From Acidilobus sp. 7A (GTDB taxonomy: Archaea; Thermoproteota; Thermoprotei_A; Sulfolobales; Acidilobaceae), in contig NZ_CP010515.1 in NCBI RefSeq assembly GCF_003431325.1, forward strand, positions 186,001 to 250,000: a stretch of 64,000 nt of DNA. Reading direction: 5' to 3'. Shown here in pieces: positions 1 through 64,000 of this stretch (the stretch's first letter is position 1; the number at the start of each line of letters is the position of its first letter). The notes under the pieces are model-generated. The model did not search any database and had not been told where the DNA came from. It worked only from the letters and a program-made list of their open reading frames with translations. Made by a program: the position numbers and the translations under genes.

Positions 1-681
1 AACCACTACTACGCCAGCATGAACCCGAGGGCCCAATTCCCGAGGAGGATAGACATGGAGACCTGCATGAAGAGCCGCTACATAGCCTGGCCGCTCAAAC
101 TCTACGACTCCTCCCCGATAACTGACGGCGCCGCCGCGGTCGTGCTGGCCAGCGAGGAGGTGGCTAAGAAGCTGACGGACTCGCCCGTCTGGATACACGC
201 GATAGGTTCCTCCTCCGGCACGGCTAACCTATCCAAGAGGGACAACTTCACGGGGCTGAGGGCAGCGCAGCTGGCGGCCCAGATGGCGTACAAGAGGGCA
301 GGCCTTGAGGCTGAGAACGCCGCGAGGTACTTTGACGCGGCGGAGGTGCACGACTGCTTCACCATAGCTGAGATAATGGCCTACGAGGACCTCGGCTTCG
401 CCAAGAGGGGCGAGGGCTACAAGCTTGCCAAGGAGGGTCAGACGTACATAGGGGGACTGATACCAGTCAACCTGAGCGGCGGCCTGAAGGCGAAGGGCCA
501 CCCGATAGGGGCGACAGGCGTAAGCATGGTAGTTGAGCTGACCAAGCAGCTCCTCCACAAGGTCGAGCCGGGAAGGCAGGCGCCCATCAAGAAGGGGATG
601 GCGATAGCGCACAACGTCGGCGGCACAGGCCACTACGCCTACGTCACAATACTTGGCCTTGAGAAGCCGAGGGGGAGGTGA
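1..681 (+). CDS. Thiolase family protein (acetyl-CoA acetyltransferase-like), C-terminal part
   Basis: The gene begins before the window and the reading frame is open from base 1. The visible 226 residues are the C-terminal thiolase domain: a DGAAAVVLAS stretch near residue 40, then EVHDCFTIAE, the GGLKAKGHPIGATG motif carrying the catalytic His, and AHNVGGTGHYAYVTILG near the end. The usual last active-site Cys of biosynthetic thiolases is not in that final motif, as in many archaeal thiolases of the SCP-x/acetyl-CoA acetyltransferase type. The DUF35 gene follows directly. Archaeal thiolase, HMG-CoA synthase and DUF35 proteins are known to form complexes in the mevalonate pathway, so a role in acetoacetyl-CoA formation is likely, but lipid oxidation cannot be excluded. 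Confidence 0.9.
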   Translation, partial: NHYYASMNPRAQFPRRIDMETCMKSRYIAWPLKLYDSSPITDGAAAVVLASEEVAKKLTDSPVWIHAIGSSSGTANLSKRDNFTGLRAAQLAAQMAYKRAGLEAENAARYFDAAEVHDCFTIAEIMAYEDLGFAKRGEGYKLAKEGQTYIGGLIPVNLSGGLKAKGHPIGATGVSMVVELTKQLLHKVEPGRQAPIKKGMAIAHNVGGTGHYAYVTILGLEKPRGR

Positions 682-686
682 TAAGG

Positions 687-1229
687 ATGAGCTCAAGGAC
701 TCAGAGGGATGAGGCTGACCTCTACCTCAAGCAACTGGAGCAGTTTGCCGACGCAATGAAGGGGAGTGTCGGCGTCCCAGTAATAGTGGACCCGAAGACC
801 AACGTGGCCACCTGGTTCGACCAGAGGGAGCTGAAGATAAGGTTCCTGATAAGCGTGGAAAAGACCAGGAAGTTCTTTGAGGGCCTCTCGGAGGGGAAGA
901 TATATGCCACCAGGTGTAAGCAGACCGGCGAGGTGTTCTTCCCGCCCCAGGTGGACTGCCCTGGAGTCAAGGACGGCGAGGTCGAGTGGGTGGAGCTGCC
1001 AAGGGAAGGGGAGCTGGTGACCTACACTATAATATACACCAAGCCCTACAGTTTTGGCCACTACAGCGACTACACGGTGGGCATAGCCAAGCTGAGCAAC
1101 GGGGTCCAGGTGCTGGCCTGGGTCAGGGAGACGGACCCAAAGAAGCTGAGGGTTGGTATGAAGGTCAGGCTGGAGGTGGTGAGGAGGGAGCCCGAGGGCT
1201 ACATGACATACGAGCTCGTGCCAGAGTAG
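687..1229 (+). CDS. DUF35 / OB-fold acyl-CoA-associated protein
   Basis: A 180-residue protein with an N-terminal helix, a rubredoxin-like ribbon (RCKQTGEVFFPPQVDCPG) and an OB-fold segment (ELVTYTIIYTKP...VLAWV). DUF35 proteins bridge thiolase and HMG-CoA synthase and channel acetoacetyl-CoA, and the adjacent upstream thiolase fits that. The ribbon keeps only two of the four expected cysteines (CKQT and CPGV instead of CxxC pairs), so it probably does not bind zinc. I chose ATG 687 because GGAGGTGA (674-681) lies 5 nt upstream. GTG 678, overlapping the thiolase stop, is the alternative. The coupling implies co-transcription and a common complex. Confidence 0.85.
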   Translation: MSSRTQRDEADLYLKQLEQFADAMKGSVGVPVIVDPKTNVATWFDQRELKIRFLISVEKTRKFFEGLSEGKIYATRCKQTGEVFFPPQVDCPGVKDGEVEWVELPREGELVTYTIIYTKPYSFGHYSDYTVGIAKLSNGVQVLAWVRETDPKKLRVGMKVRLEVVRREPEGYMTYELVPE

Positions 1230-1287
1230 TCCCTGAAAATTCTTGAAGGCCACACAGCGGCCTGATGCCCGCCCGCTGCGCGGTAGC

Positions 1288-2071
1288 TTAACCTATGACC
1301 CTGTTGGCCGCTAGGAGGTATTTCACCGCGGCCGAGTAGCTGTACTCGCTGTAGAACTCCTCCTCAAAGGCAGGCCCAGACTCGTTGACCATCTGTCCCT
1401 GCTGGTTCACATATGAGATGCCTATCACCTTTAGCCCAAGGTAGTAGGCCCTGGCCGCAACTATGTAGCCGTGAATGGCTGCATTGCTGACGTTTGAGAG
1501 CATTGAAAACGTGGCCGGGGCGTCACTCACATTGCTCAGGTTCAGGTGCTCAACTATGTATATGGTCACGTTGGCAGCCTCCTCAGCTGCCGTGGGGCCT
1601 ATGTAGACGCTCGGGAACCAGGGGCTATCCGATATGCCCCTCACTATGACCCACGGCACCCCGAGCCTTGAGTTAACGTAGGCGAAGCCCATGCCCTCAT
1701 TTTCGCCCGCGTCTGTCTCATATAAAGCGTTCTGCTGAGCCATCCACGAAAGAGGCTCCGTCCACTGGTTTGCAGAGCCTATGACTCCCACGATTATCCT
1801 TGGCACCAGCTCTCCGCTTACATTGAGGCCAGTAACGTTGGCCAAGGGCACCGGGCTCAGCGTGGACGCCGCCTGCCCTGCGAGCTCCACCAGCTGGGCC
1901 GAGGCTGCCAGGTACTCCACGTAGACATAGCTTAGGTCGATTCCATAGCCGTAGCCGTAGGAGGAGGCGTTGGAGTAGGACGGCATTGCCTCACCGAAGC
2001 CGGAGACCAGGTCCCCCCTGAGAGGCGTCACGTTGACCACCTCGACACCTCCGTAGGGCGTGTTTACCCGT
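1288..2071 (-). pseudogene. 3' half of a secreted nucleoside phosphorylase-like gene split by IS607
   Basis: This frame encodes the C-terminal ~260 residues of a PNP/UDP phosphorylase superfamily protein, seen in ENEGMGFAYVNSRLGVP followed by WVIVRGISDSP, which matches the purine/ribose-binding end of MTA/SAH nucleosidases. The frame is open upstream of its first start (GTG 2040) and reads RVNTPYGGVEVVNVTPLRG right up to the transposon edge at 2071. It rejoins in frame with the fragment at 4029-4573 if the element is removed. Many N-X-S/T sites fit a secreted protein. An independent product from GTG 2040 would lack the catalytic core, so the gene is most likely inactive. Confidence 0.85.
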
Positions 2072-3461
2072 GGCGTAACCTTTCCTTACTTTTAATTACT
2101 TCTAGTTCCGCCACGGGCACCCCTCTTAAGGGATCATACACCGTCACCCTTAAGTCACTGGGGCTGGTCGAGGGGAACACCACTACCCTCCCATCCACCT
2201 TTCTCATCAAGTTAAGGGGGGCAATAGAATCCCTCTCCAACAAAACCCCGCCACCCTCCAAATACCTAGCGTTTACCTTGAACACCTTAATACCCCCACC
2301 CTCGTGAGCAGGGCCCGTCATCAGGTAGGGGTTAAAAACCCTGACAACCCTCTCCACAACTTGCCTACCCTTCTTCAGCTTCCCACCGCCGAAGGGATCA
2401 ACGGAGGAAGTGTATGATTCGGAAACCTCCTCAACGTCAATTGGCTGAGACTTAAGCATTTCAACGAATTTAATAACACTCCATTGATGAATCCTATGCC
2501 TAAGCTTATCATTTTTGTCACCCTCCATCTTCTCCTTAGCCCTTGAGGAGAACTTACCGACGATAACCTTAGCATTTAAACTCATAGCCAGATCTGTTAT
2601 CCTCTTAACACTCTTCCTCAACACATCTATTTTTCTTTCCTTTTCCCTCAATCTACTCAACTTCTTCTTAACTAGCTCGTCCTTCGTTGAATTACCCCTG
2701 GCGATCTCCTCTCTCCTTAAGGAGTAATTAACTACAATCCTCCCTAGCCCAGTCTCATAACGCCTCAACTCCTTGAGTTTGAAACCCTCAAAAATTGCTA
2801 AGGTAACGTTATTCTCATTAACGTCAATAGAGACATAATTACCCTCCCTGGTCTCCACCTCAACCTCCTTCTCAAAGGTAAGCCAAACGAGCGCTTTCCT
2901 GCCCACCAGCCTCAGCTTAAGCTCTTGAGAAACACTCCAACCCTCACGCAAATAGTGAATGAGCTGATTAGTTACCCTAAGTGGGATCTCAACCCAACCC
3001 TTGTGAGTTAGGACACTGATGGACGCTCTGTTAAACCTCCAGTTAATCATGTTAGGGATAGTGATCATAACCCTCTTATACTCTGGTTTATCCTTTCTCG
3101 TTAGCCCTTTCCTCTTCCTCTTCCTGAAACTCTTGACAATCCTGCTTGCTGTGATGTAAGCGCCTTCAATAACTCTAGAAGGTAGGAAGGGGTACTTCTC
3201 CTTGCAATGATCGTAAAACCTTTCGTGTAACTTCTTCCTAGCAGTTGGTAAGCCCTCGGAGATTATGACGTCAATCATTTCATTAACAATCCTCTTCTGA
3301 TATTCTTCAACCTCCCTAAGGGCGCGGTATTTCCACCCGTTCAGGGGGTCGCTCTCCAGCTTAATCGTCCTTTCCAGCGTCTTCAACACACCTGACCACC
3401 CTCTCATATTCATGGGACCTGTGACCGTAAATTCTTGAGGCAAACGATTTAACGACTTCAA
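2064..3461 (-). CDS. tnpB: TnpB of IS607 element, atypical (RuvC-like, no zinc ribbon)
   Basis: A 465-residue TnpB-like protein. TnpB is normally an RNA-guided nuclease that keeps IS605/IS607 elements in the genome. RuvC-I Asp is in VSIDVNENN (about residue 210) and RuvC-III Asp is in LLERDSIAPLNL (about residue 410). At RuvC-II, where families read (I/V)(V/L)E(D/N)L, this protein reads KVIVGKFSSR, with Gly in the Glu place. The stretch between RuvC-II and RuvC-III, which usually carries two CxxC pairs, has no Cys. The last codons read RLRHG and then stop TAA at 2064-2066, which lies in host DNA beyond the element edge (2072). The start may be ATG 3413 rather than 3461, as 100 nt overlap tnpA. 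Nuclease activity is doubtful. Confidence 0.85.
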   Translation of the reverse strand: MKSLNRLPQEFTVTGPMNMRGWSGVLKTLERTIKLESDPLNGWKYRALREVEEYQKRIVNEMIDVIISEGLPTARKKLHERFYDHCKEKYPFLPSRVIEGAYITASRIVKSFRKRKRKGLTRKDKPEYKRVMITIPNMINWRFNRASISVLTHKGWVEIPLRVTNQLIHYLREGWSVSQELKLRLVGRKALVWLTFEKEVEVETREGNYVSIDVNENNVTLAIFEGFKLKELRRYETGLGRIVVNYSLRREEIARGNSTKDELVKKKLSRLREKERKIDVLRKSVKRITDLAMSLNAKVIVGKFSSRAKEKMEGDKNDKLRHRIHQWSVIKFVEMLKSQPIDVEEVSESYTSSVDPFGGGKLKKGRQVVERVVRVFNPYLMTGPAHEGGGIKVFKVNARYLEGGGVLLERDSIAPLNLMRKVDGRVVVFPSTSPSDLRVTVYDPLRGVPVAELEVIKSKERLRHG

Positions 3462-4030
3462 CGAAGTCCTCTTCCAACTCCTGCATGTGATCCTTTGGCT
3501 CCTCTTGGAGCGCTATGATGACGTTTACTCCGTAGGCTTTGAATAACTCTACTAGGTATTGGAAGCCGAAAAGTGTTAGCCTTTCCTTGTAAGCCACTAC
3601 TATCGCATCAATCTGCCTCCTCTTAGCCAGCTCCAGGAGCTTCTTTAGCCCTCTCCTATCCTCCTTCAAGCCAGAACCTATGTCCTTAACCTCTATTACG
3701 CTCACTTCCCCGAGAGCTTTCTTAACCCAATCCCTTAACGCGTTTAGCTGCCTCTCCAAATCGTCTTTTTGTGCATTTGATGAAACCCTTGCATAAATTG
3801 CTACCTGCTTCGCCTTTCCACCGCTTAATAGCCTTTCAACCTCACTGTAAGGAATCCTCCACCTACCGTTAATTTCAATGGCCTTTATTTTCCCTTCCCT
3901 TATCCACTTTATAACACCACTCCTACTCATACCAAGTATTTCAGCAACCTCACTGGGCGTTAAGTATCTCTCCACAGCTTTTCTCTAGATGTAATTAGAA
4001 GTATCTAGAAATATTTAAAGATTACGCAGG
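2072..4030 (-). mobile_element. IS607-family insertion sequence (tnpA + tnpB), complete
   Basis: About 1.96 kb carrying a serine-recombinase tnpA and a downstream overlapping tnpB, both on the minus strand. The ends were placed by rejoining the interrupted host gene. The host sequence reads CCCGT before GG (2072-2073) at one end and GG (4029-4030) before AAACG at the other. IS607-type recombinases are known to exchange strands at a GG dinucleotide without target duplication, and excision with one GG retained restores an unbroken frame (TITFP-RVNTPYGG). Just inside the ends are short imperfect inverted repeats, GGCGTAACCTTT and TGCGTAATCTTT. The body is more AT-rich than the flanks, which suggests a recent arrival. 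Confidence 0.92.
3361..3975 (-). CDS. tnpA: IS607-family serine recombinase TnpA
   Basis: A 204-residue transposase. Residues 1-50 are a MerR-like helix-turn-helix (YLTPSEVAEILGMSRSGVIK...GRWRIPYSEV). The small serine-recombinase domain follows with AIYARVSSNAQKDDLERQ, holding the nucleophilic Ser, then the GSGLKEDRRGLKKLLELAK and AIVVAYKERLTLFGF motifs. Domain order and length are normal for IS607. It probably catalyses excision and integration at GG dinucleotides. The 3' end overlaps tnpB by about 100 nt. No frameshift or premature stop is visible, so the element could be active. Confidence 0.95.
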   Translation of the reverse strand: MERYLTPSEVAEILGMSRSGVIKWIREGKIKAIEINGRWRIPYSEVERLLSGGKAKQVAIYARVSSNAQKDDLERQLNALRDWVKKALGEVSVIEVKDIGSGLKEDRRGLKKLLELAKRRQIDAIVVAYKERLTLFGFQYLVELFKAYGVNVIIALQEEPKDHMQELEEDFVEVVKSFASRIYGHRSHEYERVVRCVEDAGKDD

Positions 4031-4573
4031 AAACGTTATAGTCTCGCTGTAGGCCATGGTCGAGTTAACTAGGGATGCCCTGTGGTAGTGTATGCTAGAC
4101 TTATCAACAACGAAGGCACCTATTACAACATCGCCTGGGACTACGTACGGGTTTCTGCTACCAGCGGTGCCGGAGAGTATTGCGGCCCTCACGTTAAATA
4201 GCGTGTCCATAAGGGTGGTGGCCTCCGCGGCAGCGTACTCCTTCTCGCCGCTCCTCACCAGGACCACGGGCGTGCCGCCTATGCTGCCCACGTAAAAGCT
4301 GTAGCCCGAGCAGTTGACTACTGCTGTGAGCTTCATGGACGCCAGCAGGGGTGCCATCTCCATAGCCATGGGTGTCACTACGCCAACCCTGGGGGTCATG
4401 AGGATCCTCTTGAGGGCCGAGGACGTCATAGGGGTGCCGTTGACGAAGGACGCCCTGACCGCTGGGCCAAGGCCTGAGTTAGCCGTGCCATGGGCTGCCA
4501 TTATCAAGCCACCAAGGGTTAGGCCCACCAAAAAGGATACGACCACCGCCCCAACGAGACCTAGGAGCCTCAA
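4029..4573 (-). pseudogene. 5' half of secreted nucleoside phosphorylase-like gene split by IS607
   Basis: This frame gives an N-terminal membrane/signal segment (LVGAVVVSFLVGLTLGGLIM), then the start of a phosphorylase-superfamily domain: RVGVVTPMAMEMAPLLASM, VVLVRSGEKEYAAAEATTL and the GTAGSRNPYVVPGDVVIGAF motif typical of MTA/SAH nucleosidases. It runs to ETITFP and is then broken by the element; the in-element stop is at 4022-4024. Start TTG 4573 is preceded by a TATA box (TTTATAAG, 4606-4613). Joined to 1288-2071, the protein would be about 440 residues, secreted or membrane-anchored. Exact substrate is unknown, and a role in extracellular nucleoside salvage is only inferred. Confidence 0.85.
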
Positions 4574-4637
4574 GTCAACCCCCAGCAGAAGATCTCCTTA
4601 GATTGCTTATAAATGTCCTTGAAGCTCTCTCCATAAG

Positions 4638-4659
4638 TTTTAACTTATCTAAGTTAAAA
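4638..4659. promoter_or_regulatory. 10-bp perfect inverted repeat in divergent promoter region
   Basis: TTTTAACTTA, then a TC spacer, then TAAGTTAAAA. It lies between the TATA box of the leftward phosphorylase-like gene (4606-4613) and the promoter of the rightward aldolase gene (AATTTATTAG at 4716-4725). The symmetry and position suggest a dimeric repressor/activator site, but no regulator is identified. It may alternatively include a TATA element itself. Confidence 0.5.
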
Positions 4660-4759
4660 TAATTGAAGGAGTTCTCTCAAGTTCTGTTAGCTCTCCCTTC
4701 AAGAGCTGTAACTTGAATTTATTAGACGCGGTGCCCCTTACCTCGTGGAGGCTAATACC

Positions 4760-5638
4760 ATGACACACCCAGGCGTTAACTACGGGGCTGTTGGCATCAG
4801 GGTGAGGCTTGGCAGGATACTGAGCGATGGCAAGGCCGTATTCTTTGCCTTCGATCACGGCATGGAGCACGGGCCTAAGGACTTTCCTGGTGACAGGATC
4901 TTCGCAAGAAATATAATACAGCAGGTGGTTGACGCTGGCGTCGACGCCATAATGATGCTGCCTGGCATGGCAAGGCTAACACATGACATCTGGGCAGACA
5001 AGGTTGGGCTCATAGTCAAGCTCACGAGCAAGACCGAGCTCAGGCCGGAGAGCTCGATTCACCTTCAGACGAGGCTTGGAACCGTTGAGGACGCGGTCGC
5101 CCTAGGGGCTGACGCCGTCGCCGCCACGGTTTATTGGGGAAGCGAGCACGAGTCGGAGATGATGGAGAACTGGCTGCTGATAAAGGAGGAGGCGGAGGCC
5201 TATGGCATGCCCGTCCTCCAGCTGGCCTATCCGAGGGGCTCGCACTTTAAGAACTGGTACGACCCTGAGGTCGTTATGTACGGCGTCAGAGCCGCCGTCG
5301 AGGTCGGCGCGGACCTCATAAAGACCTACTACACGGGCTCCAGGGAGACCTTCGCTAAGGTCGTTGAGATGGCCCAGGGCATACCAGTGCTCATGAGTGG
5401 CGGCGCCGTCAGGTCAAGGCCTGTTGAGTTCCTCGAGGACGTCAATAACGTGCTGGGGGCCGGCGGCAACGGGGTCGTAGTCGGCAGGAACGTGTTCCTG
5501 GCCAGCGACATAAAGAGCATGGCCAAGGCAGTGATAGCCGTGGTCCACGAGGGCCTGACGCCTGAGGAGGCGGCAAAGCGCTACAACCTGCCGTCCCAGG
5601 GCGCCCTGGCCAGCGGGAGGCCTGAGGAGACGGACTGA
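4760..5638 (+). CDS. fba: Fructose-bisphosphate aldolase class I, archaeal (DhnA) type
   Basis: Cytosolic aldolase that interconverts fructose-1,6-bisphosphate with DHAP and glyceraldehyde-3-phosphate. The DhnA-family signature AFDHGMEHGPKDFPG lies near residue 30. The Schiff-base Lys is in ADLIKTYYTGS, and the phosphate-binding loops are PVLMSGGAVRSRP and GNGVVVGRNVF. Length (292 aa from ATG 4760) is normal. ATG 4760 is preferred to GTG 4745 because a GGAGG stands 8 nt upstream of it. A TATA-like AATTTATTAG (4716-4725) is upstream. It is followed 23 nt later by a PfkB kinase, which fits a sugar-metabolism operon. Confidence 0.93.
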   Translation: MTHPGVNYGAVGIRVRLGRILSDGKAVFFAFDHGMEHGPKDFPGDRIFARNIIQQVVDAGVDAIMMLPGMARLTHDIWADKVGLIVKLTSKTELRPESSIHLQTRLGTVEDAVALGADAVAATVYWGSEHESEMMENWLLIKEEAEAYGMPVLQLAYPRGSHFKNWYDPEVVMYGVRAAVEVGADLIKTYYTGSRETFAKVVEMAQGIPVLMSGGAVRSRPVEFLEDVNNVLGAGGNGVVVGRNVFLASDIKSMAKAVIAVVHEGLTPEEAAKRYNLPSQGALASGRPEETD

Positions 5639-5661
5639 GACGAAGGTGGTGTCCTAGGACC

Positions 5662-6630
5662 ATGGAGAAGGATCTTGACGTTGTAGCTGTAGGCCATGCC
5701 CTGGTCGACCTCAGGTTCACAGTTGACAGGTTCGCCTCACCGGACGAGGAGGCCGACATAGTTGAGCAGAGCACGGGCCCAGGAGGCTCCGCCATAAACG
5801 TGGCCATAGTCACCTCGAAGCTCGGCGGCAGGGCCGCAGTGATAACTAAGATAGGGCTTGACGAGTTTGGGAGGCAGATAGTTGAGGAGCTCGTGAGGAG
5901 CAAGATAGACATCTCAGGCCTCAAGGTGGGCTTCAGCTCAACGGGGTTCTCGGTCCTCATGATAGACAAGGAGGGCAACATAGTTCTCTACGGCTACAAA
6001 GGGTGCGCTGAGAAGCTGGAGCCTGATGAGCTTGATGAGAAGGTCATAGCGAGGGGCAAGTACATACACATAGCCAGCCTCAGGCCAGACACCTCGCTCA
6101 GGGCCGCCGTCAGGGCCAAGGAGCTTGACGCCATGGTCTCCTGGGACCCGGGCCGCAGGCTGAGCATGGCTGGACTCAAGGCGCTCAGGGGACTGATAAA
6201 GTTCGTTGACATAGTTGAGCTCAACAGCAGGGAGTGCGCCAACCTCACGGGCCTAAAGGACCCCGCAGCATGCGCCTCCGAGGTCCAGAGGGTAGGCCCC
6301 TCCACGGTAATTGTCAAGATGGGCGCCAGGGGGCTCTACGCCCTCAGCGATGACTTCACGGGCTACATGCCAGCCTTCAAGGTCAGCGACGTCAGGGACT
6401 CCACCGGGAGCGGCGATGCCTTTGCGGCGGCCCTCCTGCTGAAGCTCTCAAAGGGGGAGAAGCTCAAGGAGGCGCTGATATACGCCCAGGCCGTGGCGGC
6501 CCTCAAGGTGACCCTGCTTGGGGCGCACGCGCTGCCGAGCACCGATGAGATCGAGAAGTTCTACCAGGAGCACAGGAAGGAGGTGGAGGCTGGCATCTCA
6601 GAGAAGCCTCCCCAGAGTGGTTCGAGTTGA
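5662..6630 (+). CDS. PfkB-family carbohydrate kinase
   Basis: A 322-residue ribokinase-fold kinase. It has the N-terminal sugar-binding [18 protein letters not shown] (residues ~36-53) and the C-terminal [17 protein letters not shown], whose GSGD holds the catalytic base and anion hole. ATP-dependent phosphorylation of a sugar or nucleoside is expected, but the substrate cannot be told from sequence. Its place 23 nt after the aldolase gene suggests 6-phosphofructokinase or a hexose/keto-sugar kinase feeding glycolysis. The last codons overlap the downstream ubiX start. Confidence 0.88.
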
Positions 6631-7223
6631 CCTGCAGCAGTGTGAGCGTGGCAATAACTGGGGCCAGCGGCGTAAGGTACGGCATAAGGCTCCTTGAGGC
6701 CCTGGGCAAGCTCAAGGTTAACGTGAGCGGCATCATAGTGAGCAGGTCAGCGGAGCTTGTGGCCCAGGCCGAGGAGGACATGAGTGAGGGGGAGCTGACG
6801 AGGCTGGCCTCAAGGTACGGCCCCGTGTACGGGGAGGACGACATGCTCTCACCCCTCGCCTCCTCAAGCAGCCAGCCCGACTGCATGGCCATAGTCCCGG
6901 CCAGCATGAAGACCGTGGCGCTGATAGCGAACGGCATTGAGATGAACCTTGTAGCAAGAGCAGCCCTCTCCATCCTGAGGCTCAGGAGGCCCCTGGTTGT
7001 CGCCTTCAGGGAGGCACCCCTAGGGGTGGCTGAGCTGAGGAACCTGCTCAGCCTGGCCGAGATGGGAGCTATAGTGGTGCCGCTGGCCCCCGGCTTCTAC
7101 TCCAGGCCCAGGAGCGTTGATGACATGATTAACTTCATGGTCGGCAAGGTCCTCGACGCCCTTGGCGTGGGAAATGACCTCTACGCCAGGTGGCGCGGCC
7201 CCGCGGAGCGCGAGGATAGCTGA
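6627..7223 (+). CDS. ubiX: UbiX family flavin prenyltransferase
   Basis: 198 residues. [19 protein letters not shown] at the N terminus is the FMN-binding start of UbiX, and [21 protein letters not shown] with [17 protein letters not shown] is the C-terminal signature. UbiX makes prenylated FMN from FMN and dimethylallyl phosphate for UbiD-type decarboxylases; in archaea the product also serves the modified mevalonate pathway. The TTG 6627 start overlaps the kinase stop, while GTG 6642 would give the usual short N terminus and may be the true start. No ubiD is in the window. It is likely co-transcribed with the two upstream genes. Confidence 0.88.
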
Positions 7224-7230
7224 GGGAGGG

Positions 7231-7806
7231 CTAGGGCTGCCTCGCAGCACCCTTGGCCCTCCCTATGGCGTCCATCATAGCCTTGGCCAGGCTCTCCTTG
7301 CCCGGGAACTCGCTGGGAGGCATGTAGTGGACCTCGACGTTGCCGAGCCTTGAGGCCACGGCCTCGGCCTGGGAGGCAAGCCTCTTGTCACCCGTGAAGA
7401 AGAGGACTCTGCCCCTGCCGCCGGCCACCCTCTCAACTACCTTTAACACGTCAAAGTCGTCATTTGCCGGCTCCAGTACCCTGCTCTGCCCGGCGCGCTG
7501 GGGCTCCGAGAGCCCCCTGCCAACTATCACGTGGACCTCGACGCCGGGCTCCTCCCTCTCTATCACGTCAGGGTAGTATCCTTTGAACATCTGGTCTAGC
7601 ACCACTGCGATGTCGCTGCCTCCCCCTGCATGCGCGGCGCCGCCCTCCATCTGCTTAAAGACGCTCAGTCTCCCGCTGGCTATGACGTCACCCTCTATCA
7701 TGACCACGAAGAGGTCCCTTGGCCCTTCCTTGTCCAGCTCTGAGAGCTGTGAGGGGTCAAGGACCCTGACGGTGTTGCAGTCAAACACTATGAGCCTCCT
7801 TGCCAT
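7231..7806 (-). CDS. PIN-like domain protein, function unknown
   Basis: About 191 residues. LIVFDCNTVRVL at the N terminus and RVLFFTGDKRLASQAEAVASRLG in the second half resemble the acidic motifs of PIN-fold nucleases, with Asp in FDCN and in TGDKRL. An intermediate KGYYPDVIEREEPG is acidic too. The assignment is by motif feel only. ATG 7806 is chosen because GAGGGC lies 5 nt upstream and a TATA-like CATTTAAG lies at about 7841-7848, in the AT-rich spacer shared with the divergent DUF47 gene. TTG 7818 is the longer alternative. No antitoxin partner is adjacent. Confidence 0.5.
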   Translation of the reverse strand: MARRLIVFDCNTVRVLDPSQLSELDKEGPRDLFVVMIEGDVIASGRLSVFKQMEGGAAHAGGGSDIAVVLDQMFKGYYPDVIEREEPGVEVHVIVGRGLSEPQRAGQSRVLEPANDDFDVLKVVERVAGGRGRVLFFTGDKRLASQAEAVASRLGNVEVHYMPPSEFPGKESLAKAMMDAIGRAKGAARQP

Positions 7807-7843
7807 GCTTGCCCTCAAGGACCAGTTAGAGCGCTAGGCTTAA

Positions 7844-8560
7844 ATGGTTAAACTGTTCACAAAAGCGGGGCCGGTGCTGCTAATGGGAGAGAGCCTCACT
7901 TCAAACACGATAATAGAGCGCCTCATAACAATGGCGCAGGGGGTTGAGGACACCTCAACTCACCTGCTCCGTGTGGTGAGCGCCAGCAGCCTGATGCCTG
8001 AGGTCGTTGAGAAGACCTACAGGCAGGACCTGCTGCAGTTCAGGGACGTGGTCACTAAGGGGAAGGAGGGCCTCCTCGACTACATAGCTAACGGGAGGCT
8101 CAGCGTCGTGACCTACAAGGAGTTCTACATAGAGGCCGCCCTCCAGATGGAGTGTATAATGAGCAGGCTTGAGGCGGGCACCTACAGGCTCCTCCTCAGC
8201 TTGAGCCTCGAGAAGGCGTTGCCATCTAACATACTTGAGAGCGTGAGGGGGCTCCTCAGGGAGCTGCAGTCGTCATCAATAGCCCTAGTCGACATGCTCA
8301 GGGCCAGCGAGGGCCCTATCAAGGACCCTGCTGCGAGGAGAAAGATAATTGACGACAAGTTCAACCTCGTGAGCGACTCCGAGAGGAGGGCAGACGCGAT
8401 ATACCGTGAGGCCCTGGCTGCCGTCACCGAGGCGTACTCCAGGGAGGCGGGCAAGCTGCTCATGTTGAAGGAGGTCATAGATTCCTTTGAGGACGCCGTA
8501 GACTGCGCCTACAACACCTCCACCTATGTGAGGCTAGTGGGCCTTGGCCTCCTCAGCTAG
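7844..8560 (+). CDS. DUF47 / PhoU-like protein
   Basis: About 238 residues, almost all helical. The C-terminal MLKEVIDSFEDAVDCAYNTSTYVRL matches the metal-binding E-x3-D pattern of PhoU/DUF47 three-helix bundles, and a second acidic set is in EKTYRQDLLQFRDVV. DUF47 proteins usually accompany low-affinity phosphate (Pit) transporters, but no transporter lies beside it here. A TATA-like CTTAAATG overlaps the ATG 7844 start, so ATG 7883 (MGESLTSNTII) may be the real start. It overlaps endA by 17 nt. Confidence 0.75.
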   Translation: MVKLFTKAGPVLLMGESLTSNTIIERLITMAQGVEDTSTHLLRVVSASSLMPEVVEKTYRQDLLQFRDVVTKGKEGLLDYIANGRLSVVTYKEFYIEAALQMECIMSRLEAGTYRLLLSLSLEKALPSNILESVRGLLRELQSSSIALVDMLRASEGPIKDPAARRKIIDDKFNLVSDSERRADAIYREALAAVTEAYSREAGKLLMLKEVIDSFEDAVDCAYNTSTYVRLVGLGLLS

Positions 8561-9107
8561 CCCCATAAGGGCAAGGCTCGTCGGGGGCGTGGTGGTAGTC
8601 CCGTCCATAGAGGACTCAAGGAGACTGTACTCCATGGGCTTCTACGGCAGGCCCATAGGGGCCCAGAAGGTCAGGGACCCGGAGTCCATAACGTCACCCC
8701 TTATACTCGACCCCCTTGAGGCTCTCTACCTCTCAGAGACCAGGGTGATAGAGGTCTATGACAGCTCTGAGAGGCCCTTGGGGGCCCAGGAGCTCGCCGA
8801 GAGGCTTGGGCTGACGGCGAGGCAGCTTAAGCTCTACAGGGTCTACAGGTCCCTGAGGTCAAGAGGGCTCACGGTCAGGTCAGGCCTTAAGTACGGGGCC
8901 TCCTTCGTTGCCTATAGGAGGGGCCCAGGGCTTGAGCACGCGCCCTTCATAATCCACTACTTTGAGCCTCAGGAGCCCTTCGACCCGGTGGAGCTCGTGA
9001 GGGCCGGCAGGCTGAGCCACAGCGTGAGGAAGACGTTCATAGTGGCCACGGAGGACCCCGTGAAGGAAGAGCCATATTATATAATGCTTAAATGGCTTCG
9101 TCCCTAA
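8544..9107 (+). CDS. endA: tRNA-splicing endonuclease, catalytic subunit
   Basis: A 187-residue protein with the C-terminal nuclease fold of EndA: Tyr in LKYGASFVAYRRGPG, His in EHAPFIIH and Lys in SHSVRKTFIVA form the catalytic triad. It removes introns at bulge-helix-bulge sites in pre-tRNA and pre-rRNA. The short length is typical of crenarchaeal catalytic subunits that work with a second structural subunit, which is not in the window. TTG 8544 lies inside the upstream gene, so translation is probably coupled. Confidence 0.93.
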   Translation: MASSASPIRARLVGGVVVVPSIEDSRRLYSMGFYGRPIGAQKVRDPESITSPLILDPLEALYLSETRVIEVYDSSERPLGAQELAERLGLTARQLKLYRVYRSLRSRGLTVRSGLKYGASFVAYRRGPGLEHAPFIIHYFEPQEPFDPVELVRAGRLSHSVRKTFIVATEDPVKEEPYYIMLKWLRP

Positions 9108-9136
9108 CTACTGTGGTGTAGCAGAAGGGACTCGCT

Positions 9137-9514
9137 GTGAGCTTCAGAAAGGATCCGAGACAGGAGCTGAACCAGGGGGCCAGGCAGGAGCCGAGGCCTA
9201 AGCCTATCGGCGACAGGTGTAACCCTCTCTGCCCCTTCTTCAGGTGCAGCCAGAAGGCGCTTAGGATAACCACCGAGCACTACAGGGGAAGGCCGGTAAA
9301 GGTTGCTATCTGCTCCCTAGTGGGCGACAGGTGCGTCGGGTCCCAGTGCAGGTTCGCCTACTGTGAGAAGAAGGCCATGTTGCCTGACGGCAGGTGCGCC
9401 TTCGCCGTAGAGAGCAAGGCGAAGCGGATGAAACCCTTCGAGGAGGAGCTCAGCGAGGAGAGCGAGCTGTCCGGCTTTCAGCTAAAGAATAAAAAGCTCC
9501 CTGATGAGCTCTAG
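9137..9514 (+). CDS. Small cysteine-rich protein, unknown function
   Basis: 125 residues starting at GTG 9137. Eight cysteines are grouped as RCNPLCPFFRC (residues ~27-37) and CSLVGDRCVGSQCRFAYC (~59-76), with one more in DGRCAF. The spacing suggests a zinc or Fe-S site, but I know no named family. The C terminus is charged. The 3' end overlaps the convergent cation-efflux gene by about 65 nt. A TATA-like TATTATATAATG (9073-9084) at the end of endA could be its promoter. Confidence 0.7.
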   Translation: MSFRKDPRQELNQGARQEPRPKPIGDRCNPLCPFFRCSQKALRITTEHYRGRPVKVAICSLVGDRCVGSQCRFAYCEKKAMLPDGRCAFAVESKAKRMKPFEEELSEESELSGFQLKNKKLPDEL

Positions 9515-10355
9515 CCTGCCTGGCAGGTGAGCTGGGCACAACCCTTACGTCGGCCGTCAGGACTCCGTCGAGCGACAGTATGAAGCCGGCGACCTTCTTC
9601 TTGACCCCGTAGGCCTTAGCGAGCGTGGTCTCCGGCGGCAGCGGTATTATGACTTGCACCAGGTAGAAGGAGCCCGCCCTGGCCACATATATCCTGAGGG
9701 GCCTTATGCTCATGGCCCTGAGGCCCCTCTCTATCGTAGTCCTGAGGCCGACGCCGTGGACCTCCGCCCCCAGCAGAGCCTTGATGGCTGTCAACGAGGT
9801 GCTGAGGGCCGCGTAGAGCACAACTACAAACATGGAGCCAGTTATGACTGGCATCAGACTGGCGTCGGCCGCAGCTATCACGCCGCCGGCAGCCAGGTCT
9901 ATGGCGGCGTCCACGCTGGCGTGCATCACGTCGCTCTTAACTATCATCAACCTCGCGTACCTGACCTCGAGCACTGCAATCGTTATTGACATTGCGGCGC
10001 TGGCCCAGATTACCCACGAGGTCCAGGCTGGCGGCGCGTACCTCTCGCTGAGGGACCCTACAAATGCGGAGCCCACGAGGTACATCACGAATATGGACAC
10101 CAGTATAGTAGCTATGCCCTCAGCGTTGTAGAGCCCCCAGGGGAACGACCTGGACCTCCTGTAGGCGACCTTGAGTATCACCGCATACAGAGCCGCCATA
10201 ATTGAGTCGAAAAGCGTGTGGTAGCCGTCAGCCTGGAATATGTAGTAGCCCCTCCCTAGGCCCAGGTAGAGCTCGTAGGCCGCCAGGGGCAGCCCCACCA
10301 GGCCGGTCAGCAGGAACAGCCTCGACGACCGGTCCAGCAACTCCTTTGAAATCAA
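9450..10355 (-). CDS. Cation diffusion facilitator (CDF) family transporter
   Basis: 301 residues with six predicted membrane segments. Paired metal-site motifs are ADGYHTLFDSIMA in TM2 and KSDVMHASVDAAID in TM5, both HxxxD, as in CDF metal/proton antiporters. The C-terminal soluble part (ETTLAKAYGVKKKVAGFILS...TADVRVV) fits the CDF cytoplasmic domain. It likely exports Zn, Fe, Mn or Co from the cytosol; the metal is not predictable. The tail overlaps the convergent Cys-rich gene. A terminal R-rich extension is unusual. Confidence 0.85.
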   Translation of the reverse strand: MISKELLDRSSRLFLLTGLVGLPLAAYELYLGLGRGYYIFQADGYHTLFDSIMAALYAVILKVAYRRSRSFPWGLYNAEGIATILVSIFVMYLVGSAFVGSLSERYAPPAWTSWVIWASAAMSITIAVLEVRYARLMIVKSDVMHASVDAAIDLAAGGVIAAADASLMPVITGSMFVVVLYAALSTSLTAIKALLGAEVHGVGLRTTIERGLRAMSIRPLRIYVARAGSFYLVQVIIPLPPETTLAKAYGVKKKVAGFILSLDGVLTADVRVVPSSPARQARAHQGAFYSLAESRTARSPR

Positions 10356-10471
10356 GGCGCATCACCTTCCCCTATCACCCCGCAAGGAGGGGCCTCCTTC
10401 ACTGTTCTATTGCGTTCAGGGCCCTTATTAATTTTAGGGTAGTCTAAACCGGCCCGCTGATATACATGGAG

Positions 10472-11278
10472 TTACTCGAGGCCTAATTCCTCCCTCATCT
10501 CGCTGGCCCTCTTGGCGGCCTCAAGCACCGCCTCCATGAGGGTCCTCTTCAGGCCGTTGCCCTGCATTACCATAACTCCCCTTATTGTAGTGCCAGCTGG
10601 CGTCAGCACCATGTCCCTTATCTGGTGCGGTGACCTGCCGCTCTCGAGCAGGTTCCTTGAAGTCCCCATCATAGCCATGAGGGTGGCCCTATAGGCAAGG
10701 TCCCTTGGGAGCCCAGCGGCTATGCCGCCCAGGGCCAGGGCATCTATTACCTCAGCTATGAAGGCGGGGGCGCTGCCGCTCAGCGCTGTAAGTGCGTCCA
10801 GGTACCTCTCGTCAACCCACTCCACGTGGCCGAGCCTCCTGAAGAACTCCTCTGCAGTGGACCTGGCCGCCTGGTCGCAGTTTGGGCCAGCCGAGAGGGT
10901 CGTGAAGCCCTCGCTAACCTCAACGTTAATGTTTGTCATCCCCCTTATCACCTTAGCCCTTGGGACCCACGAGGCCAGGCTCCTTGTGCTGACCGCGGCC
11001 GCTAGTGAAACCAGCGGCTTCCCGTCGAGGGCCGCTGAGACCTCAGCTAGGACCTCCCTGACGGAGTACGGCTTCACGGTTAGTATGACTAGGTCTGCCT
11101 CCTCCACGGCCTTCACGTTGTCCCTTGTGGCGTCAACGCCCAGCTGCCTCACCCTGGCGAGCGTGGCCTCGCTCTTAGCTGTAGCTATCACCCTGAATTC
11201 ACTGCCTGACCTTGACAATCCCTTTATTATCGCGCTCCCTATCGTGCCGGCTCCTAAAACTGCTACAGTTCTAGTCAA
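10472..11278 (-). CDS. proC: Pyrroline-5-carboxylate reductase
   Basis: 268 residues. VAVLGAGTIGSAIIKGLSRSG is the NADPH-binding Rossmann motif. The C-terminal LTALSGSAPAFIAEVIDAL and RDMVLTPAGTTIRGVMVMQ match the ProC substrate-binding and signature regions (Prosite-type pattern with TPAGTT). It catalyses the last step of proline synthesis. The start is TTG 11278. Upstream, GATTTAAAAAGC (11305-11316) can serve this gene and the divergent acetyltransferase. Length is normal. Confidence 0.95.
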   Translation of the reverse strand: MTRTVAVLGAGTIGSAIIKGLSRSGSEFRVIATAKSEATLARVRQLGVDATRDNVKAVEEADLVILTVKPYSVREVLAEVSAALDGKPLVSLAAAVSTRSLASWVPRAKVIRGMTNINVEVSEGFTTLSAGPNCDQAARSTAEEFFRRLGHVEWVDERYLDALTALSGSAPAFIAEVIDALALGGIAAGLPRDLAYRATLMAMMGTSRNLLESGRSPHQIRDMVLTPAGTTIRGVMVMQGNGLKRTLMEAVLEAAKRASEMREELGLE

Positions 11279-11304
11279 AGCTCTCGCTGTGCCAGGAGGG
11301 TAGT

Positions 11305-11316
11305 GATTTAAAAAGC
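11305..11316. promoter_or_regulatory. Shared TATA region between proC and GNAT genes
   Basis: GATTTAAAAAGC lies in a 65-bp divergent spacer. On the plus strand it is about 30 nt before TTG 11344, and on the minus strand (GCTTTTTAAATC) about 30 nt before TTG 11278. This is the expected archaeal TATA position for short-leader transcripts in both directions. Confidence 0.5.
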
Positions 11317-11343
11317 GTTCAACACAGGCCAGCGGGGTCGAAC

Positions 11344-12126
11344 TTGAGCCTAGGCGAGGGCCAGCTGAGGCTCCTGAGGGAAACTATGGACATGGCATCC
11401 ATCTTCATGCTTGGCCAGCTGGAGGGCACCCAGTGGCTCAGCTCCCTGGAGGACCTTGCAGCCGGCGACGGCTGGGTCGTGGGCGTCTTCAGGTCAAACT
11501 ACTCGGACGACTACTTCGTAGACGTCGTCTGCTCCAGGTGCGACGGCGCGGCCGAGGAGCTCCTGAGGGTCCTGAGGGACAGGGGGAGGGCGTGGGCGAA
11601 CACGTCAAGGCTTGACCTCATACAGGCCCTGCTGAGGACCGGGGATGTGATACTCGAGGACGTGGTGGCATTTCATGTCATGGAGGTTGACAGAGACACC
11701 TTCAGGAAGTTCGAGGTGGTGCCCAGCTTCCTCTCGTTCTCGGTGCTCGACGAGCACAACATAGAGGAGCTGAGGGACCTGCTGTCCAAGTGGGACGAGG
11801 CCAGGGCGGCCATGGCGGACGACATGATAATGAGGGGCACCGCCATAGGCGCCTGGGACGGCGACAGGCTCGTGGCCGTGGCCGCGACCTACGCCGTGAC
11901 GGACTCCTGGTGGTACCTTGGCTCCCTTTTCGTGGACCCTGAGTACAGGGGGCGCAAGGTTGGCATAAGTATGTCAAGCGTGGCAACCGAGGAGGCCCTC
12001 GCCAGGGCTGGAAGGGCTTACATAAGCGTCGAAGTTGACAACGTGAGGAGCATCGCTGTCAACACGCTACTGAACTACAGGCCCAGGGCGCTGAGCTACA
12101 GCGCCCTCCTCACTGCAAGGGGCTAG
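11344..12126 (+). CDS. GNAT family N-acetyltransferase
   Basis: 260 residues. The C-terminal third holds the acetyl-CoA binding GNAT core: GSLFVDPEYRGRKVGISMSS (motif A, R/Q-x-x-G-x-G/A-like) followed by ALARAGRAYISVEVDNVRS. The N-terminal half (ASIFMLGQLEGTQW...) is an uncharacterised domain, possibly a degenerate first GNAT fold. Substrate is unknown. TTG 11344 is the start used. The 3' end overlaps the convergent GPN GTPase by 4 nt. Confidence 0.8.
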   Translation: MSLGEGQLRLLRETMDMASIFMLGQLEGTQWLSSLEDLAAGDGWVVGVFRSNYSDDYFVDVVCSRCDGAAEELLRVLRDRGRAWANTSRLDLIQALLRTGDVILEDVVAFHVMEVDRDTFRKFEVVPSFLSFSVLDEHNIEELRDLLSKWDEARAAMADDMIMRGTAIGAWDGDRLVAVAATYAVTDSWWYLGSLFVDPEYRGRKVGISMSSVATEEALARAGRAYISVEVDNVRSIAVNTLLNYRPRALSYSALLTARG

Positions 12127-12917
12127 TCGCCCTGGTCCTCGTCATAGTCATAGATGGCGTAGTCCTCCCCTCCCTCCAGGACCTCCTGGACCTTGCCGTA
12201 GAGCTCCTTGAGGCTGACCTCGTCGTAGGCGCTGACCGGCAGGATCTCCCCTATGTAGCCCGCCTCGTAGAGGGCCCTGGCGAGGCTGAGCGATATGTTA
12301 AGCTCCACCCCCCTCAGGGCCTCTGAGTTCCTCACCGCGGCCTCAAGGTAGCCCTCCTCGTGGAGCATGGGGAGCACGTTGTTCACTACATCCGGGCTCA
12401 GCAGGTCAGCCTTGCTTATCACGTTGACCTGGGGCCTCCTGAGCCTCACGTTAACAGAGGAGGCCAGGGTGAGTATGGACACTATGTCGGCCGGGCTCTC
12501 GAAGAACACGGAGTCCATCAGGAACACGGTGACAGCCTTGTCGTCCTGTATCAGGGCGTCCAGGACCAGCGGCCCTCCGACCCTGTAGGCGAAGGGCTCG
12601 AGCTGCCCAGGCGTGTCTATGATGGCGTAGTCCGCCTTGAACTGCTCCACCTCCTCCCTGACCTTGTCAACGTGGTTTATCAGTGAGTCTATGGCTGTGA
12701 CCAGCGCCCCGTTGGGGCCCAGCCCCTTATCCATGAACTCCTCCGCTGTTACATAGTCCCTGACGTCAACGTCAGGGTCGTAGGGCGGCTTGTCCTCAGC
12801 TGGGTCGAAGTTCACCTTGACCACGGAGGCGCCCGAGGACTCCATCACGTTGGCCAGCTGCATGGTGAGCGTGCTCTTGCCCGACCCGGCTGGCCCCACC
12901 ACAACTATGAACCTCAA
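12123..12917 (-). CDS. GPN-loop GTPase (XAB1/GPN1-like)
   Basis: 264 residues. Walker A is VVVGPAGSGKSTL at the N terminus, the Gly-Pro-Asn loop is in KGLGPNGALV, DTPGQLE is switch II and NVISKADLL the guanine-specificity motif. The acidic tail (EDYAIYDYDEDQGD) is typical. Eukaryotic relatives act in RNA polymerase II assembly; the archaeal role is unsettled. TTG 12917 gives the standard start two residues before FIVVVGPAG. GTG 12953 would add 12 residues that fall in a GC-rich repeat (12947-12988), so that part is more likely 5' leader. Confidence 0.9.
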   Translation of the reverse strand: MRFIVVVGPAGSGKSTLTMQLANVMESSGASVVKVNFDPAEDKPPYDPDVDVRDYVTAEEFMDKGLGPNGALVTAIDSLINHVDKVREEVEQFKADYAIIDTPGQLEPFAYRVGGPLVLDALIQDDKAVTVFLMDSVFFESPADIVSILTLASSVNVRLRRPQVNVISKADLLSPDVVNNVLPMLHEEGYLEAAVRNSEALRGVELNISLSLARALYEAGYIGEILPVSAYDEVSLKELYGKVQEVLEGGEDYAIYDYDEDQGD

Positions 12918-12946
12918 GCCTAAGCACCAGGGCTGGGAAAGCACCG

Positions 12947-12988
12947 CGCACACGCAGGCCCGGGACGCGGGTCCAGTTCGCGCGGGCC
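12947..12988 (-). repeat. GC-rich hairpin repeat, copy 1
   Basis: About 40 bp that is repeated with roughly 85% identity at 16214-16252. It can fold: GGCCCG pairs with CGGGCC and CGCG with CGCG around a GGTCCAGTT loop. On the minus strand it falls in the probable 5' leader of the GPN GTPase gene, after a TTATTAGCC box near 13018-13027. Function is unknown; it could be a leader structure or a short dispersed repeat. Confidence 0.5.
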
Positions 12989-13096
12989 TCTCCCCTTGGA
13001 CTGGGAGTTCTGTCTGAGGCTAATAACCTTAGCCGCTAGCCATGATGCGGGAAAGGCTTAAGGTAAGGCCAGGACTTGATGGCCCGGTGAGCCGCG

Positions 13097-14131
13097 TTGA
13101 GGTACGTGAGGCTCGGCTGGAGCGGCACCAAGGTCTCCCAGCTCTGCGTGGGCACGTGGCACCTGCCGCCCTCGAGGGAGCTTGACGAGCACGGCGTCCT
13201 CAAGGTTGACGTCGACGAGGCCGTCAAGGCTATGAGGAGAGCCTACGACCTTGGCGTCAACTTCATAGACACGGCCAACAGGTACCACGGCATCATGCAG
13301 CCGGTTGACCTTGATCACGTCGGCAACTCTGAGAGGGTGGTTGGCAGGTTCCTGGCCACCGTGGACAGGGAGTCGGTGGTCCTGGCCACCAAGGTGAGGG
13401 GGCAGATGGCTCCCTGGCCCAACGGCGAGGGGCTGAGCAGGAAGCACGTAATGTGGCAGGTGAGGGAGAGCCTGAGGAGGCTGGGGACTGACCACATAGA
13501 CCTCTACCAGCTGCACTGGCCGGACCCCGAGACCCCAAAGATAGAGACCCTGAGGGCCCTTCAGGACCTGGTCAGGATGGGCCTCGTACACTACACCGGC
13601 ATAAGCAACCACCCGGCGCACGACGTGGTCGAGTTCCTTGAGCTTGCTGACAGGATAGGCGCCGACCGCTTCGTTACAATGCAGGAAAAGTACAACGTGC
13701 TCGAGAGGGAGATAGAGGTGGACGGCAGGCTCGACGTGGCCAGGAGGTACGGGCTGGCCATATTGGTCTACAGCCCCCTGGCCCAGGGCGTCCTCACTGG
13801 CAAGTACTACGACTTCAAGGAGGGCAGGTGGGTGGTCCCTGAGCTCAGCAGGGCCTCGCTCGTCCCAGACCTCCAGAGGAGGTACTTCAACGAGAGGACA
13901 GCAGCTGCCCTTAGGGCTATGAAGGAGGTGGCGGACTCAAAGGGCATAACCCTGGCCCAGCTGGCCCTGGCCTGGGTGATCAAGAGGTCCGAGCAGCTCG
14001 GGGTGACGCTGATACCGATAACCAGCTTCTCCAGGGCCTCGCAGGTCGACGAGGCCGTTGAGGCTATCAATGTTAGCCTAAAGGACGATGATGTGAAGGC
14101 CATAGATGAGGCCCTGGCGAGCCGGGCCTAG
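13097..14131 (+). CDS. Aldo/keto reductase
   Basis: 344 residues with the (beta/alpha)8 AKR pattern: GVNFIDTANRYHG (Asp and Tyr), VVLATKVRG (Lys) and LYQLHWPDPETPK (His) supply the catalytic tetrad. The C-terminal TLAQLALAWV...VTLIPITSFSRASQ is the NADPH-binding end. It reduces an aldehyde or ketone, or oxidises a sugar alcohol, with NADP(H); the substrate is unknown. A damaged paralogue lies at 15609-16135. The stop overlaps the convergent MFS gene by 4 nt. Confidence 0.92.
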   Translation: MRYVRLGWSGTKVSQLCVGTWHLPPSRELDEHGVLKVDVDEAVKAMRRAYDLGVNFIDTANRYHGIMQPVDLDHVGNSERVVGRFLATVDRESVVLATKVRGQMAPWPNGEGLSRKHVMWQVRESLRRLGTDHIDLYQLHWPDPETPKIETLRALQDLVRMGLVHYTGISNHPAHDVVEFLELADRIGADRFVTMQEKYNVLEREIEVDGRLDVARRYGLAILVYSPLAQGVLTGKYYDFKEGRWVVPELSRASLVPDLQRRYFNERTAAALRAMKEVADSKGITLAQLALAWVIKRSEQLGVTLIPITSFSRASQVDEAVEAINVSLKDDDVKAIDEALASRA

Positions 14132-15348
14132 CCGCGGCTGGGCCTAGCCGGAGCCATGACGTCAGATATGGCCTCAAGGGGCCTGCCGGAGGTGTCAAAG
14201 CCCTTAAGGAGCCACAGCGAGGCGCCCGAGAGGCCCACGGCCCAGAGGCCGACGTTGTAGAGTAGGTAGGCGACGTTGTTGAAGGAGGCCGTGAAGAACA
14301 CGGAGGCCACGTAGAGGGAGTAGGCAGTCGCCCTGACGGCGCCCACGCCCGTTGCCCTGAGCCTGGTAGGGAAGAGCTCGGGCTCCATCACTACCCTCGC
14401 CGCCCACGCCATCTCGCCGAAGACCCCGTTGAGGAAGAGCAGGGAGCCGAAGGCGACGAGTGAGCCCCTCGCCACCACGTACTGCGGTATGAAGAGGGCC
14501 ATCGTTACCACCCCGCCCAGGTAGGCCGCAAACGGGAACGTCCTCCTGCTCGTGGAGTCTATGAAGGGCAGCAGGGCGAAGCCCGCGAGGGACTCGCCCA
14601 GGTTGTATATGAATATTATCCAGTCCGTGAGCCTAGGGAAGAGGTAGGGGCCTATCACAAGCGCCATGAGGGCGTACGTGAGGACCACAGTTATCGCCAT
14701 GGTTATAAGGAAGTAGAGCCTCACGGCGTAGTCCCTCCTGCTCAGGGTCACCATCTCCCATGACCTGTACTTAAGCCACATGAAGGACTCCGGGGCCATC
14801 AACCTCGTGACGACTATCACTGGGACCACGGAGGCCAGGAGCGCGACGAAGGCGAGCCTCTGGGTGCTAACCGAGAGCCCCGTCAGTATAGCCAGCGCTG
14901 AGGCAGTCAGGGCGCCGACGTTGGCCATGTTAGTGACGCCAACCAGCAGCTTGCCCCTGTGCTCCTCGGGCGCCTCCTCAGCCAGGTAGGCGAGCAGGGT
15001 CGTCTCGTCGCCGCCCAGGGAGAACTCAGCCAGGGCGACGCCAGCTATGAGGTCGAGGGCGCCCCTGGCCAGGAGTATCAGCGGTATCGAGGCGGAGAAC
15101 ATCACCATGTCCGCCATAAAGCCGCTCCTCCTGCCGAAGGCGTCAGTGAACCTGCCCATGAGGAAGCTCCCAGCCAACAGCGAGGCCGGCGGGGCGACAA
15201 GGAGGTAGACGTCGTAGCTCCTGGGAACTATGGGCCACTCGGTCAGGAGCGGCGCGAGGGCCAGGACCACTCCCCACGCAAACATGGTGACAGACGCGCT
15301 GGCCACTATGACGGCCAGCCTCCTGCCGAGAGCCAAGCCTGACCCCAA
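14128..15348 (-). CDS. Major facilitator superfamily transporter
   Basis: 406 residues with about 12 hydrophobic segments. MGRFTDAFGRRSGFMADMV between TM2 and TM3 is the MFS sugar-porter motif (G-x3-D-x-x-GRR). ELFPTRLRATGVGAVRATAY after TM10 resembles the sugar/metabolite-transporter PETKG-region signature. Likely a proton-coupled importer for a sugar or organic acid. The convergent neighbour is an aldo/keto reductase, which hints at carbon-compound use but is not an operon link. Confidence 0.87.
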   Translation of the reverse strand: MGSGLALGRRLAVIVASASVTMFAWGVVLALAPLLTEWPIVPRSYDVYLLVAPPASLLAGSFLMGRFTDAFGRRSGFMADMVMFSASIPLILLARGALDLIAGVALAEFSLGGDETTLLAYLAEEAPEEHRGKLLVGVTNMANVGALTASALAILTGLSVSTQRLAFVALLASVVPVIVVTRLMAPESFMWLKYRSWEMVTLSRRDYAVRLYFLITMAITVVLTYALMALVIGPYLFPRLTDWIIFIYNLGESLAGFALLPFIDSTSRRTFPFAAYLGGVVTMALFIPQYVVARGSLVAFGSLLFLNGVFGEMAWAARVVMEPELFPTRLRATGVGAVRATAYSLYVASVFFTASFNNVAYLLYNVGLWAVGLSGASLWLLKGFDTSGRPLEAISDVMAPARPSRG

Positions 15349-15391
15349 ATTACTACTATCAGTGGTAACTTAAAAGCTCAGGCACAGACGC

Positions 15392-15608
15392 TTAGAGACT
15401 GCTTGCAAACCTCCTCTTGAGGTCACCCAGTATGCCTGAGATCGGTATCTCAACGGGGCAGGCCACGTCGCACCTGCCGCAGCCCAGGCAGAGCATGGCA
15501 AGGGCTGCCCCCCTCTCGACGCCCTCAGTTATGGCTGTCCAGTTGACCCCCATGGGCCCTCCGTAGGTTGAACCTCCCCAGTTGTTTGCCACCTGGCCCC
15601 ACACGGGG
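15392..15608 (-). pseudogene. Truncated copy of lutB 3' end (ferredoxin domain)
   Basis: The last ~65 codons of the LutB-like gene at 17909-19111 are repeated here almost base for base. The match runs from about 15410 to 15608 and corresponds to 17926-18125, with only a few differences (for example CAGGCC against CATGCG). It encodes VWGQVANNWGGSTYGGP...CLGCGRCDVACPVEIP with a full 4Fe-4S motif, but the rest of the gene is missing and the last residues differ (RFASSL against RYVGEA). The high identity points to recent duplication. It is fused head-on to an aldo/keto reductase remnant. Confidence 0.88.
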
Positions 15609-16135
15609 AGGGGCTCAGCAGGAAGCACATAATGTGGCAGGCCAGGGAGAGCCTGAGGAGGCTTGGCACTGATTATATAGACCTCTACCAGCTCCACTGG
15701 CCCGACCCAGAGACGCCTAAGCTTGAGACCCTGAGGGCCCTCCAGGACCTGGTCAGGATGGGCCTCGTACACTACACGGACGTTAGCAACCACCCAGACC
15801 ACGACGTTGTCGAGTTCCTCGAGCTGGCCGACAGGATAGGGGCTGACCGCTTTGTATCCATACAGGAGAAGTACAACGTGCTCGAGAGGGAGATAGAGGC
15901 GGACGGCAGGCTCGACGTGGCCAGGAGGTACGGGCTGGCCATATTGGTCTACAGCCCCCTGGCCCAGGGCGTCCTCACTGGCAAGTACTACGACTTCAAG
16001 GAGGGCAGGTGGGTGGTCCCTGAGCTCAGCAGGGCCTCCCAGGTCGACGAGGCCGTCGAGGCGGTGAGCGTGAGCCTTAAGGACGATGACATGAAGGCCA
16101 TAGAGGAGGCCCTGGCAGGCTCCAAGAAGTCATGT
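15609..16135 (+). pseudogene. Aldo/keto reductase remnant with N-terminal loss and internal deletion
   Basis: This frame matches codons from about position 110 to the end of the aldo/keto reductase at 13097-14131 (SRKHIMWQARESLRRLGTD..., LYQLHWPDPETPK). The first ~110 residues are replaced by the lutB fragment; the junction lies in a G-rich stretch near 15608. A further 61 residues are missing, in frame, between two copies of the segment encoding SRAS (CAGGGCCTC in the DNA), so VVPELSRAS joins QVDEAVEA directly. It lacks the Asp, Tyr and Lys of the catalytic tetrad. The downstream reading frame to 16405 is not homologous and probably not coding. Confidence 0.88.
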
Positions 16136-16213
16136 GTAGAGAGTGACATCACGACCAAGGCGGGTCCTCGCACAGAAACCCTGGCCTTGGAAAAAGACAA
16201 GGGGGACCACCCA

Positions 16214-16252
16214 CGCACATGCAGACCCGGGACGCAGGTCAGTTCGCGTGGG
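16214..16252 (-). repeat. GC-rich hairpin repeat, copy 2
   Basis: Partner of 12947-12988: CGCACATGCAGACCCGGGAC followed by GCAGGTCAGTTCGCGTGGG. The outer stem is kept mainly by pairs of ACCC with GGGT, although the sequence has diverged. It lies in the ~280-bp stretch (16136-16417) after the reductase remnant, where I see no convincing gene. An ATATTAGCC box (minus strand, 16262-16270) precedes it, as a TTATTAGCC precedes copy 1. Confidence 0.5.
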
Positions 16253-16417
16253 TTCGTCCCGGCTAATATCATAACGGCTTGTCGAGGCTTATTAGCGTTT
16301 TCAGGAAAAGGATGGATAATGCTTAACTCCAACCAACTTGAGGGCGTCAAGGCCTCAGGACATCAACATAAGGACCGAAAAGAAAGACAAAAAGTCAAGT
16401 CATGAGCTAAGGGGGAC

Positions 16418-17833
16418 CTAAGCGCCGCGACCCCTGGCCCTGACCAGGTTAATGACTAGGCTGGCAACTATTATGAAGAGGCCTAGCGCCACGAGGACAA
16501 GGCTCCACTGCCAGGCGACGGCCGGCGCCAGCTTGGCCTTAAGGTAGCCGTTGTAGGCCATGACCTCAACGCCTATGCCGGCTATGGCGAGCCCAAGGAC
16601 CACGCTGGCTATTAGGCCACTGGCGTCAAAGTTTCCCACCATCAGCCTTATCACTGGGCTCCCCGTCGAGGCGCCCCTTGAGGCGGCCCAGGAGCTCAGG
16701 ACCACGTAGGCGTAGTAGCCAGCTATTGAGCCCGTCACTATGCCCACGGTGTACACAAGGCCGTAGAGCGAGAGGGCGGCGAGGCCGCTCCAGAAGCCTC
16801 CTACGCTGCAGCCCTCGGCTATTCTCGCCCCTATGGCTAATACGATCCCGCCGAGGAAGGCTACCAAGGCCTCGGCAACCCTGTTGGTCCCAGGCGCCGG
16901 GAGCCTTATGGCGAACGTCCCCCTGGCCTGGGCCGACAGCAGGGCGCCTGCCATAACCATCAGGATGAAGAAGGTGAACGCGTTGGCTATCGGGGCTGTC
17001 TGATACCAGTTGACGGCTACGCTCGCCGAGCCTATGAAGCCCCTGAAGGGCGCCGTAAGGTACTCTGTGAACAGGCCCACGGGCGTCGTGACGCCGAGGT
17101 AGTTGAAGCCCCTGCCCGCCATGAACACAAACGAGGCCACCATGAACAGGCCAAAGAGCGTGCCGTAGAAGTAAGGTGACGTCCAGGGGCTTCCTTTGCC
17201 CGTCTCCCACTTCAGCCTCTCCCTCCTGAAGTAGAGGGCCGCAACCATTATGCCAGCGAAGAACAGGACCCCGACGAGGGCCGCTGCGACGCGTATAGAC
17301 ATGAACCTTGAGAGCAGGTAGGGTATGTAGTCCAGGGGGCTCCCGTTGGGCACGTTGAGGGTCGCGTAGTGACTCCACCACCAGCCCAGGTTGAGGCCGT
17401 TGAAGATGGGGAACGCAAATATGACCGTGCCGACCATCATGCCAAGTATCTCAAGCCAGTTGACGATATAGCCCTGGCCTGACTTCCACAGCATCCCTAC
17501 CATGCAACCCTGGCCGAGCATCATGCCGAAGCCGAATATGAACGAGCCCACGAGGTCCCACCAGCCGACCCCAAAGAAGAACTTGTAGGCGTCAACTGCG
17601 GGAACTGCGCCGAAGGCGACAAGGAGGCCGTTCACCAGCGCTGAGACCGCGATGCCCGCAAGTATCATCTCATATATCCTCGAGTACTTGACGCCCATCA
17701 CCTGGTGCGTCGCCACCACTATGCAATACGTGGTCCTCTCCGCCAGGACCCCAAAGAGGAGGCCTACGACTGCGTAGAAGATCGCCGTCACCCAGGGCTG
17801 CACCTGAAAGAGAGGGACAGGTGCCTGTTGCAC
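16418..17833 (-). CDS. YeeE/YedE-family sulfur-compound transporter (TsuA-like)
   Basis: 471 residues and about 10-12 membrane helices in two related halves. Conserved Cys motifs are GQGCMVGMLWKSGQG in the first half and ARIAEGCSVGGFWSGLA in the second. Similar motifs line the thiosulfate path in bacterial TsuA/YeeE. Import of thiosulfate or another reduced-sulfur species is therefore likely. The start is GTG 17833, with GGGGAGG 6 nt upstream. The promoter (17845-17896) holds a TATA box between two inverted repeats, suggesting tight control. No TusA/YeeD gene is adjacent. Confidence 0.87.
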   Translation of the reverse strand: MQQAPVPLFQVQPWVTAIFYAVVGLLFGVLAERTTYCIVVATHQVMGVKYSRIYEMILAGIAVSALVNGLLVAFGAVPAVDAYKFFFGVGWWDLVGSFIFGFGMMLGQGCMVGMLWKSGQGYIVNWLEILGMMVGTVIFAFPIFNGLNLGWWWSHYATLNVPNGSPLDYIPYLLSRFMSIRVAAALVGVLFFAGIMVAALYFRRERLKWETGKGSPWTSPYFYGTLFGLFMVASFVFMAGRGFNYLGVTTPVGLFTEYLTAPFRGFIGSASVAVNWYQTAPIANAFTFFILMVMAGALLSAQARGTFAIRLPAPGTNRVAEALVAFLGGIVLAIGARIAEGCSVGGFWSGLAALSLYGLVYTVGIVTGSIAGYYAYVVLSSWAASRGASTGSPVIRLMVGNFDASGLIASVVLGLAIAGIGVEVMAYNGYLKAKLAPAVAWQWSLVLVALGLFIIVASLVINLVRARGRGA

Positions 17834-17844
17834 GTTCCTCCCCT

Positions 17845-17896
17845 ATTCTTTAAATAGAGAATATGGTATATTTAAGGATTTTCTCTAAATAGAGTA
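17845..17896 (-). promoter_or_regulatory. Promoter with two operator-like palindromes upstream of YeeE gene
   Basis: The minus-strand TATA-like TTAAATATA (about 17867-17875) is bracketed by ATTCTTTAAATAGAGAAT (17845-17862, an interrupted palindrome) and CTCTAAATAGAG (17883-17894, perfect 5-bp arms). Both share the core TAAATAGAG. The arrangement is typical of a repressor covering the promoter of a regulated transporter gene. The regulator is not identified. Confidence 0.6.
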
Positions 17897-17908
17897 TTGT
17901 ATGTGTTC

Positions 17909-19111
17909 CTATGCCTCACCTACATACCTCCTCTTGAGGTCACCCAGTATGCCTGAGATCGGTATCTCAACGGGGCATGCGACGTCGCACCTGCCGCAGC
18001 CCAGGCAGAGCATGGCAAGGGCTGCCCCCCTCTCGACGCCCTCAGTTATGGCTGTCCAGTTGACCCCCATGGGCCCTCCGTAGGTTGAACCTCCCCAGTT
18101 GTTTGCCACCTGGCCCCACACGGGGCAGACGAACTGGCAGTAGCCGCACCTTATGCACCTGAGCTGCTCCCTGAGCGCTACATCCTTGGCCGCGGCTCTC
18201 CTTCCGTTGTCGACAAGCACGACATGGACCTCGACCGGCCCGTGGGCCCCGTAGACCCTCCTGTGACCTATGTCGCCCGTGCTGCTGGGACCCGCTATGA
18301 GGCTCACGTAGGTCGGCGGGTAGAGGCCGGCAAAGGCAGCCTGCACAAGCACCACCTTGAAGGCGTCAAGTATCGAGGGCACGAGCTTCTCGACGCCAAC
18401 AAAGGCAATGTGAAGCCTTGGAAGGTTGGTCACCATCCTTATGTTGCCCTCGTTCTCAACTAGCAGGAGCGCGCCCTCCCTGGCAGCCAGCACGTTGGCC
18501 CCGCTTATGCCGACGTCGGCACTCACAAACTTAGACCTTAGGAACTGCCTCACCTTAGCCACCATCTGCTGGGGCGTGTCCGAGGGACTGACGTCAAGGT
18601 TTAGCCTCTCCCTCAGGAGCTTAGCGACCTTGGCCACCGTCATGTGTATCGCAGGAGCTATGGAGTGCATGGGCTTCCCTCCCTCCAGCTGAACAAGAAG
18701 CTGCCCAAGGTCCGTCTCCCAGACCTCGTTGCCGGCCTCCTCCAGGGCCTCCCTTATGCCCAGCTCCTCGGCCGTCATGGACTTCGACATGATGACCACC
18801 TTGCCCTTGCCAACCAGACCGAGGGCAAGCTCCCTGGCCTCTCTGGCGTCAGCCGCGTAGTGGGGCGCGGCGTTCACAGACTTCAATGATCTTATGGCAT
18901 CGTCTATGAGCTCGTCCATGTGGGCTATGGAGTACTCCTTTATCTCCTTGACCTCCCTGGCGAGCTGGACTATGTCAGGCCTGGACTCGAGGAACTTCCT
19001 TACCCTCTCCTCGGAGCCAGGCACGTAGGTGCGCAGGGCCTCCCTTAGGTCGCCGTCCTCGAGCGACCTAAGTATGGCGCTAGCGTAGGCCTCAAGGAGC
19101 TCGTCACTCAC
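17909..19111 (-). CDS. LutB-like iron-sulfur protein (LUD domain + 2x[4Fe-4S])
   Basis: 400 residues. The N-terminal ~270 residues are a LUD domain (VVIMSKSMTAEELGIREALEEAG ... DVGISGANVLAAREGALLLVENEGN). The C-terminal part is a bacterial-ferredoxin domain with CIRCGYCQFVCPV and CLGCGRCDVACPVEIP, eight Cys for two clusters. LutB with LutA and LutC oxidises L-lactate in bacteria; in archaea related proteins serve lactate or other 2-hydroxyacid oxidation. The start overlaps the end of the LutA-like gene by 8 nt, so they are one operon. No lutC is seen. Its 3' end was copied to 15410-15608. Confidence 0.88.
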   Translation of the reverse strand: MSDELLEAYASAILRSLEDGDLREALRTYVPGSEERVRKFLESRPDIVQLAREVKEIKEYSIAHMDELIDDAIRSLKSVNAAPHYAADAREARELALGLVGKGKVVIMSKSMTAEELGIREALEEAGNEVWETDLGQLLVQLEGGKPMHSIAPAIHMTVAKVAKLLRERLNLDVSPSDTPQQMVAKVRQFLRSKFVSADVGISGANVLAAREGALLLVENEGNIRMVTNLPRLHIAFVGVEKLVPSILDAFKVVLVQAAFAGLYPPTYVSLIAGPSSTGDIGHRRVYGAHGPVEVHVVLVDNGRRAAAKDVALREQLRCIRCGYCQFVCPVWGQVANNWGGSTYGGPMGVNWTAITEGVERGAALAMLCLGCGRCDVACPVEIPISGILGDLKRRYVGEA

Positions 19112-20048
19112 CGCCTATCACCTCGGCCAAGTCCATCAGCTTAAGGTTGACGCCAGACCTCATTGAGGCCCTGCGCAGGTTTACATAGCATATGGGGCAC
19201 ATTGTCACTGCGACCTCGCTGGCCCCCCTGAGCTCCGCAGCCCTGGCGTCAGCGACCGCCTCAGCCAGGGAGGGCAGGAGGGCCTCAAGAGGTCCCCCGC
19301 AGCAGTAGGTCCACCTGCCCGACCTCTGGACCTCCACGACTTCAGCCCCCGACCCCCTGAGCAGCTCCCTGGGCCTCTCAACTATGCCTATCTTCCTGGC
19401 GTAGACGCAGGAGTCGTGTACAGTGAGCCTTAGGTTTACCTTAGCCAGGGGCCTGACGAGGTCCATGTAGTTCACTGCCCTCAGCCCCTTCCCGAGGGCC
19501 TCTGAGTAGCCCCTCGTGACGGTCTCCATGGTGTGTGGGTCCACGACTATGAGCTCCTCGTAGCCCGCAGAAGATATGGCGCTGAGCACCCTCTCGGCGT
19601 GCCTCCTGAAGGCGTTTACAAGGCCGTAGTCCCTGAGCAGGGCCCCGCTGTACATGTCGGAGAGCTCGGGCACGTAGTCGAAGCTGACCCCGGCCGAGGT
19701 GAGAAGCCTCACCATGGACCTCAGGACCCTGTTGGACCACCCTATGAGCTCCGGGTCAGGCCTGACAAGGGAGGAGAGGTCAAGCCTCCCCGAGGCCAGC
19801 CTAGCGAGCCTGAGGGCCGCCCAGCCAGCGGCGCTGCTCCTCTCAACGGCCCTGAGGAGCTCAACCGTGCCCTCTATGTAAGGCACGAGCTGGTAGAGGG
19901 CCCCGGTGAAGAGAAGCCTCCTGCTGCCAGACCTTCCAAGGCCTAGGTCCTTTGACCACTCGGAGGCGAAGCCCCTGGGGACAGGCATGGGGTAGCCTGT
20001 CCTCTCGTCGAGCTCCGCCATGAGTTCCAGGAGCTCCCTGAACTTCAA
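19104..20048 (-). CDS. LutA-like CCG-domain (heterodisulfide reductase-type) protein
   Basis: 314 residues with two CCG-type cysteine domains: one around LRLTVHDSCVYARK ... WTYCCGGPLEAL and the C-terminal EVAVTMCPICYVNLRRA. The first CCG repeat in the N-terminal half is degenerate (VVDPHTMETVTRGY lacks Cys). CCG domains bind noncubane 4Fe-4S clusters and pass electrons in LutA, GlpC and HdrB. With the downstream LutB-like gene it probably forms a soluble 2-hydroxyacid (lactate or glycolate) oxidising complex. Confidence 0.85.
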   Translation of the reverse strand: MKFRELLELMAELDERTGYPMPVPRGFASEWSKDLGLGRSGSRRLLFTGALYQLVPYIEGTVELLRAVERSSAAGWAALRLARLASGRLDLSSLVRPDPELIGWSNRVLRSMVRLLTSAGVSFDYVPELSDMYSGALLRDYGLVNAFRRHAERVLSAISSAGYEELIVVDPHTMETVTRGYSEALGKGLRAVNYMDLVRPLAKVNLRLTVHDSCVYARKIGIVERPRELLRGSGAEVVEVQRSGRWTYCCGGPLEALLPSLAEAVADARAAELRGASEVAVTMCPICYVNLRRASMRSGVNLKLMDLAEVIGGE

Positions 20049-20119
20049 GCCGGCCCCTGCGCTTGAGGCGCACCTAGACTATTAAGGACAGCCTAACGGC
20101 GTCCATACTCGAAGGCAGC

Positions 20120-20881
20120 TCACAGGTAGTCCTCGGACTCGCCCTCCTCTTCCTCCTCGGACTCGCCTTCTGGCACGCCTGAGGGCTTAGTTGACCTGCT
20201 CACCTTCCACCTCCTCTGGTCCTCGTCATATATTACGAGCCCGCTCCTGACCATCTTGTTGAACAGGGCCGACGCCCTGTCCCCGAGGTCGGCCTGAACC
20301 TTGTCGCTCACCTGCCTCGAGTCCTTAAGGGATGTTGACTCCACCTCGGCCACGAACTTCTTCCAGAAATCGGGGTCAACAGCGGCCCTGCCGTCGCCCA
20401 GGGTCAGCACGACGGCCCCCTCCCTCTCAAGCTTTGCGAAGAAGCGGTCCGGGGCCCTGAGCCACTGGAGCTCCTCCTGGAAGACGACACCCTGCCTCCT
20501 CAGCCTCTCAAGGGCCGTGGAGCCCTGCGCCCCCTCCCTCTTAGTCTCCCTCGCAGTCTCCTTGACCTCCTGGGCCTGCTGAGGCTTCGCCTGCCTCAGC
20601 TCCTCCAGGGCCTCCTCTATCTGGGCCAGCCTCTTGGCCAGGTCATCGACCTTCTGAGTGAAGGGGTTCAGCACGTCCTGTATGAGCCTCTCGACCCTCT
20701 TTGACAGCGCGTCAAGGCTTCCCTGCTCGGGGGGCTGGGCGCTCCCCTTTATTATGGCCTCCACGTAGGCCCTCACGTCCTGGTAGCCCGCGTCCTTGGC
20801 CCTCTTCTCAAGGGTTGCCAGCTCCGAGTCGCTCAGCCTCACCTCTATTATGGTGTACTTGTCAACCTTCGGCTGGGACAA
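20120..20881 (-). CDS. Putative RHH/winged-helix protein with coiled coil, unknown function
   Basis: 253 residues. Residues ~8-45 (TIIEVRLSDSELATLEKRAKDAG) look like a ribbon-helix-helix strand and helix. A coiled coil follows (SLDALSKRVERLIQDVL...DDLAKRLAQIEEALEELRQ), then a winged-helix-like region (LERLRRQGVVFQEELQWL...SALFNKMVRSGLVIYDED). It ends in a very acidic tail (EGESEEEEEGESEDYL). I do not recognise a named family. A nucleoid or regulatory DNA-binding role is plausible only by inference. Confidence 0.65.
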   Translation of the reverse strand: MSQPKVDKYTIIEVRLSDSELATLEKRAKDAGYQDVRAYVEAIIKGSAQPPEQGSLDALSKRVERLIQDVLNPFTQKVDDLAKRLAQIEEALEELRQAKPQQAQEVKETARETKREGAQGSTALERLRRQGVVFQEELQWLRAPDRFFAKLEREGAVVLTLGDGRAAVDPDFWKKFVAEVESTSLKDSRQVSDKVQADLGDRASALFNKMVRSGLVIYDEDQRRWKVSRSTKPSGVPEGESEEEEEGESEDYL

Positions 20882-20944
20882 GCCTTAGCCCCTCTGTTTA
20901 TGTGGCTCACAGGACCTAATTAATTGAGATTAGAAGAAAGGGTG

Positions 20945-21877
20945 TCAGGCCAGGAGCTCAAGCGACCCAGCGAAGAGGCTGGAGAGGTGGAAGGCCCTGC
21001 CTATTACGTAGCCGAACAGCAGCCCCGCGGCGGTGGCTCCCAGGAGTATGAGAAGGCCTACCGCCAGCTCCCTGGCGAAGCTCGTGCCGTTCACGGTGGC
21101 GCTGTAGAAGTGGAAGGCCGCAAGGATGACAACCCCTATCATCAGGGACGCCACGAGGGCTGCCGCCGTGCTGCTGAGCAGAAGGTAAGGTATGCCGAGG
21201 AGGAGGGCCGTAACAAAGTAGGAGAGACCTGTGGCGGCGGCGCTGAGGCCCGGCCTCACGGAGCCCTCCTGCCTCGACTGGAGAAAGGCCGCGGCCGCCA
21301 TTGATATGGCTGCTGAGAAGCCCACCAGGAGGCCCGCCAGTCCTACTATCAGGGTCCTGGTCGTGGCCCCGAGGAAGCCGGCGTAGACTCCAACTAGCTC
21401 TGTTATGGCATCAGCCATGCCGAGAGCCACGAAGCCCAGGTACTGAACCCTGACGTCGTTGAGGCCCCTGATGAACTCGGACTCATGGCCCTCCTCGTCG
21501 GCAATTATGCTCTCAAGCTTAGGCCTCAGCTCCTGGGGGGCCCTGGACAGGAACCTCCTGTACTCACTGGCCGCGCTGGCCTCCCTCCTCTCCAGGGCCT
21601 GAAGCGTGAACACTGGCCCGAAGACCTTGTAGAGCGCCCTGAAGGCCCTGCCTGGCGGGGAGGCGCTGCAGTCCCTCCCGAGCAGGGACCTCCAGAAGAG
21701 GTAGTGGCCCCTCTCCTGCTCTGCGGCCTGCCTGAGCTTCTCCGAGAGCTCCCCGCTCTCCTCAGAGGCCAGGGCCTCGTAGAGCATGTATGTGCTGAGC
21801 TCGTCCCTGCAGTAGCCCTCCACCTTTCTTAGGTCCTCCTCCGTGAGACCCTTAGCGATGCCTGTCAAGTCGCTCAC
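20945..21877 (-). CDS. Ferritin-like/VIT fusion protein (MbfA/erythrin-VIT type iron transporter)
   Basis: 310 residues. The N-terminal ~145 residues are a rubrerythrin-like four-helix domain with metal ligands in RDELSTYMLYEALASEESGE, EQERGHYLFW and IADEEGHESEF (E and ExxH motifs). The C-terminal half has five hydrophobic segments of the CCC1/VIT1 family (YLGFVALGMADAITELVGVYAG). Such fusions export Fe or Mn, protecting against metal and peroxide stress. Length and domain order are normal. Confidence 0.87.
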   Translation of the reverse strand: MSDLTGIAKGLTEEDLRKVEGYCRDELSTYMLYEALASEESGELSEKLRQAAEQERGHYLFWRSLLGRDCSASPPGRAFRALYKVFGPVFTLQALERREASAASEYRRFLSRAPQELRPKLESIIADEEGHESEFIRGLNDVRVQYLGFVALGMADAITELVGVYAGFLGATTRTLIVGLAGLLVGFSAAISMAAAAFLQSRQEGSVRPGLSAAATGLSYFVTALLLGIPYLLLSSTAAALVASLMIGVVILAAFHFYSATVNGTSFARELAVGLLILLGATAAGLLFGYVIGRAFHLSSLFAGSLELLA

Positions 21878-21918
21878 CTCCCATAAGCTCGCTGGCTCCG
21901 AAAAACCTTTCTATTGAG

Positions 21919-22437
21919 TTAGGCTTTTCTAAGCCTCTCGTAAATTGAGAGCAGCAGGAGCGTCTTGAGGTCATGCACCTCAGCCCTCGCCACCTCCTCG
22001 GGCCTGAGGGTCACGAGCCTTATGACCTCGTCGGGCTCAAGCCTCTGACCCACCCTCGAGAGGCCCTCTGCTATGAAGCCGTGCTGAACCTCGTCGCTGT
22101 ACCCTGGGCTCACGTAGGCCTCATATGCCTTGGTCAGCCTCGAGGCTTTGTAGCCCGTCTCCTCCTCGAGCTCCCTCCTCGCGGCCTCCTCGGGCGTCTC
22201 CCCCTCCTCTATCCTCCCAGCCGGGGCCTCGAGGACCCACGAGTTGATAGCGGGCCTCCACTGCCTCTCCAGTATCACGCTGCCGTCGTCAAGAACCGGG
22301 AGCACAGCCACCGAGGAGCCAAAGGCCACCCTGTCAGCCCTGAACTCGGCCCCGTTGTAGGAGAACCTCAGCTCCTCAAGCCTCACCCTGACGCCCGAGC
22401 AGAGGGCCTCCCTTGAGGTTAGCCTCGGCTCGCTCAC
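21919..22437 (-). CDS. Nudix hydrolase, ADP-ribose pyrophosphatase-like
   Basis: 172 residues. The Nudix box is APAGRIEEGETPEEAARRELEEETGY (GX5EX7REUXEEXGU pattern complete; positions ~75-100). The preceding SVILERQWRPAINSWVLE is typical of ADP-sugar hydrolases of the NudF type. It probably cleaves ADP-ribose or a related nucleotide sugar. The start overlaps the stop of the S9 peptidase gene by 4 nt, so the two are translationally coupled. Confidence 0.9.
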   Translation of the reverse strand: MSEPRLTSREALCSGVRVRLEELRFSYNGAEFRADRVAFGSSVAVLPVLDDGSVILERQWRPAINSWVLEAPAGRIEEGETPEEAARRELEEETGYKASRLTKAYEAYVSPGYSDEVQHGFIAEGLSRVGQRLEPDEVIRLVTLRPEEVARAEVHDLKTLLLLSIYERLRKA

Positions 22438-24377
22438 CTGCCCTCACCAAGGTGGGACTTGAACCAGTCAAGCATCAGCTTCAGGTACTCCACCCTAACC
22501 TTGGGCCTGCCGCTCCTGGTCAGGTCATGGTTCTCGCCAGGGAAGAGGGCCAGCTTGACCTCAACGCCGAGGTACTTGAGGGCCGTGAACAGCTGGAGCG
22601 CCTGGCTCACGGGGCACCTGTAGTCCTCCAGGGCGTGCATTATCAGCGTCGGGGTCGTGGCCCCCTCTATGTATGTCAGGGGGCTCGCCTTCAGGTACTG
22701 GTCGGCTGACTTCCACGGCGGCTGGGCCATGAGCTGGTCCTCGTCGAAGTACCAGCCTATGTCGCTCGTGCCCCAGTCGCTGTAGAACTCGACGCAGCTC
22801 CTCTCCGTCATCGCTGCCTTGAACCTTGAGGTGTGAGTTATCACCCAGTTGGTCATGAAGCCCCCGTAGCTCCCCCCTGCCACCCCGGCCCTGCCAGGGT
22901 CAAGCTGCGGGAACTGCCTGGCGGCCTCGTCAGCTATCGTCATTAGGTCCTCGTAGTCAACTGCGCCCCACCTCCCCCTTATGTCAGCGAAGTCCTCGCT
23001 GTAGCCGTCGCTCCCCCTCGGGTTGCCATAGACCACCGCTATGCCAGCTGAGGCCAGCACGTGGAAGGCCACCATGAAGCCGTAGCCGTAGCTCGTCTTA
23101 GGGCCGCCGTGTATGTAGAGGACCCACGGCGCCCTCCCCTTGACCTCCTTAGGCATTAGGACCCAGAAGTCAAGCTCCGCGCCGTCCTTGGCCTTAGCCT
23201 TCGCCTTAACCGCCCTGGTCAGGGAGAGCTGCCTCAGCAGCCCTGAGTTGAAGTCCGTAATCTTCCTGCCCGACTGGCCCCTCAGGACGTAGAGCTCGCT
23301 GGGCTCCGACTCGTTCATCTGAGTGAAGTAGACGGAGTCGCCAGCGACGCTGAACTCGTCGACAACTGCGTCCTCAGGCCTGAGCATGGGCTCAACCTTG
23401 CCATCAGCGCTGGCCCTGTAGAGCCACGCCCTGCCTGCGTCGCTGACCTGGAAGTAGGCCCAGCTGCCTGAGAGCTGGAGGGGCTTTGAGCACGAGGGCC
23501 CGCGGGCCTCGCTGTTCACGCCGTTAAGCAGGTTCCTGTCAAGGCCTGTCTCGACCTTTGTCAACTCCCCGGTTTTCACGTCGTAGAGGTAGAGCCTGTA
23601 GTGGCTTGAGAGTCCCCTCTCGAACCTGTGCATGAGGAGCGCCACCATCCTGCCGTCGGGGGACCAGGCCACTGAGGCTATGGAGACCTTCGAGAGCAGC
23701 TGCACGTCCTCCCCGGTCTCAACGTTAACGAGCCTGAGCTCGTCGTACTGAGCCTTGAGCTCGTCCATCTGTTTGACGTAAGCTATGCCCCTGCCGTCTG
23801 GCGACCAGGAGAAGTCGCTCACGTCAAGGGCGTGCGACGTCAGCCTCCTGGGGGTGCCTCCCCTTGAGTCCACTAAGTATATGTTGCGTGGCCTGTCGAA
23901 TATGTAGCCCTCGCCGTTGAAGAACGGGGGCAACCTCTCAACTACGAGCGCCTCCCTCTTTGAGTAGTCCTTCCACTCGCCCTCGGCCAGCGGCCTCCTA
24001 GCAAGGAAGGCTATGGATCCCCCCGTTGGGGACCAGGACACCGCTGAGGCCCCAAAGGGCCAGGTGAAGAGGGCGTAGGGCTCGTAGCCGGGCCTCATCA
24101 CCATTATTGACGTCTGGGGCGGCTGCCCCTCCTGCCTCACCGCCCTTACGAAGGCCATCGTAGAGCCGTCGGGCGACCACACCGGGCAGGTGTCCCCGGG
24201 CCCTGAGGTGAGCGGGTAGTACGACCTGCCATCGTAGAGCCATATGGAGCTGTCGTACCTGTTCTGATCAAGGTTCGGCCTGCTCACCACGAAGAGGGCC
24301 CTTGAGCCGTCAGGCGAGGCTGAGGGGTTCGAGACGAGGACGAGTCGTGCCAGGTCCTCAGGCGACGTGCCTGACAA
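22434..24377 (-). CDS. S9 family serine peptidase (acylaminoacyl-peptidase-like)
   Basis: 647 residues. The N-terminal ~380 residues form a beta-propeller with repeated WSPDG/WSPTG units (VWSPDGSTMAFV, SWSPTGGSIAFL, SWSPDGRGIAYV, AWSPDGRMVALL). The C-terminal alpha/beta hydrolase has Ser in AGGSYGGFMTNW, Asp in MHALEDYRCPVSQ and His in PGENHDL. It should cut short or N-acylated peptides in the cytosol, downstream of the proteasome. No signal peptide is present. It precedes a Nudix gene and follows an M1 peptidase, so this is a small peptide-degradation cluster. Confidence 0.93.
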   Translation of the reverse strand: MSGTSPEDLARLVLVSNPSASPDGSRALFVVSRPNLDQNRYDSSIWLYDGRSYYPLTSGPGDTCPVWSPDGSTMAFVRAVRQEGQPPQTSIMVMRPGYEPYALFTWPFGASAVSWSPTGGSIAFLARRPLAEGEWKDYSKREALVVERLPPFFNGEGYIFDRPRNIYLVDSRGGTPRRLTSHALDVSDFSWSPDGRGIAYVKQMDELKAQYDELRLVNVETGEDVQLLSKVSIASVAWSPDGRMVALLMHRFERGLSSHYRLYLYDVKTGELTKVETGLDRNLLNGVNSEARGPSCSKPLQLSGSWAYFQVSDAGRAWLYRASADGKVEPMLRPEDAVVDEFSVAGDSVYFTQMNESEPSELYVLRGQSGRKITDFNSGLLRQLSLTRAVKAKAKAKDGAELDFWVLMPKEVKGRAPWVLYIHGGPKTSYGYGFMVAFHVLASAGIAVVYGNPRGSDGYSEDFADIRGRWGAVDYEDLMTIADEAARQFPQLDPGRAGVAGGSYGGFMTNWVITHTSRFKAAMTERSCVEFYSDWGTSDIGWYFDEDQLMAQPPWKSADQYLKASPLTYIEGATTPTLIMHALEDYRCPVSQALQLFTALKYLGVEVKLALFPGENHDLTRSGRPKVRVEYLKLMLDWFKSHLGEGR

Positions 24378-24445
24378 CTTTCAAACACCAGTGGGGAACG
24401 TCGCGCCAAAGAATAAAAGGGCGACTTTAAGGGCGCTTAAGGCAA

Positions 24446-26788
24446 TTATTGTCTCAGCCTTGAGTAGGCCCTCAGCAGCTCCAGGCCGCTCCTGACGCCC
24501 GGGCTCCTCCCTATTGGCCTTGCCGTGAAGAACTCCTCCACCTCCCTCTCCCTGCCTATGCCGAGGAACGGCAGGTAGTTGCCGAGCCACCTCTCAGCTA
24601 TAGCAGTGCCGCTGAACGCCCTCTCTAGCAGGTCAAGGCCTCCTCCCCTGAGCCACTCCCAGAGCACGTCCCGGCCGTCAGGGTTGAGGGCAGCGGTGAG
24701 CACGTAGAGCACGTTCTGCTTCCTCTCGCTTGAGGCCACCCAGTCAATGGCCTGCCTCAGCACGGACCTGTCCCTTATCTTGGTCACCGCGTTGAGCACC
24801 TTGATCTTCTCAGAGTCCAGCTCCTGCCTCTCGTGCTCCCTCCTGAGGCCCTCAAGGTCCCCAGTTGCCACGGCGTAAGCTATGTAGACCGCCTGCCTAA
24901 GGTTGGGGTCAACCTCCCTGCCGAAGTGCGACGCGAGGTCGTCCGCGAAGGCGCGGTCCATGTTTGCTAGCCTCCCAGCTATGACGCCAGCCAGCTCCCT
25001 GTACTGCTCCTCAGACCTCCTGGACTGGAGGGCGTACTGCGACCTGTGGAACTCCACCGCCCTGCCCATGAATGTCGTCGGGTTCACCATGTAGAGGTTG
25101 TAGAGCTCCGTGCTGAGCTCAAGGCTCGGCAGGTAGTCTGTGACGTTGAAGTTCATGTCCACGACCTTCAGGTAGTCCTGTCTGCCCACTAGGCCGGAGA
25201 GCATGAAGTAGTAGTAGTCGTTCAGCAGCCCGTAAGTCTCAAGCTGGTTCAGCCCTGCAAGCCTTGAGAGGTCGGAGTAGAGCACCCTGTAGAAGCCGGC
25301 CCTGTCGAGGTTCGCCTTGAGCTGCTTTACCTCCTCGCCCGCGTCCACCACGTGCTCCCTGTCGCGCATCACGAGGTCGACCCTGCGCCCGTTGACCTCG
25401 AGCGTCACTGGCACCATGTAAGATAGGTCCTCCGCCCCTCCGCTTATTGTGAACCTGTGCTGCTCAAGCCTTACCCTGCCGCCCTCTACGCCGACCTTGA
25501 TGTACGGGTAACCAGGCTTCATTATCCAGTCATTCATGAGGTCTACCACGGGCACGGAGGTGAAGGGCTGTATTGCAGTCCAGAGGTCGTTCGCTGAGGC
25601 GTTGGAGTAGCTGTGGTGCTCCAGGTAGGAGGAGAGGCCCTTCCTGAATGACTCCCCCAGGAAGTACTCTATCATCCTGAGTATGCTTGCCCCCTTGCCG
25701 TAGCTTATCTCGTCAAATATGGCCTCTATCTCATCAGGTGTTGAGACCTCCACGTGTATCGGATGGGTGGTGCTAAGGGAGTCCCTCACCATGGCCCCGT
25801 CGGTCTCGCCGTAGAGGAACGCCTCCCACGGCATCAGCTCCGGGGCGAAGGAGCTCATGGCCTTGTAGCTCATGAACGTGGCGAAGCTCTCGTTGAGCCA
25901 GAGGTCATCCCACCACCTCATCGTAACCAGGTCGCCGAACCACTGGTGAGCTATCTCGTGGGCCACCACCTCCACGACCCTCCTGCGCTGGGCCAGGTCA
26001 GGGCTCTCAGGGGCCAGGAGGGCGCTCTCCCTGAACGATATGGCGCCCCAGTTCTCCATTGCCCCGAAGGCGAACTCAGGGACCGCTATCAGGTGCATCT
26101 TGGGCATTGGGTAGGGTATGCCGAAGTACCTCTCATAGAAGCCCACGCTGTTCTTGGCAGCCCAGAGGGCCAGGGAGCCGTACTTCGTCTTCCCCGGCAC
26201 GGTGGCTACTATGTAGCGGCCGTCCCTGTCGACGACCTCCTCCCACTTACCTATGCCGAGGTAGAGCAGGTATGTCGACATGGGAGGCGTCTCCATGAAC
26301 TCAACTACCTTCTTGTTCCCCTCGAGCGTGACCCTCTCTATGGGCGTGTTTGAGATGGCGTGCAGGTCCCTGTCTATGCGGACTGAGAGCTTGAACCTGG
26401 CCTTGTACGACGGGTTGTCGACGCACGGGAACATCTCCCTCGCGTGGACCGACTCGAACTGAGTTGATATGACGTAGCCGCCCTCGTAGGGGGCCCTGTA
26501 GATGCCAACAAGGCTGTCCCTGGCCTCGCCCTCAAAGTCGACCTCAACGGCGCCTGAGAACCTCCCAGTCCTTATAGTGACCCCCTCGTCGTCCTGAGCG
26601 AACTGGAGCTCCCTCCCGCTGGCACTCACGGACGTTACCTTGAGGCCCTTGGCGTCAAGCCTTAGGTCCTCCTCGGTTTCAAGCTCTATGACCTCGTGGC
26701 CCCTGTACCTGAAGCCATCGAAGTCAAGGAATATCGCGTACCTCCTTATCGAGGCCCTGGGCGACACCAAACCTATTCCCAACAACAT
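24446..26788 (-). CDS. M1 family zinc aminopeptidase (tricorn-interacting factor-like)
   Basis: About 780 residues. The exopeptidase motif FGAMENWGAISFRE and the zinc site VVAHEIAHQWFGDLVTM...LWLNESFATF (HEXXH-x18-E) are intact. The N-terminal beta domain (RASIRRYAIFLDFDGFRYRG) and the C-terminal helical ERAP1-like region are complete. It removes N-terminal residues from peptides in the cytosol, like tricorn factors F2/F3. I use ATG 26788 (MLLGIGLVSPRAS): residues further upstream look non-coding, and an AT-rich box (AGCTTATTTTTCC, near 26800-26812) stands right before it. Spacer 26789-26960 has no gene I can see. Confidence 0.92.
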   Translation of the reverse strand: MLLGIGLVSPRASIRRYAIFLDFDGFRYRGHEVIELETEEDLRLDAKGLKVTSVSASGRELQFAQDDEGVTIRTGRFSGAVEVDFEGEARDSLVGIYRAPYEGGYVISTQFESVHAREMFPCVDNPSYKARFKLSVRIDRDLHAISNTPIERVTLEGNKKVVEFMETPPMSTYLLYLGIGKWEEVVDRDGRYIVATVPGKTKYGSLALWAAKNSVGFYERYFGIPYPMPKMHLIAVPEFAFGAMENWGAISFRESALLAPESPDLAQRRRVVEVVAHEIAHQWFGDLVTMRWWDDLWLNESFATFMSYKAMSSFAPELMPWEAFLYGETDGAMVRDSLSTTHPIHVEVSTPDEIEAIFDEISYGKGASILRMIEYFLGESFRKGLSSYLEHHSYSNASANDLWTAIQPFTSVPVVDLMNDWIMKPGYPYIKVGVEGGRVRLEQHRFTISGGAEDLSYMVPVTLEVNGRRVDLVMRDREHVVDAGEEVKQLKANLDRAGFYRVLYSDLSRLAGLNQLETYGLLNDYYYFMLSGLVGRQDYLKVVDMNFNVTDYLPSLELSTELYNLYMVNPTTFMGRAVEFHRSQYALQSRRSEEQYRELAGVIAGRLANMDRAFADDLASHFGREVDPNLRQAVYIAYAVATGDLEGLRREHERQELDSEKIKVLNAVTKIRDRSVLRQAIDWVASSERKQNVLYVLTAALNPDGRDVLWEWLRGGGLDLLERAFSGTAIAERWLGNYLPFLGIGREREVEEFFTARPIGRSPGVRSGLELLRAYSRLRQ

Positions 26789-26960
26789 ATGCCGTGGGGA
26801 AAAATAAGCTTTGGCCCTGCCGCACCCCTGTGGAGCGCTATGGAGGCCTCGCATTAATGGTGTTAGTCCATTCTTAATACCTACTCCTAAAGCAACGCCT
26901 TGCCTGGACGTTGCAGGCAAAATGATGCTCGATAATTAACTTAAAAAGAAGGCTTAGAGA

Positions 26961-28406
26961 TCAGTGCCTTCTGATGAGGAAGAACGCCACCACTATCAGC
27001 GCTACTACTACAGCGGAGCCGCCTATGACAGTCTCAGCGGGCGTCGCCCCGCTAGGCACGGTCACTGTGACGGAGCTCAGGTTGCCGAATGTCGTCTGGG
27101 TCGGCGACACCTTGACGCCGCCCACGCCCACCAGGGTCACGTCCTCGTTCTCTATAGATGCTATGGCCTTGGCTGCGTCGTCAAGCCCGTTCTGCTCGTA
27201 GAAGGCCGAGGCGTTGCTTATGAGGTACTGTATCGCTGCCAGCGTCTGCTTCGGGCTCGTGGCACCGGCCTTTATTATCATCGGGCTCCTGAAGCTGAAG
27301 GTCACATTGTAGCCCTGCGCCGTCACGTTGAGCTGCTCGCTAGAAGGCACCACAATCCTGAAGTTCTGCCTTATGTATCTCGCAAGATACTCCGTGGCGT
27401 TTATGAAGGCCTCAGAGCTATTTACAAGGCCCTGCAGGCTGCTCAGCTGGTCACCTAAGTCGTTGTCCTCTCCGAGGCCGCTGAAGAGGCCTCCGAAGGC
27501 GCCCTGGCCGTTCTCGTCACCCTGACTGCTGAATATGCTTCTAAACATGTTGCCCTGGCCCTGCTGCGCAGCCTTGGACAGGGCCTGGAGCAGCGCGCTC
27601 GCCTCGCTGAGCAGGTTATCTGAAGCGTTGACGCTCAGCGACTCCCTTGCAGTATTGCCACTAACGTTGAGGTAGTAGCTGTAGCTGCCGTTAACGAAGC
27701 CAGGCGTCAGGGCGGCCTCTACCGCCCTCTGGGCGAGGCCCAGCGTCGTGTTGGGCGACGTCGGGGTCGCGTTAACCGATGCTGTGATCAACACGCTGAC
27801 GAACGTCGCGTTCTCAAACACCTTTACCGTGGCGTTTATGCCCGTCACATTAATGACCTCGTACTTGGTGACCTGGAATGTTGGCGAGGGCGGGTAGTGA
27901 GAGGCGTTGAGGCTCAGAGTGACCAGGTAGAGCGGCTCAGGCGATGTCATGGCCTCAACGAGCCTGTAAAGGCTCACGTTGGTCTGGGACTCCTGCGTGC
28001 CGCTGGGGCTCTTGAACACAGCAAGTGTCGTGGACCTGTAAGTCAGCACTGAGGTCCTCCCGCTGGAGGTCCTGTTGAAGGACCCAGAGGACTGAAGGGC
28101 CTCGAGCAAGGCATTAAAGCCGTGAATGGCGTGGTGTCTGAAGTGATGCGGCAGCTGGCCGCTGTGGCTGTAGCTGAAGTATGTTGACCCACTGTAGTAC
28201 GTCACATCAATGGAGGTCGTCCCCTGCGGCACCTCATGCTTGAGGGTCGCGGTCCCATTAACAAGGACTACCACAGCGCTGTTGGGGTACACGTATATGT
28301 AGTTGGCCTTGCTTACGTGCGCGCCCTCGGCTAGCGCTGCGACCGGCGAGAGCAGCAGGAGCGCCGCAAGAATCATTGAAGCCGCTAGGCTTCCCTTAAA
28401 CTTCAA
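26961..28406 (-). CDS. Secreted, C-terminally membrane-anchored protein, unknown function
   Basis: 481 residues. A signal peptide (MKFKGSLAASMILAALLLL...VAALAEG) starts it and a single C-terminal membrane helix (ETVIGGSAVVVALIVVAFFLIRRH) ends it, so most of the protein lies outside the cell. It holds many N-X-S/T sequons. The middle has an acidic, Gln/Gly-rich loop (SSQGDENGQGAFGGLF). No domain is recognised. The promoter is a clear TATA box (28439-28449), giving a short leader. It may be a cell-surface structural or binding protein. Confidence 0.75.
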   Translation of the reverse strand: MKFKGSLAASMILAALLLLSPVAALAEGAHVSKANYIYVYPNSAVVVLVNGTATLKHEVPQGTTSIDVTYYSGSTYFSYSHSGQLPHHFRHHAIHGFNALLEALQSSGSFNRTSSGRTSVLTYRSTTLAVFKSPSGTQESQTNVSLYRLVEAMTSPEPLYLVTLSLNASHYPPSPTFQVTKYEVINVTGINATVKVFENATFVSVLITASVNATPTSPNTTLGLAQRAVEAALTPGFVNGSYSYYLNVSGNTARESLSVNASDNLLSEASALLQALSKAAQQGQGNMFRSIFSSQGDENGQGAFGGLFSGLGEDNDLGDQLSSLQGLVNSSEAFINATEYLARYIRQNFRIVVPSSEQLNVTAQGYNVTFSFRSPMIIKAGATSPKQTLAAIQYLISNASAFYEQNGLDDAAKAIASIENEDVTLVGVGGVKVSPTQTTFGNLSSVTVTVPSGATPAETVIGGSAVVVALIVVAFFLIRRH

Positions 28407-28438
28407 TACCTACACCCTACATTGAAAGTGTTAAGGAT

Positions 28439-28449
28439 GGTTATATAGG
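28439..28449 (-). promoter_or_regulatory. TATA box of surface-protein gene
   Basis: Minus strand CCTATATAACC, about 32-43 nt before ATG 28406. The rightward gene at 28565 has a weaker candidate (GTCTTAAAG near 28524). Confidence 0.55.
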
Positions 28450-28564
28450 TTTCTCACATAGCCGAACGGACGACGCCGCAAGCGCTCACCCACAGGAGCT
28501 GAGGCCACCAAGCTACCGAGGAGGTCTTAAAGTCCTCGGCGCCGCGACTCCTGGCGGTGGTCAC

Positions 28565-29827
28565 TTGCTACCCAGGTGGGCTGTGGCGGTCCTCGTCTAT
28601 GCTATCCTCATAGTTGGAGCGGTCTCACTGGCGGCCCACCCCTACGCCAGAGGCTCAACAGACTGGGGCGTCCTAGTTAATGGGGACTACAGGCTGCTCT
28701 ACTTCAGCCCCAGGGACCTCGCAATGGCGCTGACATCTGATAACGGCACCCTGCTCTACGCTAATGGGGAGTGGCTTAAGGTCAACATGAGCTCAACGGC
28801 GGCGTGCTCATACAGCGGGGAGGTCGCGCTGGCCGGCTCCCTGGGCGGCAGGCCAGCCCTTGCAATAGTAAGCGGCGGCCGCGCGCTCTACTACGTCATT
28901 AACGTCAGCGGGGAGCTCACCGCCCTCTCCTGCTCAGGCCGCGCCATAGCGGCTGGGGGTATAGTCAACTCAACGCCTGTGCCCCCATATAATGTCATCG
29001 CTGTCACCCTCTCCGACGGGCGCCTGGCCGCCTACGAGGCTAACTTCACCACCTACTTCTACCCGCAGAGCGCCTCAGCCCTAGGTGACGGGGACGTCGC
29101 CATGACCTTTGGCAACGACTACGCCGTCGTGATTGGCCCCCGCGACCCGAGGGCCCTCGAGTACCCCTTCAACGTGACCCTGGACTACATAACTGGCTAC
29201 GAGGGGGAGCCGCTGGCAGGCGGCATAATTACCTATCGCAGCGAGGAGTACGCGGCACTCATACTCAACGGGACGGCCTACCTCTACGACATCGACGCGA
29301 GCGCCGCCGCCATAGCTGCAACCCTCAACGGCCTGGCGGTCTACCTGAGGCCTCCGGCAGGCTGGGCCTCAGTCATGTACACCTCAGGCTTTAAGCCAGG
29401 GGCCGTCACGACCGCCGTCATGGACTACCCCTTCACGCTGACCGGCATCAGCACCTACATGCACGGCGTAGAGTTCGTGGGCCGGCTGCTGTCCCCGGCG
29501 GAGGGCTACGTGGGGATCTACGTTAACGGGACGGCGGAGGGCTACCTTGAGGCCAATGGAAGCGTCATAGGCTGGGTCGCATCATCAAGGCCGGCCGTCA
29601 CGGTGCCCCAGCTGGTCACGTCAATAGCTGTGAGCCCCTCAGTCTACCCCCTGCAAACCACTGAGGTTGACCACTACGAGGCCGCCGGCAGGGCCTTGAG
29701 CGCCCCTGGGATCAGCTTCAGCGTGGTGAAGCTCGACTACGACATATATTATGATGCCGTCGGCTACTCTGTAGTTGCGATAATAATTGGAACCCTGATA
29801 CTGGCCTTCGCCTCAGACCGCCATTAG
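28565..29827 (+). CDS. Membrane-anchored extracellular protein, unknown function
   Basis: 420 residues starting at TTG 28565 (GGTGGT upstream). An N-terminal hydrophobic segment (WAVAVLVYAILIVGAVSLAA) and a C-terminal one (VGYSVVAIIIGTLILAFA) bracket an extracellular region rich in beta-strand-like repeats and N-glycosylation sequons. Units such as GVLVNGDYRLLYFSP, GTLLYANGEWLKV and GRPALAIVSGGRALYYV suggest a beta-propeller fold, which is an inference. It is divergent from another anchored surface protein (26961-28406). The function is not recognised. Confidence 0.72.
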   Translation: MLPRWAVAVLVYAILIVGAVSLAAHPYARGSTDWGVLVNGDYRLLYFSPRDLAMALTSDNGTLLYANGEWLKVNMSSTAACSYSGEVALAGSLGGRPALAIVSGGRALYYVINVSGELTALSCSGRAIAAGGIVNSTPVPPYNVIAVTLSDGRLAAYEANFTTYFYPQSASALGDGDVAMTFGNDYAVVIGPRDPRALEYPFNVTLDYITGYEGEPLAGGIITYRSEEYAALILNGTAYLYDIDASAAAIAATLNGLAVYLRPPAGWASVMYTSGFKPGAVTTAVMDYPFTLTGISTYMHGVEFVGRLLSPAEGYVGIYVNGTAEGYLEANGSVIGWVASSRPAVTVPQLVTSIAVSPSVYPLQTTEVDHYEAAGRALSAPGISFSVVKLDYDIYYDAVGYSVVAIIIGTLILAFASDRH

Positions 29828-29835
29828 TTAAAGCG

Positions 29836-30995
29836 TCACTGGGAGGACGTTATGAATATCCTGTCCTTCATGCTTATCAGCGCATCGGCAACCTCGGGCC
29901 TCATCATATAGTCCGGCGGCCTCTGGCCCTGGGACAGGAGCCTCCTTATCTCTGTGCCGCTTATCCTCCTCCTGTACTCCTCGCCGTGGGGGCATATCTT
30001 GTCGTTGACTATTGTGCCGCACTTGGTGCAGTAGAAGGCCTCCCTGAGGAAGAGCGGCGTTACGCCCAGGTCAGGGAAGTCCTCAAATATCTTCCAGGCG
30101 TCGTATGGGCCGTAGAAGGAGCCGACCCCGGCGTGGTCCCTGCCGACTATTATGTGGGTTGCCCCGAAGTTCTTCCTTATTATTGCGTGGTGTATGGCCT
30201 CCTTGGGGCCCGCGTAGACCATCTTCATCCTGAGGACGCTGAAGACGTAGCTCGACCTCGGGAAGTAGTCCCTCAGCAGGACCTCGTAGGACGACACTAT
30301 GGCCTCGTCAGTGAAGTCGCCGAACTTCTTCCAGCCCACCAGGGGGTTCACGAAGAGGCCGTCGACGAAGCTGAGGGCTGCCTTCATGACATACTCGTGC
30401 CCCATGTGGGGGGCGTTCCTGGTCTGGAAGGCCGCGACGCTCCTCCAGCCCAGCTGCTCGAACAGCACCCTGGTCTCCTTGGGCCAGAGCCTGTACTTCT
30501 CAAACGGCTCGGGCAGCTCGGCGAACTGCTCCACCTTGCCGCCCACTAGGGCCTGCCCCTCCCTCTTCGCCAGGAGCGCCACGCCAGGGTGGGCCGGGTC
30601 AGAGGTCCCAAAGACCCTCTCGGCGAAAGCCTTCTTGTCCCACTGGTACGCGTCCTCCACGGTCATAACCGCGAACCTGGTGCCCTTGTAGCTCAGGGCC
30701 ACGTCAGAGCCCAGCACCTCCTTCGCAAGCCTCGGCTCGACGTCCAGCACTATGGGTATTGTCCAGGGGAGGTCGTTGGTGAGCCTTGATGACCTTAGGA
30801 CGCCCTCGTAATCTTCCTCAGTCATGAACCCCTCGAGGGGGCTGTAGACGCCGTGAGCTATGTTGGCCACGTCATATGCCAGGCTGGCGTGGAGCTCTAT
30901 CATCGGCAGCTCGGCCGCCTCGCAGGAGAGCTTCTCGGCCCTCGGCCCCTCGCGACCCTGTCAATTAGCCTGCCGCCGTGAGGCGCTGACACCAA
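29836..30995 (-). CDS. sat: Sulfate adenylyltransferase (ATP sulfurylase), apparent N-terminal frameshift
   Basis: Makes APS from ATP and sulfate. The body shows QTRNAPHMGHEYVMK (QxRN and HxxH), GRDHAGVGSFYGPYD and a C-terminal zinc finger FYCTKCGTIVNDKICPHG, all standard for archaeal Sat. The first in-frame ATG (30903) gives only 355 residues. The missing N terminus is present upstream: TTG/GTG at 30995/30992 reads VSAPHGGRLIDRVARG, then the frame slips by one base within 30941-30950 (a GGGGCC run) before PRAEKLSCEAAELP joins the ATG frame. Either one G was lost in the sequence or the gene is truly frameshifted. GAGGTGAG upstream and an 11-nt gap link it to the RHH gene. Confidence 0.9.
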
Positions 30996-31005
30996 GGCTC
31001 TCACC

Positions 31006-31254
31006 TCATATGTAGCCCAGGCTCCTCAGCCTCTCCAGTATCTCCCTCCTCTCCTCCTCTGAGACCGCGCTCTGGGCCTTCTCCTTCTCCATGTCGCTCA
31101 CCACCTCCCTCAGGACGTATGTGACGAACTGGGAGACGCTGCTGAACCCTGTGCCAGCTATGAGGGCCCTTATCCTCTCATAGAGCGGCGTCGGTATTGA
31201 CACCGTGGTGTACCTGCCCCTCTCGCCCTGGGGCCTCCTGACCAAGCGTATCAC
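31006..31254 (-). CDS. Small ribbon-helix-helix (CopG-like) protein
   Basis: 82 residues. RYTTVSIPTPLYERIRALI is the beta-strand and first helix, and SSVSQFVTYVLREVV the second helix, of a ribbon-helix-helix fold. The charged C-terminal helix ends RLRSLGYI, almost the same as RLRRLGYL of the second small protein (31874-32083), so the two are paralogues. It is the first gene before sat and is probably co-transcribed with it. A 20-bp palindrome (31282-31301) lies right upstream. RHH proteins bind such sites as dimers, so it may regulate sat and cysC. Confidence 0.78.
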   Translation of the reverse strand: MIRLVRRPQGERGRYTTVSIPTPLYERIRALIAGTGFSSVSQFVTYVLREVVSDMEKEKAQSAVSEEERREILERLRSLGYI

Positions 31255-31281
31255 CGCGCATCTAAGCGCGCTGGGGCATAC

Positions 31282-31301
31282 TTAAGCTTAATTAAGCTTA
31301 A
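31282..31301. promoter_or_regulatory. 20-bp perfect palindrome in sat/cysC divergent promoter
   Basis: TTAAGCTTAATTAAGCTTAA is its own reverse complement and contains tandem AAGCTTAATT units. It sits 27 nt above the RHH-sat start and 43 nt before the APS kinase start, where the TATA elements of both directions must lie. A bound protein would therefore block or direct both promoters. Confidence 0.7.
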
Positions 31302-31344
31302 TTAAAAGTCCCGCTTAAATGCTGGGCCCCCGGAGAGCTACCGG

Positions 31345-31896
31345 GTGTCAGCCCTGAGGGGCCTGGTGGTGTGGCTCACGGGCCTGCCCGGGAGCGGCAA
31401 GACAACTATAGCTACAGCAGCGGCCGAGAGGCTCAGGTCTATGGGCTACAGGGCCGAGGTGCTCGACGGCGACTGGTTCAGGGCTCACATAGACCCTGAG
31501 GCGGGGTACACGAGAGAGGAGAGAATCAAGCACCTGGCCAGGGTGGCCTGGGTAGCAAGGCTGCTCGCGAGGAACGGGGTCGTGGCGCTCTGTAGCTTCG
31601 TCTCCCCCTACAGGGAGGCCAGGGAGGAGGCGAGGAAAATAGTCTCTGAGGAGGCTGACTTCCTAGAGGTCTACGTCAGGTGCCCCCTGGAGGAGTGCAT
31701 AAGGAGGGACCCGAAGGGGCTCTACAGGAGGGCGCTGGCCGGCGAGATAAAGAACTTCACAGGCGTGTCGGACCCCTACGAGGAGCCCCTGAGCCCCGAC
31801 CTTGTGCTTGACACTGTTAAGAACAGCGCTAGCGAGAACGTTGAGAAGCTGGTTAATCTCATCACTTCAAGGCTCAGAGATAGCCGAGGCGCCTGA
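31345..31896 (+). CDS. cysC: Adenylylsulfate (APS) kinase
   Basis: 183 residues. Walker A is WLTGLPGSGKTTIA, followed by EVLDGDWFR (the DGD motif), an FVSPYREAREEAR segment and a C-terminal lid region with KNFTGVSDPYEEP. It phosphorylates APS to PAPS, so with the divergent ATP sulfurylase it completes sulfate activation. No PAPS reductase is present, so PAPS may serve assimilation elsewhere or sulfation of surface sugars. GTG 31345 is the start. The 3' end overlaps the convergent small RHH gene by 23 nt. Confidence 0.93.
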   Translation: MSALRGLVVWLTGLPGSGKTTIATAAAERLRSMGYRAEVLDGDWFRAHIDPEAGYTREERIKHLARVAWVARLLARNGVVALCSFVSPYREAREEARKIVSEEADFLEVYVRCPLEECIRRDPKGLYRRALAGEIKNFTGVSDPYEEPLSPDLVLDTVKNSASENVEKLVNLITSRLRDSRGA

Positions 31897-32083
31897 GCCT
31901 GTCCTTCACGGCCTCCTCGTCCTCCTTACTCATCGACGTGCCCCCCTGCTCCTCCAGCAGCTGTCTCAGCAGGAACTCGACGAGCTCGTCGACTGAGCTG
32001 AAGGTGCCCTGCTCCTCAACGTACTTCTTAGCCTTCTCGTAGAGGTCCTTTGGAACTGAGACCTGAGCCCTCTCGCCTGACAC
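31874..32083 (-). CDS. Small ribbon-helix-helix-like protein, paralogue of 31006-31254
   Basis: 69 residues. RAQVSVPKDLYEKAKKYVEE gives a strand and helix, and SSVDELVEFLLRQLLEEQ a second helix, of RHH type. It ends KDRLRRLGYL, matching its paralogue. Convergent with cysC. Pairs of such small proteins beside sulfate-activation genes suggest a local regulatory or complex-forming role, not established here. Confidence 0.72.
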   Translation of the reverse strand: MSGERAQVSVPKDLYEKAKKYVEEQGTFSSVDELVEFLLRQLLEEQGGTSMSKEDEEAVKDRLRRLGYL

Positions 32084-32133
32084 CTTAGTTCCCGCCCCTT
32101 CGCTGGCCTTAGGAGTTCAAAAGCTCATCGCCT

Positions 32134-32508
32134 TCAGTAGCACCTGCTGCCTCTCGCCCTCATCCTCTTCCTCCACATGACCCTGAAGAGGACCCTCGCA
32201 AGCTCAAGGAGCGGGAGCCAGAAGGTCAGCACTATCATGCGCGGCTCGTCAAGGGCTATGTGCTTTACGACGCTGTCGTTCAGGTTTGCCCTGTCCCTGT
32301 GAACCACGTATATGTTCTTGAACTCCAGGACGTGAAGGCAGCTGCTGTCGCTGAGCGTGGCCCTCCAGTTCCTCAGCTGCCCCCTGTACTTGCCGATGGA
32401 GGGCTCGAGGCATGCCTTCTCAGGGCTTGGCATCGAATCCTTTGGGACAATGTAGTCGACGTGATACGGCGCCTTAACCATCACCCTCTCGAGGGTCTCC
32501 CAGTCCAT
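32134..32508 (-). CDS. Small protein of a two-member local family, unknown function
   Basis: 124 residues with one hydrophobic stretch (RMIVLTFWLPLLELARVLF) near the C terminus. The middle CLHVLEFKNIYVVHRDRANL followed by NDSVVKHIALDEPR aligns with SIHVREYRDFYLVHWDVASP and SRSAVKHLVYDAPH of the protein at 46455-46898, so they are paralogues. Both keep a His before the YVVH/YLVH strand and an (V/A)VKH motif. No known domain is recognised. The hydrophobic tail suggests membrane association. Confidence 0.65.
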   Translation of the reverse strand: MDWETLERVMVKAPYHVDYIVPKDSMPSPEKACLEPSIGKYRGQLRNWRATLSDSSCLHVLEFKNIYVVHRDRANLNDSVVKHIALDEPRMIVLTFWLPLLELARVLFRVMWRKRMRARGSRCY

Positions 32509-32564
32509 TGGACCGCCAGCAAGGCGTAATTCGCCTGGAAAAATAAATTGCTTGTGTGTGACCC

Positions 32565-33017
32565 TTGAGCGAGCAGTGCAGGGGGCTCACAAGGGCGGTG
32601 GCGGGCCTCATAGCCCTCGGCATGACGAAGGAGATGATAAAAACAACCCTTCACTATGACTTCAAGCTCGACCTGGGCGACAGCGACTTTGACGACCTCT
32701 ACTCCCAGGCGGCCAGGTGCGTGGAGGAGGGCCTTGTGAGGGTAAGGAGCTGGTCTACGCCATTTAGGCCGGGCGACTGCAATGATGAGGTGGTCAGGGA
32801 TGTGGGCTCCATGATACTGAGGGGGCTTGACCTTGAGCAGATAGTCGCTGAGACGCTGAGGAAGCACTACATGCTTAGGACGGGCAGCAGGTACAGGGTG
32901 CTGACGCAGAGGGACGTAGAGTACGCCTACGACGTGGCCCTGCTCTGCATCAAGGAGAAGCAGAGGAGGGCCGCTGAATGGGCGGAGGGAGTAAATCCAG
33001 CTGAGGAGAACGCCTAA
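32565..33017 (+). CDS. Helical protein with internal duplication, unknown function
   Basis: 150 residues from TTG 32565. Two halves look alike: AGLIALGMTKEMIKTTLHYD...DFDDLYSQAARCVEEG and SMILRGLDLEQIVAETLRKH...DVEYAYDVALLCIKEK. Each has a hydrophobic helix, an acidic pair before a Tyr, and one Cys at the end. No named family is recognised. The gene stands alone between opposite-strand genes. Confidence 0.65.
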   Translation: MSEQCRGLTRAVAGLIALGMTKEMIKTTLHYDFKLDLGDSDFDDLYSQAARCVEEGLVRVRSWSTPFRPGDCNDEVVRDVGSMILRGLDLEQIVAETLRKHYMLRTGSRYRVLTQRDVEYAYDVALLCIKEKQRRAAEWAEGVNPAEENA

Positions 33018-33060
33018 GCCTGCCTTGAAGGTCTTACAGCAGGAGAAGGCTTGAGGAGGC

Positions 33061-34050
33061 CTAGCACTTTGACGATGCGAAGTATATGTCAAGAACGGCC
33101 CTCAGGTCCCTGAGCTCAAGCTCTGTCGGCATGGGGTTGTCCCTCCTCCTGCCGTCGACGTAGTCAGCGAAGGCCCTAACCTCCTCTGCTATCATGTCTT
33201 TCCTCGGAACCTCCACCCTCTGCCCGTTCACCACCAGGTCCCCGTGCCTTGCGAAGTACCTAAAGCCCCTGGACTCCATGAAAAGCCTAGAGCCCGGGTC
33301 CTCGTAGATTGACCCCCTGTCCCCGTAGACCTCTATTATCGGCACCCCCGGGGAGTCCTTGAAGGCCCAGCCGTACATGTAGACCCCCTTGGCGCCTGAC
33401 CTGAAGTTAAATATTGCAATGCCGACGTCCTCACCCTCCATGTCAACGGCCCCGCTGCGGTATACCGTTGAGCACACGGAGGAGTAGTCGCCCATTGCGT
33501 TAAGCATGACGTGAATCATGTGTATGCCCCCATCTATCACGGCCCCGCCGCCCATCTGCTCCCTGACCTTCCTCCAGCCCCTCGGCTGGTTGAAGTGTAT
33601 GTCCCTGACTATGGCCGTGTGGACCCTGCCTATTGACGGGAGGCGCCTGTAGAGCTCGTTGAAGGTCTCGTTGAAGTGGTAGTTCTCGGCAACCATGAAC
33701 TTGAGGCTGTGCTCCTCGGCGGCCTTAACTATGGCCTCCGCCTCCTCCATGCTCCTCGCTATGGGCTTCTCAAGCATCACGTGCTTCCCCGCGCTGAAGG
33801 CCTTTAACGCCATGGGCATGTGAGCGTCGTGGCTGACCACTAGGTCAACCGCGTCCACTCCCGAGGAGAGCACGTCGTCGTAGTTTGTGAAGTGGCCCGC
33901 CGCCCCAAACCTCTCAGCCAGGGCCCTGGCCTCCTGCTCTGAGGAGCTGAAGGTGTAGTACTCTATGTCAAGGCCCTCATCCCTCAGCCTTGACATAGCC
34001 GCCAGGTGAACTGTGCCGAAGCCCCTGCTCCCCACAACCGCTATCCTCAA
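33061..34050 (-). CDS. Gfo/Idh/MocA family oxidoreductase
   Basis: About 329 residues. IAVVGSRGFGTVHLAAMSRL is the Rossmann NAD(P) motif and HVMLEKPIARSMEEAEAIV carries the family EKP motif. VIDGGIHMIHVMLNAMGD has the DxGxHxxH catalytic region. Substrates are sugars, inositols or their derivatives. TTG 34050 gives the standard start just before RIAVVG; residues further upstream look non-coding. It follows a Dpp/Opp-type import operon on the same strand (50-nt gap), so it may process the imported compound. Confidence 0.87.
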   Translation of the reverse strand: MRIAVVGSRGFGTVHLAAMSRLRDEGLDIEYYTFSSSEQEARALAERFGAAGHFTNYDDVLSSGVDAVDLVVSHDAHMPMALKAFSAGKHVMLEKPIARSMEEAEAIVKAAEEHSLKFMVAENYHFNETFNELYRRLPSIGRVHTAIVRDIHFNQPRGWRKVREQMGGGAVIDGGIHMIHVMLNAMGDYSSVCSTVYRSGAVDMEGEDVGIAIFNFRSGAKGVYMYGWAFKDSPGVPIIEVYGDRGSIYEDPGSRLFMESRGFRYFARHGDLVVNGQRVEVPRKDMIAEEVRAFADYVDGRRRDNPMPTELELRDLRAVLDIYFASSKC

Positions 34051-34099
34051 AAGTGCTCGCCGAGTTAAGTAAGAGGGCTGCCGCATAAAAGTTTAGCAC

Positions 34100-35470
34100 T
34101 TACCTGCCTCCGAAGGAGGCCCTTTCTATGACGAAGCCCACCACCACGAACGGTATGCTGACGAAGACTATCATCAGGCCCGGGAACAGCAGCCACCACC
34201 ACCAGCCGTTCAGCGCCGCGTTGTAGTCGTAGGCAGCGTCAAGTATCCCTCCCCACGTCACTATGTTGGCAGGCGCCACACCTATGAAGGCCAAGGTCTG
34301 GACGAGAAGTATGGCGCCCGGTATGCCAAGCACTGTGTAGGCCACTATGAAGGGCACCAGCCTTGGAAGGAAGTGCGTGAAGAAGGTCCTGTAGGACGGT
34401 ATCCCCATCAGCCTGTCTGCCTCAACGAAGGTGTTAGTCCTTATGCTCTGGGCCGAGCTCCTGGCTATTATCGCGTAGCCGGGCCAGCTGAGGAAGGTTA
34501 TCAACAGGACCTCAGACATTATTGTCAGGCTGGACTTGAGCATGATGCCCAGCGTGACCAGGAACGGGAGCACGGGCAGCGCCAAGATCACGGTGCTGAA
34601 CCAGTTTAGCCCGGCGTCAGCCTTGCCGCCTAGGAAGCCCGCGAAGCCGCCAATGAAGACCCCTATTAGGACCCCCAGAAGCGACGTGACGACCCCTATC
34701 TCAAGGGCGTTGGGGAGCCCAAGCAGTATGCCCTGGAGTATGGGCCTGCCGTAGCTGTCGGTACCCATTAGGCCGTAGGCGTTGCCCAGGACCCTGACCT
34801 GGGCTGCATAGAACTTTGCAGGGCCTGAGGTCCCGATGAGAACTGTGACCGTGTAGGTCCCCTTCTCGGCGGGCCCTGCCGACTTCTCCGAGAAGTTGCT
34901 GAAGAGGGCTGTTGCCAACACTGACGTTGTCTGCAACGTTGGTACCTGGCCCGTCTTCTGAAGTATATAGGATAACAGGGCGCTGGTGACGTAGCTTAGG
35001 TCAAACGAGTATTTTGACACGGACGGGGTCTGCGAAAACGTTATCTGCGAGCCTGAGGGCTTCTTCCATAGGACCTGTATTGTCTGCATGGTGGTGTTTG
35101 CTGAGAACACGAAGACCACGTCCGTCGGGACCTTCTCAGAGCTCCAGTCAAAGCTGAACGTGAGCTCGTACTCATATATGTTGGAACTGCTGACGCTCCC
35201 GTACAACTTAACCTCCTTAGGGTTTAAGTAAAGCGACGGAGAGTACTGGGAGGGCTCCAGCGCGGCCATCCATGAGGGGGCCGCGTCCTCCGGATAGGTG
35301 TTCTCGTAGTACTGCGTGTTGTAAAGGTAGTTTGTCGACACGCTCTTGGGCCAGGTGCTCACGTAGACTGCAAGCCCAACAAAGAACAGTATGACTACGA
35401 TAGCCGCCAGGGCGCTCTTGCTCCTGAAGAGGTACTTCAGGTAGAACTTGTATGTGGTCTCCTCAGCCAT
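34100..35470 (-). CDS. ABC transporter permease (DppC/OppC type)
   Basis: 456 residues. An N-terminal TM (ALAAIVVILFFVGLAVYVST) is followed by an unusually long extracellular insert of about 190 residues with beta-like sequence. The binding-protein-dependent permease domain has the EAA loop in FVEADRLMGIPSYRTFFTHFLPRL. The insert is much longer than in bacterial DppC and is common in archaeal members. It couples with the DppB-type permease 10 nt upstream and the family-5 binding protein. No ATPase gene lies in the cluster. Confidence 0.88.
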   Translation of the reverse strand: MAEETTYKFYLKYLFRSKSALAAIVVILFFVGLAVYVSTWPKSVSTNYLYNTQYYENTYPEDAAPSWMAALEPSQYSPSLYLNPKEVKLYGSVSSSNIYEYELTFSFDWSSEKVPTDVVFVFSANTTMQTIQVLWKKPSGSQITFSQTPSVSKYSFDLSYVTSALLSYILQKTGQVPTLQTTSVLATALFSNFSEKSAGPAEKGTYTVTVLIGTSGPAKFYAAQVRVLGNAYGLMGTDSYGRPILQGILLGLPNALEIGVVTSLLGVLIGVFIGGFAGFLGGKADAGLNWFSTVILALPVLPFLVTLGIMLKSSLTIMSEVLLITFLSWPGYAIIARSSAQSIRTNTFVEADRLMGIPSYRTFFTHFLPRLVPFIVAYTVLGIPGAILLVQTLAFIGVAPANIVTWGGILDAAYDYNAALNGWWWWLLFPGLMIVFVSIPFVVVGFVIERASFGGR

Positions 35471-35480
35471 GGTTCATCAC

Positions 35481-36554
35481 TCACCCTTGTCCAGCCCTAA
35501 TCCTTGGGTCCAGGGCTCCCTTTATTATCTCGTTGAGGAACAGCGCTATTACCAGCACCAAGGTCAGCACGTAGGTTACGGCCATAACGGTCGCCTCGTC
35601 CTCCGCCATGACGGCCTCGTAGGTTAGTAGGCCAACGCCAGGCCACACGAAGACTATCTCCGTCGTGAGGCCGCCGCCGAATGAGAAGGCCAGCCAGAGC
35701 ATGGCCTGTGTGGCTATTGACGGCGAGGCGGTCTTAAGTATGTGGCCGAACACTATCCTGTTCTCAGGCAGCCCCCTGGCCTTAGCTGTGAGCACGAAGT
35801 CCTCCTTCGTGGTGGCCAGCGCCAGGCTCCTGACTATGTAGGCGAAGCCCCCGAAGTTAACTATGAAGAACGCTAGCAGGGGCAGCACCATGTGGTCCAG
35901 CAGGCTGGCCACGTACTCCAGCGGCTCCTTGGAGAAGGTAAGCCCCACGCTCACTATGCCGCCCGGCGGGAACCAGTGCATGCCGTAGGCGAGCCCGGCT
36001 ATGAGGAGGAATCCTATCCACCAGGTCGGCAGGCTCTGGTGAATTACGCCTATCACCGGTATAGCCTTGTCATACGCTGAGCCCTGATACCTTGCTGCAA
36101 GCACTCCCAGTATGACGCCAACTATGACTACTATCACTGTGGCTGTTGTGAACAGCAGTATGGTCCTTGGCAGCGCCACAGCTATTATCTGAGCTATGTT
36201 ATTAGAAGTCGTATAGCCTGAGTAGCTGACGCCTGGTGGGGTCACGCCGAAGTGGAACATCAGCAGGTTCTTCATCTGAAGCGCCAGCTTTACAATGAAG
36301 GGCTGGTTAAGCCCGTAGGCCGCCGCAAGCGACTCCTCGTACTTCTCCACCTCCAGGTTTATCTGAGTCATGTTTAGGGTCCCCTGGTGGTGTCTTATAA
36401 GCTGAGTCTTGAGCTGCAGGCCGGCGTACTGCACGTAGTCCTTGTAAAGCTTCTGTACCGCAGGGTAGGTGAAGCCGTAAAGTATAAGCATTGCTGCAAA
36501 GAGCACAGTAATGTATATAACTGCGCTCTTTGCCAAAAAAGCCTTATATCCCAT
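35481..36554 (-). CDS. ABC transporter permease (DppB/OppB type)
   Basis: 357 residues with about six TM helices. The N-terminal part (VIYITVLFAAMLILYGFTYP) plus an extracellular loop of ~90 residues precedes the permease domain. The EAA motif is FVLTAKARGLPENRIVFGHILK. It forms the channel with the DppC-type permease. Between the binding-protein gene (24-nt gap) and dppC, it is clearly co-transcribed. Confidence 0.88.
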   Translation of the reverse strand: MGYKAFLAKSAVIYITVLFAAMLILYGFTYPAVQKLYKDYVQYAGLQLKTQLIRHHQGTLNMTQINLEVEKYEESLAAAYGLNQPFIVKLALQMKNLLMFHFGVTPPGVSYSGYTTSNNIAQIIAVALPRTILLFTTATVIVVIVGVILGVLAARYQGSAYDKAIPVIGVIHQSLPTWWIGFLLIAGLAYGMHWFPPGGIVSVGLTFSKEPLEYVASLLDHMVLPLLAFFIVNFGGFAYIVRSLALATTKEDFVLTAKARGLPENRIVFGHILKTASPSIATQAMLWLAFSFGGGLTTEIVFVWPGVGLLTYEAVMAEDEATVMAVTYVLTLVLVIALFLNEIIKGALDPRIRAGQG

Positions 36555-36578
36555 TAGGCGATGTCACCCCCTGGCCCC

Positions 36579-39317
36579 TCACTTCCTCCGGGCCAGGAGG
36601 GCGACCACAGCTATTATAACTATTACTATCACGACTATACCCACTATCAGTGTAGTTGACACTGTTGGGGCAGGCTTTGTTGATGTTGTTGTGGATGGTG
36701 TTGTGGTGACCGGGGTTGTGGTTGTGGACGTTGTGGTGGTTGTGAATGTTGTGGTTGTGGACGTTGTGGTGGTGACTGTTGTAGTTGTGGTTGTAGTAGT
36801 TGATGTTGACGTTGTAGTTGTGGTTGTAGTTGGCGTGTAGACGGTTATTGGCACCTTAGTTGGGTTCATTAGTATGTTGTTGGGCGTGTAGGCCCAGAGC
36901 ACGAGGTTGTAGCTTCCAGGCGTCAGAGTGCTTGGCACAGTTATGGTGGCAGTGCCGTTGGTACCGCTGGTCACGTTCTCCTGCGCAACTACAGCGCCCT
37001 CAGGGGTGACGAACTGGGCTATAACGAAGACGCCAGACTGCGGCGTAGTCTGGCTGGTGCCGTCAGGCGTACCATAGACTGTTGCGCTTATAGTGCCTCC
37101 AATTGGCACCGCGCCCATCAGCGGCAGGCTAACGTGTATGCTATATATCATTGGCGTTGAGAGCAGCGCGCTTGGCACCGGGACGTTGAAGTATGGGTTC
37201 CTTACCAGCTTGGCGTACTGGCCGGGCTGGTAGGCAACCAGCATATATGGACCCTCGCCTATCACAGCGTTGCCGTAGGTGTTGATGTAGTTGATAGCGT
37301 CCGTGTAGGCTTCATGGGCGAAGGTAGTGTTTACCAGGGGCACGCCGCTGAGCTGTTGGACCTCCAGCAGGCCCTCAGGTATGTAGCCCGTCGAGTTATC
37401 CTGCTCGAGGTAGCTGAGCACGTGGCTGATATCCGTTGGGTTCACCAGGTTGAGCCAGTCAATTCCCTTGCTGGTGGCCGTGTCCGAGCTCCATGCGGCC
37501 TCGCCGTTGGCAACCACCTGGGACATCGCCGTGTAGAGGGGCCACGGCATCATGCCGCCTCCGGGCTCAGCGAAGCCAAGCGGCAGGAAGTCACCTATTG
37601 TGATTAGCGCTGCATAAGCAGGGTTGAACCACCAGGCCGTGCTCCAGATCTCTATTGACGTGCTGTTGATCACCTGGAAGCCAACTATCTGCTGCAGGCT
37701 GGGGCTGTAGACGGATGATGCATAGGTGTCGAATATTGGGCTGCTGCTCGAGAGGCTCACGTTAGCGGCTATGAGGTACTGCTCTATGATGTCAGCCAGG
37801 CTTATGGGCTGGCCGTCAACGAACCTGTCGTACTGCATCAGGGGCGCGAAGTTAACTATCACTGCCACCTTCGCGTAGGTGCCCGAGGGCACGTGGACCA
37901 CCTGCATGCTGGTGGCGTTGTACATAAGGGCTGACGTGGGCACAGGTACGGTCGCGTTCACGCTGAGGTTAACAAGCTTGTAGGTAATGCCAGCTGGCAC
38001 TGGGAAGGCGTTGCCAGGTACGTAGTACGTTATTGGCAGGAAGACGCCAGCTGCCGTGGCCACGCTGTAGGAGTCTGTCCACCCTGCCACGGGGTTCATT
38101 GAGCCCATGGCCAGGTGCCTAACTCCTATGGTCAGCGTCCCGGACGGCGTCCTAGCGTTGAGGAAGCTGAACGGAGTCATCAGCCCCTCCACGTAGTTCG
38201 GCACCAGGCCCGTTACCATGTTGCTGTTGACAAATATCGGTATGAGGCTCATGCCCAGGCCTATCCTTATAGCTGATATAATGCCGTAGTAAGTCATAGT
38301 GTTGACGTACTCATAGTACTGCTGCTCCGTTGAGAATTGGCTCTCCGCAAGCCTTAGGCTCAGGTTGTCAATTATGTTAAGCTCCTGGGTCAGCTTGGGC
38401 TCCTGTATGTTGGTCGTGTTGACCCCGATGCCCCAGGCCGTGCCGTAGGCGTCGCTGGCCGGCAGGTAGCCGAAAGCTGCCCCGTAGAACTCACCGGGCA
38501 GGCTCCAGTCGTAGTACCCGTAGGTGCCTCCCCAGGCCTCTATGAGCACGTTCCAGTCGGTCTCGTTAGGCACCATGCTGTATATGTCGGTTATCTCCTT
38601 CTGCAGGTTGCCAGTCACCTCGTAGACCTGGAAGCCGAGGTCCTCGAGCTGCTTTATCAGGAACGTGGCGTAGATGTACCTGACGGTAGTGTCGGTCCTG
38701 ACGAATACGTATATGACCACGGGCTGGCCGTTGGGGTAGTACCACTGGCCGTTCTTATAGACGTAGCCGTGGGCCGTCAGGGTCTTGTATATAGTCTCAT
38801 TGGCGTATGAGGGGTCGTAGGTTATGTTCGCGAACCTGTCTGTGACGTTTGAGGTAGTGAGCATCTCGTACTCCCCGCCGTAGACTGATATGGTGGGTAT
38901 CCCGTAGCCGCCGAGCACGTCGTTAACGAAGTAGCTCCTGTCGACTACGTAGTTCAGCGCGAACCTGACGCTCTGGTAGTAGAACGGGTTGAGGACCTCC
39001 TGGCCGCTCGGGTTCTCTATGTACTCTACTGGGTTCAGGAGCACGTCGTAGAACGTCGAAGGCATCTCATAGGCCACAGCGCCGGAGGGCAGCGAGCTTA
39101 TCTTGTAGGGCGGCAATGCGTAGTCGTAGAAAGCTATGTAGCCGTGGCTGAAGTCCGCTATGCCCTGCGTGTCGGAGCCCACGTAGCTCTTCAGGGTTAT
39201 AGATGAGACGGGCTGGCCCGTCGCCTGCGCCCTGACAACTCCAAGGGGCAGGAGGACGGCCAGGCCGAAGACTAGGAACAGCGAGGCAACTAAAAGGACC
39301 TTCAACGCGTGCCGCAT
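36579..39317 (-). CDS. Family 5 extracellular solute-binding protein, membrane-anchored
   Basis: 912 residues. A signal peptide (HALKVLLVASLFLVFGLAVL) is followed by the large peptide/nickel-type binding lobes. Then comes an Ig-like region (GGTISATVYGTPDGTSQTT...LVLWAYTPNN), a Thr/Ser linker of ~60 residues from simple ACN repeats, and a C-terminal TM with RRK (TLIVGIVVIVIVIIAVVALL). Anchored, glycosylated binding proteins of this kind are typical of crenarchaea. The ligand may be oligopeptides or oligosaccharides. The TATA box is at 39353-39362. Confidence 0.9.
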   Translation of the reverse strand: MRHALKVLLVASLFLVFGLAVLLPLGVVRAQATGQPVSSITLKSYVGSDTQGIADFSHGYIAFYDYALPPYKISSLPSGAVAYEMPSTFYDVLLNPVEYIENPSGQEVLNPFYYQSVRFALNYVVDRSYFVNDVLGGYGIPTISVYGGEYEMLTTSNVTDRFANITYDPSYANETIYKTLTAHGYVYKNGQWYYPNGQPVVIYVFVRTDTTVRYIYATFLIKQLEDLGFQVYEVTGNLQKEITDIYSMVPNETDWNVLIEAWGGTYGYYDWSLPGEFYGAAFGYLPASDAYGTAWGIGVNTTNIQEPKLTQELNIIDNLSLRLAESQFSTEQQYYEYVNTMTYYGIISAIRIGLGMSLIPIFVNSNMVTGLVPNYVEGLMTPFSFLNARTPSGTLTIGVRHLAMGSMNPVAGWTDSYSVATAAGVFLPITYYVPGNAFPVPAGITYKLVNLSVNATVPVPTSALMYNATSMQVVHVPSGTYAKVAVIVNFAPLMQYDRFVDGQPISLADIIEQYLIAANVSLSSSSPIFDTYASSVYSPSLQQIVGFQVINSTSIEIWSTAWWFNPAYAALITIGDFLPLGFAEPGGGMMPWPLYTAMSQVVANGEAAWSSDTATSKGIDWLNLVNPTDISHVLSYLEQDNSTGYIPEGLLEVQQLSGVPLVNTTFAHEAYTDAINYINTYGNAVIGEGPYMLVAYQPGQYAKLVRNPYFNVPVPSALLSTPMIYSIHVSLPLMGAVPIGGTISATVYGTPDGTSQTTPQSGVFVIAQFVTPEGAVVAQENVTSGTNGTATITVPSTLTPGSYNLVLWAYTPNNILMNPTKVPITVYTPTTTTTTTSTSTTTTTTTTVTTTTSTTTTFTTTTTSTTTTPVTTTPSTTTSTKPAPTVSTTLIVGIVVIVIVIIAVVALLARRK

Positions 39318-39352
39318 ACTACCACGCTAGCTACTTCTGGAGGCCGCGAGGG

Positions 39353-39362
39353 GATTTATTTG
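39353..39362 (-). promoter_or_regulatory. TATA box of solute-binding-protein operon
   Basis: Minus strand GCAAATAAATCC, about 36-45 nt before ATG 39317. Next to it are two GCTAGC-type inverted pieces (CTAGCTACTT and TGCTAGCTTT) of unclear meaning. The ~100 bp further upstream (39363-39460) is AT-rich with no gene. Confidence 0.5.
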
Positions 39363-39460
39363 CTAGCTTTTGTGAAGACTATGCACTACCTATTAACTTA
39401 TCATATAATCAACCAAAACGTCATATAACTTTAAGTAATGCTAGCTCTTTGTAATTATTT

Positions 39461-39761
39461 GTCTGTAACCTTTTTACGTAACTGCTCGTTATTTTAATCG
39501 CTTCTAATCTTTAACGCTATTAAGCAGGCTGAGGCTGTATGACTAATCAATTTTATGAGCTTTTATGCTAACATTAGATCGGAGGCGCCACCGTGAAGTC
39601 GATGAGCAGTCGCGAGGTGGAGGAGGCGCCCTGTGAAGCTCCCGCGTCGTGGCTGGGAGCTGTGCTCCCTAACCTAGGCGCGGGGAGGGGTGAGGAGTGA
39701 TGAGGCCGAGCGGCTAATAGTCGCGAGAGGCGACTATTAGTCACAATGAAGGCCGAACTCT
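39461..39761 (+). repeat. Dispersed structured repeat, long copy (possible ncRNA or non-autonomous element)
   Basis: About 300 bp, repeated as a ~230-bp form at 57392-57621. The left half is AT-rich with promoter-like boxes (CAATTTTATGAGC, TTTTATGCTAA). The right half is GC-rich and structured: GGGAGC-TGT-GCTCCC hairpin (39655-39669), CCTAGG, and an 11-bp perfect hairpin CTAATAGTCGC...GCGACTATTAG near 39714-39740. The long copy differs by a ~42-bp insert flanked by GAGGCGCC-N2/3-GTGAAG repeats and by the extra hairpin arm. A tail GGCGCGGGGAGGGGTGAGG faintly resembles the right end of IS200/605 elements. It fills most of the 560-bp gap before the next gene. Confidence 0.7.
39593..39700 (+). 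CDS. Small ORF in dispersed repeat (35 aa), possible microprotein
   Basis: GTG 39593 follows GGAGG (39581-39585) by 7 nt and a TATA-like box. The product is 35 residues ending SWLGAVLPNLGAGRGEE. The repeat copy at 57516-57581 encodes 21 residues ending SWPGAVLPNLGAGGEEE, with the same start, stop and frame despite a 42-nt length difference. Frame conservation supports translation, but at this length chance or shared RNA structure could explain it. It could also be the tail of a lost tnpB. Confidence 0.35.
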   Translation: MKSMSSREVEEAPCEAPASWLGAVLPNLGAGRGEE

Positions 39762-39877
39762 CACAGCCACGCGCATAAGGGCAAAAATCAACCTGTCACG
39801 CGCTCCAGCGCTCACCGGAGCCTCTTTTAAGCCTTACGGGCAGGCATTAGCTAGGCGCCTGCAGCCAGGCGACGGCC

Positions 39878-40867
39878 TTGAAGGTGCTAGTGATAGCCAG
39901 CGGAGGCGGCCACACGGGCCACGCAGTTGCGCTTGCCGAGAGGCTGGTTGAGCTTGGGGCCCAGGTTGACTTTGTCGTCCCCAGGGGCGACGGGTGGAGC
40001 GAGGGGCAGGTCTCAGCCCTGGGCAGGGTAGTGGCGAGGACCCCTAAGTTCCTCGACCCAGGGGAGGGCCCCTGGCTCGGCGTCCTGAGGGCCCCCTCAG
40101 CCCTCCTGAGGGCCTTAGCTGAGGTCCCAGGGGGCTATGATGTTGCCGTGGCCAGCGGGAGCAGCCACAGCATAGCAGCGGGCGCGGCGGCGAGGCTTAA
40201 GGGGGCCTCCCTCGTGACCCTTGAGGCCACGGAGAGGTTCCTGGAGCCAAGCAGGGCCGTGAAGGTGCTGTCCCCAATTTCAAGGCTTGTTGCCCTCCAG
40301 TGGGAGGAGCAGAGGGCATTCTCCCGCAGGGGGGTCGTGGTGGGCCCCCTCCTCGGCAAAGTCCACTACAGGGTGAGGGACGAGGGGTACGTGCTCGTCA
40401 CGGCTGGCAGCTACGGCTACAGGAGGCTCTTCGACGCCGCCTCCTCCTCAGCCCTGAGGGGCAGGCTTGTCATACAGACTGGCAGGGTCGACCCAGGCCC
40501 CTACAGGGGCGCGGGGGTTAAGGCCTTCAGCTTCGACCCAAACCTTGAGGACTTGATAGCCGGCGCCTCCGCCGTAGTTACGCACTTCGGCAGGACGGCC
40601 GTTGAGGCGGCCTGCAAGTACGGGAAGCCCACTGTGCTGGCACCCAACACCGAGTGGGTCTGGATGAGGGACCCGAAGAGGATGAGGGAGGCTGAGATGA
40701 TGGCAAAGAGGATAGGGGCGGTCCTCCTGCCCCCTGAGGACGTCACCCCCGATGGCGTGGAGAGGGCCGTGGAGGAGGCCATTAACAGGCCGCCGGCCAG
40801 CTGCGAGGACGGCTCCATAAGGCTAGCCCAGATAATAACCTCCTGGGCCAATGAGGGGAGGGCGTGA
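39878..40867 (+). CDS. Alg14/Alg13-like (Agl24/MurG-type) glycosyltransferase
   Basis: 329 residues from TTG 39878. The N-terminal LVIASGGGHTGHAVALAERL matches the GGxxGH motif of Alg14/MurG, and the C-terminal half (SAVVTHFGRTAVEAACKYGKPTVLAPN) the donor-binding Alg13/GT28 part. In eukaryotes Alg13 and Alg14 are separate; in Sulfolobus the related Agl24 adds the second GlcNAc to dolichol-PP-GlcNAc. A DPAGT1/AglH-like enzyme in the same region (44266-45276) supports a role in N-glycan assembly. The next gene overlaps closely, so they form an operon. Confidence 0.8.
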   Translation: MKVLVIASGGGHTGHAVALAERLVELGAQVDFVVPRGDGWSEGQVSALGRVVARTPKFLDPGEGPWLGVLRAPSALLRALAEVPGGYDVAVASGSSHSIAAGAAARLKGASLVTLEATERFLEPSRAVKVLSPISRLVALQWEEQRAFSRRGVVVGPLLGKVHYRVRDEGYVLVTAGSYGYRRLFDAASSSALRGRLVIQTGRVDPGPYRGAGVKAFSFDPNLEDLIAGASAVVTHFGRTAVEAACKYGKPTVLAPNTEWVWMRDPKRMREAEMMAKRIGAVLLPPEDVTPDGVERAVEEAINRPPASCEDGSIRLAQIITSWANEGRA

Positions 40868-40869
40868 GC

Positions 40870-41796
40870 ATGCTCTTCATAGTGACGGGCGGGGCCGGGT
40901 TCATAGGGGGCAGGCTGGTTGACCTGCTCCTCAGCGAAGGCCACTCTGTGATAGTTGTTGACGACCTGTCGACCGGGAGGGCAGAGAACGTGCCCCCTGG
41001 TGCCAGGCTCATCGTTGGCGACGTCAGCGATATAGACGTCATGAACAGGGCTGAGACCATGGCCAAGGGAGAGGAGGTCGCCATAGCCCACCTGGCGGCG
41101 GTATCCGGCGTCGTTGAGGCCAGGGACAACCCGGTCAGGGCCGTGAGGGCAAACGTGCTGGGCACCGAGGTCGTCCTGGAGGCTGCTAGGAGGCTCGACG
41201 CTCACGTCGCCATAGCCAGCAGCGCCGCGGTCTACGGCGACGTTGAGAGGGTGCCAGTGAGCGAGGACGCGCCGCTGAGGCCGAGCAGCCTCTACGGCCT
41301 CACCAAGGTGATCTCTGAGCAGCTGGCCCAGCAGGCCTACAGGGACTACGGCGTCAGGTCTGCCCACCTCAGGCTCTTCAACGTCTACGGGCCGAGGATG
41401 AGGAGGGGGCCCTACGCCAGCGTAATCTATAACTTCATAGAGGCCGCCCTCAGGGGCCTCAGGCCAGTCATATACGGCGACGGCAGGAGCACCAGGGACT
41501 TCGTCTTCGTTGACGACGTCGCGAGGGCCTTTGAGCTAGCTTCAGCCAGGAAGGCCACGGGCCCCATCAACATAGGCACCGGGAGGGAGGTCAGCGTCCT
41601 TGAGCTCCTTAACGCTGTAGCCTCGCTGGCCAGGGTCAAGATAGTCCCTGAGTTCAGGGAGCCGAGGCCCGGGGACATAAGGAGGAGCTGCGCTGACATA
41701 AGCAGGGCCAGGGAGGTCCTGGGCTGGGAGCCAAGGGTCAGCCTTGAGGAGGGCCTGAGGCTAACAATAGAGTACATGAAGGGCTCAGGACCTTGA
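40870..41796 (+). CDS. NAD-dependent nucleotide-sugar epimerase/dehydratase (GalE-like)
   Basis: 308 residues. FIVTGGAGFIGGRLVDLL is the NAD-binding Rossmann motif, and SSAAVYGDVERV with SLYGLTKVISEQL is the SDR Ser and YxxxK catalytic set. RPVIYGDGRSTRDFVFVDDVA is typical of UDP-glucose 4-epimerases. It likely makes UDP-Gal or UDP-GalNAc-type donors for surface glycans. ATG 40870 is preferred over GTG 40864 because GAGGGGAGGG ends 7 nt upstream. Confidence 0.9.
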   Translation: MLFIVTGGAGFIGGRLVDLLLSEGHSVIVVDDLSTGRAENVPPGARLIVGDVSDIDVMNRAETMAKGEEVAIAHLAAVSGVVEARDNPVRAVRANVLGTEVVLEAARRLDAHVAIASSAAVYGDVERVPVSEDAPLRPSSLYGLTKVISEQLAQQAYRDYGVRSAHLRLFNVYGPRMRRGPYASVIYNFIEAALRGLRPVIYGDGRSTRDFVFVDDVARAFELASARKATGPINIGTGREVSVLELLNAVASLARVKIVPEFREPRPGDIRRSCADISRAREVLGWEPRVSLEEGLRLTIEYMKGSGP

Positions 41797-43068
41797 GCCC
41801 CTCCACTCGTACCTCTTTATTATAAGCTTAGGCAGGGAGAGGAGGCCTGCGACCAGGTATATCGCTATGGCGGCGGGCAGCGGCCTAACCTGCCTGCCAG
41901 CCTTTGAGATGGCGCTTACGTAGTAGGCCGCGCTCGGCAGGAACCAGGCGGCCGACCACGCTAAGGTCCAGGTCAGAAGCTGAGGGTGAAGCCTCGCCAC
42001 AGCGAGTATGCCGAGCCAGGGCGTTAGCAGGTAGCCCCAGGCTGGCATTATTAGGAAGAGCAGAAGGGGCCAGGTGTTCCTAACCCCCCTGAGCGCAGTG
42101 AACGTGGCCAGCATGGAGCCCCTCACCCACCTCTCCTTCTGCCTTATGACGGCGGCCAGGGACGTCAGCGGCTCCTCAAGCACCGGGGCCCCCTCGACGA
42201 AGGCTATACTCTTGCCCCTCCCCATGAGCTTCGCAGAGAGGTCCAGGTCCTCTGTGGGCGCCCAGGGCGTCCAGAGGCCCACCTCCTCCAGGTCCTCCCT
42301 CCTGACGAAGTACCCTGTGCCAGTTATCCAGGCAGAGCCCGCGAAGCCAATTAGGGCCGGCGCCAGCACCCTGTTGTAGAGGGCCATCTCGGCCCCCTGG
42401 CCCCTTATGTAGGCCCCAGCGAAGGTCCTCTTAGCCTCGGGGGGCATGACAAGCTCCCTGGGCATCTGGGCGGCCGCGAAGCCCAGGCTGATGGCCCTGA
42501 CGGCCCTCGATATCATGTCCGGGGGCGCCGCCCCGTCAGCGTCAAGAACCCCTATGACGTCGCCCTCGGCCAGGCTGAAGGCCCTGTTGAGGGCTACCGG
42601 CTTGCCCCTCGCCCTCCCGTCGCCGAGGGACAGCTTGACCCTCACCCCGTTTACGGCGGCCTCGGCCCCGTCCACCTTCCTGAGCCCAAGCCTCGCCAGG
42701 GGCCCGTCAAGGGTAGGGTCGTCGGGCTCCCCAGCGATTATCACCTCATAGAGGTCCTTTTCATAGTCCTGTGCAAGGAGGGAGTTAACAGTCCTGAGGA
42801 GCCTCTCGCCCTCCCTGTACGTCGGAACTATTACTGAGACCCTGGGCCTCTCAGGGAGGTGCTGGGCGGCGCTGAGGGGCCTGCCCCTGGGGAGGCCGTG
42901 AAATATTATGACGAGCTCAACCACGAGCGCCAGTCCGACCGTTATTGCGCTCCCTGCGGCGTAGGCCATGAGGGCCTTCGAGGCTGAGAGCGTGAGGTGG
43001 ATGCTCTGCAGGTACTGGTGGAAGGTGCTTATGATCTGCTGGCTGCTGAGCGTCGTCAGGTCACTCAA
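41785..43068 (-). CDS. Membrane glycosyltransferase family 2 (processive type)
   Basis: 427 residues. One N-terminal TM (AYAAGSAITVGLALVVELVI), then a GT-A domain with SVIVPTYREGERLLRTVNSL, the DxD motif in GVLDADGAAPPD, ED in PTEDLDLSAKL and QKERWVRG (the Q-x-x-R-W motif of cellulose/hyaluronan synthase-like enzymes). Three or four C-terminal TM helices follow. It probably builds or exports a surface polysaccharide or glycolipid. It is convergent with the epimerase gene (12-nt overlap). The spacer to 43198 has an AT-rich promoter box near 43100-43115. Confidence 0.87.
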   Translation of the reverse strand: MSDLTTLSSQQIISTFHQYLQSIHLTLSASKALMAYAAGSAITVGLALVVELVIIFHGLPRGRPLSAAQHLPERPRVSVIVPTYREGERLLRTVNSLLAQDYEKDLYEVIIAGEPDDPTLDGPLARLGLRKVDGAEAAVNGVRVKLSLGDGRARGKPVALNRAFSLAEGDVIGVLDADGAAPPDMISRAVRAISLGFAAAQMPRELVMPPEAKRTFAGAYIRGQGAEMALYNRVLAPALIGFAGSAWITGTGYFVRREDLEEVGLWTPWAPTEDLDLSAKLMGRGKSIAFVEGAPVLEEPLTSLAAVIRQKERWVRGSMLATFTALRGVRNTWPLLLFLIMPAWGYLLTPWLGILAVARLHPQLLTWTLAWSAAWFLPSAAYYVSAISKAGRQVRPLPAAIAIYLVAGLLSLPKLIIKRYEWRGSRS

Positions 43069-43157
43069 AGCAACCCCCTTTCGCCCTCATCTGGGCAGCC
43101 TTAAACTTAAAAGCGTTGAGGCCCTTTCGACTAAGCTTAAAAAGGTAGCTATATTAT

Positions 43158-43178
43158 ATTAACTAAAAATAAAATAAG
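43158..43178 (-). terminator. T-rich transcription stop after DUF5320-like gene
   Basis: The minus strand reads CCTTATTTTATTTTTAGTTA about 20-40 nt after the stop codon at 43199. Archaeal terminators are T-rich runs with little need of a hairpin, so this is a likely end for the small W-rich protein's mRNA. Confidence 0.4.
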
Positions 43179-43198
43179 GTAGACCGGCGCCCGAGCTG

Positions 43199-43453
43199 TT
43201 ATGCCTGCTGGCCGGACTTCAGCTCAGATATCCTCTTGTCTACTGCCCTCAGCTCCTCATCCAGCCACGACCTGAGGTCCTCAAGGTAGAGCCTGTAGGC
43301 CTGCAGGCTCCTCAGCTCGGACTCCCTGTCATACACGGGCACCGCTGCCCAGTAGGTCCATCCAGGCCTCTCCCACGGCGGCAGGTACGCGAAGGGCCCG
43401 TGCCCAGGCCAGGGTCCTGCCCACGAGCGCCTCCACCAGCCCATATCGCTCAC
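43199..43453 (-). CDS. DUF5320-like small protein, Trp/Gly-rich N terminus
   Basis: 84 residues. The N-terminal 40 residues are rich in Trp, Gly and Pro (GWWRRSWAGPWPGHGPFAYL), and the C-terminal half is a coiled coil (ELRSLQAYRLYLEDLRSWLDEELRAVDKRISEL). This layout fits DUF5320-like proteins, which often sit near Fe-S or NifX-type genes, but no partner is adjacent. GTG 43453 is the start. Function is unknown. Confidence 0.65.
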   Translation of the reverse strand: MSDMGWWRRSWAGPWPGHGPFAYLPPWERPGWTYWAAVPVYDRESELRSLQAYRLYLEDLRSWLDEELRAVDKRISELKSGQQA

Positions 43454-43594
43454 CCGACTCGAATATACGATACAGGCCTATTAAGCTTTTCTGTCGCAGC
43501 TCAGGGAAGTCTGAGGGCCAGGTACATGAAAAATATATAGACATGCAGGGCCACAAGCTGGACGGGACTGTATGCAAGCTGCAGGTGGTGCGCC

Positions 43595-44269
43595 TTGCTT
43601 TCAAGGGTCAAGGTGTCCTTTGAGAGCGTGACGAGAGACGACAGGGAGGCCGTGCTATCGATGCTAAGGGGGGCGCCTGAGCTGGCTCACGTGAACATAG
43701 AGCCAACCTTTGACAGGTGGCTCAGGGAGGGGCTCTTCATAAAGGCGGTTGACGCGGACAACAGGATAGTCGGCGTTATACATGCCAGGCAGCTCGAGGA
43801 CTCCTACTGGCTCGAGGGCATAGCCGTTAGCAACGACATAAGGAGGAAGGGGGTGGGGAGGCAGCTGGCCCTCCACGTCATTGAGCTCACGGGGGGCAGG
43901 ACCTTCAGGGTCATGGCAAGCGAGAGGAACGTGCCCTCGAACGCCCTGGCGCTGTCGCTCGGCTTCAAGGAGGTGGACAGGGTGTACTTCTCTGACGGCG
44001 CCTCGTACTCAGCCCCGGAGCTGGCCTCGAGGCTTGGCCTCTCCCAGGGGGGAGCCGACGACCTGCCGGGCCCGGGGTTCGTGGACTCCTGGACCTGGAG
44101 GCCGATAGCGCTCTACAGGGGCAGGACCTTCAGGGGCAGCGGGGTCGTAGTGCTTGAGACAGACCCGCCCTTCTTCGCCGCGGGCGACGCTGAGGGCTAC
44201 AGGAGGTTCTCAAGGCAGAGGGGGAGCTACTCGGAGGCATTCATAGTTTACGAGCTGAGAAAGCCTTAG
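43595..44269 (+). CDS. GNAT family N-acetyltransferase
   Basis: 224 residues. The GNAT core is IAVSNDIRRKGVGRQLALHVI (motif A, RRxGxG) followed by FRVMASERNVPSNALALSLGFKEVDR. The C-terminal ~70 residues (PGFVDSWTWRPIALYRGRTF...) form an extra domain seen in other archaeal members. Substrate is unknown. The 3' end overlaps the convergent GT4 gene by 4 nt. It lies among surface-glycan genes, but the link is only positional. Confidence 0.8.
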   Translation: MLSRVKVSFESVTRDDREAVLSMLRGAPELAHVNIEPTFDRWLREGLFIKAVDADNRIVGVIHARQLEDSYWLEGIAVSNDIRRKGVGRQLALHVIELTGGRTFRVMASERNVPSNALALSLGFKEVDRVYFSDGASYSAPELASRLGLSQGGADDLPGPGFVDSWTWRPIALYRGRTFRGSGVVVLETDPPFFAAGDAEGYRRFSRQRGSYSEAFIVYELRKP

Positions 44270-45276
44270 AGGAACAGCGCCAGAGCCACGGCCCCAACTG
44301 CCGCCTGGAGGCACATGAGGCCTATTGTCACGCCGCGCTCCGTGGCCCTGCCCCTGAGGGCCCTCTGGAGCCTCAGCATCACGTGAGTTAAGCTGTAGGA
44401 CCTGTCGTAGGGAGGGCTCAGGGAGCCGTCGCCGTTTACAACGCCGAAGTTCTCCTTGTAGACGCCGTGGGACAGCCCCCTGACGAAGAGGATAAGCTCA
44501 ACGTAGTAGAGCAGGTACATGAAGAGGCCGAAGGCAGCTATGTCGCCGAGGACCACTACGCCGGCGTAGTAGGCCCCCACGGCGTACGTCATGGTGTTCC
44601 CCGGGAACACCTTGGCTGGGTACCAGTTGTATATTAGGAAGCCCAGGAGGCCGGCCACCATTATGAGGGAGAGGTAGGCCGTCATCCAGAGGCCCTTGGC
44701 TATGGCAAAGGCCGCCGTGAAGGAGTACAGCATGACCCCCATGCCTGCCTCGAGGCCGTTGTAGCCGGCTATCATGTTGTAGGCGTTTGAGGCGCCCATA
44801 ACTCCTATAGGCACTACTACCAGGGGGAAGAGTAGGCCCAGGTATATCTCGTGGAGTATCGGCACGTGGACTATGTACCCGTTGTACTTGGCTATCATGA
44901 GGGGCAGGGCCGCCGGTATGGTTGAGAGCACCCTAACGAGGGGCGGTATGCCCTTCTTCCACCCCAGTATGTCATCTAGGAGCCCAATGAGGCCTGTGAG
45001 CATGAGCAGGGAGACCATTGAGAAGATGGGCAGGGGCTCGTATGGCGACCCGTTGACGAAGGTGTTTATGGCCTCCATGACAAGGAGGCCCAGGGCCACG
45101 CCAACTATGACCCAGAGCCCTCCAGCCTCAGCCGCCTTCCTCCTGTCGGCCTTGTTCATGTCAGACCCAACGAGGCCCCTGGACCTCGCGACCTCTATCC
45201 ACGGGGGCTCGAAGGCCACCACTGAGCCGAAGGCGACCAGCGAAGATATCAGCGCCACAAGGGCCTCCTGAAGCAA
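44266..45276 (-). CDS. UDP-GlcNAc:dolichyl-phosphate GlcNAc-1-P transferase (DPAGT1/AglH-like)
   Basis: 336 residues with about ten TM helices. Motifs of the GPT/MraY family are DMNKADRRKAAEAGGLWVI, LIGLLDDILGWKKG (the DD Mg site), GASNAYNMIAGYNGLEAGMG and NWYPAKVFPGNTMTYAVGA. It transfers GlcNAc-1-P to dolichyl phosphate, the first step of lipid-linked oligosaccharide synthesis for N-glycans. The many sequons in nearby surface proteins fit. It probably works before the Alg14/13-like enzyme at 39878-40867. Confidence 0.9.
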   Translation of the reverse strand: MLQEALVALISSLVAFGSVVAFEPPWIEVARSRGLVGSDMNKADRRKAAEAGGLWVIVGVALGLLVMEAINTFVNGSPYEPLPIFSMVSLLMLTGLIGLLDDILGWKKGIPPLVRVLSTIPAALPLMIAKYNGYIVHVPILHEIYLGLLFPLVVVPIGVMGASNAYNMIAGYNGLEAGMGVMLYSFTAAFAIAKGLWMTAYLSLIMVAGLLGFLIYNWYPAKVFPGNTMTYAVGAYYAGVVVLGDIAAFGLFMYLLYYVELILFVRGLSHGVYKENFGVVNGDGSLSPPYDRSYSLTHVMLRLQRALRGRATERGVTIGLMCLQAAVGAVALALFL

Positions 45277-45320
45277 ACGCGTCAGCCCCAGGGCATCAGG
45301 CCCCTTGGCATTTTATTTAA

Positions 45321-46259
45321 TCATGGACAGGAGCCCAGTGGCACGCCTATCTCCTTGGCCCTCTCTATCACCCTGGCAGGCAGCGATGACACTTCAAAGC
45401 AGGGCCTTGACCTCACGTCCTCCTCAATCATCCTGAGGCCCACCTCCCTCAGGTCGTCCGTGCCGTAGAGCTCCCTGGCCCTCCGCCTCACGGCCTTCAT
45501 GGCCACCTCGACGCCCTGGGAGGAGGCTATGGAGTGGAACCCCACGTCCCTGGAGAGCCTCTTCCGCGCCAAAACCTCGGGCCTCCTGACCCCCGTGAGG
45601 TGAAGCCCCAGAGGGGCCGAGGAAAGCCTCCTCCTGAAGTAGTAAGGTGGAGCAAAGAGGTAATCGTCTCTGCCATCCCAGAGGTACTTAAGCCTCCTGG
45701 AGTAGGTAAAGGCGAAGTGCTCCTCGTGATACCTGTCAGCCCTGCACCTGTGGCTCAGGTCTCCGCAGAGCGTTATGAAGGGCCAGTAGAGGAGCACATA
45801 CTTGTCCCTCCCCTCACCCTCCACGAAGGTCCTGAGGAGCTTCCCAAGTCCCTCAAAGGCTATGAAGTCCGAGTCCCACATGAGGACGTAGCGGTACTTA
45901 GACTCCCTGAGGGCCAGTCCCTTAGCCTCTGCCCAACCCTGGGGAGGGTACTGCCTCACAACCCTAATACCAAGCCCTGACCTGGCCTCCTCAAGCGCCT
46001 TCTCAGTTTCGTCCCAGGGGTCGGAGGAGTCAACGACCAGGACCTCGTCAGCCATTGAGGCGGCGTCCTCGAGGGCTAGGGGGAGCCAGTCGGGGTCGTT
46101 GTAAACTAAGACTGCAGCGGTTATGCCAAGGGGTCTTCCCTCCCTTGAGGGGCTCACTAGCCTGAGGCCGCTCGCGATATAGGCTAAGGCGTTATAAGTG
46201 GCCCACGTGACCCTTCTGCCCAGCAGCCTCCTAAGCCACTTAACTGCGACGGTTGCCAA
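45321..46259 (-). CDS. Glycosyltransferase family 2, cytosolic
   Basis: About 312 residues. ITAAVLVYNDPDWLPLALEDA, DEVLVVDSSDPWDETEKAL and the DxD in YVLMWDSDFIAFEG mark a GT-A fold. The C-terminal part (FHSIASSQGVEVAMKAVRRRARELYG) matches other archaeal GT2 proteins. I use TTG 46259: a strong TATA box, TTTAAACTTAA (about 46288-46298), lies just upstream, so the longer frame to 46385 is probably untranslated. It likely adds a sugar to a surface glycan. The spacer 46260-46454 has only this promoter. Confidence 0.82.
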   Translation of the reverse strand: MATVAVKWLRRLLGRRVTWATYNALAYIASGLRLVSPSREGRPLGITAAVLVYNDPDWLPLALEDAASMADEVLVVDSSDPWDETEKALEEARSGLGIRVVRQYPPQGWAEAKGLALRESKYRYVLMWDSDFIAFEGLGKLLRTFVEGEGRDKYVLLYWPFITLCGDLSHRCRADRYHEEHFAFTYSRRLKYLWDGRDDYLFAPPYYFRRRLSSAPLGLHLTGVRRPEVLARKRLSRDVGFHSIASSQGVEVAMKAVRRRARELYGTDDLREVGLRMIEEDVRSRPCFEVSSLPARVIERAKEIGVPLGSCP

Positions 46260-46454
46260 GGCTCCCTGGCCGTTGAAAGGCTGACGGTTAAGTTTAAATC
46301 CATATGAAAGCTCGTACTGCTGTGCCTTGTGATCCGCGCGGAGATGTCCCTCCGCTGGCGGCGCTGAGGGCGTCCACAGGTGCAATCAAGTGCCGTTAGC
46401 AGGGGGGCTCACAGATTAATAGTCCAGCCGTTCCAGGCCAGCTGGGACTAGCCG

Positions 46455-46898
46455 TTGGAGTGGGACAGCGTCATCAGGGTTGTCCTCTCAATGCCGCCCC
46501 ACAGGGACCTGGCGCTTGCAAAGCTCAGCGTCCCAAGGCCCCAGGCCTCCGGCTTCAGGAGGAGGTGGCTGGCGGAGCCCAGGGGGCAGAGGGCCGACTG
46601 GGAGAGGGTGATGCCTGACGGCAGGTCCATACACGTGAGGGAGTACAGGGACTTCTACCTTGTGCACTGGGACGTTGCCTCCCCCTCAAGGAGCGCCGTG
46701 AAGCACCTGGTCTACGACGCGCCGCACTGGCTTGTCATAGCGGCGGCCGCGGGCCTCACCGCCCTTGGGGCCCTGATGGGTCCAGGGGCCAAGGTCAGCG
46801 CGCTCGGCAGCCTGATGGCTTTTGGGAGGGTGCTTCTCAGCTACAGAAGGCCCCAGGCCGTCGAGGCGCTCGTCACGCCCCTGATGACTACGGGCTGA
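46455..46898 (+). CDS. Membrane-associated protein, paralogue of 32134-32508, unknown function
   Basis: 147 residues from TTG 46455. The first ~90 residues contain RADWERVMPDGRSIHVREYR and YLVHWDVASPSRSAVKHLVY, alignable with the smaller protein at 32134-32508. Two hydrophobic segments follow (WLVIAAAAGLTALGALM and VSALGSLMAFGRVLLSY), so it is probably membrane-bound. No known domain is recognised. It is 5 nt upstream of sfsA and likely co-transcribed. Confidence 0.68.
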   Translation: MEWDSVIRVVLSMPPHRDLALAKLSVPRPQASGFRRRWLAEPRGQRADWERVMPDGRSIHVREYRDFYLVHWDVASPSRSAVKHLVYDAPHWLVIAAAAGLTALGALMGPGAKVSALGSLMAFGRVLLSYRRPQAVEALVTPLMTTG

Positions 46899-46903
46899 GC
46901 TCA

Positions 46904-47644
46904 GTGGTTGTTAGCCCCGAGCTGCTCAAGTATGGCCCTGGGCCAGGCTCAGAGGTCCTCGAGGTCCCGGGACCCCTGAGCGAGGCCGTCGTAAGGAGGA
47001 GGGTTAACAGGTTCCTCGTTGAGCTCCAGGACGGCAGGCCCTGTCACCTTCACGACCCTGGGAGGCTGCAGGATCTCATCTACCCCGGCGCCAGGGTGCT
47101 CGTGAGGCCCACCAGGGGCGTCAGGACGAGCTGCTCAGTGACGGCCTCCTGGGCCGGCGAGGCCGCCGGGTGGGTCCTGATAGACAGCAGGTTCCACTCT
47201 GACGTAGCGGCAAGGTTCCTGCCCCCGGGCGCCGAGAGGGAGGTGCGGGTCGGGCGCAGTAGGCTCGACTTCAGGCTGGGCGACGTCTACGTTGAGGTCA
47301 AGGGCTGCACGCTGGCCAAGGGCGGCGTGGCGCTCTTCCCTGACGCCCCAACCGAGAGGGGGGCCAGGCACGTGCGCGAGCTCGAGGAGCTGGCCTCCAG
47401 CGGCCACGGGGCCATGCTGATGGTCCTTGATATGAGGAGCGACGCCACGTGTTTCTCCCCTAACTGGGAGACGGACCCCAAGTTCGCGGGGGCGTTACTT
47501 GAGGCCCTCCGCAAGGGGGTCGCTCTGAGGGTTCTCAAGTTTGCCTTCAGGCCGCCGCACCTCATTTATATTGGCGACATAGGTCTCTGCCCAGGGGCCC
47601 TGTTTAAAGGGGCCGGGGCGCAGCCGAGGCAGGGGCTGCCTTGA
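46904..47644 (+). CDS. sfsA: SfsA family protein
   Basis: 246 residues. The SfsA signature pieces are VNRFLVELQDGRPCHLHDPGRL in the N-terminal OB-like part, and VYVEVKGCTLAKGGVALFPD followed by PTERGARHVREL in the nuclease-like C-terminal part (D/E-V-K motif of PD-(D/E)xK-type folds). The E. coli protein was named for sugar fermentation stimulation; its biochemical role is still unclear, with DNA binding reported. Overlaps the next gene by 4 nt. Confidence 0.92.
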   Translation: MVVSPELLKYGPGPGSEVLEVPGPLSEAVVRRRVNRFLVELQDGRPCHLHDPGRLQDLIYPGARVLVRPTRGVRTSCSVTASWAGEAAGWVLIDSRFHSDVAARFLPPGAEREVRVGRSRLDFRLGDVYVEVKGCTLAKGGVALFPDAPTERGARHVRELEELASSGHGAMLMVLDMRSDATCFSPNWETDPKFAGALLEALRKGVALRVLKFAFRPPHLIYIGDIGLCPGALFKGAGAQPRQGLP

Positions 47645-48006
47645 GGGTCTGCGTCGCAGTTGACAAGGACGGCAAGGTAGTGGTGTCGTCAAGGGCTGAG
47701 CTGATGGCGCTGGGGGAGCTTGATGGGAACTCCGTCAGGGTTGAGAAAACAGTTGGCAACCCAGCCCTCAGGGCCAGGGAGAGGAGGCCCACCTTCATAA
47801 GGGCCTGCGGTGAGGCTGGGGCTGAGGCCGTGATAGCAGCCCACGGCTCCTTCTGCGTGCCGTCCTTCGCTGAGGCCAGGAGGCTCGGCCTGAAGCTAAT
47901 GGTTGGCGACGGCCCTGCAGGAAGCCTAAGCCTGAGGAGGGCGGGCCCCTGGGAGGCCATGTACTCGAGCGCGCTGGCAGTCGCCGAGAGGCTCAGAGGG
48001 CACTAG
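47641..48006 (+). CDS. NifX/NifB-type dinitrogenase cofactor-domain protein
   Basis: 121 residues from TTG 47641. VCVAVDKDGKVVVSSRAEL starts the RNase H-like NifX fold, with ALRARERRPTFIRACGEAGAEAVIAAHGSFC and LKLMVGDGPAG in the usual places. The family binds Fe-S or Fe-Mo precursors in nitrogenase maturation, but most archaeal members occur without nitrogenase, so the function here is open. It is coupled to sfsA by a 4-nt overlap. Confidence 0.75.
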   Translation: MRVCVAVDKDGKVVVSSRAELMALGELDGNSVRVEKTVGNPALRARERRPTFIRACGEAGAEAVIAAHGSFCVPSFAEARRLGLKLMVGDGPAGSLSLRRAGPWEAMYSSALAVAERLRGH

Positions 48007-48007
48007 C

Positions 48008-49357
48008 TTACCTGCCAAGGATAAGCTCCTCCAGGAGCCCCCTGACCCTGGTTATGTCAATGATCCCCATGTCGCCCCTGCTCACCGTGCCCTCAGGGTC
48101 ATACACTGAGAGCACCCCGAGCCAGTCGTGCATGGAGTCGTCAGGCCCCTTGTCGTTCCTGTCCATGTAGTTGGAGGGCCAGCCGACTGTGCCTATGGGC
48201 CTCCAGTTGAGGTCGTCAAGGTAGACCGTGAGGTCAGGGGCGTCGCCCCTGGCCACCGGGTATATCTCCTGCGGCTCGTAGGCCTCGTTCCTCCACGCCT
48301 CGCCGTTGGGCCCCCTTATCCTTGAGACTGCCTGCTTGACCTCCTTCACAAGGCCCTCAAGCTCCTCCCTGCCCACTATGCCGTGGGGCTCCCTGCCCCT
48401 CACGTTGAAGAAGAAGCGGGAGTAGTAGCCTCCCCAGGCCCACACCCTCGTGTGGTCCCAGTCTATCATGTCAAAGGTCAGGTCCTGGCCCGGCGCCCTG
48501 GGCCTCTCCCTGAGCTTAAGGTAGCCCTCCTCCTCGAGCCACTGGTTTATGGCGAAGGCCCCGTGCATGGACTTAGTGCCGTGGTCGCTCGCTATTACAA
48601 CTATAGAGTCCTTGAGTGGGCCCCTCACCATGTCCTCAAGCCAGGAGTCCACCACGCTGTAGACCTCAGGTATGGCCCTGCTGTAGACCTCGTGGTAGGT
48701 GTGCCTCGGGTGCCTCTCGTCGAAGTACTTCCAGAAGGCGTGGTGGGCCCTGTCCACGCCTATCTCAACGTATATGAAGGCGTCCCAGGCCCTCCTCTCA
48801 GCTAGGTACTTAACTATCCTGCCGTGGTTCTCCACCATTGAGAGCAGGTCGAGCCTCGCCCTGTCCCTGTCCTCGGTCCTGAAGACTATGTCAAAGATGG
48901 GGTCCCCTACCTGGGACTCGAGATCCTGCTTCAGCCACGGCGGCCACGTGTAGGGCCTCTGGGGCCCTGGGGTGTTGAAGTCCGTCACCATGAAGCCGTT
49001 AACGGGCTTAGGGGGGTAGGTGGGGGGCACGCCGAAGAGGCCGAACCTCAGCCCCCTCCTGCCCAGGTCGTCCCATATGGCCGGCTCCCTCACGTCCTGG
49101 GATGTCACTACGTAGGAGTCAAATGTGCCCGGCCTCCTGTGCCTGAAGCCGTAGACACCCAGCTCCCCGGGGCTCTTCCCCGTGAACATGACCATCCAGG
49201 CCGGCACGGTTATAGGCGGGTGGCATGTTCTCATGAGGTAGCGGGCTGATTCCTCAACTAGGCCCCTTATGAACTTGAAGCCTCCCCCGTCGTGGCCCTC
49301 GTAGAGCACGTAGGGGGGCAGGGAGTCAAGGCCCAGCACGAACAGCCTCCTTGGCAA
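48008..49357 (-). CDS. Alkaline phosphatase superfamily phosphodiesterase
   Basis: About 449 residues. The metal-binding motifs of the nucleotide pyrophosphatase/phosphodiesterase type are RLFVLGLDSLPPYVLY at the N terminus, WMVMFTGKSPGELGVYGF (Thr nucleophile), EIGVDRAHHAFWKYFD and VIASDHGTKSMHG near the middle. No signal peptide is seen, so it is probably cytosolic. The substrate may be a nucleotide sugar or phosphodiester. I use TTG 49357 because GAGGAGCC and a TATA-like TTTTTAACTT (about 49385-49396) precede it; the longer frame to 49453 is unlikely. Confidence 0.83.
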   Translation of the reverse strand: MPRRLFVLGLDSLPPYVLYEGHDGGGFKFIRGLVEESARYLMRTCHPPITVPAWMVMFTGKSPGELGVYGFRHRRPGTFDSYVVTSQDVREPAIWDDLGRRGLRFGLFGVPPTYPPKPVNGFMVTDFNTPGPQRPYTWPPWLKQDLESQVGDPIFDIVFRTEDRDRARLDLLSMVENHGRIVKYLAERRAWDAFIYVEIGVDRAHHAFWKYFDERHPRHTYHEVYSRAIPEVYSVVDSWLEDMVRGPLKDSIVVIASDHGTKSMHGAFAINQWLEEEGYLKLRERPRAPGQDLTFDMIDWDHTRVWAWGGYYSRFFFNVRGREPHGIVGREELEGLVKEVKQAVSRIRGPNGEAWRNEAYEPQEIYPVARGDAPDLTVYLDDLNWRPIGTVGWPSNYMDRNDKGPDDSMHDWLGVLSVYDPEGTVSRGDMGIIDITRVRGLLEELILGR

Positions 49358-49518
49358 GGCTCCTCGCCTGCGGGGGGAGGCGGGGAAGTTAAAAAGGCAC
49401 CGAAGGCGCGCGGGGTAGCGCTGAAAGCAGAGAGAAGGGGACAACAGCAGCAAGAAAACGTGAAGGAAGAAGGGAAAAAAGAAGAAAATAAAGATAGAGT
49501 TAGGCTAAGCTGTGGCCC

Positions 49519-52500
49519 TCAGAACTTGGCGAATGCCACGTAGGCTATGAGGGCGAGCGCTATTATTGCTACTATCAGGGCGCCGAGGCTGTACGTAGCT
49601 GCGCTTGAGGCCGCTGAGAAGGCGCTGTGGGCGCTGCTCTCAGCGCTCGAGGCCGTGCTGCTTATCGTGCTGAGGGTTGACTGCATTGAGCTCAGCGTGC
49701 CCTGCATGCCGCTGACCGTTGAGCTCAATGAGCTGAGCGTGCTGCTGACGCCGCTGAGGGTTGATGACATGCTGTTCACAGTTGATGATATGGAGCTCAC
49801 GGTGCTGCTGAGCGAGCTCAGCGACGAGGCAACGCCGCTTATCGTTGAGGTGGCCGAGCTCAGGGTGCTGTTTATGCTCTGTATCGAGCTCGCCAGGGCC
49901 GTCATACTGCTCGACAGCGAGCTCACGTCGCTCTCTACCGTGTTCACGTCAGAGGCCAGGGCGCCAACCTGGCCGCCCACGTTGGTCAGGTCGAACTCTA
50001 TCGTTGATATGCTTGAGTTGACGTAGCTGAAGTTGCCGTAGAGGTAGCCGCTTATGGTGCTCACCACGCTGCTCACCTCTGAACTTATGGAGGCGTTGAG
50101 GCCCTTCACAGCGGAGCTTAGTGACTGTATGGAGGCGTTGAGGCCCTTCACCTCAGAGGCCACCGTTGAGCCCTCGCTCTGCACCTGCGAGCTCAGGGTG
50201 CTCACCGCGCTGCTTATCTCTGACTTTATGGAGGCGTTGAGGCCCTGTATGAGCGAGGCCACCTGCGACTCAGCTGAGGCTATCTCGCTGTTTATGGCCT
50301 GCGTGTTCACCGACACTATGCCAGAGGTCGCGGCGGCCTGGCCTGTGAAGGTGTAGGCGCTCGGGTCAAACTTGTAGGCGGCCGTCACAGTCACTATGAT
50401 GTCGACAGTTCCATTTGCAACTGTGCTGGGCAGCGTCACGTAGTACACGTCGAAGCCAGGTATGGCCGTCACGAACCGCACGCTGGAGGCCGGCAGCGGG
50501 TACACGCCGCTGGCGTTAGCTATGTAGGCGCTCACCTGCGGCGCGGACACTGTGAAGAAAGTCGAGGCCTCGCTGGCCGGCAGGCCGAGCACTGAGACCT
50601 GCTTGGACACCAGCACCTCAACCGGCACGCCAACAGAGGCCGTGCCTGGGGCGGTCACGCTGAACTGCACCGGGATTGTCGGTATCTGCTCCACGTAGTA
50701 CATGGTTAGCGTGACCGGCGTTGATGGGTAAGTGACAATAGTGCCCGTGGGCACGTAGGGCCCTGTCAGCTGGAAGCTCAGTTCGTTGTAGCCTGGGCAC
50801 AGCGGCAGCGTGGTGCCGGCGCTCAGCGTGGAGCCCTTGACGTACGTGCCTGTGAAGTTGCTAAACAGCGTGCCGTTGATTATGTAGCCGAGCGGCACCA
50901 CCTTTGTGGCGACGCCGCACTGCGCGGAGACTGTGAAGTTGACGGGCAGGGCCTCGCCCGTGGGCTTGCTTATTGGCGAGCCGAACACGTAGGCCGTCAC
51001 AGGCACGCCTGGGAGTACCAGTATGGGCTGGCTGGTCAGAGGCGACGTCACAGTGATTATTCCGCCCGTCGTGCTGTTTGTTATGAAGTAGGCCAGCGAG
51101 TAGGTGCCGAGCAGCAGGTCGCCGGCCTTGCCCACGTAGAGCATGGTTGAGGCCGGCTCTGAGGTGATAGTGCCTGAACTTGTGACGTTAGTTATCGCTA
51201 TCATGTATGGGTACTGGCTGCTTGTCATCCAGCCCGCGTTGCCGGGCAGGTCTGGCACGGGCACGTTGTTGAACACGCCGTAGCCTCCCAGCACCCACGT
51301 GCCGCTGAAGCTGCTGTCGCCGAAGGGGGCCACCTTTGACACGTTGAGGCTTCCGAAGTACTCACTGTTTATGTAGAACTTGAGCAGCACGGAGCCGTAC
51401 TTGCCGGTGGTTATGTTCGCGTTGGCGCCGGCGCCGACTACCACTATCTCGTGTATCATGCCCTCGGAGGCCGGTATCAGGTACGTAGTGCCGTTAGTTA
51501 TGTACTGGGTCGCCTCGAACGGGTACTTGAACAGCGTTATAGGCATCTGTATGGCGCCGAGCAGGCCGCTGACTATGGGCGTCGGCGGGTAGACGACGGG
51601 CGTCGGGTTGACGTACACTATGGCCGCGCCTGGGTTAGAGTTCAGGTAGACCTCGTAGTTGCTGCTGGCGTTGCTCATTACTGACGCGTAGACGGAGTTA
51701 GCGACGTAAGCCGTGACCTTCGTGAAGCTGGTCGACCGTATCTTCGTGACCAGGAAGTTATAGAAGGACCCGCTTATGGGCACCTGGCTTATGTAGGCGA
51801 AGTCGCCGTAGCCGTCTGTCTGGACGCTGGTTATGGGCGCCAGTGTTGTGGCCGCTATAGGCGCCGTGGTGCTGTTCATGATGACGGGGTACTCGCTAGA
51901 GCTTATGGACGTGCTGAAGCCGAAGCCCCTGACGAGCAGGTAGTTGCCGAAGAGCAGGCCCTCTGGGGCGCTGCTGGTGCCGTTGAAGTAGAACATGCCG
52001 TTAGCGTTGCTTGTGAACACCTGGTAGAACGGGTAGACCTCTAGCGGCCCGCTCGTGGTCCACAGCGTGCAGTTGCTAACGTAGGCGTACGGGCTTATGG
52101 TGCCCGACACGAGCTCAGGCGTGTAGGTTATTTCGTACTCGAGGCCGAGCTTAGCGAGCGGGTAGTAGGGCGCGTTCGGTATCAGGACGTCCACCGTGGC
52201 CTCGCCGCTCACCGGTGTAATAGCGCTGGTGAACGTGTTGTTAGTGAAGGTGCCGATACTCTCAACGACGTAGCCGGAGCTCGTGTAGTAGCTCTCGTAG
52301 TTCTCCTCAGCTGGGTATAGGTACGGGCTAGTGGGCAGGAGGGTGCCGTTGCCTATGGCCGTCACCGCTACGAAGCTCGTGCTGGTCGGCAGGTTGTAGA
52401 AGGTGAGAGCCAGCTCGTCGCCTGGGTTAAGCTGGCCGCTCGGGCCGGCCACATTCGGGTATTCGTTGGTCACCTTGAAGCTCGGGAATATGTTAAGGGT

Positions 52501-53643
52501 CCCAGCTGCTGGGCTAGGCGTGAAGAGGCCGTAGGGCTTGAAGGTCGACGGGTTGACGCCGTAGTTGCTGAGGGTGTAGTTGACCACCGGGAAGCTCACA
52601 GCCGCGGCCTTCCCTGTGGTCGTCCCGTACTGGTAGGTGCCGCTCGGGAAGAACTCAATGTAGGTCGTGCCGTTAGCCGGGACGACTGTAATCGGGGTCT
52701 TGTACATCACGTCAAGGCTGAAGTCGCTTATGTTGAAGTATGAGGTCACGGCGCCTGAGCTGAAGTGCACGGAGTTGGTCAGCGCGGGCGGGATGAACGT
52801 GCCGTCGAGCGTGCCCTTAACGCCTATGCTGACCGGTGTGGAAGTGTAGTTCACGTAAATGGAGCTCCCGAATACCTCTGAGGAGTTGGATGATTTACTG
52901 ATATTCGCTATGATAGCGGATGTCGTGGAGACCGTAGAGTTAGCGAAGGAGCCCAGGAGCGTGAGTTTGTAATTAGCAAGGTCCGACATAGTGCTGCTTA
53001 TTATGCCTGAGGCGTAGGCGTTAGTGCCCGTTATGTTGAGGAACGCATTGCTTGACGTCGGCAGGCAGAGCGAAACATAGCTCAGGTTGTTCAGGGGTTT
53101 TATCGTGACCTCCATGGTTGGCCTTATGGTCAGGTTGAAGGGCCCAGCGGCTATGGCCGGGGCTGAGCCGCCGTACTGCACAGGGGCTGACGTCGAGTAC
53201 TTGAGATAGACGAGGGCCCAGCCCTGCGTCGTCAGGTTGTGAAGCACAGTCGTCTCCTGGGTGGCGCCGTTTGAGGCGGCGTCCTCTGCCGGGCCGTAGG
53301 TGCTCAGGGCTGTTATGAAGTTAGCCAAGTCCGTCGCGGTTATGGGCACACTGCCGACAACAGCTGTCACGTTGCTCGTTGAGAATGCTGGGGTTATCGG
53401 GACGTCACCGAAGTAGACGGCATTTATGCCGTTGGCCGAGAGGTATATGTGGGCCGCGGCGCCCTGGTATGATGACGAGAGGTTGAAGTCAAAGGTCACG
53501 GCACCACCGACGCTCACAAGCTTGGTGTACACCAGGCCGGTTCCGGGCTGCGGGTATGTTGCGGCCTTCGCCACCAGCCCCAGGAGCGGGGCCAGCAGCA
53601 CGAGGGCCAGAACTACAGCCGCCACTATCTTATACGATCTCAC
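49519..53643 (-). CDS. S-layer protein with C-terminal coiled-coil stalk and membrane anchor
   Basis: 1374 residues. A signal peptide (SYKIVAAVVLALVLLAPLLG) precedes ~1070 residues of beta-rich, Ser/Thr/Tyr/Pro-rich sequence with dozens of N-X-S/T sequons. From about residue 1140 on, hydrophobic residues recur every 3-4 positions (SSLSSTVSSISSTVNSMSST), giving a coiled-coil stalk of ~200 residues. It ends in one TM helix (LGALIVAIIALALIAYVAF). This is the architecture of stalked crenarchaeal S-layer proteins such as tetrabrachion. Its own promoter is at 53690-53697. Two other secreted-protein genes lie upstream on the same strand. Confidence 0.85.
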   Translation of the reverse strand: MRSYKIVAAVVLALVLLAPLLGLVAKAATYPQPGTGLVYTKLVSVGGAVTFDFNLSSSYQGAAAHIYLSANGINAVYFGDVPITPAFSTSNVTAVVGSVPITATDLANFITALSTYGPAEDAASNGATQETTVLHNLTTQGWALVYLKYSTSAPVQYGGSAPAIAAGPFNLTIRPTMEVTIKPLNNLSYVSLCLPTSSNAFLNITGTNAYASGIISSTMSDLANYKLTLLGSFANSTVSTTSAIIANISKSSNSSEVFGSSIYVNYTSTPVSIGVKGTLDGTFIPPALTNSVHFSSGAVTSYFNISDFSLDVMYKTPITVVPANGTTYIEFFPSGTYQYGTTTGKAAAVSFPVVNYTLSNYGVNPSTFKPYGLFTPSPAAGTLNIFPSFKVTNEYPNVAGPSGQLNPGDELALTFYNLPTSTSFVAVTAIGNGTLLPTSPYLYPAEENYESYYTSSGYVVESIGTFTNNTFTSAITPVSGEATVDVLIPNAPYYPLAKLGLEYEITYTPELVSGTISPYAYVSNCTLWTTSGPLEVYPFYQVFTSNANGMFYFNGTSSAPEGLLFGNYLLVRGFGFSTSISSSEYPVIMNSTTAPIAATTLAPITSVQTDGYGDFAYISQVPISGSFYNFLVTKIRSTSFTKVTAYVANSVYASVMSNASSNYEVYLNSNPGAAIVYVNPTPVVYPPTPIVSGLLGAIQMPITLFKYPFEATQYITNGTTYLIPASEGMIHEIVVVGAGANANITTGKYGSVLLKFYINSEYFGSLNVSKVAPFGDSSFSGTWVLGGYGVFNNVPVPDLPGNAGWMTSSQYPYMIAITNVTSSGTITSEPASTMLYVGKAGDLLLGTYSLAYFITNSTTGGIITVTSPLTSQPILVLPGVPVTAYVFGSPISKPTGEALPVNFTVSAQCGVATKVVPLGYIINGTLFSNFTGTYVKGSTLSAGTTLPLCPGYNELSFQLTGPYVPTGTIVTYPSTPVTLTMYYVEQIPTIPVQFSVTAPGTASVGVPVEVLVSKQVSVLGLPASEASTFFTVSAPQVSAYIANASGVYPLPASSVRFVTAIPGFDVYYVTLPSTVANGTVDIIVTVTAAYKFDPSAYTFTGQAAATSGIVSVNTQAINSEIASAESQVASLIQGLNASIKSEISSAVSTLSSQVQSEGSTVASEVKGLNASIQSLSSAVKGLNASISSEVSSVVSTISGYLYGNFSYVNSSISTIEFDLTNVGGQVGALASDVNTVESDVSSLSSSMTALASSIQSINSTLSSATSTISGVASSLSSLSSTVSSISSTVNSMSSTLSGVSSTLSSLSSTVSGMQGTLSSMQSTLSTISSTASSAESSAHSAFSAASSAATYSLGALIVAIIALALIAYVAFAKF

Positions 53644-53689
53644 AGCTATTCACCACTTGTGGCTCGGTCTAACGTAGAGGCCTATGGGG

Positions 53690-53741
53690 TATTTAAGAAG
53701 TAACACCCTCCCCCCGGCCACATAGAGTCCCACATGTGGGA
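53690..53741 (-). promoter_or_regulatory. S-layer promoter and adjacent 14-bp palindrome
   Basis: Minus strand TATA CTTAAATA (53690-53697) lies about 47 nt before ATG 53643, consistent with a short leader. Some 30 bp further upstream is TCCCACATGTGGGA (53728-53741), a perfect palindrome about 26 nt after the stop of the preceding gene. It may be an operator, a terminator hairpin or a processing site. Confidence 0.55.
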
Positions 53742-53766
53742 TAGGGGTTATGCGCCGCGGAGGTGC

Positions 53767-56612
53767 TCAGCCGCCCCTCGGGGCCACCAAAATAACTAAG
53801 CCAACCCTGCCCGTGACCTCCAGCTCGACCTCCCCCGAGAGGGGCGAGGGGGAGAGGGCCAGGTAATACTGGCCGCTGGCGTTCAGCAGTGCCAGGTATG
53901 ACGTTGAGCTCAGCTCAGCGCAGGCAACGACCCTCGCAGTTATCAGCGTCACGTTGACCTCAGAGAGGGCGCTCAGTAGGGCGGTCGCCGTCGACTCCAT
54001 GAGCTCCGCCGGCACCTCGAAGTCAGTCAGGTTATACCTGCCCAGCACAGAGGCGGCCGCCTCCGAGAGGTTAAGCGCCTCCTCCGCGTAGCTGGCCCCC
54101 TGGGAGCCCTGCACAAGGGCCAGGGCGGCCTCCCTCAGGTAAGTGACAGCTGCCCATAGCTCAGGGAGGGCCCTGGCAACAGCGGCCCCCTCCTCGCCCA
54201 GGGCGCCCTCAGCCTTCTCCTGGAGCGCCTCTAGCTGCTCCGCAGATGATGCCAGGGCCTCGCTCAGGTTATAGACAGGGGCCGCAAGCGAGGCTATTGC
54301 AAGCACGGGCTGAGGGCCGCCGGCCTTTATGCCGGCAACGTACGACTCCGCCTCCTCCGCGTAGCCTATTGCTGAGCTGTAGTTCCCCTCCCCGGCCTCC
54401 ACGGCTGAGAGGGAGTCAAGCCTGAGGGCCCTGCTCACGTTACCCCAGTACTCCGCGGCCTCGGAGGCCCACGACCTCAGCTGCGCGACGGAGGCCTGTG
54501 AGCCCGAGAGCTGCCCTGGGACGGCAGCGGCGACCTCAGCTATAGCTATAGCGTCGTCCGCTGCGGAGGACAGCGTCGCGTTAAGCTCCGGCAGGCTCGG
54601 GGTCCCGTTAACGGCCCTTGAGTAGCTGTATATGGAGTACGCGGCCTCCGCTGACGCACCCGCAAGGCCTATGGCGTAGGTCACGTTGCCCTCGTAGGTC
54701 TCGCTGAGGGACCAGGAGAGCAGCTCGGAGGACCAGATGGCAAAGGTCAGCTCGCCGACGGTGGCGACGCCGTTTGCTATAACTGCTGCAGCGCTTGGGG
54801 ACCTCGTGCTGACCTCCCTCGTGAGGTTCGCAACGACGGGGGCGGCCCGCCAGAGGTAGCCGCTCGCGTTCTCCAGGGTCTCATTCGCCCTGCTAAGCAT
54901 GCCCAGGCCGCTCTCGTTCACAGCAATTGCGTCAAGCATGAGGGCCTGCGACAGCATGTCAGTGACGTTAATGGCCTTCTCCAGGTACTGGTCGTAGCCT
55001 GATGGGAACGCCGGGTAGTTGCTTATGCCGTAGCTGACGTAGCTGTCAAGTGTCAGTATGTCAGCGCTCAGGCTGCTGACTGAGCTCCCTGAGAGGGCGC
55101 CTGTGTTAACGTAGTAACTTGTTGAGTACTGGAGGGCCCTCTCAGCCAGGCCCTGGGAGCTGCTGACATATGAGGACGCCAGGCCGTCGTTGCCGCTCAT
55201 GTATGCCTCAAGGGCCGCCGAGAGGTTGCCCGCGGCCTCGTAGTCCCACCACAGGAGCTGGGAGGCCTCAGCGGGCGAGGCCCTAGCTATTGACGTCGAG
55301 AGGCTCACGTTGTCGACGCTGTAGTTCACAACCTCAAGGAGCTGGCCCAGGGTCCCTGTGAGCACGCTGATGTTGTTAATGGTCCAAACGGCGTACTGGG
55401 CCTGCGGCGACCCCTGGACCTTGGCCTCTAGGCTCATGGCCTCGCTGAGGGCCGCGTAGGCGCCCGCCAGCGATGGCAACTCTGAAAGCGAGAGGCCCTC
55501 TATAGCCTGCCTGGCGCTGGCGTACGTCATGTTAAGGTAGCCGAGGGCCGCGCTAAGGCTCACGTAGGCGCCCTGCAGGCCGAGGCTCACGTTGACGTTC
55601 TTGAGCCCCGCCGCCACCTCCCCCGTGTAGTTGATGGCCAAGCTTATGTTGCCGTGGAGCTGCCCCTGGGGCAGGGTCACGCTGCACTGGGCCGGGGGCT
55701 CCACGGCGCGCGCCTCAAGGGCAAGGGCGCCGCCAAGGCATGAGAGGGCTGAGGACGCGTTCTCCATCTCCCCCAGGATCGCTGCGTAGGTGGAGTTCAT
55801 CTCCTCGGCCTCCGCCTCAGCCCTCTGAAGCTCCGAGTACGCCTCACTTATGTTAGCCATGGCCTCCCCGTAGACTTTGACCCTGAGGCTCGCGTTGAGC
55901 AGGGGCTGCACAAGGCCCGCGTTGGCCCTTAGCGCCTGGAGAAGCTCGAGGATCTCAACCACCTGGGATGGGCTGGTCACGTTAGCCCTCGCTATCAGCC
56001 CCTCAAGCGGCTCAACGTAGCTGTAGGCGTTCATCATCATTTCGCTGCTGGCCGTCGAGTTGAGCAGCCCCACGTCATCCTTGGCCAGGGAGCTGATTGC
56101 GCTGAGCGAGGCGTTGAGCCCCTGGGCGCTCGACGCAGAGGAGTAGGATGCAGTTGCGCTAAGCGCCCTGAGGCCCAGCTCCCTGGCGCCGCTGTAGTTG
56201 CCCTGCTCGAAGAGGCTGTAGGCCTCCGCGGCCAGCTGCCTCAGCTGAGACGCGTATGTGGAGTTGAAGGACAGCGACGCCGCCAGGTATGATGCGAGGG
56301 CCACGTAGGCAGCGGCCTCAGCCCAGGGGGCAGGCCTCGGCTCTAGGGCAGCAAGGTACCCTGAGGCCTCCCTCATGACCTTCAGGCTGAGGGCCTCAGA
56401 GCCGCTGTAGTTGCCCTGCTCCTCGAGCTTCACGGCCAGCGAGAGCGTCGCGTTGAGGGAGCTGACATTGATGTTGTACCTCTCAAGGACGGCAAGGTCC
56501 TCTGAGGCGGCGGCCAGCCAAGGCGCCTGCGGCTGCGGGCAGCGATGGGGGCTAGGAGCGGGAGAAGCATAACTGCTATAAGGGCCGCTGCAAGGGCTCT
56601 GGCGGGCCTCAA
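53767..56612 (-). CDS. Large secreted helical protein, frameshifted between signal peptide and body
   Basis: The body (from about 56542) holds ~920 residues of Ala/Leu/Ser-rich helix with repeated EQGNYSG-like and EGNYSSAIGYAEEAE-like units, TPR-like in look, and many sequons. The signal peptide (TTG 56612: RALAAALIAVMLLPLLAPIAA) lies in another frame, and the switch falls between about 56530 and 56552, around a GGGGG run. Without repair the body could start only at an internal GTG (56433) without export signal. The start overlaps the upstream gene stop. A C-terminal TM is not clear. Probably a cell-envelope protein; function unknown. Confidence 0.75.
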
Positions 56613-57355
56613 GCTCTCGACCTCCTCAGGGCTAGGGCCACAGCCACTATAACAACTACTATGACAACGGCTGCCGCGGCGTAAACGTAAGCCGCGCTGC
56701 TCGGGTGCCCTGTGACCGTTGTCGTTGGCGGCGTAGTTGACGCGCTGGTCGTTGAAGTTGTAGGGGTGGTTGTTGAGGTGGTCGCGGTAGACGTGGTTGT
56801 AGTAACTGGCGTCGTGCTCGTAGATGTCGTGGTTGTTGAGGTGGTCGTAACGCTACTGGTTGTTGTCGTGGTTGTCGTGACGGGCTCCACGGTCACGTCA
56901 ACGGTCAGGTTGCCCGGGCCGGCCTCGAGCTCGGAGGCGTTTATCAGCGTCGCGTTGGCCCCGCTGTAGTACACGAGGACGCTGCCGTTAGCCACATAGA
57001 CGTATGCCCTCGCCGGCAGGTATATCCAGTAGGTTGCGAGCGCGCCGCTCACCGAGCAGGGCGGCCCGTAGACGCTTACGTTTACCACCCCTGGGTCAAG
57101 CACGGACACCTGCAGCGTCCCATTCACGTACTTGGCGTAAAGGTTGCCGTAGCCCTCCTCGTAGGCAGCGTATGAGTACGGCGCTGAGCAGAGGGGCACC
57201 TCGAGCAGCTTTGGGGCTGAGGTGACGTTCAGCTGGAGGCCCAGAACGTAGCCATAGTAGCTCACGTCGACGCCCTGCGAGAACGCGAGGGGCAGGAGCG
57301 TAAGGATGACGACCGCCACAACAGCTAAGGCGAGCGACGACCGCCAGGCCTTCAT
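56609..57355 (-). CDS. Secreted protein with Thr/Ser linker and C-terminal TM, unknown function
   Basis: 248 residues. A signal peptide (SSLALAVVAVVILTLLPLAF) precedes ~130 residues of beta-rich extracellular domain (VSYYGYVLGLQLNVTSAPKLL...). Then come ~55 residues of Thr/Ser/Val repeats and a C-terminal TM helix with Arg tail (AAYVYAAAAVVIVVVIVAVALAL). ATG 57355 fits the signal peptide; upstream residues are not coding. It is the first gene of the surface-protein set ending with the S-layer gene. The linker resembles that of the binding protein at 36579-39317. The TATA box CTTTTTAAGG (57384-57393) abuts repeat copy 2. Confidence 0.75.
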   Translation of the reverse strand: MKAWRSSLALAVVAVVILTLLPLAFSQGVDVSYYGYVLGLQLNVTSAPKLLEVPLCSAPYSYAAYEEGYGNLYAKYVNGTLQVSVLDPGVVNVSVYGPPCSVSGALATYWIYLPARAYVYVANGSVLVYYSGANATLINASELEAGPGNLTVDVTVEPVTTTTTTTSSVTTTSTTTTSTSTTPVTTTTSTATTSTTTPTTSTTSASTTPPTTTVTGHPSSAAYVYAAAAVVIVVVIVAVALALRRSRA

Positions 57356-57391
57356 AGTAGGACCCGCGTGGGCTGGCGGGCGCCTTAAAAA

Positions 57392-57621
57392 GTCTGTAAC
57401 CTTTTTAGTAACTCTGTTATTTTTAATCACTTCTAATCTTAAGCTTTAAGCAGGCTGAGGCTGTGCTAATCAATTTTATAGCTTTTATGCTAACATTAGA
57501 TCGGAGGGCGCCACAGTGAACTCCCCGTCGTGGCCGGGAGCTGTGCTCCCTAACCTAGGCGCGGGAGGGGAGGAGGAGTGATGAGGCCGAGCGACTATTA
57601 GTCACGATGAAGGCCGACTCT
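57392..57621 (+). repeat. Dispersed structured repeat, short copy
   Basis: Matches 39461-39761 from GTCTGTAACCTTTTT to GAAGGCCGA..CTCT. It lacks the 42-bp insert and one arm of the long hairpin. It keeps the GGGAGC-TGT-GCTCCC hairpin, CCTAGG, GACTATTAGTC and the GTGATGAGGCC / ATGAAGGCC boxes exactly or nearly so. It lies between truD and the surface-protein operon, filling the gap. Its left edge overlaps the TATA box of the gene at 56609-57355. Confidence 0.7.
57516..57581 (+). CDS. Small ORF in dispersed repeat (21 aa), possible microprotein
   Basis: GTG 57516 lies after TCGGAGGG and the product ends SWPGAVLPNLGAGGEEE before TGA 57579-57581. The sister ORF at 39593-39700 has the same frame and near-identical C terminus. 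Compensating base changes after GGCGCG keep the length unchanged. Translation is unproven. Confidence 0.3.
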   Translation: MNSPSWPGAVLPNLGAGGEEE

Positions 57622-57627
57622 ACTGCC

Positions 57628-58743
57628 TCAGCCTGCGAAGGTGAATGGGTCCTGCCTCAGCAGCTCCCTGAGCACCACGGTAGCGTACATGCCCCTTGGC
57701 AGCGAGAACTCAAGGCCCGCCTCGCCCAGCCTCAGCCCCCTGACCTCCATTAGAGACGGCCTTGTAAGGTCCCTGGCTGCGGCCCCCAGCTGCCCAGAGG
57801 CCAGCTCCTCGACCCCCTCATCCCTCATGACCTCCCTGCAGGCCCCCTCGGCGTCCGAGGCCCTCCTGGGCACCCTCAGGGCCCTCGGCAGCGCCCCGTT
57901 GGCCTCGATGAGCCTTGAGAGGCACAGGTTGAATATGTAGGACTGGTAGGCCTCTATGAAGAACCCTGGCCCCATGGGGTAGGCCTTTATGGCCCTCGCC
58001 GGGTCGCTGCTCCTAAGCAGCTCCCTGAGGACCCTGGCCTCGGGCCACAGGCTCCTCGGGGCCGCCCTGAGGGCCTCCTCGGGCCTGCCATCGTCGTAGA
58101 GCCTCCTGAACGTCCTCCAGGCCTCCGGCTCAGCCTCAAAGGGCCTGCCGAGCAGCAGGTCAAGGGCCTCCCTCAGGTCGCCCCTGACTATCGCTTTACC
58201 CACCAGGTGGCTGTTGGGCCTCACGAGGCCAAACCTCTGGTAGCCGAAGAAGGCCGGCAGGAGGGGGGCTGAGGCCAGCCTCTCGACCCTCCCCTTAAGC
58301 TCGGCCTGGTCGCCCTCAACCCTTATAATAAACCTGTTGCCCGTGTGCTCAAGCCTGCTGTCGTGGTCCCCCAGGTAGGTGAGCTCAACCCCGCTAAGCC
58401 TCGTCCTCCCAGGCCGAGGCCTGCCGCCCAGCGTGTAGACCAGCTGGTAGGTCACCGCGTTGGAGTCCTTCATGCCGAGGTGGTGGGGCCTTGAGCCCAG
58501 GGCCCTTGAGGCTAACCTCACGGCAGTGGCGTGGTCGACGCCCACCTTGGCGAGGAGGTAGACGCGCATGTTGCCCCTTCCGCTCGGCCTGAACTCTGTG
58601 CACGGGGCGCCTGAGACCTCCTCTATCACAGTGAAGCCCTCGGGCCTCCTTATGGTGGCCCCGAGGGGAGGCCACCCCTCGTCTAAGTAGTACACGAGCA
58701 TGCCAACGTGCCTGTCGAGCCAGTGGGGGCTCCTCAGGGGCAT
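57628..58743 (-). CDS. truD: tRNA pseudouridine synthase D
   Basis: About 371 residues. HHLGMKDSNAVTYQLVYTLG holds the TruD catalytic Asp (G-x-K-D), with PAFFGYQRFGLVRPNSHLVG and a NRFIIRVEG motif in order. The inserted TRUD domain is present. It converts U13 of tRNAs to pseudouridine. ATG 58743 (MPLRSPHW) is the simpler start; GTG/ATG options up to 58770 add nine residues. The stop is only a few bases from repeat copy 2. A tRNA gene lies upstream. Confidence 0.93.
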   Translation of the reverse strand: MPLRSPHWLDRHVGMLVYYLDEGWPPLGATIRRPEGFTVIEEVSGAPCTEFRPSGRGNMRVYLLAKVGVDHATAVRLASRALGSRPHHLGMKDSNAVTYQLVYTLGGRPRPGRTRLSGVELTYLGDHDSRLEHTGNRFIIRVEGDQAELKGRVERLASAPLLPAFFGYQRFGLVRPNSHLVGKAIVRGDLREALDLLLGRPFEAEPEAWRTFRRLYDDGRPEEALRAAPRSLWPEARVLRELLRSSDPARAIKAYPMGPGFFIEAYQSYIFNLCLSRLIEANGALPRALRVPRRASDAEGACREVMRDEGVEELASGQLGAAARDLTRPSLMEVRGLRLGEAGLEFSLPRGMYATVVLRELLRQDPFTFAG

Positions 58744-58795
58744 CCCTGTGGGCTCTCCCCGACGGGGCAATTAAGCCGTTGGCGAGGGCGACGGC

Positions 58796-58840
58796 CCAGG
58801 CTGACGGCCCCCCGCCCTTAAGGGCGAAGCCTCCAACAAG
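58796..58840 (-). repeat. Solo right-end-like hairpin of an IS200/605-type element
   Basis: The minus strand reads GGCTTCGCCCTTAAGGGCGG and continues GGGGCCGTCAG. The hairpin CGCCCTTAAGGGCG is at 58813-58826. It resembles CCCTCGCCCTTTAGGGCGGG and GAGGAGGTCAG at 59412-59441 on the plus strand. It may be the relic of a second element end pointing the other way from tRNA-Trp. Matches are short, so chance is possible. The rest of 58771-58941 has no gene apart from a tRNA promoter (GCTTTAAAC near 58908-58917). Confidence 0.4.
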
Positions 58841-58941
58841 GTGAACGCCCTAGCGCACTGCATAAGCTTAGGGGCCGACACCTGTACAGCATTTCAAGGC
58901 CAGCAACGCTTTAAACTCTTGAAGGCCAGAGAGGCAGCGGC

Positions 58942-59016
58942 GGGCCCGTAGCTCAGCCAGGTTAGAGCGGCGGGCTCCAGACCCGTAGGTCGGGGGTTCG
59001 AGTCCCTCCGGGCCCA
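58942..59016 (+). tRNA. tRNA-Trp (CCA anticodon)
   Basis: The acceptor stem GGGCCCG pairs with CGGGCCC, the D arm is GCTC...GAGC, the anticodon stem is GCGGG/CCCGT with loop CTCCAGA (anticodon CCA), and the T arm is GGGGG-TTCGAGT-CCCTC. Discriminator A is followed by an encoded CCA (59017-59019). There is no intron, unlike many archaeal tRNA-Trp genes, whose intron guides methylation. A TATA-like GCTTTAAAC lies about 25-34 nt upstream. Confidence 0.95.
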
Positions 59017-59161
59017 CCACAGAGGCCTTTCCAGGGCTCCCGGCCAGCGCCTAGGCGAGCGCCAATACAGCTCGGCCCTCGCCTTCGAGGGCCATGATCG
59101 CCTTGCGCTGTCCTGTGGTTGCTTTGACTCTCATATAGGTTTACAATGTTGATTACCAAGC

Positions 59162-59443
<282 letters not shown>

Positions 59444-59447
59444 TAGT

Positions 59448-60074
59448 CTACCTTCCCTTAGACCTCTCCCTGACGCAGCGGCCGAGGCCCTTGGCGATCT
59501 GAATCAGTATCCAGAGCGAGGCGCCCACGTCGGGGTCCCTCAGCCTGTACCCCATCCCAAGGGCCCCGTAGCGCCTCTCCTCGGTGACGTCGACCCTGCC
59601 CAGGGCCGTTATGGAGCACCTGGCCAGGTCCTGAAGGGCGTTCTGGGCGTTAGCTATGTCGTCGGCCGAGACCTTTGAGACTCCGTAGCTTACGGACGCC
59701 AGCAGGGCCAGGAGCCTCATAAGCGCTGGATCCGTGGCCGCCGCGAGGAAGGACTCCTCTGCCTTGTCCGCGAGGTAGGACAGCATGCCGAGGATGCCGC
59801 TCCTCTTGAGTTTGACTACAGCCTCCACGAGCTCTACCAGGGCGAGTGTCCCCACGTCAACGTTTGGGGGAGGCGGGAGCTCAGGCAGCGCCGGCTTAGG
59901 GGGCTGCGCTGCCTGAGGCGCTGGGGGCTTCGCCGCGGGGGCCGCCTGGGGCTTAGCGGCCTGCTGGGCGGCTGGCTGCTGTTGCTGGGCCGCCTGGGGG
60001 CCCTGCTGCGCCTTCTGGCCCGCGCCCTGCGGCTGGGGCTTTGTGGGCTGCCCTGCGCTGGGCTGGCTTGACAA
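59448..60074 (-). CDS. DUF1641-like helical protein with Gln/Ala/Pro-rich N terminus
   Basis: 208 residues. The first ~70 are low-complexity (Q, A, P and K runs), probably disordered. The rest is helical: VELVEAVVKLKRSGILGMLSYL and DPALMRLLALLASVSYGVSK resemble DUF1641 proteins, which in archaea often go with formate dehydrogenase or other redox enzymes; none is next to it here. The stop lies directly after the TnpB right end, so the insertion may have set the present 3' border. Confidence 0.6.
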   Translation of the reverse strand: MSSQPSAGQPTKPQPQGAGQKAQQGPQAAQQQQPAAQQAAKPQAAPAAKPPAPQAAQPPKPALPELPPPPNVDVGTLALVELVEAVVKLKRSGILGMLSYLADKAEESFLAAATDPALMRLLALLASVSYGVSKVSADDIANAQNALQDLARCSITALGRVDVTEERRYGALGMGYRLRDPDVGASLWILIQIAKGLGRCVRERSKGR

Positions 60075-60344
60075 GCTCCCTTTTCACCGGCTGGGCGCGG
60101 CCCGCCTAGAAATTTATGTCTAAGGGCCTTGCGCTCATTAGATTCTAACCAAACAGGCCGCTAACTCTTAACCCACCGGAGGCACGCGTAGCCATCATGC
60201 CTCCCCACGTGGAGATCTCCTGCCGCGTCATTAGGCCGAAGGCTGCCCATAAGCCCACTAGGAATACCCTGGTGACAGACGACCCTGAAGCATGGGGGAT
60301 TTAAAATTTCTGTGAGCGCCCCGGCCTGCCCCTTAAAATGCCGC
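60075..60344. other. Non-coding stretch between DUF1641-like gene and ABC operon
   Basis: About 270 bp. It has a promoter-like AAATTTATGTCTAAG/TAGATTCTAA zone near 60110-60145 for the leftward gene and an AT-rich ATTTAAAATTTC at 60299-60310 just after the ABC ATPase stop. A 35-codon frame (ATG 60197 to TAA 60304) exists on the plus strand without a well-placed ribosome site. I see nothing else. Confidence 0.35.
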
Positions 60345-61436
60345 TCAGGACGAGGCGGCCTCTACTCTCTTCCCGGTGGCCGGGTCGAAGAGGACGAGCG
60401 ACCCTGGGCGCACGGTGAAGGAGACCTTGTCGCCCCTGTTGACCTGCATCGTGGACGGGTAGAGGATCCTCAGGAGCGTCCCGTCGCCAACATCAACGTG
60501 AACCACTGTGTAGGCCCCAACCCTCTCGATCATTGAGACGACGCCCCTTAGGTCGCCCTCCCCAACAACTGCGTCCTCCGGCCTGAAGCCGAAGGTCACG
60601 TCCTGGCCCTCCTTAACTGACCCCCTGTAGCTGCTCGGCAGGGGCAGCTTCAGCTCGCCCTTCTTTGAAACTATGTAGCCCTCCCTCACCGTGCCCTCGA
60701 GCACGTTCATGGGTGGGTTGCCGACGAACGAGGCCACCCAGGTGTTCCTGGGCCTCCTGTAGACCTCCATAGGGTCGCCGAAGTCCTGTATTACGCCGTC
60801 GTGCAGCACTGCGAGCTTGGTCGCCAGGGACAGGGCCTCAACCTGGTCGTGCGTGACGTAGACTATGGTGGTGCCCAGCTCCTTGTGAAGCTGTTTGAGC
60901 TCCTCCCTCGCGTACACCCTGACTATGGCGTCAAGGTTTGCCATGGGCTCGTCCATCAGCAGTATGTCGGCCCCCTTGACGAGGGCCTTGGCTATGGCCA
61001 CCCTCTGCCTCTGGCCGCCGCTGAGCTCTGAGGGCTTCTTGCTCAGTATGTCGCCTATCCTCAGCATCTCAGCGACCTTCTTGACCTGGGCGTCTATCTC
61101 CTGTTTAGGCCTGTGCATGAGCTTAAGCGGGAAGGCTATGTTGTCGTAGACGCTCATGAAGGGGTAGATGGCGTAGCTCTGGAACACCATGGCCACGTTC
61201 CTCTCCCTGGGCGGCAGGTCGTCAACAAGCTCACCCCTGAGGTAGACATGCCCCTTGTCCTGTCTCAGCAGGCCAGCTATAACCCTTAGCAGAGTCGTCT
61301 TGCCCTCGCCCGAGGGGCCTAGGACCACCACCAGCTCACCCTTGTCGACGCTCATGCTGAGGCCCCTCAGGGGGGTCACCGTGACGCCCTTCGTCTTGTA
61401 CGTCTTCCAGATGTCCTCAAGCTTTATGTACTCCAA
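60345..61436 (-). CDS. ABC transporter ATP-binding protein, MalK/UgpC type
   Basis: 363 residues. Walker A is VVVLGPSGEGKTTLLR, signature LSGGQRQRVAIAKALV, Walker B DILLMDEPMANLD and the switch His in VIYVTHDQVEA. The C-terminal TOBE/MOP-like domain (VTFGFRPEDAVVGEG) is typical of sugar-importer ATPases (CUT1). It powers the two permeases encoded just upstream (61474-63267) and might also serve other importers that lack an ATPase. Confidence 0.93.
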   Translation of the reverse strand: MEYIKLEDIWKTYKTKGVTVTPLRGLSMSVDKGELVVVLGPSGEGKTTLLRVIAGLLRQDKGHVYLRGELVDDLPPRERNVAMVFQSYAIYPFMSVYDNIAFPLKLMHRPKQEIDAQVKKVAEMLRIGDILSKKPSELSGGQRQRVAIAKALVKGADILLMDEPMANLDAIVRVYAREELKQLHKELGTTIVYVTHDQVEALSLATKLAVLHDGVIQDFGDPMEVYRRPRNTWVASFVGNPPMNVLEGTVREGYIVSKKGELKLPLPSSYRGSVKEGQDVTFGFRPEDAVVGEGDLRGVVSMIERVGAYTVVHVDVGDGTLLRILYPSTMQVNRGDKVSFTVRPGSLVLFDPATGKRVEAASS

Positions 61437-61473
61437 GCCTGCTCCCCCTCCAGCCTAGCCCCTGCATAAAATA

Positions 61474-62373
61474 TCACTTTATGCCTGCCAGGCTGCTGTA
61501 CGCCCTGGTCATCATCCTCTGCGACACAAGGAAGAGCGCCATTAGCGGTATCCCCATCAGGACCGCGCCAGCGGCGAATATGTTGTAGTTGGGGGCTGAG
61601 GCGTAGTTGTAGAGGCCAGCAAGGTAGTAGAGGCCGAGCATGGCGGTCCACTGGTTTGAATTTGTACCTATGAAGGCGTAGGCCGTGGCGTAATCCATGT
61701 AGGCTCCCAGGAAGCCTAGCAGGGCAGTCAGTGCCACGATAGGCATAGCCATCCTGAACACTATCCTTATGAAGACCCCAAAGCGGGAGAGGCCGTCGAC
61801 CATTGCCGCGTCCTCGTAGTCGGGCGGTATGGAGTCTATGGCTAGCTTGGCCAGGAAAGCAGCGAAGACGGCCGTGCCAGGCGTGTAGGCGAGAACGAGC
61901 CCATAGTAGTTGAGCAGCCTGAGCTGAGCGAAGAGGAGGTAGAGGGGGACCGTGGTGGCGGTGACGGGCAGGAACGTGATTATGTAGGTGAATGTTGCCA
62001 GCGTCTTCTTGGCTGGCATGTCAAGTCTTGAGAGGCCGTAGCCGGCCAGCATCGCAAGCGCTATTGAGAGCAGCGAGGTGGCCGCCGCCAGCATTATGCT
62101 GTGAGCCACCCACAGCGGGAAGTCGGGGGCCTTTATCGACGGTATGAACCTGCCGAAGAGCAGCTCCCTGTAGGCCTGCAGGGTCACCTGGGTGGGCACC
62201 AGGTCCTTTATCGAGACAGCCAGCAGCCTCGTGACGTGGCTGAAGGACAACATTATAACGTAGTATATTGGCATTATGGCCCATATTGCCACCACTATGA
62301 GCACGAGGTACGATATGCCAAGCCTGAGGGCCTTGTATGCCAGCCTCCTTGACCTGCCCTTCAATTCTACCAC
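61474..62373 (-). CDS. ABC sugar transporter permease, MalG type
   Basis: 299 residues, six TM helices. The EAA motif is YEDAAMVDGLSRFGVFIRIVFRMAMP. It pairs with the MalF-type permease, whose stop is 4 nt away. Channel subunit of a CUT1 importer for mono- or oligosaccharides. Length is normal. Confidence 0.92.
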   Translation of the reverse strand: MVELKGRSRRLAYKALRLGISYLVLIVVAIWAIMPIYYVIMLSFSHVTRLLAVSIKDLVPTQVTLQAYRELLFGRFIPSIKAPDFPLWVAHSIMLAAATSLLSIALAMLAGYGLSRLDMPAKKTLATFTYIITFLPVTATTVPLYLLFAQLRLLNYYGLVLAYTPGTAVFAAFLAKLAIDSIPPDYEDAAMVDGLSRFGVFIRIVFRMAMPIVALTALLGFLGAYMDYATAYAFIGTNSNQWTAMLGLYYLAGLYNYASAPNYNIFAAGAVLMGIPLMALFLVSQRMMTRAYSSLAGIK

Positions 62374-62376
62374 CCC

Positions 62377-63267
62377 TCACGTTATGCCCTCCAGGACGCC
62401 TGTGAACTTCATGACCACCACCGCCAGCACTATGGTTATCACCGTTGAGATTATTGACAGCGCCGCGGCGACGCCGTAGTTGTTATAAGAGAACGCCTGC
62501 TGATAGGCGTAGACTATGAATGTCTCAGTCGATATGCCGGGCCCGCCGCTCGTCAGGACGTATATGGGGTAGAAGTTGTTCCAGGTGAAGACGAAGCTGG
62601 TTATGAAGACGAACGCTATGGTCTTCCTCAGCGAGGGCACAGTTATCCTGAGGAACTTGGTGAGGGCGCCGGCCCCGTCCACGTCAGCTATCTCGTAGAG
62701 CTCGGCTGGTATGCTCTGGAGCCCCGAGTAGAAGACCGTCATGTAGTAGGGGAAGCTGAGCCAGAGGTTGGTTATTATGAGCTCGGCCCATGCGTCGCCC
62801 ACCGACTGAAGCGCGTTAATCGTCGGCAGGTGGAGGGAGGGGAGGACGTACCTGTTCATGAAGCCGTAGGGGTAGACCCACATGCCCTGCCAGACCAGGA
62901 GCGATATGAAGCCTGGGAAGGCCCAGGGCAGTATAAGTATGGCGTAAAAGAAGGACTTGCCCCTCAGGTCCCTCTGGTTAAGTATTAGCGCCAGCGCGAA
63001 GCCGAGGGCCATCATTGGGATCAGGCTCCCAAGGGTCCAGATGACCTCGTTTATCAGCAGCGTCGATATGTAGTGCTGCCTCAGCGCAAGCACGTAGTTG
63101 AACGCGCCCACGAACCTGTACGTGTGCCTGAAGAAGTTCACCAGGTTCATGTTAGTGAATGACACGTACGTGGAGTAGAGCAGGGGGTACAGGAACAGGA
63201 AGAGCACGGCAGCGAAGAGGGGCAGAAAATAAATAAAACCCTCAAGTTTGTCGCGAGCGCTTGGCAT
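62377..63267 (-). CDS. ABC sugar transporter permease, MalF type
   Basis: 296 residues, six TM helices (FIYFLPLFAAVLFLFLYPLL at the N terminus). The EAA motif is LYEIADVDGAGALTKFLRITVPSL. It shows the usual order binding protein, MalF, MalG, MalK in one operon. The gap to the binding-protein gene is 13 nt. Confidence 0.92.
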   Translation of the reverse strand: MPSARDKLEGFIYFLPLFAAVLFLFLYPLLYSTYVSFTNMNLVNFFRHTYRFVGAFNYVLALRQHYISTLLINEVIWTLGSLIPMMALGFALALILNQRDLRGKSFFYAILILPWAFPGFISLLVWQGMWVYPYGFMNRYVLPSLHLPTINALQSVGDAWAELIITNLWLSFPYYMTVFYSGLQSIPAELYEIADVDGAGALTKFLRITVPSLRKTIAFVFITSFVFTWNNFYPIYVLTSGGPGISTETFIVYAYQQAFSYNNYGVAAALSIISTVITIVLAVVVMKFTGVLEGIT

Positions 63268-63280
63268 TAAGCTCCCCGCC

Positions 63281-64000
63281 TCAGTACCTTGAGGCAGGGA
63301 GCTCTGGCACGGTTAAAACTTCACTTGGCGTTATGGGGACAGGGCTTAGGAGGCCGGCGCTCTGCAGCGCGCTTATGAAGGCCTGCTCCATGCCCTGCGC
63401 CGCCTGCTCGGCGTTTATCTTCCCGGCGAAGAACTCGCTGGCGTACTGGTGGAACGAGTTCCAGTAGTAGGACATCTGCGGTATGTTGGGGAACTTCTGG
63501 CCGTGCTGGCTCTGCTCAAGTATCCCCTTTATGACCTGGTGCAGGCAGGCGAGCGTGGTGTTGCTAGTAGGCGCGCTCAGGTTCTGCATGGCGGCGTTGT
63601 AGGCGCTGTTAAGCGCAGGTATGTCGCCTGCGTACTTGAAGAGGTCGTACTCGTTGCTGTAGTTCGTCATGAACTCTATGAAGAGCAGGGCCGCGTGTAG
63701 CGTGGCGTTCCACTGGCTCGCGGGCACGCCGTTGGCCTGCTCAGTAGTTATTGACCAGCCCATGCTCCCTATGAATGGCGTCGCGTAGAGGCCCGTGCTG
63801 CTAACCACGGGCAGCGGGGCAGCCCCCAGGTTGCATCCCAGGGCCTTGAAGTAGGGCATGAGGTCCCAGGGGCCGTCGAATATTATGGCGGCCTTGTTCT
63901 CCATGAACAGCTGGCCCTCGACGCCCCCGGCCCCAGTGCTAGAGGCAAGGTAGTTTACCTTAAGGTCGTAGGTCAGGTTGTACCAGAAGTTGAGGGCGTT
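63281..64000 (-). CDS. Family 1 extracellular sugar-binding protein, C-terminal part
   Basis: 240 residues are visible and the frame stays open to the window edge, so the N terminus with the signal peptide lies beyond 64000. NALNFWYNLTYDLKVNYLA...FMENKAAIIFDGPWDLMPYF is the hinge region of MalE/family 1 binding proteins, followed by PFIGSMGWSITTEQANGVP and AALLFIEFMTNYSNE. It delivers sugar to the permeases downstream. No C-terminal TM is present, unlike the family 5 protein, so anchoring should be N-terminal. Confidence 0.9.
   Translation of the reverse strand, partial: NALNFWYNLTYDLKVNYLASSTGAGGVEGQLFMENKAAIIFDGPWDLMPYFKALGCNLGAAPLPVVSSTGLYATPFIGSMGWSITTEQANGVPASQWNATLHAALLFIEFMTNYSNEYDLFKYAGDIPALNSAYNAAMQNLSAPTSNTTLACLHQVIKGILEQSQHGQKFPNIPQMSYYWNSFHQYASEFFAGKINAEQAAQGMEQAFISALQSAGLLSPVPITPSEVLTVPELPASRY

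Follow-up and report, generated by a model that had tools for sequence, protein, structure and literature searches.

In the known TnpB-omegaRNA (OMEGA) systems, the RNA lies at or overlaps the 3' end of the tnpB gene on the same strand, and a zinc ribbon is typical of TnpB. The transposases of IS200/IS605 elements recognise single-stranded hairpins at the ends of these elements. An IS607 TnpB of ~390 aa is paired with a conserved RNA derived from RAGATH-18, for which a possible kink-turn has been reported (PMC11061315). In the available parts of their descriptions, SMN1 (320 bp) and SMN2 are nonautonomous elements of Sulfolobus, of which SMN1 is said to depend on ISC1733 (PMC3718332, PMC3839810).

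The repeat considered here occurs twice in the window, i.e. the whole stretch of 64,000 nucleotides of Acidilobus sp. 7A that we analysed. We assign a probability of roughly 0.8 to the reading that both window repeats derive from an archaeal IS200/IS605-type element, as nonautonomous (MITE-like) forms that carry its RNA. A MITE-like derivative of an IS200/605 end had been among the options of a previous sequence-only reading, and with precise ends, dispersal, GTCT insertion and internal deletion this option turned out to be essentially right.

A dispersed family of small elements

Both copies described in the sequence-only reading exist, and the limits given for them are true boundaries that comprise a GTCT target and the element (39461-39761 and 57392-57621). 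The claim of a two-copy repeat is refuted: the whole-genome search with copy 1 that the reading had proposed returned 21 matches in the 1.539-Mb genome of the window, among them seven near-complete copies and about ten clear fragments. Further copies are present in two congener genomes; the remaining genomes of the family gave none at the sensitivity of this search, and phage and plasmid records gave no match by DNA or protein. When aligned with their flanks, the full copies share the ends GTCTGTAAC... and ...GGCCGAACTCT, and the sequence outside is unrelated. A second family of ~300-bp mini-elements (L014, L015 and L018, at C1:844388, 182684 and 1371315 of the genome) has only the 47-bp left end in common with the window repeat and possesses a different structured body ending near GGGTAAACAC.

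In copy 1, the target tetranucleotide GTCT (39461..39464, plus strand), which the empty sites of the homologues L100 and L096 keep, lies directly 5' of the element and outside it. The nonautonomous element itself is 297 bp long (39465..39761, plus strand), reads GTAACC...GAACTCT and is sharply bounded in its homology across the seven copies. Its left end (39465..39510, plus strand) with the palindrome TAAC-N5-GTTA is common to the repeat and to the parent elements described below, and the motif GTCTGTAAC..TTTTACGTAACT..TCGTTATTTTTAATCACTTCTAATCC also occurs in the parents L091, L095, L097, L100 and L101. The minus strand holds a relic of the C-terminus of a TnpB-like protein (39494..39541; HTASACLIALKIRSD and a stop, compare DRHTASAYLIALKGLEVIKNN) with a three-frame score of 44 against a shuffle maximum of 38; the corresponding relic of the congener copy L038 scores 75 against 33. 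A putative TATA-like promoter element (ATTTTATGAG, 39550..39559, plus strand), assigned from the parent elements, stands ~28 nt 5' of a structured RNA with three stem regions (39580..39761, plus strand). This RNA is delimited by a covariance model match and by covariation, and its 3' end is the right end of the element. A strict search identified a terminal kink-turn in it, composed of the 5' strand GGAGU-GAU-GA-GGCC (39694..39707, plus strand) and the 3' strand GGCC-GA-ACUCU (39751..39761, plus strand), the latter stopping at the element end. The AT-rich left half recognised earlier is the left end, the relic of the nuclease C-terminus and the putative promoter, and the GC-rich half is the RNA.

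Copy 2 is a shortened element of 226 bp (57396..57621, plus strand), as determined by repeat search and alignment of the full copies, and is preceded by a GTCT (57392..57395, plus strand) that we designate as target by analogy with the empty sites of the homologues. Its RNA of 120 nt (57502..57621, plus strand; covariance model E 9.5e-19) has lost the first stem block and one hairpin arm, in agreement with the earlier observation that the copies differ by blocks at short repeats; the missing blocks are one between direct repeats and one arm of the hairpin. The kink-turn, intact in copy 1, is one base short in copy 2 (GGCC-GA-CTCT), where the strict search found no intact one, and the RNA of copy 2 is probably a decayed one. 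The element ends 7 bp (57621-57628) from the end of a minus-strand TruD-like (pseudouridine synthase) ORF.

Copy 1 is absent from the syntenic intergenic region of the congener G001, a region too diverged for placing the junction. In G002 (C1:229900-230480, L138), the slot of copy 1 is occupied by a different TnpB-omegaRNA-like remnant, and this slot has thus been struck more than once.

The mode of insertion became apparent from empty sites, which we searched in one genus with the joined flanks of eight homologous Sulfolobaceae elements. Two insertions had empty counterparts: L100, a parent-type element with a broken nuclease gene (empty in three genomes), and L096, a mini-element (empty in one). 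The empty sites read flank-GTCT-flank (GCCT in one genome), and in both cases the element is located directly 3' of GTCT without target duplication; these exact empty sites are those of Sulfolobaceae copies, not of the window copies. Judged from these junctions, insertion 3' of GTCT without duplication is a signature like that of IS200/IS605. Alignments reveal subterminal hairpins rather than terminal inverted repeats, namely the left palindrome and a right hairpin, and no conserved left-flank motif was seen beyond GTCT. A Y1 transposase was found in seven of the ten genomes queried and not in the window's genome, G001, G002 or G148 (PF01797 for the last), and the element ends were not matched at the four Y1 loci examined. 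G148 carries the insertions L100 and L096 that its relatives lack, yet gave no Y1 match by PF01797; the mobilising enzyme may have been lost from this genome. At the level of sequence, the comparisons demonstrate dispersal, exact ends, insertion of the homologues at GTCT without duplication and descent from the parent element.

The RNA and the parent element

The covariance model was derived from the GC-rich half of 12 copies, which were aligned and folded and which all stem from the window's genus and lack the nuclease gene. The search with this model, likewise proposed in the sequence-only reading, detected the RNA in 33 out of 157 genomes from the order; a single genome frequently has many copies, and both window copies are among the matches. 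The earlier statement that the right half is structured was confirmed in two ways. The fold of the RNA half of the sister copy L003 is better than that of shuffled sequences (z -3.8). In an alignment of 62 matches (60 distinct sequences), 91% of the cells pair and 41 of 48 pairs show two-sided changes; 389 cells are changed on both sides compared to 134 in shuffles and 39-66 when slid, numbers to be read with the fit of the alignment to the model, which favours structure, and with the kinship of the sequences, which inflates the shuffle control. G-U pairs are common among the pair changes. These factors can hardly account for so large an excess and such varied pair types, and covariation strongly supports the RNA fold.

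The conserved structure extends ~185 nt inward from the right end, and homology between copies stops where the RNA and the element end together. At this 3' end, a helix, a 3-nt bulge, tandem G-A and a further helix that closes exactly at the element end make up the kink-turn, which the strict search recovered in 41 of 79 RNAs and in 0.7% of shuffles. Its stems are of different types (GAGU/ACUC, GGGG/CCCC, GGGU/ACCC and CCGU/ACGG). The motif suggests binding by L7Ae. RNAs co-precipitated with L7Ae were reportedly described by Zago in 2005, with Sso133 possibly among them. In most of the closest parent elements, a TTTATA box is found at -27 to -29 of the RNA.

A clear match to an Rfam family had been named as a refuting outcome; none is present in the repeat at gathering level. 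Sso133 (RF02814) scores 30.1 bits there (E 6e-4), under its gathering score of 44, and is above this score in the RNA of ten distinct loci, including Sulfolobaceae parents and the congener copy L041, with up to 93.6 bits. Its 73-nt model corresponds to the central hairpin region of the element RNA; it covers the middle only, without the terminal kink-turn, the transposon context and the nuclease. Since Sso133 is the central part of the RNA, the RNA would be expressed in Sulfolobus, provided that the Rfam annotation rests on detected transcripts.

We fetched the regions upstream of 40 RNA matches and inspected them for genes. Many contain a divergent pair of genes encoding a protein of ~54 aa and one of ~350-410 aa. 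In the Sulfolobaceae parent layout of ~1.48 kb, a RuvC protein of ~350 aa and the ~54-aa protein are encoded on the same strand, opposite to that of the divergent RNA. Copies of ~1.47 kb (L091, L095, L097, L098, L100 and L101) can be aligned from their left ends through to the 3' end of the RNA, and they share their left end with the window repeat. A homologue of the small protein is weakly MazE-like (E 0.0076). The nuclease family possesses the invariant residues D200, E264 and D331. It gave no significant Pfam match and only weak NCBIfam matches below the cut-off, to a transposase N-terminal domain, a TnpB-related protein and Cas12f2, and no Cys motif of a zinc ribbon (PF07282) was found in the nuclease protein A2. 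The predicted fold (pLDDT 87) matches Cas12f1 best among solved structures (E 2e-8), followed by Cas12k, RuvC and CasX, with IscB matching weakly. These likenesses are by fold only, as a search of solved structures by sequence gave nothing meaningful.

The nuclease is encoded in 50 of 397 sampled genomes of the phylum (E <= 1e-10), i.e. in about one eighth. The window's genome yielded no intact nuclease, so the RNAs there are orphan copies. Profile matches and three-frame scores identified only C-terminal relics of the nuclease in the window's genus, mostly inside small copies, which argues that the small copies arose through internal deletion.

A protein-only scan with seven query proteins yielded 32 archaeal loci. 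In 25 of them, the RNA model matches immediately upstream of the nuclease on the other strand (the four weakest at E 0.04-0.24), and these head-to-head loci range from Sulfolobaceae to Thermococci and Bathyarchaeota. Since the seven queries had been picked for an adjoining RNA, their nearest relatives are not independent evidence; the distant relatives (33-47% identity; Thermoprotei, Thermococci and Bathyarchaeota) are. Comparative analysis establishes the conserved RNA fold and its conserved head-to-head pairing with the nuclease. At one locus (L186:1246-1411), a weak same-strand match to the RNA model lies beyond the divergent one and is perhaps a neighbouring mini-element.

Function of the RNA and alternative readings

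By internal deletion, both genes of the parent were lost except for the last nuclease codons, and the left end, the promoter-like sequence and the RNA were kept. Such copies would move by single-strand 'peel and paste' transposition, catalysed by a Y1 transposase in trans. The RNA would read through the right end, by which the flanking DNA would become the guide; loaded into the TnpB-like protein, it could direct cleavage of the empty site at a motif of the GTCT type, which, following the OMEGA logic, would favour retention of the element. L7Ae may bind the kink-turn. By the same analogy GTCT is a candidate for the recognised motif; as the element itself ends in CTCT on the right, a site would be without GTCT once occupied. 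As the RNA lies at the right end beside a Cas12f-like protein, the analogy with TnpB-omegaRNA systems makes a guide scaffold the simplest reading, and we somewhat favour the view that it is an OMEGA-type guide RNA of unusual architecture. The nuclease without a typical zinc ribbon or a significant Pfam match, the RNA on the opposite strand, the four genomes (the window's included) in which no Y1 was found and the Y1 loci examined, which did not show these ends, count against the explanation as a whole.

The alternative that survives best holds that the RNA is part of the transposon without being a guide, i.e. that it regulates transposition or that its hairpins act chiefly at the DNA level, marking the right end for the transposase. 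The right-end hairpins are indeed placed where IS200/IS605 transposases recognise single-stranded hairpins. Many sRNAs of S. solfataricus are antisense to transposase genes and have been proposed as regulators (PMC3432209). We nevertheless consider this alternative unlikely, since conserved structure reaches ~185 nt inward and is accompanied by a promoter-like box, G-U is common among the pair changes as expected for RNA, and the predicted fold of the nuclease is that of RNA-guided enzymes. Moreover, the RNA and the nuclease gene share no overlap, which makes cis-antisense pairing between them impossible.

Much less credible is a host regulatory ncRNA or promoter module for surface-protein operons, which the sequence-only reading had considered. 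Both window copies are indeed located directly 5' of minus-strand genes for Thr-linker, TM-anchored proteins; these are, however, the only two of the seven full copies with such neighbours, and by our own assignment the other five stand beside transporter, ABC ATPase, aminoacyl-tRNA synthetase, endonuclease and chaperonin-type ORFs. In addition, the copies have decayed separately from each other, the RNA is directed away from the operons, and a congener has no counterpart of copy 1 at the syntenic site. The association with operons for secreted proteins is thus a coincidence, and the contexts of the other copies rule out regulation of the neighbouring surface-protein genes. What stands of the earlier options is that a conserved, structured RNA makes up the GC-rich half, albeit one that is transposon-borne and no regulator of its neighbours, and that the AT-rich half is a promoter module solely in the sense that it holds the promoter-like sequence of the RNA itself. 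Equally improbable is a cellular family of C/D-box-like sRNA genes spread by duplication: although the kink-turn, with its UGAUGA and GA, is reminiscent of C/D boxes and the Sulfolobus homologue carries an sRNA annotation, the copies have transposon ends, nuclease relics and GTCT insertion, the RNA is linked to the nuclease gene across archaeal phyla, and the terminal motif is a kink-turn with covarying stems, not C and D boxes around a guide.

Comparison with known systems

With the window repeats read as derivatives of the parent element, the orphan Sulfolobus sRNA Sso133 is given a concrete identity, and the same probably applies to SMN1-like mini-elements. By length and host range, SMN1 and SMN2 come closest among the mini-elements described so far. 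Compared by description only, they resemble the window family in length (322-328 bp from GTCT in the comparable Sulfolobaceae copies), in lineage, in having no terminal inverted repeats and in their proposed IS200-type mobilisation; they differ in that the available parts of their descriptions contain no RNA or kink-turn (PMC3718332, PMC3839810).

An origin of the RNA as a standard omegaRNA was rejected, as none of the 14 zinc-ribbon TnpB regions in the window's genome shares the repeat's RNA at the gene end; a zinc-ribbon TnpB was also absent at the position expected for a standard omegaRNA in the regions upstream of the 40 RNA matches. Elsewhere in the window (59165-59455), an Rfam match to HgcC (RF00062, 53.5 bits) covers part of a TnpB C-terminal fragment at its 3' end, and another TnpB gene of this genome likewise has an HgcC match at its end (L048:2631-2763). 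HgcC appears to be a family of TnpB omegaRNA.

We found no description of the nuclease-RNA layout in the open-access literature, to which our search extended, and an earlier one in the subscription literature is possible. The odds are about even, judging from sequence comparison, that it represents a separate archaeal branch of transposon nucleases guided by RNA. In this branch, a Cas12f-like protein without zinc ribbon would be transcribed head to head with its guide RNA, the scaffold would end in an L7Ae-type kink-turn at the transposon end, and RNA-only mini-elements would spread guides even in genomes without the nuclease. The findings tie a conserved kink-turn RNA to a family of compact proteins resembling Cas12f. 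Should the RNA act as a guide, the parent would represent an OMEGA layout in which guide and nuclease have separate transcripts, with L7Ae possibly as a third partner, and mobile elements that carry the RNA only would serve as portable guides.

With TnpB-omegaRNA systems, the parent element shares a TnpB/Cas12f-like RuvC protein with a D/E/D triad, a structured RNA that ends at the right end beside variable flank, and insertion 3' of a tetranucleotide. In contrast to them, its RNA is located on the opposite strand, 5' of the nuclease gene, has a promoter-like sequence of its own and carries a kink-turn at its 3' end, the nuclease is without zinc ribbon, and an extra protein of ~54 aa is present. 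The IS607 TnpB with its RAGATH-18-derived RNA likewise combines a compact TnpB with a conserved RNA and a possible kink-turn; there, however, the RNA follows the nuclease gene within an IS607 element, whereas here the two form a divergent pair and insertion is IS200/IS605-like (PMC11061315).
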